Below the pieces are notes generated by a model, which searched no databases, was not told the DNA's origin, and was given only the letters and a program-made list of their open reading frames with translations. A DNA stretch of 35,338 bases, from assembly GCA_026993805.1 (NCBI GenBank), contig JALWSA010000065.1, positions 1 to 35,338 on the forward strand. Direction: 5' to 3'. Position numbers and translations under genes: made by a program. This DNA is from Thermotogaceae bacterium. Its GTDB lineage: Bacteria; Thermotogota; Thermotogae; Thermotogales; Thermotogaceae. Positions 1 to 35,338 of this stretch are shown here, piece by piece. The stretch's first letter is position 1; each line of letters starts with the position of its first letter.

Positions 1-363
1 TGTTCCTCCGTCTCCCGCGAACGCTATGATTGCGTACTTTTTATCCTCAGGGATTTTACCGAACTTCTTCAAAGCTCTTGCAGCTGTTTCCACACCACTC
101 ATAGTGGCAGCAACGTTTTCAAAGGCATTATGTATGTATGGAACTGTCCAGGCTGTGTATGGGAATATCGTTGTAGAAACTTCAAGACATCCAGTGGCAA
201 GACCCACAACAGGCTCATATCCAAGTCTTTTCGCAACCATGAGAACGAATTTTGTCACTATAGGTGCACCGCATCCTGGACAAAGCCTGTGTCCTTGGAC
301 TATTCCTACTTTTTCAGCATCACTCTTAAAAGTTCTGGCAAGATCTATGTAATTAATAGGCAT
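1..363 (-). CDS. porB: Pyruvate:ferredoxin oxidoreductase, beta subunit (partial, 5' part)
   Basis: Thiamine-diphosphate-binding subunit of the enzyme that oxidises pyruvate with CoA to acetyl-CoA and CO2, passing electrons to ferredoxin. The 121 visible residues begin MPINYIDLAR, carry the CPGCG motif near residue 28 (an iron-sulfur ligand region in this family) and end exactly at the diphosphate/Mg-binding GDGGT motif. The rest lies beyond the left edge. The ATG follows an AAGGGGGG ribosome site and lies 14 bases after the porA stop. It is the last visible gene of a gamma-delta-alpha-beta operon as in Thermotoga maritima. The order and the three other subunits make pyruvate the likely substrate; that is inference from context and family. 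Confidence 0.95.
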   Translation of the reverse strand, partial: MPINYIDLARTFKSDAEKVGIVQGHRLCPGCGAPIVTKFVLMVAKRLGYEPVVGLATGCLEVSTTIFPYTAWTVPYIHNAFENVAATMSGVETAARALKKFGKIPEDKKYAIIAFAGDGGT

Positions 364-377
364 CTTCTATCCCCCCT

Positions 378-1565
378 TCACTCTCTTAGTCCTAAGTACC
401 TTTGCTCATCGGCGAGAAGGTTGCCTTCTATGGCATCTTCGAAAGCCTGTCTTATGTGTTCTGGTAGTATGTCCCTTCCGCCAAGGCCGTAGACATAGGA
501 ACCCATCTGTGGGCGTGCGGAAGCCTCGTAGAGTGCGGATTTTACAGCCTCATAGAGCGGAGCCTCCGCACCAAAGGAAGTAGATCTATCGAGAACAACA
601 ACAGCCTTTCTGCCGTTCAAGTACTGCTGAACTTGCTCTTTCGGGAATGGTCTGAACATCCAGATCTTTAGTAATCCGACTTTATGTCCTTCTTCCCTCA
701 TCCAATCGACAACATATTTAATCGTTGAATTTGTAGAACCAAGAGCCACCATTACGTACTCAGCGTCTTCCATTCTGTACGGTTCAACGAAATCGTACTT
801 TCTTCCGGAGATGGCGTAGAATTCCTCAGCCACTTTTGGAAACACCTTTCTTGCATATCTCATAGCTTCAATCTGCTGCCTTTTGTGTTCGAAGTAATAG
901 TCATAAAGGTCAAGAGGTCCGTAAGTAACAGGGTGCTCCGTGTCAAGAAGCGGATAGACCGGCTTGAGTTCTCCTATGAACTCTTTGACCTTCTCGTCGG
1001 GTAGGAATTCAACGGGTTCCACGCCATGTGAGATGATAAATCCATCAAGATTTACCATTACAGGAAGCCTCACATTTTCATTCTCAGCGAGCTTTACAGC
1101 CAGAATCGTCAAGTCATAAGCTTCCTGATTTGACTCTGCATAAAGTTGTATCCATCCAGAATCTCTCTCTGCCATTGCATCGGAGTGATCACAGTGAATG
1201 TTTATGGGACCTGAGAGAGCTCTGTTGACCACAGGCATGACTATTGGGAGCCTTAAAGAAGCGGCTATGTAGACTATTTCATGCATTAGAGCAAGACCGT
1301 TTGCGCTCGTGGCAGTCATTGCTCTTGCACCCGCTGAAGCCGCTCCAACGACTGCGCTCATAGCACTATGTTCAGACTCAACAGGGATCATTTCCGTTCT
1401 TACAACACCATCTGCCACAAACTTGGCAAAGTACTCAACAATTGGTGTCTGTGGAGTTATTGGATAAGCGGCGACGACGTGGGGTTCTATCTGTCTCATC
1501 GCGTTCGCAACTGCTTCAGCACCGGTTACAGCTTGAGCCTTCTTCAAATCTATGTTGGTAAGCAT
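378..1565 (-). CDS. porA: Pyruvate:ferredoxin oxidoreductase, alpha subunit
   Basis: Alpha subunit (395 residues) of cytoplasmic pyruvate:ferredoxin oxidoreductase. The N-terminal pyrimidine-binding domain shows YPITPQTP and the VESEHSAM segment with the Glu typical of TPP enzymes; the C-terminal transketolase-like domain includes DRSTSFGAEAPL. Length fits the four-subunit enzyme. The open frame reaches a GTG at 1574, but the ribosome site GGAGGTGA (1571-1578) overlaps that codon and is five bases from the ATG at 1565, so I use 1565. It follows porD by 13 bases and precedes porB, so the four subunits should be made from one transcript. Confidence 0.95.
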   Translation of the reverse strand: MLTNIDLKKAQAVTGAEAVANAMRQIEPHVVAAYPITPQTPIVEYFAKFVADGVVRTEMIPVESEHSAMSAVVGAASAGARAMTATSANGLALMHEIVYIAASLRLPIVMPVVNRALSGPINIHCDHSDAMAERDSGWIQLYAESNQEAYDLTILAVKLAENENVRLPVMVNLDGFIISHGVEPVEFLPDEKVKEFIGELKPVYPLLDTEHPVTYGPLDLYDYYFEHKRQQIEAMRYARKVFPKVAEEFYAISGRKYDFVEPYRMEDAEYVMVALGSTNSTIKYVVDWMREEGHKVGLLKIWMFRPFPKEQVQQYLNGRKAVVVLDRSTSFGAEAPLYEAVKSALYEASARPQMGSYVYGLGGRDILPEHIRQAFEDAIEGNLLADEQRYLGLRE

Positions 1566-1578
1566 TCTCCTCACCTCC

Positions 1579-1887
1579 TCAATCCTTAAGAAATTCCGTC
1601 TCTGGTTTCATATCGATGACATGGACGGGACAGACATCTGCACAGAGGCCACAGCCTTTACAGTAATCGTAGTTGAATCCAAGCATCTGCGGTTTTCCCT
1701 TTTCGTTAACCGTTATTTCGATAGCCATGTCGGGACAGTAAAGCCAGCAGAGCATACAGTGAGTACACTTATCCAAGTTCACAACAGGTCTAAGTACCCG
1801 CCAATTTCCCGTCTTGAACTCTCTTGATTTTCCGGGCTCATCTATCACGCCTCCGATTGGGAGCTCTTTCCATCCTTTGAGTGCCAT
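1579..1887 (-). CDS. porD: Pyruvate:ferredoxin oxidoreductase, delta (ferredoxin-like) subunit
   Basis: A 102-residue 2[4Fe-4S] ferredoxin-like subunit that passes electrons from the TPP site of PorAB towards external ferredoxin. Two complete CxxCxxCxxxCP clusters are visible: Cys41/44/47/51 and Cys76/79/82/86. The preceding 30-40 residues (GWKELPIGG...) are the usual docking extension of this subunit. An upstream GGAGGTG ribosome site supports the ATG at 1887. Only three bases separate it from the porG stop, so translation is probably coupled. Confidence 0.95.
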   Translation of the reverse strand: MALKGWKELPIGGVIDEPGKSREFKTGNWRVLRPVVNLDKCTHCMLCWLYCPDMAIEITVNEKGKPQMLGFNYDYCKGCGLCADVCPVHVIDMKPETEFLKD

Positions 1888-1890
1888 CTG

Positions 1891-2469
1891 TCACACCTCC
1901 CCGCACTCTACTTCTTCGTATCCACGTTTCAAGGCCCTTTTGTTGGCTTCGACTATCTCCTTTCCGAATTTCCCAAGAAACATCTTTTCTATTCTCTTTT
2001 CGATGGCTTCAAGAGGCACAACTCCAACGGCTTTCACCAAAGCTCCGAGCATCACAGTGTTCGGAACACCTCTTCCTATCTCTTGAAGCGCGATATCCGT
2101 AGCAGCTACTTTGCATATCTTACCTTTATATCCAGTCCTGCCTCTTATCCAATCGAAATCTCTTACTGTGTTCACCAAAAGCAAACCGTTTTTCTCATCA
2201 AGACCTTCAACTATGGTGGGGGATAAAAGGGTATCATCTATCACTACTACGACATCTGGATTCTCTATAACCGCTCTAACGAGTACCGGCTGATCACCTA
2301 TTCTCGTGAAAGCTTTCATCGGGGCACCAGTTCTTTCAGCACCGTATTCTGGAAAAGCTTGAACGAATTTTCCTTGTTCCAAGGCACTTTCAGCTAACAT
2401 CTGAGCAGCACTCTTTGCCCCTTGACCGGCTCTTCCATGCCATCTGATCTCCAAGTATTTAACGGGCAT
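1891..2469 (-). CDS. porG: Pyruvate:ferredoxin oxidoreductase, gamma subunit
   Basis: Gamma subunit, first gene of the por operon. The RWHGRAGQGAKSA segment near the N-terminus and AFPEYGAERTGAPM are hallmark sequences of POR/KOR gamma subunits; the domain belongs to the CoA-handling part of the complex. The frame could start at GTG 2481, but that codon overlaps the AGGAGG ribosome site; ATG 2469 gives MPVKYLEIRWHG and 192 residues, the size I recall for the T. maritima subunit. About 190 bases separate it from the divergent HD-GYP gene, leaving room for promoters in both directions. Confidence 0.94.
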   Translation of the reverse strand: MPVKYLEIRWHGRAGQGAKSAAQMLAESALEQGKFVQAFPEYGAERTGAPMKAFTRIGDQPVLVRAVIENPDVVVVIDDTLLSPTIVEGLDEKNGLLLVNTVRDFDWIRGRTGYKGKICKVAATDIALQEIGRGVPNTVMLGALVKAVGVVPLEAIEKRIEKMFLGKFGKEIVEANKRALKRGYEEVECGEV

Positions 2470-2502
2470 GTTGGGATCCACCTCCTTTTCAACTGTAATA
2501 CC

Positions 2503-2523
2503 TTCGGCTATTTTAGCACCGAA
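2503..2523 (-). promoter_or_regulatory. Bulged hairpin in the por leader
   Basis: On the minus strand the segment can fold as TTCG, a two-base bulge, GCTA, a three-base AAA loop, TAGC and CGAA: eight base pairs about 34 bases upstream of the porG start. No U-run follows, so it is not a simple terminator. A TAAAAT sequence lies inside it and could be a -10 element, with TGGGCA 17 bases upstream as a poor -35. Whether this is a promoter, an operator or chance cannot be told from one sequence. Confidence 0.25.
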
Positions 2524-2586
2524 TCCAAAGGCTGCCCACTGTTTATTGAGAGAGGTTTCACTATTTTCATCCCAAACGTTCGTCTA

Positions 2587-2616
2587 TCCATATGGAACGG
2601 AGATTTGGTATAAAAT
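2587..2616 (+). promoter_or_regulatory. Candidate promoter and palindromic operator of the HD-GYP gene
   Basis: TATAAAAT at 2609-2616 resembles a -10 element about 47 bases before the GTG start. The expected -35 position is covered by the perfect ten-base palindrome TCCATATGGA (2587-2596) rather than a good TTGACA, as might be seen at an activator- or repressor-controlled promoter. A second GGTATAAAA copy (2625-2633) repeats 2607-2615 exactly and could be an alternative -10. Confidence 0.35.
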
Positions 2617-2662
2617 AGGAGAGTGGTATAAAAGGTGTAGAATAGATGTGGGGGTGTGGCTT

Positions 2663-3736
2663 GTGGCTACGCAGTGGAAAAATGTCGATGAAGTAAAACC
2701 CGGAGAAGTTTTAGCGGATGACGTATTCGATGGAGTCAGCTTTACTTTGATCCTTCGAAAGGGAGATGTGCTTTCGGAAGAGACCATAGAACTGATGAAG
2801 AAGAGGAACGTACGAAGAGTACCGATACTGGTGGAAGGTGAAGAGGAAGAAGAAGCCATAATGGCAAGAGAGAAGGCGCTTGTTAAGAGAGAAGACTTCG
2901 CCCTTCCATCCGCTCCTCCCACGGTGAGTGAAGAACTTTATAACGAGTCTTTAGAAGTAATGTCCGAGGTTGTGAACAAACTTTTTGAAACAGAAGTGTT
3001 GGACAAAGATAGGGTACGTTCAGTTGCGAGTAAAGTAGTTGCAGAGATATTCGGAAAGCAGAGGAATGTACTCAATCTCATAAAAAAGCATGCCAAGGGA
3101 TTTTTGTACAAGCATTTGATGAACACGGGAATAATAGCCGGAATGATAGCCATAGAAATGGGTATGCCTGTACATGAAGCAACACGTATCACAGAAGCTG
3201 GGATGCTTCATGATATAGGCCTGGCATTCATAAACACCGAAATAAAGTCCGATATAATGAAGTTAGACGCAGAACTTGCAAACCATCCAGCTGTAGGAGC
3301 TAAGTTTTTGAGAAATGCAGGTATGCCCATAGAGGTCACAGATGCTGTGCTATTCCATCATGAGAGATGGGATGGGAAAGGATTCCCCATGGGACTTAAA
3401 GGAAAGAGAATTCCGACCATTGCGAGGATAGTGGCCGTTGCGGATGCCTACGATACGCTCACATCTGAAGAACTCAGCGAACAAAGCATGCCACCTTATT
3501 ACGCTATGAGGTGGATCGTATCCAACTCCAAGAGGTTCTTCGATCCCGACATAGTTTCAACTTTTGTGGCAATGGTCGGAATATACCCAACGGGAACTAA
3601 GGTTCTACTCAGTGATGGCAGGGAAGGAATAGTGATTGGAAGAAGCGAAAAGTTGCTCAAACCCATCGTTGACGTGAGCGGTAAAACCATAGACCTTTCA
3701 AAAGAGGAAAGCATTTGGATAGTACGTGTTATATAG
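2663..3736 (+). CDS. HD-GYP domain protein, probable cyclic-di-GMP phosphodiesterase
   Basis: Predicted cytoplasmic 357-residue protein. HD-GYP enzymes hydrolyse cyclic dinucleotides, usually c-di-GMP. The metal-binding set looks complete: His151, His183-Asp184, His208, His232-His233 and Asp261; the signature loop reads HHERWDGKGFP, so GYP is GFP here. An N-terminal region (about 1-75) with VKPGEVLADDV and a Glu-rich linker resembles the small domain often preceding HD-GYP. No transmembrane or receiver domain is seen. The frame is open back to 2468, but GGGGGTG at 2650-2656 lies six bases before GTG 2663. A terminator follows, so it is probably transcribed alone. Substrate is inferred from family. 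Confidence 0.85.
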   Translation: MATQWKNVDEVKPGEVLADDVFDGVSFTLILRKGDVLSEETIELMKKRNVRRVPILVEGEEEEEAIMAREKALVKREDFALPSAPPTVSEELYNESLEVMSEVVNKLFETEVLDKDRVRSVASKVVAEIFGKQRNVLNLIKKHAKGFLYKHLMNTGIIAGMIAIEMGMPVHEATRITEAGMLHDIGLAFINTEIKSDIMKLDAELANHPAVGAKFLRNAGMPIEVTDAVLFHHERWDGKGFPMGLKGKRIPTIARIVAVADAYDTLTSEELSEQSMPPYYAMRWIVSNSKRFFDPDIVSTFVAMVGIYPTGTKVLLSDGREGIVIGRSEKLLKPIVDVSGKTIDLSKEESIWIVRVI

Positions 3737-3762
3737 AGGAAACGTTTATGTTTAGAATGTTG

Positions 3763-3795
3763 GCCCTGGACCTCCGGGGCTATTTTGTTTTTATT
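3763..3795 (+). terminator. Rho-independent terminator after the HD-GYP gene
   Basis: GCCCTGG-ACCT-CCGGGGC forms a seven-pair stem (one G-T pair) with a four-base loop at 3763-3780, followed by a T-rich tract at 3781-3795. It lies 27 bases after the stop codon and separates this gene from the PNP operon. Confidence 0.85.
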
Positions 3796-3869
3796 CGTAA
3801 TTTATATTTTCAGAGATCTGGAAAACACCGGGAAAATGATGGTAAGATAATCCACCAAGGGGTGATTGT

Positions 3870-4688
3870 ATGATCGAGTTTGAAAAGGCGGAAAAAGCAG
3901 CAGAGTATATAAAGAGCAGAGTGTCACTCCGTCCAGAAATCGGTTTGATACTCGGTTCTGGTTTGGGGTTCCTGGCGAACAATGTGGAAAATGCCAGCGT
4001 TTTGGAATACTCCGAAATTCCCAATTTCCCAACTTCCACTGTGGAAGGGCACGAGGGAAAGATGGTTATAGGAAGACTGTTTGGAAAAAATGTCCTTGCA
4101 CTAAAAGGAAGATTCCACGTTTACGAAGGATATCCTCCATCCGATGTGGCTTTTCCCATATATGTGATGAAGCTTTTGGGAGTGGAAAGGCTTGTTATAA
4201 CCAACTCATCTGGTGGTATAAACACCGATTTCAAACCCGGTGATGTCGTTCTGATAAGAGACGTAATAAACTTTGCTTTCAGAAACCCATTGATAGGTAA
4301 GAACGATGAGAGATTTGGAGTTAGGTTTCCAGACATGTCTCAAGTATTCGATAAAAATTGGATGGAAGCCTTAAAGAATAAGCTGAAAGAGCAGGGAAAA
4401 GAAATAAAAGAAGGAGTGTACATCTGGACGCTTGGACCGAGCTATGAAACCCCAGCGGAGATCAAGGCATTCGCCAAATTGGGAGCGGACATGGTCGGTA
4501 TGTCAACGGTCCCGGAGGTTATAGCCTGTGCGCATGTGGGCATAAAAGTTTTGGGGCTTTCGTGTATAACCAACATGGCTGCCGGTATACTCGATGAACC
4601 TTTGAAGCACGAGGATGTGATAAGAGTTGCAAACATGGTCAAAGATAAATTTGCGAGGATAGTTAGAGAAGCTCTGGAGGTGGTGTAA
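3870..4688 (+). CDS. punA: Purine nucleoside phosphorylase (trimeric, 6-oxopurine type)
   Basis: Splits inosine/guanosine-type nucleosides with phosphate into base and (deoxy)ribose-1-phosphate. Motifs of the low-molecular-mass trimeric family are in order: ILGSGLG with phosphate-binding Ser30, GHEG around His61, RFHVYEGY (81-88), TNSSGGIN (111-118), YETPAEI and MVGMSTVPE, then SCITNMAAG. The Glu of YETPAE and the Asn of ITNMA match the base-binding pair that favours 6-oxopurines. Length 272 is normal. GGGGTGA precedes the ATG. The stop TAA directly abuts the ATG of the PfkB kinase, so the two are co-translated neighbours. The leader 3796-3869 probably holds the promoter (weak GATAAT at 3846-3851). 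Confidence 0.93.
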   Translation: MIEFEKAEKAAEYIKSRVSLRPEIGLILGSGLGFLANNVENASVLEYSEIPNFPTSTVEGHEGKMVIGRLFGKNVLALKGRFHVYEGYPPSDVAFPIYVMKLLGVERLVITNSSGGINTDFKPGDVVLIRDVINFAFRNPLIGKNDERFGVRFPDMSQVFDKNWMEALKNKLKEQGKEIKEGVYIWTLGPSYETPAEIKAFAKLGADMVGMSTVPEVIACAHVGIKVLGLSCITNMAAGILDEPLKHEDVIRVANMVKDKFARIVREALEVV

Positions 4689-5624
4689 ATGATATTCACT
4701 TTGACTATGAATCCCTGTCTCGACAGGTACCTTTACATAGATGAACTCAAAGTCGATGACACTGTGAGAGTAAGGCGGTTCTCTGATTATCCTGCGGGGA
4801 AAGGAATAGATGTTTCGAGGGTGATACGTGAACTCGGAGGTGTATCGGTAGCCGTCGCATTACTTGGAGGCGCAATAGGAAGAAAGATAGAAGAACTTCT
4901 CGACAGTGAAGGTGTTATTTACACTGCCATAAGGGTTGAGCCTGAGACGAGGATAAACATAATACTTCAGGTTAAAGAAAAGCAGTATAGGCTATCTCTT
5001 CCGGGAGAACAGGTGGACAGAACAAGACTCGAAAAGGTCAGAGAAACCCTGCAGGCTTTGGTGAGAGAAGGAGATGTTGTTGTTATATCTGGAAGCTTGC
5101 CCCGAGGTGTAAACCCGGATTTCTACACGGGAATAATATTCATGCTCAAACAATGGGGCGCAAGAGTTTACTTTGATTCAGATGGTGACAATTTGAAAGC
5201 GGGGCTTATAGCTGAACCCGATGGGATAAAGCCTAACATACATGAGCTCTCAAGGATATCTGGAAAAAATCTGAGTGAGGAAGATATAGATGAAGTGATA
5301 AATACCGCTACAGAGATAAAAGAAGTGAACAGATTAAAAGAAGTAATAGTCTCCTTAGGAGGTGAAGGAGCGATTTTCGTTGGAGAAGAAGGGATTTTGA
5401 AAGTTAAAGTTCCTAAACTTCCTGTTGTAAGCGCTGTTGGAGCGGGTGATGCATTTCTTGGCGCTTATGTGATGAAACGAACTGAGGGAGCAAGCATAGA
5501 AGAAGCTTTGAAGTGGGCTGGGGCTGCTGGAGCCGCCACAGTTCTCACACCTGGAACGCAGCTTTGCAGGAAAGAAGATGTCCTCGCTCTTCTGAACCGC
5601 GTGGAGGTGGAGAAGATCTCATGA
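4689..5624 (+). CDS. PfkB-family sugar kinase, 1-phosphofructokinase-like
   Basis: A 311-residue ribokinase-fold kinase. It opens with TMNPCLDR, the FruK/PfkB-type start (usually TLNPAID), followed by PAGKGIDVSRV (35-45), SGSLPRG (134-140), KPNIHEL (181-187) and the catalytic GAGD at 251-254 with base Asp254. The closest named group is 1-phosphofructokinase/tagatose-6-phosphate kinase, substrates already phosphorylated at one end. No fructose PTS gene is nearby; instead it directly abuts purine nucleoside phosphorylase. Alternatives are 1-phosphofructokinase, 6-phosphofructokinase II or a ribose-1-phosphate kinase. The family is clear; the substrate is not. Confidence 0.85.
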   Translation: MIFTLTMNPCLDRYLYIDELKVDDTVRVRRFSDYPAGKGIDVSRVIRELGGVSVAVALLGGAIGRKIEELLDSEGVIYTAIRVEPETRINIILQVKEKQYRLSLPGEQVDRTRLEKVRETLQALVREGDVVVISGSLPRGVNPDFYTGIIFMLKQWGARVYFDSDGDNLKAGLIAEPDGIKPNIHELSRISGKNLSEEDIDEVINTATEIKEVNRLKEVIVSLGGEGAIFVGEEGILKVKVPKLPVVSAVGAGDAFLGAYVMKRTEGASIEEALKWAGAAGAATVLTPGTQLCRKEDVLALLNRVEVEKIS

Positions 5625-7549
5625 AGAAGGAAGGAACAGTAATAATTGTGGAATCACCAGCGAAGGCGAGGACCATAGAGAAGATCCTCGGTAAAGGTTT
5701 CAAGGTTGTAGCTTCTCAAGGTCATATAAGAGATCTCCCAAAAACCAAATTTGGGGTGAACTTGGAAAAGTTTACTCCTCAATTCGAGACCATCCCTGGA
5801 AAAGAAAAAATCATAAAGAAATTGGAAAAGGAAGTCGAAGGTAAACGCGTTCTTCTGGCTTCTGATATGGACAGGGAGGGCGAGGCGATAGCTTGGCACG
5901 TATCCGAAGTTCTTGACCTTCCCAAAAAACAGGTAAGGATAACCTTTTCAGAGATCACCCCTTCTACTATAAAGAAAGCTATAGAGAATGTCAGGGACAT
6001 CGACATGCGTTTGGTAACATCTCAGTTCGCACGAAGAATCCTTGACAGGATCGTGGGTTACAAAATAAGTCCCATACTCTGGAAGATATTCAGAGTTAAC
6101 AGCCTAAGTGCGGGAAGGGTACAGTCCGCGACTTTGAAGATAATATGTGAGAGAGAAAAGAAGATATTCAATTTTAAACCAAAAGAATACTGGAAAGTGA
6201 TCGCCGTTATAGATGACCACGAATTCGAACTCGTAAGAGTCAGTGGAAAGAAAGTGGAGAAAGATCTGAAAGACGAAGATGTTGAAAAATTGAAAACAGT
6301 TGATGCTTTACTCGTAAAAGCAGTAGAGGAGAAAGAAGTAAAGAAGAAACCACCAGAACCTTTTATAACCAGTACGCTTCAGCAGGCTGCAGCGGGGAAA
6401 CTTCACTTTTCCGTTAAAAAGACCATGATGCTCGCTCAGCAGCTTTACGAAGGGCTTGAGACTCCACAAGGTCATATCGCTTTTATAACTTATCATAGAA
6501 CGGACTCTACAAGAGTAGCAGAAGAAGCCAAGGAAATGGCATCTAAATTCATTGAGGAAACCTTTGGAAGGGAATACGTAGGAGGCTACAAAAGAAAAAA
6601 GCAGAAGAAAAAGATACAAGACGCCCACGAGGCTATAAGGCCCGTTGATGTGAGTATAACCCCTGAAATTGCTGAGAAACTCCTTCCAGCTGATCACGCT
6701 GCACTTTATAGACTCATATGGGAGAGGTTTCTGGCATCACAGATGGCTACTTCGGTGCGCAAAGAAACTAAGGTGGTGCTGGCAACACAGGATGGTAAAT
6801 ACGAATTCGAAGCGAAATTCTCAGAAATACTATTTGAGGGCTTTGAAAAAATTCTTCCCAAAGAGAGTAAAACGCCGCCGTTGCTAAGTGAGGATCAAAC
6901 TGTGAATGTATCTGAGATGCGTATAAGCAAGGAGAAAACAAAACCGCCAGAGAGATTTTCCGAGGGAAGTCTCGTGAAAGAGATGGAGAGATTGGGAATT
7001 GGAAGACCTTCTACATATGCCCCTACTATATCAACTTTGATTCAAAGAAATTACGTTGTGAAGAGGAAAGGAAAACTTTTTCCAACTCTCCTGGGATTCC
7101 TCGTTTTAGATTATCTCGAGAATAATTTCCCTGAAATTGTCGATATAGGCTTCACAGCAAGGATGGAAGAGACTCTCGACCAAGTGGAGGCTGGAGAAAG
7201 GGAATACAAGGAAGTCTTAAAGGAGTTCTTTTCTAAATTCAGCAAGAGTTTGGAAAAAGCTAAGAGTAGTTTTTTCGTTGTTGATTATGAAACCGATATG
7301 AAGTGTGAATGCGGTGGCAATTTCCATGTTGCAACAGGTAAGTACGGCATATATTTGAAATGTCCCAAATGCGGAGCCACAAAGAGTATAAAACCCTACC
7401 TGAGCGCTGTTTTAGTTGATGGAAAGATATATTTCCCATGGAGGAGAGAGAATGAGACTGAGATGGATGGGGAGCAGAATATTCAGAGTAAATCTGAAAG
7501 GAAAAGGCAGCAGCGGAAAAGGAGATTTCCAAGTAAACGTAGGAGATGA
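5621..7549 (+). CDS. topA: DNA topoisomerase I (type IA)
   Basis: Relaxes negatively supercoiled DNA through a transient 5'-phosphotyrosine. In the 642-residue protein: TOPRIM domain with VESPAKA (10-16) and DMDREG (Asp82, Asp84, Glu86), the SAGRVQSATL segment near 163-172, and active-site Tyr291 in ITYHRTDS. One zinc ribbon ends the core: Cys562, Cys564, Cys581, Cys584. ATG 5621 overlaps the kinase stop as ATGA, after GGAGGTGG. The last 33 codons are oddly rich in Lys/Arg and run in another frame over the start of the next gene, so this tail may be genuine, unconstrained, or the product of a frame change near 7440-7450. Confidence 0.95.
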   Translation: MKKEGTVIIVESPAKARTIEKILGKGFKVVASQGHIRDLPKTKFGVNLEKFTPQFETIPGKEKIIKKLEKEVEGKRVLLASDMDREGEAIAWHVSEVLDLPKKQVRITFSEITPSTIKKAIENVRDIDMRLVTSQFARRILDRIVGYKISPILWKIFRVNSLSAGRVQSATLKIICEREKKIFNFKPKEYWKVIAVIDDHEFELVRVSGKKVEKDLKDEDVEKLKTVDALLVKAVEEKEVKKKPPEPFITSTLQQAAAGKLHFSVKKTMMLAQQLYEGLETPQGHIAFITYHRTDSTRVAEEAKEMASKFIEETFGREYVGGYKRKKQKKKIQDAHEAIRPVDVSITPEIAEKLLPADHAALYRLIWERFLASQMATSVRKETKVVLATQDGKYEFEAKFSEILFEGFEKILPKESKTPPLLSEDQTVNVSEMRISKEKTKPPERFSEGSLVKEMERLGIGRPSTYAPTISTLIQRNYVVKRKGKLFPTLLGFLVLDYLENNFPEIVDIGFTARMEETLDQVEAGEREYKEVLKEFFSKFSKSLEKAKSSFFVVDYETDMKCECGGNFHVATGKYGIYLKCPKCGATKSIKPYLSAVLVDGKIYFPWRRENETEMDGEQNIQSKSERKRQQRKRRFPSKRRR

Positions 7550-8696
7550 AAAGTTAGAGATCAAATGGGACGGCTTTCCTTTGCTGAAAGTTTTTTCGAA
7601 TGGAGCTCACCTGTCCATTCAGACGTTTCCGTCCGAAGTTTTTTCACCATCTGACAAACCTTTCCTGCGCCCGCAAAGTATAGAGATGGGCGGTAACATG
7701 GTGGTCTTTACAACTAAGAAAGTGTCCGCGGCTTTGTACTTCACGAAGAAGGTGAAATTTTATATCGACGGTGGTGGTACCAACTTCCACATAGCAACTC
7801 CAGCGACTGATTTCATCTTTTCAGCAGATACGAGCTTAGAGGAAGTTTTAAAGCAGATGAGAAGCGCTTTGAAAGTTGCCAAGGGGTTTATCGGTACGTA
7901 TTTGGACGCAAATTCTATAAAAAGCCCTGACTTGGAGGAATATATAGGAAGTTTTGAAGGAGAGTTTATTTACGTCTCTAATACGAAGAAAAAGCAAGCG
8001 ATCGAAATAGCAAGAGCTTTTGGAAAGAAAACAGTAGGGAAAGGAAAGAATTTCGATCTTAACATAGGTAGAAGCTGGAAAGTTGTGCCTGCCTCTTTGC
8101 CAATTCAGGGGCTCCAAATGCTCGAGACAAGGGTTTTAGCATCGAGTTTTATCGCTTCTCCCGTTTTCCTATCGTCCAATATCCAGCTTCCCGAGGTAAG
8201 AAAATGGATAGAACCCGAGATGTTGGAAACAGAAAAAAATAACTTGCCGCCTATAGCACCAGCGTTTTTCTACTTTCCCGACGATAACCGAATATCCAGT
8301 AACCTACACCTTCTTATGTTCAGCAAAGGACTGCTGTATATCCCCAGTCTCCATGGAGAGCGGAAAAGATACGAAAAATTGCCAACTGGAACATGGATGA
8401 ATCTCAAAGATCTTTCGATACACTCTGGATGGGAAGAAATCGCCACAGGATCGCTTTTTCTAAAAGAAGACTGGGCGATAGTTATGAACGATGGAGATTC
8501 TGTGAAAGTGGTGGCTTTTGTGAAAGAAGGCTTTTCAAAGAGCATTTTCGGAAGAAGGGTGTCGTTCGCCACTGACGGTATTGAAATTTCGGAAGGTCCT
8601 GGAATCCGGCATTGGGAAATCGTCGTGAGGACCCCAGATAAGATAAGGGAGGTTTCTTTCAGACTCGCAGAAGCTCGTAGGGAAGTGAAAATTTGA
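7452..8696 (+). CDS. Uncharacterised 414-residue protein
   Basis: I do not recognise a family. No signal peptide or membrane helix is evident, so it is probably cytoplasmic. The first 150 residues and the last 130 look beta-rich; the middle (about 130-200) holds helices such as SLEEVLKQMRSALKVAK. A late segment, LPTGTWMNL...GWEEIATGSLFLKEDWAIVM, faintly recalls the C-terminal strands of GH31-type glycosidases, but no catalytic motif is visible and this is only a weak impression. ATG 7452 follows GGAGGAG (7440-7446) by five bases and lies 98 bases inside topA; the reading frame extends to 7416 with no better start. It overlaps the LCP gene by four bases. Confidence 0.75.
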   Translation: MRLRWMGSRIFRVNLKGKGSSGKGDFQVNVGDEKLEIKWDGFPLLKVFSNGAHLSIQTFPSEVFSPSDKPFLRPQSIEMGGNMVVFTTKKVSAALYFTKKVKFYIDGGGTNFHIATPATDFIFSADTSLEEVLKQMRSALKVAKGFIGTYLDANSIKSPDLEEYIGSFEGEFIYVSNTKKKQAIEIARAFGKKTVGKGKNFDLNIGRSWKVVPASLPIQGLQMLETRVLASSFIASPVFLSSNIQLPEVRKWIEPEMLETEKNNLPPIAPAFFYFPDDNRISSNLHLLMFSKGLLYIPSLHGERKRYEKLPTGTWMNLKDLSIHSGWEEIATGSLFLKEDWAIVMNDGDSVKVVAFVKEGFSKSIFGRRVSFATDGIEISEGPGIRHWEIVVRTPDKIREVSFRLAEARREVKI

Positions 8697-9898
8697 GGAG
8701 AGCCCATGCCGTCTTAGCACTTCTCTCGGTTATAACAGCATTGTACTTCATATTCGAATATCCCTTGAACGTTGTCACGCCATTTCTCAACAGATTTCTC
8801 GAAGTGAGAATTCCCTCTCCCTTTTACATACTTGTAGTTGGTAGAGATAGAAACATCGAGGGGACTTCGCGCTCAGATGTGATCATAATACTGAAGTTAG
8901 ATCACAAAGATGGGAAGATAGGTGTTGCCAACATACCTCGTGACCTCATATGGAACGGGAGGAAGGTAAACTCTTATTATGCAGAAGGTGGGATAGATCT
9001 TCTGAAAAAGGTCGTAGAAGAGATAGCCAACATACATATCCACAGGTACGCTATTTTTGATTATGAATCTTTTAAAACCCTTGGCGATGCTTTAGGACCG
9101 ATAAGGGTCGTTGTAAAACAGCCCATGGATTACTACGACGCCGTCCAGGATTTGAGAATAAATTTCAAACCAGGAGTTTACTATCTGAACGGCCAGCAGC
9201 TGCTTGCCTATGTTAGATACAGAAAAGGTGGATTGGGCGACCTGGACAGAATTCGCAGACAAAGAGAAGTTCTTAAAATTCTTGTATACAAGCTCATGAG
9301 TGAGGATGTGAGCGAAATAGCCAAGATTTATTCAACGCTGTCTGAAAAGATAAAGACAGATCTAACGGTTGAAGAGATATTTCGTATCGCACTTGATTAT
9401 AGAAAAGGGTACAAAATGTCATTTCTCTCTTTTCCTTCAGTTCTAACCGACGATGGGATGCTACTGCCTGATAAAAAGCGGCTGGAAGATTTTAGGGCAG
9501 CATTGAAGAAAGAAGAAGAGCTTTCCGAGCACGAGATTTTGAGGGTAGTACTCGTTAACGCCAAGAAGAGAAAAACGAAGATTTTCCAACCCATTGAAGA
9601 GGCGAGATGGAAAAAAATAATCGGATATAGACCCGTACAATTCGTGTGGGAAGACTTAGGGCAGCACATAAGCGGAAGCGTCGCGTATGTAACATCCAGA
9701 GATGAAAGAGTTTACAAAAAACTCGCTTCCATGTTGGAGAAGCTCTATCCCCACAGAGATTTTAAAATCTACAAGGTCGCGAGTTTGGAAAAGTTGGAAG
9801 ATTATTACAAATTCATCTCCTTGATGGCTTCAAAGAGAAAGTATCCAGCCTATCCCATAGACGCCATCGTTCTTTTGGGAGATGTTCAGGTTCCCTGA
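8693..9898 (+). CDS. LytR-CpsA-Psr (LCP) family cell-wall ligase
   Basis: LCP proteins are membrane-anchored extracytoplasmic phosphotransferases that attach polyprenyl-linked glycopolymers to peptidoglycan. The 401-residue protein has one N-terminal transmembrane segment (about 5-22), then the LCP domain with ILVVGRD, Arg60-Ser-Asp, IPRD (81-84), a YYAEGG segment and the basic YVRYRKGGLGDLDRIRRQR stretch, which together form the pyrophosphate-binding site. Residues about 285-401 resemble a LytR C-terminal domain ending in [12 protein letters not shown] 8693 overlaps the previous stop as TTGA behind GGGAAGTGA. Its stop overlaps the convergent psuG stop by 13 bases, with no terminator between. 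The acceptor polymer in this envelope is unknown. Confidence 0.9.
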   Translation: MRRAHAVLALLSVITALYFIFEYPLNVVTPFLNRFLEVRIPSPFYILVVGRDRNIEGTSRSDVIIILKLDHKDGKIGVANIPRDLIWNGRKVNSYYAEGGIDLLKKVVEEIANIHIHRYAIFDYESFKTLGDALGPIRVVVKQPMDYYDAVQDLRINFKPGVYYLNGQQLLAYVRYRKGGLGDLDRIRRQREVLKILVYKLMSEDVSEIAKIYSTLSEKIKTDLTVEEIFRIALDYRKGYKMSFLSFPSVLTDDGMLLPDKKRLEDFRAALKKEEELSEHEILRVVLVNAKKRKTKIFQPIEEARWKKIIGYRPVQFVWEDLGQHISGSVAYVTSRDERVYKKLASMLEKLYPHRDFKIYKVASLEKLEDYYKFISLMASKRKYPAYPIDAIVLLGDVQVP

Positions 9899-10776
9899 AA
9901 TTCCTTCAGTTTCAGAGCAATCTTTGCGCCAAGTCTTGCGTTGCTTATCAAAAGCTCAATGTTAGCTTCTAATGTCCTCCCAGAGCTAAACTCAGAAAGC
10001 TTCTCTAATAGATAAGGTGTTAGAGCTTTTCCTCTGACTCCTTCTTTCTTTGCCTGTTCCAATGCTCTTTCCGTCCAATCTTCAAGTTCATCCCGTGGTA
10101 TTTCCTTTGAAATGGGTATGGGATTTGCCACCAATATCGCGCCCTGATAATTTATTTTTTTCGTGCTTTCGTATATCTTAACGATATCGTTCACATCATC
10201 AACCCACATGTTAAGCGGGATTCCACTGCTTGAAGTGTAAAAGGCAGGAAATTCCTTTGTTTTGTATCCAACGACTATCACACCCAATGTTTCCAAAAGC
10301 TCAACTGTTTTTTCGAGGTCAAGGATTGATTTTGCGCCAGCGCTTATAACAATCCCGCGCGTCCGTGAAAGCTCATAAAGATCCTGTGATATATCGAAAG
10401 CGTCTCTATGAAAACCCCCTATTCCTCCGGTCACAAAGACGTCTATGCCTGCTATGCTCGCCACTCGCAGAGTGGCACTCACCGTGGTGTCACCGTCAAG
10501 ACCTTTTGCCATTACATACGGCAACTCTCTGACGCCAACCTTAACACTTTGACCGTTTGCGAGCTTTTCGATCTCGCTCTCGTTAAGGCCGACCACAACC
10601 TCCCCAGAGATAACCCCGATAACGGCTGGTACGGCTCCTTCATCCTTTACGATGTTCTGCAACTTCTTTGCCGTCTCCAAGTTCACCGGATGGGGCAGTC
10701 CATGCGCTATCACAGTGCTCTCAAGAGCAACCACGGCATCGCTGAGCGGATCCACTCTGAGTACCACACATTTCAC
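9886..10776 (-). CDS. psuG: Pseudouridine-5'-phosphate glycosidase
   Basis: Reversibly cleaves the C-C bond of pseudouridine-5'-phosphate to uracil and ribose-5-phosphate. The 296 residues show family blocks [51 protein letters not shown]...[15 protein letters not shown] (catalytic Lys of the family) and [11 protein letters not shown]. Overall it resembles T. maritima TM1464, a solved member. The start is GTG 10776, overlapping the argS stop as GTGA; a shorter start at one of the next Val codons cannot be excluded. No pseudouridine kinase (PsuK) lies beside it. It is the last gene of the minus-strand operon. Confidence 0.93.
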
Positions 10777-12407
10777 ATCCTTTCAGGAGCGCTAACTCCC
10801 AGAATGTCGAGCCCTTTCTTAATCACGATCTGGACAGCAAGAGAGAGATTGAGACGCGCGTTGGAAACTTCAGGGGAGTCTGGATCAACAATAGTGTTAT
10901 GTGTGTAGAAAAGATGAAAATCGTGAGCGAGATCTTCGAGATAAGAAGTTATCTTTGCAGGCGACAAGTTGTAAAAAGCATCAAGGAGCGCATCCTCGAA
11001 AAGATCGAGCCTTTTCATCACAGCTCTCTCGTGTTCATTGGAAAGGAGATCTAAATTCTCTCCCTCGATGAATTTTAAGCCCTTAGTCTGAGCCTGTTTA
11101 AAAAGAGAGCATATCCTTGCATGCGCGTATTGGACATAATAAACAGGATTGTCCATGCTTCTTTTGACAGCCAGATCCATATCGAAAATGAGTGGTGTTG
11201 AGGGATCTATTCTCGCGAAGAAATACCTGGTCGCATCTACTCCGACTTGGTCCATCAGCTCGTCCAGAGATATAAATCTGCCCGCCCTTGTCGACATTCT
11301 AAGGTTTTCTCCGCCCTTTCTCAGTGTAACGAACTGGTGGAGAATGACGTTGAAGAAATCGTCGTCAAATCCAAGAGCCTTCATCGCCGCTTTCATTCTG
11401 GGAATATGGCCGTGGTGGTCACTTCCCCATATGTCAAAAACTCTGGCAAAACCCCTTTCGTGCTTTTTGAAATGATAGGCTATGTCTGTCATGAAGTATG
11501 TGGGAGTTCCGTCTTTTCTAACCAGGACCTTGTCGTCTTCGTCCACAAAATCGGAGACTTTGAACCACAAAGCCCCATCTTTTTCATAAACGAGATCCTT
11601 TTCCCTTAATATTTCAAGCACCTTGTCTACAGTACCATCCTCTATCAAGCTCTTTTCACTGAAAACATTGTCAAAGCCCGAGCGAATTCTCTCGAAAGTT
11701 TTCATCATCCAAGATCTTATTTCTTTCAGAGCGTATTCCCTGAAAAACTCTTCGACTTTTTCGTCCCACTGATCTTTATAAGTATCTCCTACTTCTTCTG
11801 CCAATTTTTTAGCTATCTCAACGAGATATTCTCCCCTATATCCATCCTCTGGAATTTCATGGCTAACTCCAAAGAGCTCGTTGTATCTTACCCATAGAGA
11901 TCTGGCAAGAAGGCTTATCTGACGGCCTGCATCGTTCAAGTAGACTTCGTTTTCAACATCGTATCCCATTTCCTTAAAAATCCTGACAAGAACATCGCCG
12001 ATGACTATCTGTCTTCCATGAGCTACCGTGAGCGGTCCTGTGGGATTTGCACTACCATATTCTATTTGAACCTTCATACCCTTTCCCAGATTCTTCTTTC
12101 CGAAACCTTCTTTCTCTTGGAGTATCTTTTTCACGACGCTCTGAAAAAGGGAAGGAGCCACTTTGAAATTGACGAACCCGGGACCAGCTATTTCTACATT
12201 TTCGAAATCCTCATATTGTCGTAGGTTTTCCGCAAGATCTGCGGCTATGTCCCTTGGCGGACGCTTGAAATACTTGGCTCCGACAAGGGCAGCGTTGGTG
12301 GAAAAATCCCCGAATTGCTCCGGGGGAACCTCAACTTTGAAATCATATTCTTGCCCAAGATCCTTAAGGGTCTCTTCAACCCTCTTTTTTATTATCTCTC
12401 TTATCAT
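10773..12407 (-). CDS. argS: Arginyl-tRNA synthetase
   Basis: Charges tRNA-Arg with arginine in the cytoplasm (class I synthetase, 544 residues). [13 protein letters not shown] is the HIGH-type motif (HxGH changed to VAHG) and NLRMSTRAG occupies the KMSKS position. The N-terminal Arg-tRNA-synthetase additional domain (about 1-85, with FGDFSTNAA) and the C-terminal anticodon-binding DALR domain ([21 protein letters not shown]) are both present. The ATG at 12407 follows AGGAGG by eight bases and the M42 gene stop by 17 bases. It lies between an aminopeptidase and psuG, overlapping the latter by four bases. Confidence 0.97.
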
Positions 12408-12424
12408 CTTTTGACCTCCTTGAT

Positions 12425-13435
12425 TTAATCGAGTGCTTTTCTTAGGCTTTCCGATTCGACCAATGCCTTGACCAATTTGAACGTGTTATCGTAATCTTTG
12501 AGGTTCATAACAGAGACAGGTGAATGTATGTACCTACAGGGAACCGAAATAACACCGGCAGGCGCTCCCTTACCTCTGCTCGCTATGTTCCTGGCGTCTG
12601 TCCCCCCGGCTGTCCTCATCTTCATTTGGTACGGAATGGAAAGATCCTTCGCGACACTTATAATCGTCTTGAATATCCTTTCATCAATCACATATCCGGA
12701 GTGGAAGAAAGTAATGGCTGGACCGTTTCCGAGATGCGTGGCCCATTTGTAGCTTTCGAGCTCAGGAATATCACCTGCGGTAGTTCCTTCGAGGATGAGT
12801 GCCGCATCGAGTCCAAGTCCTTCCATGAGAATTGAGGCCCCGCCCATGGGCCCTATCTCTTCCTGAGAAGAGAATATGAAATAAGTGTCGTAAACGGGGG
12901 TCGATTCCACGGCCACCTTTAGCTCAACGCTGCAGCCCACTCTGTCATCGAAAGCTTTCCCGATTGCGTAATCTCCCATCTCTTCATAGGTCGTCGTGAA
13001 ATACGCATATGTCCCCACCTTGACCTTGACTTCATCCTTTTTTCTGGCACCTATATCTATTCTAAGATCTTTGTAGCTTATCTTCTCGATCTTTTCTCTC
13101 TGGATGTGAATCGGTTTGTACCCAACAACTCCTAAGGTATCTCCGACTTTTAGAGTTTTTCCAACTACAACCCTCGGATCTATTCCCCCAACCGGAGCAA
13201 ATGAAAGAGAGCCATCATCGTTTATCGCAGTAATCATAAAAGAAACCTCATCCATATGGGCTACCAATCCCAATTTAAAGCCCTCTTTTTTCCCCTTCTT
13301 AAAGGCCACCAGATTGCCAAGCCTGTCCACCCAGACTTTATCCACATAGTCCTTTATCTTCTCCTTTATGAAATCTCTTACCTTTCCTTCATCTCCCGAA
13401 CCACCGGGGAGTTCCGAAAGCTCCTTCAAATACAT
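12425..13435 (-). CDS. M42 family aminopeptidase (TET/FrvX type), copy 1
   Basis: Cytoplasmic di-zinc aminopeptidase, 336 residues, of the family that forms dodecameric tetrahedral (TET) particles and trims peptides; some members were once labelled endoglucanases. Ligand motifs are all visible: [20 protein letters not shown], the Asp/Glu region at [13 protein letters not shown] and RYIHSPV. The ATG lies behind GGAGGTGTGA and three bases after the stop of a second M42 gene, suggesting a co-expressed pair. Substrate preference cannot be read reliably. Confidence 0.92.
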
Positions 13436-13438
13436 CCT

Positions 13439-14437
13439 TCACACCTCCATCTCGGAAATGAGATGTGCCATAAGCCTTGCGGTTTCTTCCACATCCTTCG
13501 GATCAACAACCTCAACGGGTGTATGCATGTACTTTAAAGGAATCGATATCAGGAGAGTCCTTGTACCAGTCCTGGCCGCTCTTACTCCTTCATTGTCTGT
13601 CCCTGTTCTCATCGGAAGAACTTCAATTTGGTGCTTTATCCCATGTCTTTTGGCTGTTTCTACCGCTTTTTCATGGAGCTCCTTGTCTATGAAGGGGCCA
13701 ATACCTATTGCAGGGCCTTCTCCAATTTTCATTTGCTCATACCCCTCTACCTTCTCTGCAATAGTGACATCTACAACTATTGCCCAGTCAAGATCGAGCT
13801 CATAAGCTATCGAAGAAGCACCAGGACTTCCAAAACCGTGTTCTTCCCTCGTCGAGAAGACAAGGTAAACATCCCAATCGTATCTGAGTTTTTCCAAAAA
13901 TTCCTTTGTTTTTATTAAGGAAACACATCCTGCCCTGTCATCCAAAGCTTTCCCGGTGACAAGTTCTCCTAATTTTGAAGGCTTCACGTCCACGACCACT
14001 CTATCTCCCACTTCGATTGACTGCCAGTCCGACATCGTTGCATCCAGAACTATTTCGTCAAATTCCTGCACTTTCCCTTTCTTTTCTGGAGGGGTGAGAT
14101 GCGGTGCGATTATACCTATTACTCCTCTAACCACTCCTTTTTTCGTCAAAACCTTGACCTTGCTCGAAGGAAGAAGCTTAGGGTCCACACCCCCAACTGT
14201 GTCCAGGTAGAAGAATCCATTTCCCGCTTTTTTTGAGACGAGCATACCTATTTCATCAATGTGTGCGAAAATACCCACTCGTCCTTTGCCAGAACCCTCT
14301 ATTTTATAGATAAGTCCTCCGAGCTTGGTTCTTTCACCACCACCCAAAATCTCTCTTATTTTCTCAGCCACCGCATCTTCATATCCAGTGGGCCCGTCAA
14401 CGGAAGACAATTCCATCAAAAGCTTTTCTGTCGTCAT
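13439..14437 (-). CDS. M42 family aminopeptidase, copy 2
   Basis: Second M42 peptidase, 332 residues, clearly diverged from its neighbour. Metal ligands are retained: AHIDEIG, LDDRAGC, STREEHG, VDVTIAEK and YMHTPVEV. The oxyanion-side motif is RTGTDNEGV instead of GGTDA, which I associate with a different M42 subgroup, so the pair may be a hetero-oligomer or cover different residues. GAGGTGG lies seven bases before ATG 14437, which shares one base with the minC stop (TGATG). A GTG three bases earlier is a less well-spaced alternative. Confidence 0.9.
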   Translation of the reverse strand: MTTEKLLMELSSVDGPTGYEDAVAEKIREILGGGERTKLGGLIYKIEGSGKGRVGIFAHIDEIGMLVSKKAGNGFFYLDTVGGVDPKLLPSSKVKVLTKKGVVRGVIGIIAPHLTPPEKKGKVQEFDEIVLDATMSDWQSIEVGDRVVVDVKPSKLGELVTGKALDDRAGCVSLIKTKEFLEKLRYDWDVYLVFSTREEHGFGSPGASSIAYELDLDWAIVVDVTIAEKVEGYEQMKIGEGPAIGIGPFIDKELHEKAVETAKRHGIKHQIEVLPMRTGTDNEGVRAARTGTRTLLISIPLKYMHTPVEVVDPKDVEETARLMAHLISEMEV

Positions 14438-15084
14438 CACTTCACCACCTCTTCGTCGAAGTGTATGTCATTCCATCTCTCAATCACAATTCTTCCTGCT
14501 CTTACATGGGCAACACAGGGAGTGCCATCCAATCCCTTTTCATGTGAGATCTTGTCAGAAATCTGGATCAAACTGGGTTTCAATTCAACCGCCATAATAA
14601 CCGAAGAATACCCTTCATTAAGCCCTGCTCTTATCGTTCCTTCTGCTCTTCCAAAGATCACAACACTTCCTCCTGCCATTATTTCCGCACCTGAATGCAG
14701 ATTCCCTGCGAGTATAACATCGCCGGAATGTATTATCACCTGACCTGACCTCAAATTTCTCTTGACGATTTTCGTGCCTGATTTCGTTTCATCTTGCTTT
14801 ACTATATTGAGCTTCCCGGAGACCGTTATCTCCCCTTCGCTCTCGTTACCTATCAGAATCTTAACGACAGTGAGTCCAAAATCTCTTATACGCTCTATGA
14901 TCATAGGAATATCCTTAGCATGCTTTGCATGATTCTCAACAAAGAGTATTATTTGATCCCCTTTCGTGAAAAAACTGCTCATTTGGGTGAGCTTGGAAGT
15001 GAGAGCGTTTATTACTTCCTCAGTGGAAGTGTAGTCCTTTATTACGAGTATGAGCCCTTCTTTGGTCATTCTGAAATCTACCAT
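14437..15084 (-). CDS. minC: Septum-site determining protein MinC
   Basis: Inhibitor of FtsZ assembly that keeps division at midcell, recruited to the membrane by MinD. The 215 residues split into an N-terminal alpha/beta FtsZ-inhibiting domain (about 1-100) and a C-terminal right-handed beta-helix domain (about 105-205) with RNLRSGQVIIHSGDVILAGN-type blades, GGSVVIFGRAEGTIRAG and the final IRVAGRI-like HVRAGRIVI. T. maritima MinC is the structural model for the family. Start ATG 15084 overlaps the nfo stop by one base behind GGAGTGG. No minD or minE is in the window; the neighbours are a DNA repair gene and two peptidases. Confidence 0.94.
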   Translation of the reverse strand: MVDFRMTKEGLILVIKDYTSTEEVINALTSKLTQMSSFFTKGDQIILFVENHAKHAKDIPMIIERIRDFGLTVVKILIGNESEGEITVSGKLNIVKQDETKSGTKIVKRNLRSGQVIIHSGDVILAGNLHSGAEIMAGGSVVIFGRAEGTIRAGLNEGYSSVIMAVELKPSLIQISDKISHEKGLDGTPCVAHVRAGRIVIERWNDIHFDEEVVK

Positions 15085-15950
15085 CACACCACTCCTTCGA
15101 GTATTTCAAAAACTCGCTTTATGTCCTGTGCGTGTTCTTCGTTCCCGCCCGGCGTTTCCAAAATCCATGGTACCTTTCTTACCTCCTCAAAACTAAAGAA
15201 ATTCCTGAATCCATCAACGCCTATATGGCCAAATCCTATGAATTCGTGGCGATCTTTTGCAGCCCCGAGTGGAAATTTGCTGTCGTTAAGGTGTATCATT
15301 TTAAGTCTGCCGAGACCAACCATCTCGTCAATTTCATTAAGGAGATTTCTGACACCTTCTGGTGTTCGTATATCGTATCCAGCGTCAAAACCGTGGCACG
15401 TATCGTATGTAACCCCAAGCCTATCGGGATAAGAAGTGAGATCTATTATTCTTTTCATCTGCTCATACTTGAATCCGATCGCACTGCCTTTAGGAGCCAC
15501 ATTCTCAAGGAGTATGATCACGTCCAAGTTCTCCGTCCTTTTGAAAACCTCGTCAAGTCCTTTTGCAATGAGCTCTATTCCTGCGTCTATTCCCGCTCCC
15601 AAATGGCTGCCGGGGTGTATATTCAAATATCTTATCCCGAGTGCAGCACATATCCTCACTTCCATTTCCAAAAGATCGACGGACTTTTTCCATACATCTT
15701 CCTTGGGAGAAGCAAGATTTATGAGATATCCACTGTGGCAGAAAGCGGCTTCGTAATCTATTCCGTACTTTTTCATGTTCCTCTTGAACAAATTCACGAC
15801 TTTCCTATCTGGCAGTTTTGCCCTCCACTGCCGTGCATTGTGGGGGAATATTTGAAAGGCGTTTCCCCCTATATTCACGGTTTCCTCGGGGACCTTGTCA
15901 AAGCCCTTTGAAATGGGCATGTGTGCCCCAAGCTTGATTTCAAACTTCAA
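15084..15950 (-). CDS. nfo: Endonuclease IV (apurinic/apyrimidinic endonuclease)
   Basis: Cleaves DNA 5' to abasic sites in base excision repair, using three zinc ions in a TIM barrel. The 288-residue protein shows the family markers [80 protein letters not shown] and [10 protein letters not shown] prefer TTG 15950, giving [11 protein letters not shown], because GGTGAT lies just upstream; GTG 15959 would add three residues. It overlaps the preceding hydrolase gene by 11 bases. Confidence 0.95.
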
Positions 15951-16626
15951 GGCTATCACCTGGCTTTAATATCTTGCACTCACAGGTTCCAATCTCGGAT
16001 ACCTTTTCGCAGAACTTTTCGGGATCTGTCTTGATAGGATCCCAAGTGTTGTAGTGCATTGGAACGACTATCTTTGGAGAAATCATCTTCGCTGCAAGGA
16101 CCGCGTCGTCAACGTCCATCGTGTAATTTCCTCCTATTGGGAGGAAGGCCACATCTATATTCTCGTAACTGAGAAGCTCCATGTCTTTGGTGAGTCCCGT
16201 ATCTCCCGCGTGGTAAACCCTTCTATGATCCAGACCTATCACTACACCCGCGGGATTTCCACCGTAGATTATCTCCCCATCCTCGACAATCCCGCTTCCA
16301 TGAAGTGCCGGAGTGAGTTTGAACATTACTCCATCAACCGTTGCCCTCCCGCCTATGTGCATCGTGTGCACTTTGTCTATTCCCTTTTTCTGAAGATACA
16401 GACCGATTTCGAAGTTCGTAACAACGGTGCTTCCAAACTTTTTGGCTATTTCCACTGTATCTCCTATATGATCGCCATGACCATGCGTGACAACGATGAA
16501 ATCAATCTTTGGGAGATCATTAACGCTCATAGTGGCTTGGGGATTTCCGGTCAGGAATGGATCGATTATAACGGTCTTGCTGCCCTCTATTAAAACCGCC
16601 GCGTGCCCTAAAAAGGTGATCTTCAT
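15940..16626 (-). CDS. UPF0173 metallo-beta-lactamase-fold hydrolase
   Basis: A 228-residue protein of the UPF0173 (YtkL) group of metallo-beta-lactamase-fold hydrolases. The metal motif is [10 protein letters not shown] with His48, His50, Asp52 and His53; later ligands are ALHGS, YHAGDTG (Asp) and VVPMHYNTW (His). No signal peptide, so cytoplasmic. The biological substrate of this group is not established to my knowledge. First gene of the minus operon: TAAGGAGGGG lies six bases before its ATG, and a TATAAT lies 56-61 bases upstream of the start. Confidence 0.9.
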
Positions 16627-16681
16627 GCCAATCCCCTCCTTAGGAACGAGTTTTCAAAAAAGCGTTTGCTTCCGAAAGGAA

Positions 16682-16712
16682 ATTATACACCGAGCATTTT
16701 CACGGCAGTAAA
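16682..16712 (-). promoter_or_regulatory. Promoter of the hydrolase-nfo-minC-psuG operon
   Basis: A perfect TATAAT -10 on the minus strand at 16682-16687, with TTTACT at 16707-16712 as a modest -35 (19-base spacer, longer than ideal). It is placed well for the first gene, which starts at 16626. Confidence 0.45.
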
Positions 16713-16736
16713 CATGGCGGAAGAGTGTAGTAAAAT
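16709..16736 (+). promoter_or_regulatory. Candidate promoter of the glmM-ileS operon
   Basis: TAAACA (16709-16714) and TAAAAT (16731-16736) with a 16-base spacer form a weak plus-strand promoter 38 bases before glmM. Its -35 overlaps the -35 of the divergent minus-strand promoter, so the two operons may compete for RNA polymerase. Confidence 0.35.
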
Positions 16737-16773
16737 CAAATGGAACGATAGTTAAAAGAAGGAGGGCTGTGCC

Positions 16774-18078
16774 GTGGCACTTTTCGGAACAGATGGAGTA
16801 AGAGGAGTGGTGAATGGGGACCTAACCCCAGAACTCGCTTTCAAGCTTGGAAATGCCTTGGGAAGGATCTTCGAAGGTGAATTCATTCTTATTGGAAGAG
16901 ACACAAGAAAGACAGGGGAAATGCTTGAAGCTGCACTTGCAGCAGGGATAGCTTCGTCCGGAAAAGATGTAATGCTCTGCGGAATTCTTCCAACCCCCGC
17001 TGTAGCCATGCTGAGCAACAGGATGAAAACAGAGGGAGTTATTATATCCGCTTCACATAACCCTCCAGAGTTCAATGGGATCAAGGTTGTGAAGAACGGT
17101 TTTAAACTTCCCGATGAGGAGGAAAGAAGGATAGAAAAACTCATTGAAAATGAAAAGTTGGTGGATTATTCGAAGGTGGGAAGAATAAAGAAATTCGATG
17201 AAGCATTCGACATATACACAAAAGAAGTACTGAAAATGTACGAGGATTTGAATCTCTCGGGTTTTAACATAGCCGTAGACGTTGCAAATGGTGCTGCTTA
17301 CAAAACCACACCTTTTGTTTTGGAAAAACTCGGTGCGGTTGTGGAAGTGTACGCAAATGAGCCTGATGGTGTGAACATAAATCAGGAATGTGGCTCAACC
17401 AACATGGAATTTCTGGCTGCAAGAAAGAAAGAAGGTTGGTTGGGACTGGCTCACGATGGAGATGCAGATAGAGCTATATTCCTTGACGAAGAGGGAAATG
17501 TCGTGCATGGTGACAAAATACTCGGAATAATGGCACTTGCCATGAAAAGGGAAGGAAGGCTTAAAAATTCAAAAGTGGTTGCTACGATACTATCTAATCT
17601 TGGACTTGAAGAATTTCTTGGAAAGCATGGAATAACGCTCTTGAGAACCAAAGTGGGAGACAGATACGTTCTCGAAAGAATGTTGGCATCAGGTGCATTT
17701 CTTGGAGGCGAGAGATCCGGCCATGTGATCTTCCTTGACAGATCCACCACAGGTGACGGCTTGATAACAGCCCTTGAAATCTTGAGATTCTTGAAAAATT
17801 CAGGTGAAGATCTTAAAAGTCTTCACAGTAGCATCCCGGATTATCCACAGGTCATGATAAACGTTCCCGTAAAAGACAAGAGCATCGTGGAAGATGAAAA
17901 GATCAAAAAAGCCGTTGAGAAATTCTCCAAAAAGGATCTCAGAATAGTGGTAAGGCCTTCCGGCACAGAACCTCTAATAAGAGTTATGGTGGAAGCGTAC
18001 GATGGAGAAGAAGCAAAGAGGGTAGCAGAAGAGCTCGCAGAGGTGGTGAAAGAGATTGACCTTGAAAGATCTTCTTGA
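16774..18078 (+). CDS. glmM: Phosphoglucosamine mutase
   Basis: Converts glucosamine-6-phosphate to glucosamine-1-phosphate for UDP-GlcNAc and cell-wall synthesis. The 434 residues begin LFGTDGVRG, the GlmM signature, and contain the catalytic phosphoserine loop SASHNPPEFNGIK (Ser94), the Mg-binding DGDADR loop, the GERSGH sugar loop and the phosphate-binding RPSGTEPLIRV near the end. GTG 16774 follows AAGGAGGG by six bases. It opens the 17-gene plus-strand block and overlaps rsmG by 23 bases. Confidence 0.95.
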   Translation: MALFGTDGVRGVVNGDLTPELAFKLGNALGRIFEGEFILIGRDTRKTGEMLEAALAAGIASSGKDVMLCGILPTPAVAMLSNRMKTEGVIISASHNPPEFNGIKVVKNGFKLPDEEERRIEKLIENEKLVDYSKVGRIKKFDEAFDIYTKEVLKMYEDLNLSGFNIAVDVANGAAYKTTPFVLEKLGAVVEVYANEPDGVNINQECGSTNMEFLAARKKEGWLGLAHDGDADRAIFLDEEGNVVHGDKILGIMALAMKREGRLKNSKVVATILSNLGLEEFLGKHGITLLRTKVGDRYVLERMLASGAFLGGERSGHVIFLDRSTTGDGLITALEILRFLKNSGEDLKSLHSSIPDYPQVMINVPVKDKSIVEDEKIKKAVEKFSKKDLRIVVRPSGTEPLIRVMVEAYDGEEAKRVAEELAEVVKEIDLERSS

Positions 18079-18739
18079 AAGGCATGGAATAGAGATAGAT
18101 GAAAATAAGGAGAAACTTCTGAGCGATTACCTTGAATTCCTATCAAGCGCTCCCTTGAACTTGACATCGTTTAGACGGGAAGAGTTGCCTGTAAAAGCCG
18201 TTCTTGACACGCTTTTTCCCTTGAAGGACTTGCCGATTCACACGGCGTTTATGGATGTTGGAACGGGTGGCGGTATCCCTGGAATTATAGTCTCAATCTA
18301 CTTCGATGTGGAGGGAGTTTTACTCGATTCAACACGAAAAAAACTCCTCGTGCTTGAAAAATTTATATCAGAAAAACAACTTCCCTTGAGGACAATTTGG
18401 GGAAGGGCAGAGGAAGTTGCTCACAACGGGAAAGAACGCGGAAAATACGAGTTCGTCTTGACAAGGGCACTTGCAAAAATCCGAGTAGCACTTGAGCTTA
18501 CAGCTCCATTTGCCATGGTTGGCGGGTATGTGGTCATGTACAAAGGTCCAAAATGGAAAGAAGAGCTTGAGGAATCATGGGAAACTATGGAAGTACTCGG
18601 GCTTGATTTGGGAGATGTACTGGAATACACACTTCCGACGGGAGAAAAGCGAGCTCTTGTGATATTCGAAAAGATAAAAACGACTCCTAAAAAATATCCA
18701 AGAAAGTTTTCACAGATAGCGAAGAGGCCGCCGAGGTGA
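18056..18739 (+). CDS. rsmG: 16S rRNA (guanine-527-N7) methyltransferase
   Basis: SAM-dependent methyltransferase that makes m7G527 in 16S rRNA. The 227-residue protein contains the RsmG blocks LNLTSFR, the SAM-binding MDVGTGGGIPGI, LLDSTRKKLLVLEKF, a GRAEEVAH segment, VLTRALAKI and MYKGPK. Start TTG 18056 is six bases after GAGGTGGTGA; a second TTG two codons later is possible. It is entirely within the block, overlapping glmM at its start and seven bases before lipM. Confidence 0.93.
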   Translation: MTLKDLLERHGIEIDENKEKLLSDYLEFLSSAPLNLTSFRREELPVKAVLDTLFPLKDLPIHTAFMDVGTGGGIPGIIVSIYFDVEGVLLDSTRKKLLVLEKFISEKQLPLRTIWGRAEEVAHNGKERGKYEFVLTRALAKIRVALELTAPFAMVGGYVVMYKGPKWKEELEESWETMEVLGLDLGDVLEYTLPTGEKRALVIFEKIKTTPKKYPRKFSQIAKRPPR

Positions 18740-18746
18740 GAGACAA

Positions 18747-19499
18747 ATGCTATACCTTGAAACCTGGAATTTTCCAGCGGATATCAACATGGCATTGGAT
18801 GTGATTTTGGGAGAGTACTCCTCCAGAGTAAAAAAACCCATATTGAGGCTTTACAGCTGGGAAAAGCCTTCTGTTTCTATAGGCAGGCATCAGTCCGTGA
18901 GAGAACTCGATACAGACTTTATGGAAAAAGAAGATCTGCCGTGCGTGAGAAGACCGACTGGCGGCAGGGCGGTTCTCCACCACAATGAAATAACGTACTC
19001 TGTAGCATTTCCAAAAGGAACTGATGAATACGAGATGAGTGTTCTTGCTCTTTATAAGAGGCTCTCGGAAATTTTCAAAAAAGCTTTCGAAAGCATTGGA
19101 ATAAGCGTTTCATTCAGCCATGGAAAAGGAAGCCTTAAAAACCCTTCTTGTTTTTCATCAAGCGCGAGGTACGAGCTTCTAATAGATGGCAAAAAATTTT
19201 TGGGAAGCGCACAGGTTAGAACGAAAGATTACGTCCTCCAACATGGCAGTATATTGCTAAAACCCAACTGGACATTAGTCGCCAGTGTTTTTAAAAGTGT
19301 CACGGAAGATATGATTTCCAAAAATGCTATCGGAATATTCTCTGTCAAAAGGCTTGAAAAAAGAAAAATAGTGAATGCTATCAAAAAAGCCTTTGATGAA
19401 AGCTACAGCATCGAAGAAATGGATTTCTATCAGCTCCTAAGGCTTTTAAGGGAAGCTGAGAAAATAAGGGGGCGGTTTTCCTGTCAAAGCTCTATGTAG
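18747..19499 (+). CDS. Lipoate/octanoate transferase family protein, LipM-like
   Basis: A 250-residue member of the biotin/lipoate protein ligase fold. RRPTGGRAVLHHNE (69-82 region) is the lipoyl-AMP/octanoyl binding signature. The segment NPSCFSSSARYELLIDGKK...GSAQ places Cys135 where LipM-type octanoyltransferases carry their catalytic cysteine, so transfer of octanoyl from acyl carrier protein to a lipoyl domain (often GcvH) is more likely than ATP-dependent lipoate ligation; LplA activity stays possible. No lipA or gcvH is in the window. ATG 18747 lies behind GAGGTGAGAG. Confidence 0.8.
   Translation: MLYLETWNFPADINMALDVILGEYSSRVKKPILRLYSWEKPSVSIGRHQSVRELDTDFMEKEDLPCVRRPTGGRAVLHHNEITYSVAFPKGTDEYEMSVLALYKRLSEIFKKAFESIGISVSFSHGKGSLKNPSCFSSSARYELLIDGKKFLGSAQVRTKDYVLQHGSILLKPNWTLVASVFKSVTEDMISKNAIGIFSVKRLEKRKIVNAIKKAFDESYSIEEMDFYQLLRLLREAEKIRGRFSCQSSM
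19466..19472 (+). promoter_or_regulatory. Ribosome binding site deciding the CTG start of rsmI
   Basis: AAGGGGG lies eight bases before CTG 19481. In this frame there is a stop at 19457-19459 and no ATG, GTG or TTG before the conserved start of RsmI, so this site points to the CTG. Confidence 0.6.
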
Positions 19500-20161
19500 T
19501 CGCAACACCGATTGGAAACCTAAACGATATCACATTAAGAGCCTTAGAAGTGCTTAGAGAAGCTGAGCTTCTGATAGTGGAAGACAAAAGAAGAACAGCT
19601 ATTTTGCTGAACAAATTTGAAATAGGAAGAAAAGATATGATACCTATAGCTGAAAACATTTCGGAGAAAAAGGTGGATTGGATAATAGAGAAGATAAAGA
19701 ATGTGAACATAGCTTGCCTTGTCAGCGATTCCGGGATGCCAGTTATATCGGATCCCGGGTACGCTATAGTGAAAAGGTGTTGGGAAGAAGGAATAGAGTT
19801 AGATGTGGTTCCTGGGCCAACCGCTCACACGGCGGCTCTTGCGGTCAGCGGTTTTCCAGCAAATAAATACGTATTTCTGGGATTTTTACCCAAGAAATCA
19901 AAAAGGAGGAAACTCCTCAAAAGCTTATGTTCAGCATCGGAAATAGATACCATAGCCTTTTACGAATCTCCTTATAGGTTCTTAGAAACACTCCAAGATA
20001 TATTGGATATATTTGGAAACGTTGAGATCTTCGTTGGTAGGGAAATGACAAAAATACACCAGGAATTTTTTAAAGGAAGGGTCAAAGAAGCCGTAGAACA
20101 TTTCAAGGGGGGAGTGAAAGGAGAAATAACGGTGATCTTGAGGAGGGATATCCAGTGTTGA
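19481..20161 (+). CDS. rsmI: 16S rRNA (cytidine-1402-2'-O) methyltransferase, probable CTG start
   Basis: SAM-dependent 2'-O-methylation of C1402 in 16S rRNA (tetrapyrrole methylase fold). From CTG the protein would read M-SKLYVVATPIGNLNDITLRAL, the canonical RsmI opening, followed by VEDKRRTAILLNKFEI, SDSGMPVISDPGY, VVPGPTAHTAAL.SGFP and FLGFLPKK, 226 residues in all. The first ordinary start, GTG 19550, would remove the essential ATPIGN motif. The CTG overlaps the lipM stop region by 19 bases. At 226 residues it lacks part of the C-terminal region of the E. coli enzyme. A sequence error hiding a normal start is the main alternative. Confidence 0.88.
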   Translation: MSKLYVVATPIGNLNDITLRALEVLREAELLIVEDKRRTAILLNKFEIGRKDMIPIAENISEKKVDWIIEKIKNVNIACLVSDSGMPVISDPGYAIVKRCWEEGIELDVVPGPTAHTAALAVSGFPANKYVFLGFLPKKSKRRKLLKSLCSASEIDTIAFYESPYRFLETLQDILDIFGNVEIFVGREMTKIHQEFFKGRVKEAVEHFKGGVKGEITVILRRDIQC

Positions 20162-21780
20162 GAAAAATCGTGACAGTCTTGATTCTCCTCACACTTTCTG
20201 TTTTTGCATATCAAGTCAAAGTTGTTACCAATGTTCCTGGAGTAAGCGTTTATCTGAACTCAAAACTCATGGGGATAACTGACGAAACCGGGGAGATCAC
20301 ATTTGACGCTACGGGGGCTGTAATCATACAAGCAACCAAACAGGGATATTGGCCGAGAAAGCTTCGCCTCGAAGCTAATATACAATTCGATAGGACATTC
20401 AAGCTCTTCTTTTACCCTGTATCAAGAGCATTCCTTGATACGGATCCCCAAGGAGCCGACGTTTTTATCTCCTATGGCGAATCTCTCATATACCTGGGTA
20501 AAACCCCTTACTACGGCGAGGTACCCATAGGAGAACACACTTTGGTCATTAGGAAAAAAGATTACCCTGAATTCAAAAGAAGTGTTGTCTTTAAAAGTCA
20601 AATACAGAAGATAACTCTTAAAATCCCGAACTACGGTTATTGTTATGTAAAAACAACTCCTGCGGCCTCAGTAGTGGTGGACGGTGTTTACAAGGGAGAT
20701 TCTCCTGTGGGATTCAAAATTGGCGTGGGTGAACATTCATTTGAATTCTACAAAGAAGGATTGCTTATAGGTAAAAATACCTTCAAAATAACGAGTGAAC
20801 CAACGGAGATTAACCTCAAATTAAGAGATATAGCCAAAATCAGCTTTCACAGCTATCCCGCTGGTGCACAGATGAAAATTGGTTCGAAAGTGTATGAACT
20901 GCCCGTTACCTTGAAGATAGTCGAGGGCGACTATCCGGTAGAGCTAAGCCTTCCAGGTTTTAAAACCCTGAAAAAAACGGTTACGATTTACAAAGACATG
21001 AAAACATTGACATTCAAGCTCGAGGAAGAAAAATACAGAGTCGTGATCCCCTTCAAAGGGGATATAGAGATAGATGGAAGAAGTTGGGAGAGAGGCCCGC
21101 TCACTACATATGTTAAAAAGGGCTTCCACATTCTTCATTTCAAGAACGATTATGGGGAGTGGTACAAGACTTTCTTCGTAACCACTGATTCGTCTTTAAC
21201 GATCGATACAGAGAAAGGAACAGTAATAATTCCAGACGTAGGAAGAATCGTTGTAAATGGAGTCCAGCTGATGACACCAGCTATAATGAATCTAAGCCCG
21301 GGTAAATACACCTTCGAAATGTTGGGAGTCAAGGAAACCATCGATGTGAAGAGCGGAAAAGTTGAGATGCTTCCCAAAGGCTTTGGTGCAGTCACAGTTA
21401 ACAGTTTCCCAGAAGGTCTTACGGTCTCGTTCGACGGGGAAGAATTCGTCACACCGGTGTTTTTGTATCCCTTGCCACCTGGTGAAAAGGAGATCATCTT
21501 CAAAAAAGGCTGCGCTACCTGGCACAAGACTGTGAAGATAAAGGAAGGAAATATTTCCTTTGTAAATCTCGAGATCCCTCTCAGTAACATTTTGAAAGTT
21601 CCAGATATCCGAAATTGTGAGATAATTGTTGACGGTGAAAAAATAGAAGAACTCGCAGATTTAAACATCGGTTTTCATTTGCTCGCTCTGAAATGTGGAA
21701 AGGTTATTGACATAGAACCTTTTTGCTATTCGGATAACGAAAGAGATCTACCCTTTCCTCTCGGAGGTGAAGCAAAATGA
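20155..21780 (+). CDS. Secreted multi-repeat PEGA-domain protein
   Basis: A 541-residue protein with an N-terminal signal peptide (about 1-18, LRKIVTVLILLTLSVFA) and then roughly eight PEGA-like beta repeats of 60-70 residues, recognisable by phrases such as TDPQGADVFIS...GKTPYYGEVPIGEHTLVIRK, TTPAASVVVDG...GDSPVGFKIGVGEHSF and NSFPEGLTVSFDGEEFVTPVFLYPLPPGEKEI. PEGA domains are usually extracytoplasmic and suspected to bind surface-layer or envelope components; no enzymatic motif is seen. No C-terminal anchor, so periplasmic or surface associated. GTG 20155 is preceded by AGGAGGG. It overlaps rsmI by seven bases and the next gene by four (ATGA). Confidence 0.82.
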   Translation: MLRKIVTVLILLTLSVFAYQVKVVTNVPGVSVYLNSKLMGITDETGEITFDATGAVIIQATKQGYWPRKLRLEANIQFDRTFKLFFYPVSRAFLDTDPQGADVFISYGESLIYLGKTPYYGEVPIGEHTLVIRKKDYPEFKRSVVFKSQIQKITLKIPNYGYCYVKTTPAASVVVDGVYKGDSPVGFKIGVGEHSFEFYKEGLLIGKNTFKITSEPTEINLKLRDIAKISFHSYPAGAQMKIGSKVYELPVTLKIVEGDYPVELSLPGFKTLKKTVTIYKDMKTLTFKLEEEKYRVVIPFKGDIEIDGRSWERGPLTTYVKKGFHILHFKNDYGEWYKTFFVTTDSSLTIDTEKGTVIIPDVGRIVVNGVQLMTPAIMNLSPGKYTFEMLGVKETIDVKSGKVEMLPKGFGAVTVNSFPEGLTVSFDGEEFVTPVFLYPLPPGEKEIIFKKGCATWHKTVKIKEGNISFVNLEIPLSNILKVPDIRNCEIIVDGEKIEELADLNIGFHLLALKCGKVIDIEPFCYSDNERDLPFPLGGEAK

Positions 21781-22892
21781 GAGTTAAAGCATTGCTGTCG
21801 TTTGTGGCAATATTTTTTGCAACTCTCGTACTGGCAGATGTAACTATCAAAGACGTTTCCCCGCTCATTCCAGAGCATGATGCCGTCATCTACATGGTGA
21901 GCAATGGCATAATGGAAACCGAGGATGGTTTTTTCAAGGGTGGAAAGATCATCACCAAATTCGACCTTGCTGTTTATCTCTATAGGCTCATAAAATTCCT
22001 GAAATTGGGTGGGACTGCCACACCACCAGCTACATCACTCGAAATAAGACCTCCCATGGAAGAGATCTTGAAAGTATTGGAATACTCCCCAGAAACCGGA
22101 GACTCTTTGAGATTGAGAAAGATCGAAAAACGGCTCACTTCCTTGGAAGATCTCATTTCTTCGATGAAAACGCCACCAGCTCACTATGAAACTCCTGTAA
22201 GCACAGCAACAGAAATGAGTGAGGAAGAATACAAAGACATTGCAACTGTTCTTAACGACTATGAAAAAAGAATTTCCGAACTCGAAGGAAAAATGTCCGA
22301 TTTAGAGAAGAGCATTTCCGGCGCTAAGACCGTTTCGGCTTCTTTAACTGAGTTGGAGATATCTGTGAAAAATAACGGTGCCAATTTAAAGAGTCTAATG
22401 AGCGATTTTTACAGTTTCTCTGAAAGAGTACGAGAAATAGAGAAAAATATGGAGGTTGTGAAATCCCAGCTTGAAATTCTTAAAAGCTCGGGAACACTTG
22501 GAAAAATTGTGGAGATGGAAAACACCATAGCCAATTTCAGAAAAGAGCTCACCAACTTGAAAGACCTGATAGGGGATTACGAAGGCATGTACAGAGAGGA
22601 AGAAAAACAGTGGATGGTTCTATATGCTGATAAAATCCACACACTCGAATCAAAATTCGCCACACTCGAAAGCACGTCCTTGAACAGCATCTCAGACTTG
22701 CGCGAGCAGGTTGAGGGACTCAAATCTGATATTAAAAGGCTAAATGATATATTATCTGCCGTCAAAGTTTCTCAGAAGATCGCCGAAGACGTCCAAGGAA
22801 TGGCTGCGATAATGGAGATAATGACAGTTGTGTCTGCAATAAGTGCTCTCATATCGCTTAGTGTTGCATTCTATTTGGCTTTCTTCAGATGA
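21777..22892 (+). CDS. SLH-like, coiled-coil, membrane-anchored envelope protein (Omp-alpha-like)
   Basis: A 371-residue envelope protein. Layout: signal peptide 1-20 with LVLA|D cleavage; one SLH-like domain (about 22-75, VSPLIPEHDAVIYMVSNGIM...KFDLAVYLYRLI); Pro/Thr-rich spacer; long heptad-rich coiled coil (about 105-345, repeated LEDLISSM, ISELEGKMSDLEKSI, LREQVEGLKSDIKRL); C-terminal hydrophobic helix 347-369. This is the plan of Thermotoga Omp-alpha, in which the SLH part binds the cell wall, a rod spans the periplasm and the C-terminus holds the toga. Identity with Omp-alpha itself is inference from architecture. Directly coupled to the PEGA gene. Confidence 0.8.
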   Translation: MRVKALLSFVAIFFATLVLADVTIKDVSPLIPEHDAVIYMVSNGIMETEDGFFKGGKIITKFDLAVYLYRLIKFLKLGGTATPPATSLEIRPPMEEILKVLEYSPETGDSLRLRKIEKRLTSLEDLISSMKTPPAHYETPVSTATEMSEEEYKDIATVLNDYEKRISELEGKMSDLEKSISGAKTVSASLTELEISVKNNGANLKSLMSDFYSFSERVREIEKNMEVVKSQLEILKSSGTLGKIVEMENTIANFRKELTNLKDLIGDYEGMYREEEKQWMVLYADKIHTLESKFATLESTSLNSISDLREQVEGLKSDIKRLNDILSAVKVSQKIAEDVQGMAAIMEIMTVVSAISALISLSVAFYLAFFR

Positions 22893-22905
22893 GGAGGAAT
22901 GAAAA

Positions 22906-24081
22906 ATGAGAGTTATTGTGATAGTTCTCGACAGTGTGGGAATAGGTGAAATGCCCGATGCTAAGGAATATGGAGATGAGGGAAGCAACACATTGGTAAA
23001 CACGGCGAAAGCCGTGGGTGGTTTGAATATTCCCAACATGGCACGTCTTGGTGTTGGAAACCTTGCGGACATTCCAGGAGTACAGAAAGTAGAAAACCCA
23101 GAAGGTGTTTACGGGATAATGATGGAAAAAAGTCCTGGAAAGGACAGCACTACTGGTCATTGGGAGCTCATGGGAATAATACTGAAAAAACCTTTCGATA
23201 TATTCCCAAACGGTTTTCCCAAAGATCTCATCGAAGAATTCGAAAGAAGGACGGGAAGGAAAGTTATAGGAAACAAACCGGCATCAGGCACCGAAATCAT
23301 CAAAGAACTCGGGCCGGAGCATGAGAAAACAGGAGCTCTGATAGTCTACACTTCGGCCGACAGCGTATTTCAAATAGCGGCTCACAAAGAAGTGGTCCCC
23401 CTTGAAGAGCTCTACCGATACTGTGAGATAGCAAGACAGCTTTTGGACGAAGCTGGATTCAAGGTTGCAAGAGTCATTGCCAGACCTTTCATAGGAAAGT
23501 GGCCGAATTACACGAGAACTCCTGAAAGACATGACTACTCTTTACCACCCGAAGACGAAACGTTACTCGATATACTCAACGAAGAAGGCATACCTGTTTA
23601 TGGCGTTGGAAAGATTTACGACCTTTTCGCCGGAAGGGGCATAACAGAGTCCTGGAAAACCAAGGATAACATGGATGGTGTGGACAAGACGATAATGGTC
23701 ATGAAAGAAAAAAGACACAAATCATTCATATTCACGAATCTCGTCGATTTCGACACCAAATATGGCCACAGAAACAACCCAGAAGGCTACGCAAAAGCTC
23801 TTGAAGATTTCGACAGAAGACTGCCGGAAATAATAGATGCGATGATGGAAGAAGACGTTCTTTTCATAACCGCCGATCATGGCTGTGATCCCACGACACC
23901 TTCCACGGACCACTCCCGTGAAGTGGTGCCCGTCCTGGGATATGGAAACCCCTTGAAGAAAGGAGTGTACATAGGAGTACGCGAAACATTTGCGGATTTG
24001 GGCCAAACTATAGCCGACATATTCGATGTACGGCCATTAAAGAATGGAAAATCCTTCAAGATGTTAATATGGAAGGAGTGA
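22906..24081 (+). CDS. deoB: Phosphopentomutase
   Basis: Interconverts (deoxy)ribose-1-phosphate and -5-phosphate with two Mn ions (alkaline phosphatase superfamily). The 391 residues run [13 protein letters not shown] at the N-terminus, [10 protein letters not shown] at 78-87, [77 protein letters not shown]. The residue phosphorylated in Bacillus DeoB (Thr just after the Asp of GKDT) is Ser81 here. GAGGAGG lies eight bases before the ATG. It is 13 bases after the envelope gene. With PNP (block 2) it completes salvage of nucleosides to pentose-5-phosphate. Confidence 0.95.
24073..24081 (+). promoter_or_regulatory. Ribosome binding site deciding the CTG start of padR
   Basis: AAGGAGTGA closely matches the 16S rRNA anti-SD complement and lies four bases before CTG 24086. 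No ATG, GTG or TTG exists in the frame between here and 24224, well inside the DNA-binding domain. Confidence 0.7.
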
Positions 24082-24085
24082 TAGT

Positions 24086-24451
24086 CTGCCGGGTCCAAGG
24101 GGTAGAGGCGGATTTGGTGGACTTGGTTGGTGGATAACAGCTTATTCGCTTCTGCTTATAGCAGAAAAGCCTCGTCATGGATATGAAATAGCAACCGAGC
24201 TTCGAAAAATTGGTTTTCCAATAATGGGAGTGGCTCAGATGGGAAGTATATACAGAACACTATCATCGCTTGAGGCTTCAGGATTTATCGTTCCAGAGTG
24301 GGACATGTCATCAAGTCCTCCAAGAAAGATTTACAAGATAACACCTTTAGGACTTGAATACCTCGAGCAGGTGAAAATAGAAGTTATGTCTTTAAAGGCT
24401 CTCGTTGAAGCCTTTGCAGAAAAACTTGAAAAACTTGGGGGTGGCAAATGA
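24086..24451 (+). CDS. PadR family transcriptional regulator, probable CTG start
   Basis: A 121-residue winged-helix regulator. Read from CTG 24086 it gives M-PGPRGRGGFGGLGWW, then the PadR core YSLLLIAEKPRHGYEIATEL...MGSIYRTLSSLEASGFI...PRKIYKITPLGLEYLEQV and a C-terminal helix. The Gly/Arg-rich lead and the HGYEI and GSIYR.L blocks are typical of the family. The first normal start (ATG 24224) would delete half of the DNA-binding domain, so CTG is the only sensible start. It begins four bases after the deoB stop and overlaps the iron-transporter gene as ATGA; it may regulate that gene, which is inference. Confidence 0.88.
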   Translation: MPGPRGRGGFGGLGWWITAYSLLLIAEKPRHGYEIATELRKIGFPIMGVAQMGSIYRTLSSLEASGFIVPEWDMSSSPPRKIYKITPLGLEYLEQVKIEVMSLKALVEAFAEKLEKLGGGK

Positions 24452-25311
24452 TGGAGATCAAGAAAATTCTCCTTAATTTCCAGAGAAGCGAAATAACAGA
24501 ACACGAGATTTATAAAAGGCTTGCAAAAAGAGTCGACGAAAAAAACGCAAAGATTTTGGAAAGTATTGCTCAGGATGAGAAAAGGCACTACTCGATACTC
24601 AAGGAATACACGAAAGAGGATGTACCGCCAAATAGGCTCAAAATCTTCTGGTACACCCTTCTTTCATTCATATTTGGTCTCACATTTGCTTTGAAAGCTA
24701 TGGAGAGAGGGGAAAAGATAGCTCAGCATGAATATGAAAAGGTGAAAAAAGAATATCCGCCTGTGGAAGGAATAATTGAAGACGAGGAAAAGCACGAGAT
24801 GAAGCTTCTCAATATGATAGAGGAAGAGAGGGTCGGTTATATAAGCTCCATGGTGCTTGGCCTTAATGATGCGATAGTGGAGCTAACTGGAACACTTGCC
24901 GGTCTCACATTTGCTCTCAGAAACTCGAAACTCGTCGGATTGGCAGGTTTGATAACGGGGATATCTGCAGCCCTTTCAATGTCCGTTTCCGAATACCTCT
25001 CCCAAAAGTCCGAAGCCGAAGAGGGCAAGAGCCCGTTGAAAGCGGCTGTTTATACCGGCATAGCTTATTTCATGGTGGTTGTGATGTTGATACTTCCGTA
25101 CTTCCTTTCCTCAAACCCTGTTTTTGCGCTTGGAATAGCTGTGAGCATGGTTGTCATTGTGATAGGACTGTTTACCTACTTTGTCGCTGTTGTAAAAGAA
25201 CAAAGCTACGCCCATCTTTTCTTTGAAATGCTCCTTTTGAGTCTGGGAGTTATGGTGATATCATTTGTTGTCGGACTAATAGCCAGAAAAGTGTTAGGGA
25301 TAGAGGTATGA
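24448..25311 (+). CDS. Ferritin-like domain fused to VIT1/CCC1 metal transporter (MbfA/EVIT type)
   Basis: A 287-residue membrane protein. The N-terminal 125 residues form a rubrerythrin/ferritin-like helix bundle with candidate iron ligands Glu20, Glu44-x-x-His47, Glu95 and Glu113-x-x-His116. From about 128 onward it is a VIT1/CCC1 transporter with SSMVLGLNDAIVELTGTLAGLTFAL and about five transmembrane helices. Known members such as MbfA export iron under iron or peroxide stress; VIT relatives move Fe2+ or Mn2+. The ferritin domain should lie in the cytoplasm and capture metal. GGGGGTGG precedes tandem ATGs at 24448 and 24451. Coupled to padR upstream and queA downstream. Confidence 0.88.
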   Translation: MMEIKKILLNFQRSEITEHEIYKRLAKRVDEKNAKILESIAQDEKRHYSILKEYTKEDVPPNRLKIFWYTLLSFIFGLTFALKAMERGEKIAQHEYEKVKKEYPPVEGIIEDEEKHEMKLLNMIEEERVGYISSMVLGLNDAIVELTGTLAGLTFALRNSKLVGLAGLITGISAALSMSVSEYLSQKSEAEEGKSPLKAAVYTGIAYFMVVVMLILPYFLSSNPVFALGIAVSMVVIVIGLFTYFVAVVKEQSYAHLFFEMLLLSLGVMVISFVVGLIARKVLGIEV

Positions 25312-26318
25312 GAGTGGAAGAATTCGATTACCACCTTCCGAAAGAGCTTATCGCCCAAAAGCCTGTTGAGCCTCGGGATTCTTCCCGCCTTATGGTTATT
25401 CATAGAGACACGGGAAAGATAGAACATAAAATCTTCAGGGATATCGTGGAATATTTGAATCCCGGTGACCTTTTGGTGTTAAACGTCTCAAAGGTCATTC
25501 CAGCTCGTCTCATAGGAAAAAAACTCACTGGTGCAAATGTCGAAATCTTTTTGCTCGAGAAAGTCGAACCAGGTGTTTGGCGCTGTATGGTAAAACCCGG
25601 CAAGAGGTTAAAAGTTGGCGCAGAGGTCGTTTTCAAAAGTGGTTTGAAAGCCAGAATAGAAAAACACATGAAAGATGGGACGAGGCTGGTTTCATTCAGC
25701 ACCCAAAGTGACAAAGAAATCTTCTCTGCGGGTGAAATCCCACTTCCACCTTACATCGAAAATCCCGATGTGGATTCAGAGAGATACCAAACCGTGTACG
25801 CGAAAGAACCTGGTGCTGTTGCAGCTCCAACAGCCGGACTTCACTTCACGAAAGATCTCCTTGAAAAACTCAAAAGAATGGGAGTGGAAACGGCAGAAGT
25901 AGTGCTTCATGTGGGTCTTGGAACGTTCCGCCCGGTAAAAGCAGAGAAAGTAGAAGATCACAAGATGGATGAAGAATTCTACAGGGTGCCAAGAGAGACT
26001 ATGAAAAAGATCGAAAAAACTAAAAAAAGCGGCGGGAGGGTTATTGCAGTTGGAACCACAGTTGTGAGAACTCTGGAAACCATTGCCCGCTTGCCAAAGA
26101 GGGAGGAGTACTATGGCAAAACCGATCTTTTTATATATCCGCCATTCGAATTCAAAATGGTAGATGCGCTCGTAACGAACTTTCATCTTCCACGCTCAAC
26201 ACTGCTCATGTTAGTCTCGGCCTTTGCGGGTTTGGAACTGATCAAAAAAGCGTATAAAATAGCCGTTGAGGAAAAATATAGGTTCTTTTCGTTCGGAGAT
26301 GCGTGTTTGATATTATGA
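25308..26318 (+). CDS. queA: S-adenosylmethionine:tRNA ribosyltransferase-isomerase
   Basis: Transfers and isomerises the ribosyl part of SAM onto 7-aminomethyl-7-deazaguanine in tRNA to make epoxyqueuosine. The 336 residues show the QueA blocks FDYHLPKELIAQKP, R.SSRLMV, F.DI.EYLNPGDLLVLN.SKVIPARL, GEIPLPPYI, YQTVYAKEPGAVAAPTAGLHFT, LHVGLGTFRPV, GTTVVRTLE, TNFHLPRSTLLMLVSAFAG and the final RFFSFGDACLI. Length is normal. ATG 25308 overlaps the transporter stop (ATGA). Confidence 0.97.
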   Translation: MRVEEFDYHLPKELIAQKPVEPRDSSRLMVIHRDTGKIEHKIFRDIVEYLNPGDLLVLNVSKVIPARLIGKKLTGANVEIFLLEKVEPGVWRCMVKPGKRLKVGAEVVFKSGLKARIEKHMKDGTRLVSFSTQSDKEIFSAGEIPLPPYIENPDVDSERYQTVYAKEPGAVAAPTAGLHFTKDLLEKLKRMGVETAEVVLHVGLGTFRPVKAEKVEDHKMDEEFYRVPRETMKKIEKTKKSGGRVIAVGTTVVRTLETIARLPKREEYYGKTDLFIYPPFEFKMVDALVTNFHLPRSTLLMLVSAFAGLELIKKAYKIAVEEKYRFFSFGDACLIL

Positions 26319-26340
26319 AAACCATGAGGAGGTATGAGAG

Positions 26341-27321
26341 ATGGATGAGATCGTGAAGGCGCTTACCGAGTCTTTTGGACCGAGTGGTAGGGAATCGAAG
26401 GTCAGGGAACTTCTCATTGAGCTGATAAAGGATCCTGTGCATGGTTATGAAGTAGATAAGGTGGGAAATCTCATCGCTTGGAAGGGAGAAGGCGGAAAAC
26501 CAATTATCTTTGTCGCACATATGGACGAAATAGGGATTGTGGTTACCAACAAGATAAAGAATGGGTTTTATAGGATAGAACCTGTCGGCGGTGTTTCGCC
26601 TTATGTGGCGCTTTCCAGCCGCTTCGTATTGGAAGATGGCACCATAGCAGTCGTTGGATACGAACATGAGACCGCGGAGGAAGCAAAGAAAAACCTTTCG
26701 AACCTAACTTTTGATCACTTGTACTTGGACACGCTCGGAAAAGATATCGAACTTGGCACCTTCGGAGTTTACAACAGAGGTTTTCATAAAAACGGTGATC
26801 TTTGGATCTCTAAAGCCATGGATGACAGAATTGGATGCGCCGTTTTAGTAGAACTTGTGAGGAGAGTTGAGAAACCCAAGAGAAAATTCTATGTTGCTTT
26901 TTCCATTCAAGAAGAGGTTGGTTTGGTGGGTGCTTCAGTCATCGCCTATCCCTACGATGTTGAAGAAGCTATAGCAATAGATGTAACGGACTCCGCTGAT
27001 GTTCCGAAAGGTTTCAAAAGACATTCTATGGTTCTTGGTGAAGGTCCCGCCATAAAGATCAGGGATAAGATTTCCATAAGCGATAGGCGAATCGTGGAGA
27101 AAATGGTAGAGGTTTCAAAGAAAAACGATATTCCGTATCAAATGGAAGTACTAACAATGGGAGGAACTGACGCCGGTGCCTTGATGAAAACAAAAGGTGG
27201 TATTCCAAGTGCAACGGTATCCATTCCCACGAGATACATTCACACTCCTGGAGAAGTGGTAAGTGCAAAAGATGTTGATAATACTGTAAAAATGCTATTA
27301 GAATACATCCAGGCGGTGTAA
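26341..27321 (+). CDS. M42 family aminopeptidase, copy 3
   Basis: Third M42 peptidase of the window, 326 residues. Ligand motifs: AHMDEIG, MDDRIGC, SIQEEVGLVGA, IDVTDSAD, GGTDAG and TRYIHTPGE. It has the GGTDA form shared with copy 1 and the Asp-type third-ligand region of copy 2. An AGGAGGTATGAGAG leader sits before ATG 26341, 22 bases after queA. Peptide trimming fits a protein-fermenting lifestyle; oligomeric form (TET particle) is a family property, not visible here. Confidence 0.92.
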   Translation: MDEIVKALTESFGPSGRESKVRELLIELIKDPVHGYEVDKVGNLIAWKGEGGKPIIFVAHMDEIGIVVTNKIKNGFYRIEPVGGVSPYVALSSRFVLEDGTIAVVGYEHETAEEAKKNLSNLTFDHLYLDTLGKDIELGTFGVYNRGFHKNGDLWISKAMDDRIGCAVLVELVRRVEKPKRKFYVAFSIQEEVGLVGASVIAYPYDVEEAIAIDVTDSADVPKGFKRHSMVLGEGPAIKIRDKISISDRRIVEKMVEVSKKNDIPYQMEVLTMGGTDAGALMKTKGGIPSATVSIPTRYIHTPGEVVSAKDVDNTVKMLLEYIQAV

Positions 27322-27323
27322 AT

Positions 27324-27851
27324 GTGGCAATAAAAGACAGAATACAAGATTACCTAAACAGTTTACAAATAAAAATTTCAGAGGATACAAGAGAGCCTTG
27401 GGATGTATACTTCATGAGGATAGCGCTCCTCGTAAGGGAGCGCTCTACATGTTTTCATAGGAAAGTTGGAGCCGTAATTGTGAAAGAAAACAGAATACTT
27501 GCCACTGGATATAATCAGCCCCCCTCAGGTTTTCCACACTGCGATCAAATAGGATGTATCAGAGACGAGCTTGGAATAAAGACTGGAGAGAATCAAGAGA
27601 TATGTTACGGCCTGCATGCCGAACAAAACGCATTGATGCAAGCTGCGCGTTTTGGGATAGCTACAGAAGGCGCAACTATGTATGTAACCCACAAACCCTG
27701 CTCCGTGTGCGCAAGGTTAATATTAAACGCGGGTATAAAGAGGGTGGTATACCTTCACGACTACCCTGATCCACTCAGTGATTTCTTCTTCAAAACCACG
27801 GGTGTTAAGTTAGAAAAGCTTGATGTAAGGAGTGATGATCTTGAGGACTAA
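27324..27851 (+). CDS. dCMP deaminase (ComEB-type cytidine/deoxycytidylate deaminase)
   Basis: Zinc deaminase, 175 residues, most likely converting dCMP to dUMP for thymidylate synthesis. Zinc site: His98-Ala-Glu100 (HAEQNAL) and PCSVC with Cys126 and Cys129. An additional Cys/His cluster (CFHRKVG, PHCDQIGC) matches the extra metal site of dCMP deaminases. GTG 27324 starts three bases after the M42 stop; a nearby ATG (27322) is out of frame. At 27422-27444 the coding sequence contains a perfect eight-pair stem, AGCGCTCC/GGAGCGCT. Confidence 0.9.
   Translation: MAIKDRIQDYLNSLQIKISEDTREPWDVYFMRIALLVRERSTCFHRKVGAVIVKENRILATGYNQPPSGFPHCDQIGCIRDELGIKTGENQEICYGLHAEQNALMQAARFGIATEGATMYVTHKPCSVCARLILNAGIKRVVYLHDYPDPLSDFFFKTTGVKLEKLDVRSDDLED
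27422..27444 (+). repeat. Perfect GC-rich inverted repeat inside the dCMP deaminase gene
   Basis: AGCGCTCC (27422-27429), seven-base loop, GGAGCGCT (27437-27444). No T-run follows at once, so it is not a normal terminator. Confidence 0.7.
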
Positions 27852-28656
27852 GCAGCTACTAAAGTATCTCAGGATAGACAGGTGGCCAACCGTTTGGTGC
27901 CCCGGATGTGGAAACGGGATAATTTTGAAAGCCTTCTTGGAGGCCGTCGATCAGCTCAAGCTGAAGAAAGAAAGAGTCGCTGTGATATCAGGTATAGGTT
28001 GTTCGTCAAGGGCCACAGGGTATCTGGATTTCAACACCATGCACACGTTACACGGTAGGGCCATCGCATTCGCCACAGGCGTGAGGCTTGCAAGGCCAGA
28101 GTTCAAAGTGGTCGTAATGGGGGGAGACGGAGACATTGTATCCATAGGTGGTAATCACTTCATCCATGCGTGCAGGAGAAACCTTGACATGACCGTCATT
28201 GTCTTCAACAACATGATATACGGAATGACAGGAGGGCAATACTCCCCAACCACGCCTGAGGAAAGCGTTGCTTCTACTGCTCCTTACGGGCATATAGAAA
28301 AACCATTCGATATCGTAGAGTTGGCGCTCTCGGCAGGCGCTACTTTCGTTGCAAGAGCCACAGTCTTTCACTATAACCTTTTGGTCAGATATATAAAAGA
28401 AGCTTTGCAGCACAAAGGAATCGCAGTAGTTGACGCCGTCACGAATTGTCATACCTACTACGGCAGGTATAACGGAATGCCTGAACCATATCAGATGATG
28501 GAGTATTTCAAGAAAAACTCGGTTACACTGGAACAAGCAAAGAAGATGAATGAAGAAGAGTTGGAAGACAAGATCATCATTGGAATCTTCAGAAAAGAAG
28601 AAAAACCTTGTTATACGGATCTCTATAAAACAGTCTCAGAAAAAGCGGGAAGGTGA
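27841..28656 (+). CDS. 2-oxoacid:ferredoxin oxidoreductase, beta subunit
   Basis: TPP-binding beta subunit (271 residues) of a second ferredoxin-dependent 2-oxoacid dehydrogenase, of 2-oxoglutarate or branched-chain 2-oxoacid type. Motifs: WCPGCGNG near residue 20, GIGCSSRATGYLDFNTMHTLHGRA, the TPP/Mg motif GGDGDIVSIGGNHF, and NNMIYGMTGGQ.SPTT. TTG 27841 is best placed behind AAGGAGTGA (27827-27835) and gives MRTKQLLKYLR; GTG 27832 and ATG 27835 overlap the ribosome site. It overlaps the deaminase by 11 bases and is followed by the gamma subunit. Alpha and ferredoxin subunits are not present. Confidence 0.9.
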   Translation: MRTKQLLKYLRIDRWPTVWCPGCGNGIILKAFLEAVDQLKLKKERVAVISGIGCSSRATGYLDFNTMHTLHGRAIAFATGVRLARPEFKVVVMGGDGDIVSIGGNHFIHACRRNLDMTVIVFNNMIYGMTGGQYSPTTPEESVASTAPYGHIEKPFDIVELALSAGATFVARATVFHYNLLVRYIKEALQHKGIAVVDAVTNCHTYYGRYNGMPEPYQMMEYFKKNSVTLEQAKKMNEEELEDKIIIGIFRKEEKPCYTDLYKTVSEKAGR

Positions 28657-28662
28657 TGGTGG

Positions 28663-29307
28663 ATGAGTCTATCTAATCCCATCTCTCTCAGGTTTGCGGG
28701 TATCGGCGGGCAAGGAAACATACTTATGGGAATTGTACTCGCAAGGGCTCTGATAAAGGAAGGGAAGTGGGTCGTGCAGAGCCAGTCTTACACGGCACAG
28801 GTCAGAGGTGGTCCAAGCCACTGTGATGTTCTCTTCAGCGAAGAGTGGATAGATTATCCCAAGGCGGAGACCTTCGATGTTCTCTTTGCTCTGCATCCGT
28901 CTGCGATAATGAGGCATTATTCTCTTTTGAAGAAAAACGGTGTGTTTTTCGTTGATACTTCACTGATGAACATGGAATCGTTCAGCTGTATGGATCCTGA
29001 AACACTCCCAACGGGTTTTCCAATCGAGGTTTGCAGGATAACAAGAAAGATTCTTGGATTTCCATTCACAAAAGCCGCTATAGATAAATTTCACACAGGC
29101 GTTGTTGCGAATATGATGGGACTGGGAGCACTTGTCAGAGTTACGGGAATAGTAGACATTGAGACTCTCAAGGAGACCGTTACAGAAACCGTTAAAAAGA
29201 AATACGTAAACATGAATATAGAGGCGATAGATTATGGATATGAACTCTTCGACAAGGAATACAAACTCACACAGAGAAAAAAGAAGTATCCGATTGGGTT
29301 CGAGTAA
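28663..29307 (+). CDS. 2-oxoacid:ferredoxin oxidoreductase, gamma subunit
   Basis: Gamma subunit (214 residues), partner of the preceding beta subunit. The N-terminal FAGIGGQGNILMGIVLA and SQSYTAQVRGGPSHCDV segments are hallmarks of KOR/IOR gamma subunits and distinguish it from PorG (GRAGQGAKSA). It starts six bases after the beta stop behind AGGTGATGG and ends 14 bases inside dgkA. The alpha subunit must be encoded elsewhere for a full enzyme. Confidence 0.9.
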   Translation: MSLSNPISLRFAGIGGQGNILMGIVLARALIKEGKWVVQSQSYTAQVRGGPSHCDVLFSEEWIDYPKAETFDVLFALHPSAIMRHYSLLKKNGVFFVDTSLMNMESFSCMDPETLPTGFPIEVCRITRKILGFPFTKAAIDKFHTGVVANMMGLGALVRVTGIVDIETLKETVTETVKKKYVNMNIEAIDYGYELFDKEYKLTQRKKKYPIGFE

Positions 29308-29776
29308 TCTTGCGGAATCCTTCAGACACGCCGCTGAAGGAATTGCGAAAGCCTTAGAAGCTGAAAGAAATCTCAGAATACATTTCGTAGTAGGCGGAAT
29401 TGTTCTGCTTCTGTCTTTGTTTTTAGATGTCCCAGCAGAAGAAATTCTCTGGCTGATATTTGCGGTGTTTTCAGTTATAGGAGCTGAACTTATAAATACC
29501 TTAGTAGAAGGATTAATGGACTTATATTCAAGTGACTACAATCCGATGATAAAATTCATAAAAGATGTATCTGCAGGGATAGTCCTTTGGTACTCGCTCT
29601 TTTCCGTGGTAGTAGGATTAATGATCCTTGGAAAAGCGCTGTTTGGCTTCAAAGAAAGCCTGGGAAAGATCTTTGCACTTGTGGCATTGGTCATCTTCCC
29701 TGCGCTCTTGATCTGGGAGGCGGTGAGGATAAATGGAAAAAAGGGAAGAGAAGATAAAAGTAATGATAGCCGATGA
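29294..29776 (+). CDS. dgkA: Diacylglycerol kinase / undecaprenol kinase family protein
   Basis: Small integral membrane kinase that phosphorylates diacylglycerol or, in Gram-positive-type members, undecaprenol. After AESFRHAAEGIAKALEAERNLRIH come three membrane helices with the catalytic E.INTLVEGLMDL and IKDVSAGIVL segments. A fourth hydrophobic stretch near the end (VALVIFPALLIWEAV) makes it 160 residues, longer than the usual 120-130. TTG 29294 gives MGSSNLAESF but has only a weak upstream site (AGAAAAAAGAAG); ATG 29234 would add a hydrophilic head that overlaps the gamma gene. It overlaps cheB by 44 bases. Confidence 0.85.
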   Translation: MGSSNLAESFRHAAEGIAKALEAERNLRIHFVVGGIVLLLSLFLDVPAEEILWLIFAVFSVIGAELINTLVEGLMDLYSSDYNPMIKFIKDVSAGIVLWYSLFSVVVGLMILGKALFGFKESLGKIFALVALVIFPALLIWEAVRINGKKGREDKSNDSR

Positions 29777-30779
29777 CTCAGCGTTCATGAGAATGATATT
29801 AAAAGATATAGTGGACTCGCAACCCGATATGAAGGTCATTGCAATAGCCAAAGATGGTTTAGAAGCCGTAGAACTTGCGGTCAAGCACAAACCAGATGTA
29901 ATAACACTGGACGTTGAAATGCCAAGGCTCAACGGTATTGAAGCCCTAAAATTGATAATGAAAAAAGTTCCAACACGCGTGATTATGGTTTCCTCTCTGA
30001 CAGAAGAGGGGGCAGACATAACATTAACCGCTCTCGAGATAGGCGCGGTAGATTTTTTAACCAAACCCGCAGGGTCCATATCCATGACCTTCAGACAAGT
30101 TGCTAATCAACTCGTTGAAAAAATAAGAAATGCAATGAAGGTGGATCCGAAAACCCTAACGCTTAGAAGATACAGACCCGCCGTTGTCACTGCCAAAAAA
30201 CCCTTAGTATCAACTGGAAAAATCGTAGTAATAGGTTCTTCAACGGGCGGTCCCAGATCCCTTGACATGGTTATTCCTTCTTTGCCAGAGACATTCCCCG
30301 CACCCGTTGTCATAGTTCAGCACATGCCTCCAGGATTCACAAAATCCCTTGCTATGAGACTTGATAAAGTTAGCAGACTCAGGGTGAAAGAAGCAGAAGA
30401 GGGAGATATTCTAAAACCGGGCTGGGTTTACATAGCCCCTGGTGACTTTCACTTGGGAGCAAAGTTATCTGGAAAGAATGTCACGCTTTTCTTGGACAAA
30501 TCCCCCAAAATAAACAACGTTAGACCCGCGGTGGACTTCACCCTTGACAAAATCGCGGAAATCTATAAGGATAAGACCATAGCCGTAATACTAACGGGCA
30601 TGGGGAAGGACGGGACAAAAGGAGCTTTCAAGGTAAAGTTCTACAAGGGCGTAGTCATAGCGGAATCTAAAGAAACCTGTGTAGTATTCGGGATGCCAAA
30701 ATCCGTTATAGAAGAGGGCTATGCGGACTACGTCCTTCCCGCGTACGAGATACCCAAAAAACTCGTTGAGCTCGTTTGA
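29733..30779 (+). CDS. cheB: Chemotaxis protein-glutamate methylesterase/deamidase
   Basis: Demethylates or deamidates chemoreceptor glutamates when phosphorylated by CheA. The receiver domain (1-115) has the acidic pair Asp14-Asp15, phosphorylation site Asp60 in DVEMP and Lys111 (TKPAG). A linker leads to the esterase domain with catalytic Ser170 (GSSTGGP), His197 (QHMPPGF) and Asp293 (GMGKDG). All key residues are present in the 348 residues. ATG 29733 is behind GGCGGTGAGG, inside the end of dgkA. No other chemotaxis gene is in the window. Confidence 0.96.
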
Positions 30780-30793
30780 GGGGGGATGAATTG

Positions 30794-33550
30794 GTGGATT
30801 ACAAAGAAACCCTTAACCTTCCAAAGACATCGTTTCCGATGAAGGCTAATCTCGTCAAGAAAGAACCGCAGTTTTTGGATTATTGGAATGAAATCGATCT
30901 TTATAATTACGTTCTAAAAGAGAGGGAAGGAGCTCCCCTCTTTGTTTTACATGATGGACCCCCATACGCCAATGGGCACATACATCTCGGAACAGCCATG
31001 AATAAGATCTTGAAAGACGCTGTGATGAAATATAAGACGATGAGGGGCTATAAAACCCCTTACATTCCAGGCTGGGACACTCATGGTTTGCCCATAGAGC
31101 ACAGGGTAACAACGGAGCTTGGCGAAAAGGCAAAAAACATGAGCGCTTCTGAAATAAGGAGCCTTTGTGAGCAGTTCGCCAAGAAATTCATAGAAATACA
31201 AAAAGAAGAGTTCATCAGACTTGGGGTTAGAGGCGATTGGAAGAATCCATACATGACTCTTGATCCCAAGTATGAAGCCGTTATTCTCGAGGTCTTAAAA
31301 ACCCTTGTTGAAAAAGATTTGGTGTACAGATCTAAAAAACCCATCTACTGGTGTCCACACTGCAAAACGGCTCTTGCAGAGGCAGAGATCGAATATCACG
31401 ATCACGAATCACCTTCTATATATGTAAAATTTCCACTTGAAGGGAAACAAGATGAGTACATCGTGATATGGACAACGACTCCCTGGACACTTCCGGCCAA
31501 CACCGGTATCGCTGTCCATCCGGATTACGATTATGTGAAGGTGCGAATCGGAAACGAAAAGTGGATACTCGCAAAGGCTTTACTCGAAGAGGTCATGGAA
31601 ATTGCTGGTGCAAAGAACTATGAGGTTTTGGAAACCTTCAAAGGTTCGGAACTGGACGGCCTGATAGCTGTCCATCCACTTTTTGAAGAGAGAAGATCGC
31701 GCGTGTTTCCCGCCGACTTCGTTACGCTCGACACGGGAACTGGATGTGTTCATACAGCACCCGGACACGGTGAAGAAGACTACATATACGGACACCTGAA
31801 ATACGGACTCGAAGTTCTCTCACCGGTGGACGATGATGGTGTGTTCACAGAGGAAGCTGGAAAATATGCCGGGATGTTTATAGAAGACGCAAATCCCGTC
31901 ATTATAGAAGATCTTAAAAAGAAGGGGCTCTTGGTTTGGGAAGGTAAGATCACACACTCCTATCCACACTGCTGGAGATGTAAGAATCCGATAATTTTTA
32001 GGGCTACAGAGCAATGGTTTATCGCTGTAGATAAACATGGATATAGGCAGCAGGTACTTGACGCCATAGAAAAGGTTGAATGGATTCCCTCATGGGGTAA
32101 GAACAGAATCAAGTCCATGGTTGAAGAAAGGCCCGACTGGTGTATCTCCAGGCAGAGAATGTGGGGAGTACCCATCCCAGCACTGAAATGTGAAGACTGT
32201 GGTGAAGAATTCCTCGATCTTAAATTCATGACACATTTCATTGATATCGTAAGGGAAAAAGGCACCAACGCCTGGTTTGAGATGAGCGAAGAAGAACTTA
32301 TACCAGAAGGCGTAAAATGTCCAAAATGTGGATCTACACATCTCAAGAAAACTTACAACACTCTCGATGTGTGGATAGACTCTGGAAGTTCGTACGATGC
32401 GGTTGTGAGAACGAGAAACGACCATCACTTTCCCGTAGACATGTACCTCGAGGGTAGTGACCAGCACAGGGGATGGTTCCAGTCTTCACTCTGGCTCTCC
32501 GTGGCAAGGACAGGCCTGCCACCTTACAAAACAGTCCTTACACATGGTTTTATAAAAGACGAACAAGGAAGGGCTATGAGCAAGTCCCTTGGAAATGTGA
32601 TAAGCCCGCTTGAGATAACGGAAAAGTACGGGGCAGATATACTCAGGCTATGGGTCATGAGCGTTGACTACTTCAATGATGTGAGGATATCTTTCAACAT
32701 CGTTGATCAGCAGGTCGAAGTATACAAAAAGATCAGGAACACTTTCAGATACATGCTCGGAAACCTTCACGATTTCGATCCCGAAACAGATAAAGTCGAC
32801 TTCGACAACCTTCTCTTCCTCGACAAATGGATCTTAGGAAAGCTCTCCGATCTCATAAAGCAAGTGACGAATGCCTACGAGGAATACGAATTTTCAAGAG
32901 CATATAATGCAATCGTTAAGTTCATAACCAACATTCTCAGTTCCTTCTACCTGGATGTAACCAAAGACAGGCTCTATGTGGAAGCTCCCAGCTCCATATA
33001 CAGACGTTCCGCCCAGACAGCGATATTCGAAGTAACGATAGCGCTCATGAAAATGCTTGCACCATTCCTTACGTTCACCATGGAAGAGGTATATCAACAC
33101 ATTCCAGAAAAAGCACGAAAGTACAAGACCGTCCAGGCAGAATACTGGCCATCAGCGGATATTTACAAAGTAGACGAGCAGATAATGAAGGACATGGAAG
33201 AACTTTTGAAGGTCAGAGAAGATGTACTAAAAGCACTTGAAAATGCACGTGTTAGCGGTGTGATAGGTCACTCTTTGGATGCAAAAGTTACCCTCCAGCC
33301 AAAAACTCAAGCAGTCGATGAACTCCTTGATAGAAGAAGAGACATTCTCGAAGAAATATTCATAGTATCTCAGGTGGAATTTGGAGAGAATGACGGCATG
33401 GAGGGAGATTTTGTGAAAGTGTACGTCTCCCATGCCGAGGGAAAGAAGTGTCAGAGGTGTTGGAAGTATCACCCGGATGTGGGAAAGGATCCCGAATATC
33501 CTGACCTATGTCCAAGATGCGTGGCAGTTCTAAAGGGAGAAAGAAAATGA
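30794..33550 (+). CDS. ileS: Isoleucyl-tRNA synthetase
   Basis: Charges tRNA-Ile (class I). In 918 residues: [15 protein letters not shown] is the HIGH region (final His replaced by Thr), [17 protein letters not shown] and [11 protein letters not shown] mark the editing domain, CPHC, CWRC and CEDCGEE...CPKCGS are cysteine-rich knuckles, [10 protein letters not shown] is KMSKS, and the C-terminus carries [12 protein letters not shown]...CPRC, the zinc finger of the bacterial type. The frame reaches TTG 30776, but GTG 30794 gives [12 protein letters not shown], the usual opening, behind GAGGGGGG. Last gene of the long block, closed by a terminator; no T-box leader is seen in the 14-base gap. 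Confidence 0.97.
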
Positions 33551-33554
33551 ATTT

Positions 33555-33578
33555 CGGGGGCTAAATGCCCCCGTTTTT
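33555..33578 (+). terminator. Rho-independent terminator after ileS
   Basis: CGGGGGC-TAAAT-GCCCCCG, seven perfect pairs at 33555-33573, followed directly by TTTTT. It starts four bases after the ileS stop and ends the 17-gene block. Confidence 0.95.
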
Positions 33579-33701
33579 ACTTTAAAAATCCTCACCATTT
33601 TTGCTGCTCGTTTATATATACTTATGTATACATATTTTCTTGCTTCCTAACTCCCGCTTCTTAACTATGAAATTTAGATGTAAATTAGGCTTACCTGAAG
33701 T

Positions 33702-33731
33702 TTCACTTTGCTGATTACCCGGGTATATAAT
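33702..33731 (+). promoter_or_regulatory. Promoter of the dcw cluster with palindrome in the spacer
   Basis: TTCACT (33702-33707), 18-base spacer, perfect TATAAT (33726-33731), 23 bases before the rsmH start, so the leader would be short. The spacer contains the exact palindrome TACCCGGGTA (33716-33725) abutting the -10, a plausible operator. The remaining gap (33579-33701) is AT-rich with a TATATAC/GTATACATAT-like stretch and no gene or RNA that I can recognise. Confidence 0.6.
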
Positions 33732-33754
33732 GAAGAGCAGCGGAGCGGATAGTA

Positions 33755-34624
33755 TTGCAGGCCCACGAACCGGTGCTAACAGCGGAGCTTATAAACCTCT
33801 TGAGTCCAAAGAAAAACGGTATATACATCGATTGTACAGTGGGCGCCGCAGGCCACATATTGGCGTTATTGGAGTATTGCGGCGGATGTTTTGTTATAGG
33901 GATGGATGTTGACCCAGTGGCCCTGAAAATAGCGGAGGAGAGGTTATCCATGTATAAGCGGAGCGTAAAACTCATACGGGCTTCATATGCCAACCTCAAA
34001 TCCATCGTTCGCACCCTTGGCATTGACAAGGTCGATGGAATCATCGCCGATCTCGGTTTGTCAAGCATACAACTTGACGACCCTGACAGGGGCTTCTCCT
34101 TCCGGTACGACTCCCCTCTCGATATGCGTATGAACCCTGATCAAACGCTTACCGCCTGGAATGTGGTGAACGAATACTCTGAAGAGGAGCTTTATAGGAT
34201 CATTAAAGAATATGGCGAGGAGAAATTCGCTCGTCGCATAGCAAGACAAATAGTAAAGGACCGTCCGATAAACACCACAGGAGAACTCGTTAGGGTGATT
34301 GCAAAAGCCATTCCTCCGAAAAGTCGCAGATCGAGAAACCGTCACTTCGCGACCAAAGTCTTTCAGGCTATTCGGATTGAAGTCAATAAAGAGCTTGAAA
34401 ATTTGAAAATCCTTTTGGAATCTTCCCATCAGATACTGAAAAGCAGAGGAAGAATCGCGATCATATCTTTCCATTCTCTCGAAGACAGGATGGTCAAAAA
34501 CTTCTTCAGAGAATCTCCACACTTGAAAGTGATTACCAAAAAGGTTGTAGTTCCATCAGAAGATGAGATAAAACGTAATCCTCGTTCAAGGAGCGCAAGG
34601 CTTCGTGTAGCGGAGCGGGTCTAA
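33755..34624 (+). CDS. rsmH: 16S rRNA (cytosine-1402-N4) methyltransferase
   Basis: Makes N4-methyl-C1402 in 16S rRNA, the same nucleotide whose ribose RsmI (also here) methylates. The 289 residues show HEPVLTAELINLL, the SAM motif IDCTVGAAGH (normally T.G.GGH, so one Gly is Ala), GIIADLGLSSIQLDDPDRGFSF, PLDMRMNP, RHFATKVFQAIRIEVNKEL and ISFHSLEDRMVKNFF. TTG 33755 is the only standard start after the in-frame stop at 33731-33733; a GGAG lies nine bases upstream. First gene of the dcw cluster; no mraZ precedes it. Confidence 0.95.
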   Translation: MQAHEPVLTAELINLLSPKKNGIYIDCTVGAAGHILALLEYCGGCFVIGMDVDPVALKIAEERLSMYKRSVKLIRASYANLKSIVRTLGIDKVDGIIADLGLSSIQLDDPDRGFSFRYDSPLDMRMNPDQTLTAWNVVNEYSEEELYRIIKEYGEEKFARRIARQIVKDRPINTTGELVRVIAKAIPPKSRRSRNRHFATKVFQAIRIEVNKELENLKILLESSHQILKSRGRIAIISFHSLEDRMVKNFFRESPHLKVITKKVVVPSEDEIKRNPRSRSARLRVAERV

Positions 34625-34637
34625 GGGGGTGCCTTTC

Positions 34638-34922
34638 ATGGCCAGTGTTAGAGCGAAGAAAACCAAAACCCAAGTAACTTTGCAACAGCTCAAGGAGCTT
34701 GTGCTCGAGGACTCTCTAAAATTGATCCTTGTGATGCTCTTTGGAATATTTCTTTCCATCTCTTTTGTATATCTTGGCATAGCTACATACAACAAAGTAC
34801 AAGAGAATAGATGGCTCTCAGCCAAGATAATAGAAATGCAGCTCACCTTGGAAAATCTTGAAAAAGAGTATCAGGCTCTGATCTCCAAATACGTGATGTA
34901 TAATTTGGGGGATGATCGATAG
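34638..34922 (+). CDS. ftsL: FtsL-like cell division protein
   Basis: A 94-residue bitopic membrane protein: basic cytoplasmic head (MASVRAKKTKTQ), one transmembrane helix (about 30-52, LILVMLFGIFLSISFVYLGIATY), then a short coiled coil (KIIEMQLTLENLEKEYQAL). FtsL sequences are poorly conserved, so the name rests on this plan and on its place between rsmH and a class B PBP. ATG 34638 lies six bases after AAGGGGGTG; GTG 34629 overlaps that site. It overlaps ftsI by 11 bases. Confidence 0.82.
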   Translation: MASVRAKKTKTQVTLQQLKELVLEDSLKLILVMLFGIFLSISFVYLGIATYNKVQENRWLSAKIIEMQLTLENLEKEYQALISKYVMYNLGDDR

Positions 34923-35338
34923 AAAACGCCGTAACTTTATAATACTTGCAGTTTTTGGTTTCTTCCTGGTATTCTCATTTTCAAAACTCATATTAACTCC
35001 CTACTTTCTCCTCGCAGGAAAAGAGTGGCACTACAGGATTCCTGCCAAACGCGGTAGCATTATGGATAGAAGTGGCAAAGTGCTTGCAGCGGATAAATAC
35101 ATGGTAGAAGCTTTTTTCGATGTCGGGTATTTTATAAACTCCTCAAGAGAAGAAGATAGAAAGTACTTTGATGACCTTCTTAAAAACTTTGGAATTCCTC
35201 TTGAAAAGAAAGAAAACCTCCTGAACACGAAATTCTTCCTTTTGGGAAGATCTGAGAGTAAAGAATGGCTTATCTCCCGCATCCCCCCACCTCTGGTGAG
35301 ATTTGTAAGCTTCGATTACAGGCCTGTGAGAATAAGAG
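34912..35338 (+). CDS. ftsI: Class B penicillin-binding protein, FtsI/SpoVD type (partial)
   Basis: N-terminal 142 residues of a septal peptidoglycan transpeptidase, cut by the right edge. A basic cytoplasmic start (MIDRKRRN), one transmembrane segment (about 9-30, FIILAVFGFFLVFSFSKLIL) and the pedestal motif IPAKRGSIMDRSGKVLA typical of class B PBPs are visible; the catalytic SxxK lies outside. The ATG sits inside the end of ftsL right after GGGG, with no proper spacing, so translation is probably coupled to ftsL. Confidence 0.9.
   Translation, partial: MIDRKRRNFIILAVFGFFLVFSFSKLILTPYFLLAGKEWHYRIPAKRGSIMDRSGKVLAADKYMVEAFFDVGYFINSSREEDRKYFDDLLKNFGIPLEKKENLLNTKFFLLGRSESKEWLISRIPPPLVRFVSFDYRPVRIR

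Follow-up and report, generated by a model that had tools for sequence, protein, structure and literature searches.

A PEGA-repeat gene adjoining a third Omp-alpha-type SLH gene in Thermotogota

The 35,338-nucleotide stretch of DNA analysed here (the window) carries a gene for a PEGA-repeat protein followed by a gene for an SLH protein, SLH3, which is a separate, old and monophyletic Omp-alpha paralogue, apart from OmpA1 and OmpA2. The adjacency of the two genes is not ordinary, as it is kept in Thermotogota while the flanking genes change. With a probability of roughly 0.4, and thus tentatively, we propose that the pair forms an envelope-connector module in which a PEGA rod docks on SLH3. The attachment of the toga to the cell is a long-standing question, for which two proteins have been characterised. 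SLH3 adds to these an old clade of its own, in which the ligand site is altered and a partner gene is conserved; several lineages also keep a regulator and genes for lipid transport beside it. Toga biology thereby gains a concrete set of testable genes, which is also relevant to the view of SLH connectors as an ancestral means of attaching the outer membrane.

The two genes and their products

The features of the locus are collected in Table 1. Both open reading frames were found where the original prediction had placed them, sharing the bases ATGA (20155-21780 and 21777-22892); the 5' end of the PEGA frame shares a further 7 bases with the 3' end of rsmI. The overlap had also been read as a sign of stoichiometric coupling, which did not hold. 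Of the 31 co-directional junctions of the window, 17 show some overlap, which measures exactly 4 bases in 8. Across 35 related loci, the spacing between the PEGA and SLH genes ranged from -74 to +34 and was exactly -4 in only 7, some overlaps being overstated because the simple ORF caller uses the first start codon. Since the 4-base overlap is common in the window and variable in relatives, it says nothing on stoichiometry.

Table 1. Coordinates of the PEGA-SLH3 locus and its flanks in the window
Feature	Coordinates	Strand	Details
lplA-like lipoate-protein ligase	18747..19499	+	upstream flank kept in families f1 and f2
rsmI-like 16S rRNA methyltransferase	19550..20161	+	immediately upstream of the PEGA gene; neighbour only in families f1 and f2
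PEGA-repeat protein gene	20155..21780	+	541 aa; GTG start (or TTG at 20158); from ORF and Pfam
Signal peptide of PEGA protein	20155..20208	+	residues 1-18; probable cut SVFA/YQ; helix 2-14 in model
Seven Ig-like beta-sandwich (PEGA) units	20209..21573	+	residues ~19-473; pLDDT mostly 83-96
C-terminal tail of PEGA protein with weak eighth unit	21574..21777	+	low confidence, pLDDT 29-61
SLH3 gene, third Omp-alpha paralogue	21777..22892	+	371 aa; from tree, synteny and Pfam of orthologues
Divergent SLH domain of SLH3	21846..22001	+	residues 24-75; no HWA Trp, TKFD replaces TRAE
Coiled-coil stalk of SLH3	22098..22802	+	residues ~108-342
C-terminal hydrophobic helix of SLH3	22818..22880	+	residues ~348-368; putative membrane anchor, by analogy with Omp-alpha
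deoB-like phosphopentomutase	22906..24081	+	downstream; neighbour only in genera g1-g3

The 541-residue protein matched the Pfam family PF08308 with an E value of 3.8e-31 (107 bits for a cut-off of 20.8) in four significant stretches. As had been predicted, its N-terminus is a hydrophobic signal, with the probable cleavage site given in Table 1. A model was obtained with AlphaFold2 on 34 orthologues (mean pLDDT 84.7). Seven of the eight repeats originally counted were confidently modelled; the eighth (residues ~485-514) is weak and degenerate, with a pLDDT mostly about 60 or lower. A lipobox was sought in the window protein and was absent, a possible one occurring in 1 of 35 loci. When the model was submitted to Foldseek, tandem Ig-like rods were retrieved, the best being the Bacillus anthracis TIE protein (6fwv, E 2.6e-8). 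Like other PF08308 proteins, the TIE protein shares with the window protein an array of small beta-sandwich domains in tandem; since the TM-score is low, the likeness is one of fold class only. The Sulfolobus SlaA/SlaB S-layer assembly (8qox) was among the weak Foldseek matches, and the SlaB chain turned up, again weakly, in sequence-profile searches as well. In SlaB of Sulfolobus, Ig-like domains, a coiled coil and a membrane helix work together. It differs from the PEGA-SLH3 pair in being archaeal and a single polypeptide. No description of a function for PEGA rods in Thermotogota was found in the literature searched.

The 371-residue SLH3 protein is headed by a signal peptide. With the window protein alone, the SLH domain stayed below the Pfam threshold and was not called; PF00395 was matched by 32 of 37 SLH3 orthologues. 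The family profile aligned with the SLH domain of Veillonella OmpM1 (8bys; query 10-76, residues 9-75, E 5.7e-9), and the four best matches of its first 101 residues were SlpA, Sap (twice) and OmpM1, each weak alone. The SLH helices (34-42 and 61-75) are present in the monomer model, whose pTM is low (0.31). Together with the 8bys match, they bear out the SLH fold expected from the sequence. Three longer helices follow in the model (108-131, 149-238 and 241-370). The coil showed a hydrophobic periodicity of 3.55, which was equally strong in 0 of 2000 shuffles, and at 0.15 nm per residue the stalk would measure about 35 nm. The last ~24 residues form a hydrophobic helix, with a median Kyte-Doolittle value of 2.39 in SLH3 and 2.38 in the canonical paralogues. 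A Foldseek search with the monomer returned generic coiled coils only, none with E < 0.001, and PDB sequence matches of the coil (myosin and others) were set aside as coiled-coil noise.

SLH3 as a separate Omp-alpha clade

In a tree of 96 SLH proteins, obtained by a quick search on alignments that are noisy in the coiled coil, the PEGA-linked proteins and six Trp-less unlinked ones fell on one side of a branch with an SH-aLRT support of 98.9. The OmpA1-type and OmpA2-type proteins fell on the other side. The SLH3 side comprised 45 rows; five of its six unlinked members are syntenic and one lies at a contig edge. The tree and the synteny rule out SLH3 as an orthologue of OmpA1 or OmpA2. The Omp-alpha plan first assigned to the second protein therefore stands, and the protein is homologous to that family, but as a third paralogue.

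In the genome of the window, ompA1 lies beside tyrS on contig C19 and three tandem Trp-bearing SLH genes lie on contig C57, SLH3 being the one in the window. The T. maritima genome examined (G010) has three SLH genes, near 505 kb, 733 kb and 1705 kb. The gene near 733 kb is SLH3 and adjoins a MarR gene whose product matched Tm0710 (2a61) with an E value of 1.3e-89. The other two are at the positions expected for TM0477 and TM1729, which we take them to be. In Petrus et al. (2012), each species is credited with one or two OmpA homologues and, for T. maritima, only TM0477 (OmpA1) and TM1729 (OmpA2) are described (PMC3387000); two further Omp-alpha paralogues are mentioned by von Kuegelgen et al. 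(PMC9388160). In the literature searched, no discussion of TM0707-TM0712 was found, and the PEGA-SLH3 pair appears to have been overlooked by studies of the toga.

OmpA1 has a signal peptide, an N-terminal SLH domain homologous to that of SLH3, a long coiled coil and a C-terminal hydrophobic helix, as does SLH3. The two differ in clade, in the HWA Trp, which SLH3 lacks, in the SLH score, which is weaker in SLH3, and in their surroundings, SLH3 standing beside PEGA and OmpA1 in a tyrS-ompA1-ompB arrangement. OmpA2 also has the same plan; unlike SLH3, it groups with the canonical Trp-bearing paralogues, and it has no upstream PEGA gene in T. maritima. OmpM1 of Veillonella and SlpA of Deinococcus resemble SLH3 in having an SLH cap and a coiled-coil stalk; theirs is trimeric and spans the space from outer membrane to wall. 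However, they end in a beta-barrel and keep the SLH Trp, whereas SLH3 ends in a helix and has lost it.

In SLH domains that bind SCWP, a Trp (W34) and a Gly (G58) bind the sugar and the Arg of the TRAE motif binds the ketal-pyruvate (PMC10628300). The Trp motif was found in 0 of 40 PEGA-linked SLH proteins as against 50 of 58 unlinked ones, and six of the eight unlinked exceptions are members of the SLH3 clade; the W, GVILG and TRYE motifs are usual in SCWP-binding members and not strictly defining. The counterpart of the GYPDGTF stretch in SLH3 reads approximately ELDxNGNF. The ligand-site Gly is kept in 65%, with Pro in the remainder, and the position of the TRAE Arg is occupied by R (72%) or K (28%). 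Where the canonical paralogues carry Q or E, SLH3 has D in 88%, so that the usual TRYE motif reads TR or TK, then F, L or Y, then D. With the Trp lost, stacking of a sugar upon it is impossible in SLH3. As far as the residues tell, a basic groove may remain in the cap, and the loss of the Trp together with the retention of the basic TRAE residue makes it probable that the cap binds another wall ligand, or else a protein.

The pair and its neighbours across Thermotogota

Both proteins were searched in 60 relatives and in the genome of the window (61 Thermotogota genomes), and the neighbourhoods were read. PEGA lies directly upstream of SLH3 at 40 loci in families f1-f8 and in two genomes of f9, that is, in 42 of the 61 genomes and in nine families. 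The adjacency persists although protein identity drops to about 20%. It is the only one kept in all nine families, even where MarR, patatin and LptA lie elsewhere, and the flanking genes vary from family to family. Since rsmI adjoins the pair in f1 and f2 alone and deoB in g1-g3 alone, it is the two genes themselves that form the conserved unit. Conservation across the phylum had been named as the check on the original prediction; the pair is conserved, and the unlinking in relatives that would have spoken against it did not occur. A profile scan of named genomes returned only five loci, the family being too divergent for this approach.

SLH3 is present in 56 of the 61 genomes and was not found in G006, G034, G053, G056 and G058. 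Since G006 also lacks deoB and lplA, the locus is probably missing from that assembly. In G043 and G044, a contig edge at the SLH3 locus leaves the presence of PEGA undecidable. SLH3 occurs without PEGA in 12 genomes, namely G003, seven Thermotoga (g5) and four of g12; G003, G007, G010, G031, G033 and G039 were read in sequence and the rest were judged from match positions. No PEGA orthologue was found elsewhere in those PEGA-less genomes tested. A 456-residue PEGA protein of Thermotoga was rejected as a moved orthologue: it is a DUF4384 protein in another context, with profile matches in repeat segments only. PEGA has been lost at least twice with SLH3 kept, in Thermotoga and its sister genus g4 and in the Thermosipho-type genus g12. 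The persistence of SLH3 without PEGA indicates that SLH3 can work alone and that PEGA is an accessory, not an obligate half.

A MarR regulator gene precedes PEGA in f2, f3, f8 and f9 (by Pfam on one protein each of f2, f3 and f8, and by shared sequence for the others). On the 3' side of SLH3, f3 and f9 have genes for a patatin, an unassigned protein and an LptA/LptC-like protein; in f9 the patatin was judged by sequence inspection and LptA by PF03968 matches. In f2, an LptA-like gene directly follows SLH3. The full order MarR-PEGA-SLH3-patatin-X-LptA is thus found in two families, and this arrangement suggests a link to outer-membrane homeostasis. In T. maritima, PEGA has been lost from a locus that still has MarR, SLH3, a patatin-like gene, an unassigned ORF and an LptA-like gene, and MarR is linked to SLH3 without PEGA in G003 and g12 as well. 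In the window, the MarR, patatin and LptA-like neighbours are gone from the locus. MurB is encoded near the SLH3 locus in f3.

The length of the SLH3 stalk followed that of paralogues in the same genome (rho 0.68, p 0.004, n 16, at the genus level and uncorrected for phylogeny), as expected if these connectors span the same gap. PEGA length falls as the SLH3 stalk lengthens (rho -0.64 at the genus level). With independent contrasts, the inverse relation gave r -0.44 (p 0.009) and was weaker in a rank test (p 0.11). The inverse relation rules out PEGA as a parallel rod or ruler matched in length to the stalk. The distances of PEGA and SLH3 gave a partial rho of 0.59, compared with 0.39 and 0.27 with a MarR control set of 27 rows, one of which (L092) is not MarR; this excess weakly supports co-evolution.

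Readings of the pair

SLH3 is very probably an Omp-alpha-type connector with altered wall recognition. It would be exported and would form a long, probably trimeric, coiled-coil stalk. By analogy with Omp-alpha, SlpA and OmpM, its C-terminal helix would be anchored in the outer membrane and its SLH cap would face the peptidoglycan. The presence of OmpA2 in the toga fraction (PMC3387000) supports this connector class. PEGA would be a rod, soluble in the periplasm and built of about seven Ig-like domains, for which docking on SLH3, at its cap or its stalk, is the more likely role; it would widen or redirect the contact of SLH3 with the wall. Given the MarR gene before it in many relatives and the patatin and LptA-like genes after it in some, the module is likely to be co-regulated with lipid homeostasis of the outer membrane or with growth of the toga. 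A bolder version, which we consider unlikely, is that the SLH3 cap gave up canonical wall-polymer binding and that contact with the wall is provided or controlled by the PEGA rod, with MarR as the regulator and a coupling to the transport of outer-membrane lipids. If true, Thermotogota would possess a second, ancestral outer-membrane attachment system beside OmpA1/OmpB. Trp-less SLH3 also occurs without PEGA, so the loss of the Trp does not by itself demand PEGA.

The main evidence against an obligate complex is the repeated loss of PEGA with SLH3 kept. It lends some weight, short of making it our choice, to the possibility that the two proteins share a regulon and form no complex. SLH3 would then be a connector on its own, and PEGA an independent periplasmic protein, e.g. 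a rod binding glycan or peptidoglycan or an envelope assembly factor, within one MarR-controlled envelope operon with lipid-transport genes. The 12 genomes with SLH3 alone, the MarR-SLH3 linkage in T. maritima, G003 and g12, and the patatin and LptA-like genes, which in several families belong to the locus just as much, agree with such an operon. It leaves unaccounted for that only the PEGA-SLH3 adjacency is kept in all nine families and that the distances of these two proteins correlate beyond those with MarR, both of which argue for docking.

The docking reading places SLH3 in the outer membrane. A hydrophobic helix at the C-terminus does not by itself identify that membrane, and in f3 MurB is near the locus; the helix might instead sit in the cytoplasmic membrane, with stalk and PEGA reaching the wall from inside, e.g. 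to organise division or wall growth. We find this improbable, because the hydrophobicity of the helix equals that of the canonical paralogues, including the toga proteins OmpA1 and OmpA2 (PMC3387000), and the stalk length tracks theirs. Furthermore, a stalk of 35 nm would be too long for the space between inner membrane and wall, which is normally narrow. No better placed is the original proposal that PEGA belongs to the toga or to an amorphous layer on the outer side, anchored by SLH3. Ig-like arrays do make surface layers in Deinococcus and archaea (PMC10120038), and the SlaA/SlaB assembly was weakly matched by the PEGA model. However, PEGA lacks an anchor for the outer membrane, a translocation domain and a lipobox (the possible one in 1 of 35 loci apart), and since Omp-alpha-type proteins place only their C-terminal helix in the outer membrane, they would offer no docking site outside. 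Finally, overlapping genes are common in the window (17 of 31 junctions), as they would be if the two were ordinary operon neighbours brought together by the compaction of a small genome. That is very hard to reconcile with a pair which survives in nine families at ~20% identity with every other neighbour changing.

Split PEGA gene and patatin-like genes near SLH3

In the relative G021, the PEGA gene was divided into two ORFs, followed by an intact gene for SLH3, the third Omp-alpha paralogue; this split is due to a frameshift, to decay or to a sequencing error. In family f9, SLH3 was followed by a patatin-like gene and then by a second gene, which resembles a patatin in a degenerate state. 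In f3, the counterpart of this second gene had no Pfam match.

Other PEGA proteins

A second PEGA family (456-606 aa) combines PEGA with DUF4384, and its gene is preceded by a small gene whose product is exported or a lipoprotein; in Pseudothermotoga, the PEGA/DUF4384 gene is convergent with an OmpA2-type gene. The window's own genome encodes a PEGA protein with a C-terminal hydrophobic helix (contig C50), directly 3' of the gene for an exported protein resembling a Deg/HtrA protease. Short PEGA proteins of this type were also found in several relatives. Furthermore, PEGA is combined with a caspase-like Peptidase_C14 domain in an exported protein encoded on contig C3 of the window's genome.

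Other SLH proteins

On contig C19 of the window's genome, tyrS and an OmpA1-type SLH gene are accompanied by the gene for an exported protein, which had no Pfam match and is a candidate for the OmpB porin of this species. Contig C57 of this genome carries three Trp-bearing SLH/coiled-coil/helix genes in tandem, and comparable trios were seen in G001, G002 and G006; this is a local expansion of OmpA2-like tethers. Two f3 genomes encode unusually long Trp-bearing SLH stalk proteins, about double the normal size or larger.

Coordinates of the loci and lengths of their products
Feature	Position	Length (aa)
Split PEGA gene, G021	L120:7508-8894	153 + 302
Patatin-like and second gene, f9	L194:1359-2925
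Patatin-like and second gene, f9	L195:3749-5319
Second-gene counterpart, f3	L086:11870-12625
PEGA/DUF4384 locus	L124:7471-9502
PEGA/DUF4384 locus	L173:2258-4747
PEGA locus, C50	L199:4471-6767	295 (PEGA)
Peptidase_C14/PEGA, C3	L109:8437-11154	905
tyrS/OmpA1-type locus, C19	L108:7157-10778	314 (SLH); 447 (exported)
Tandem trio, C57:31801-34102	L107:8790-11922	320, 318, 334
Long SLH stalk, f3	L155:3686-6748	1020
Long SLH stalk, f3	L159:3681-6236	851
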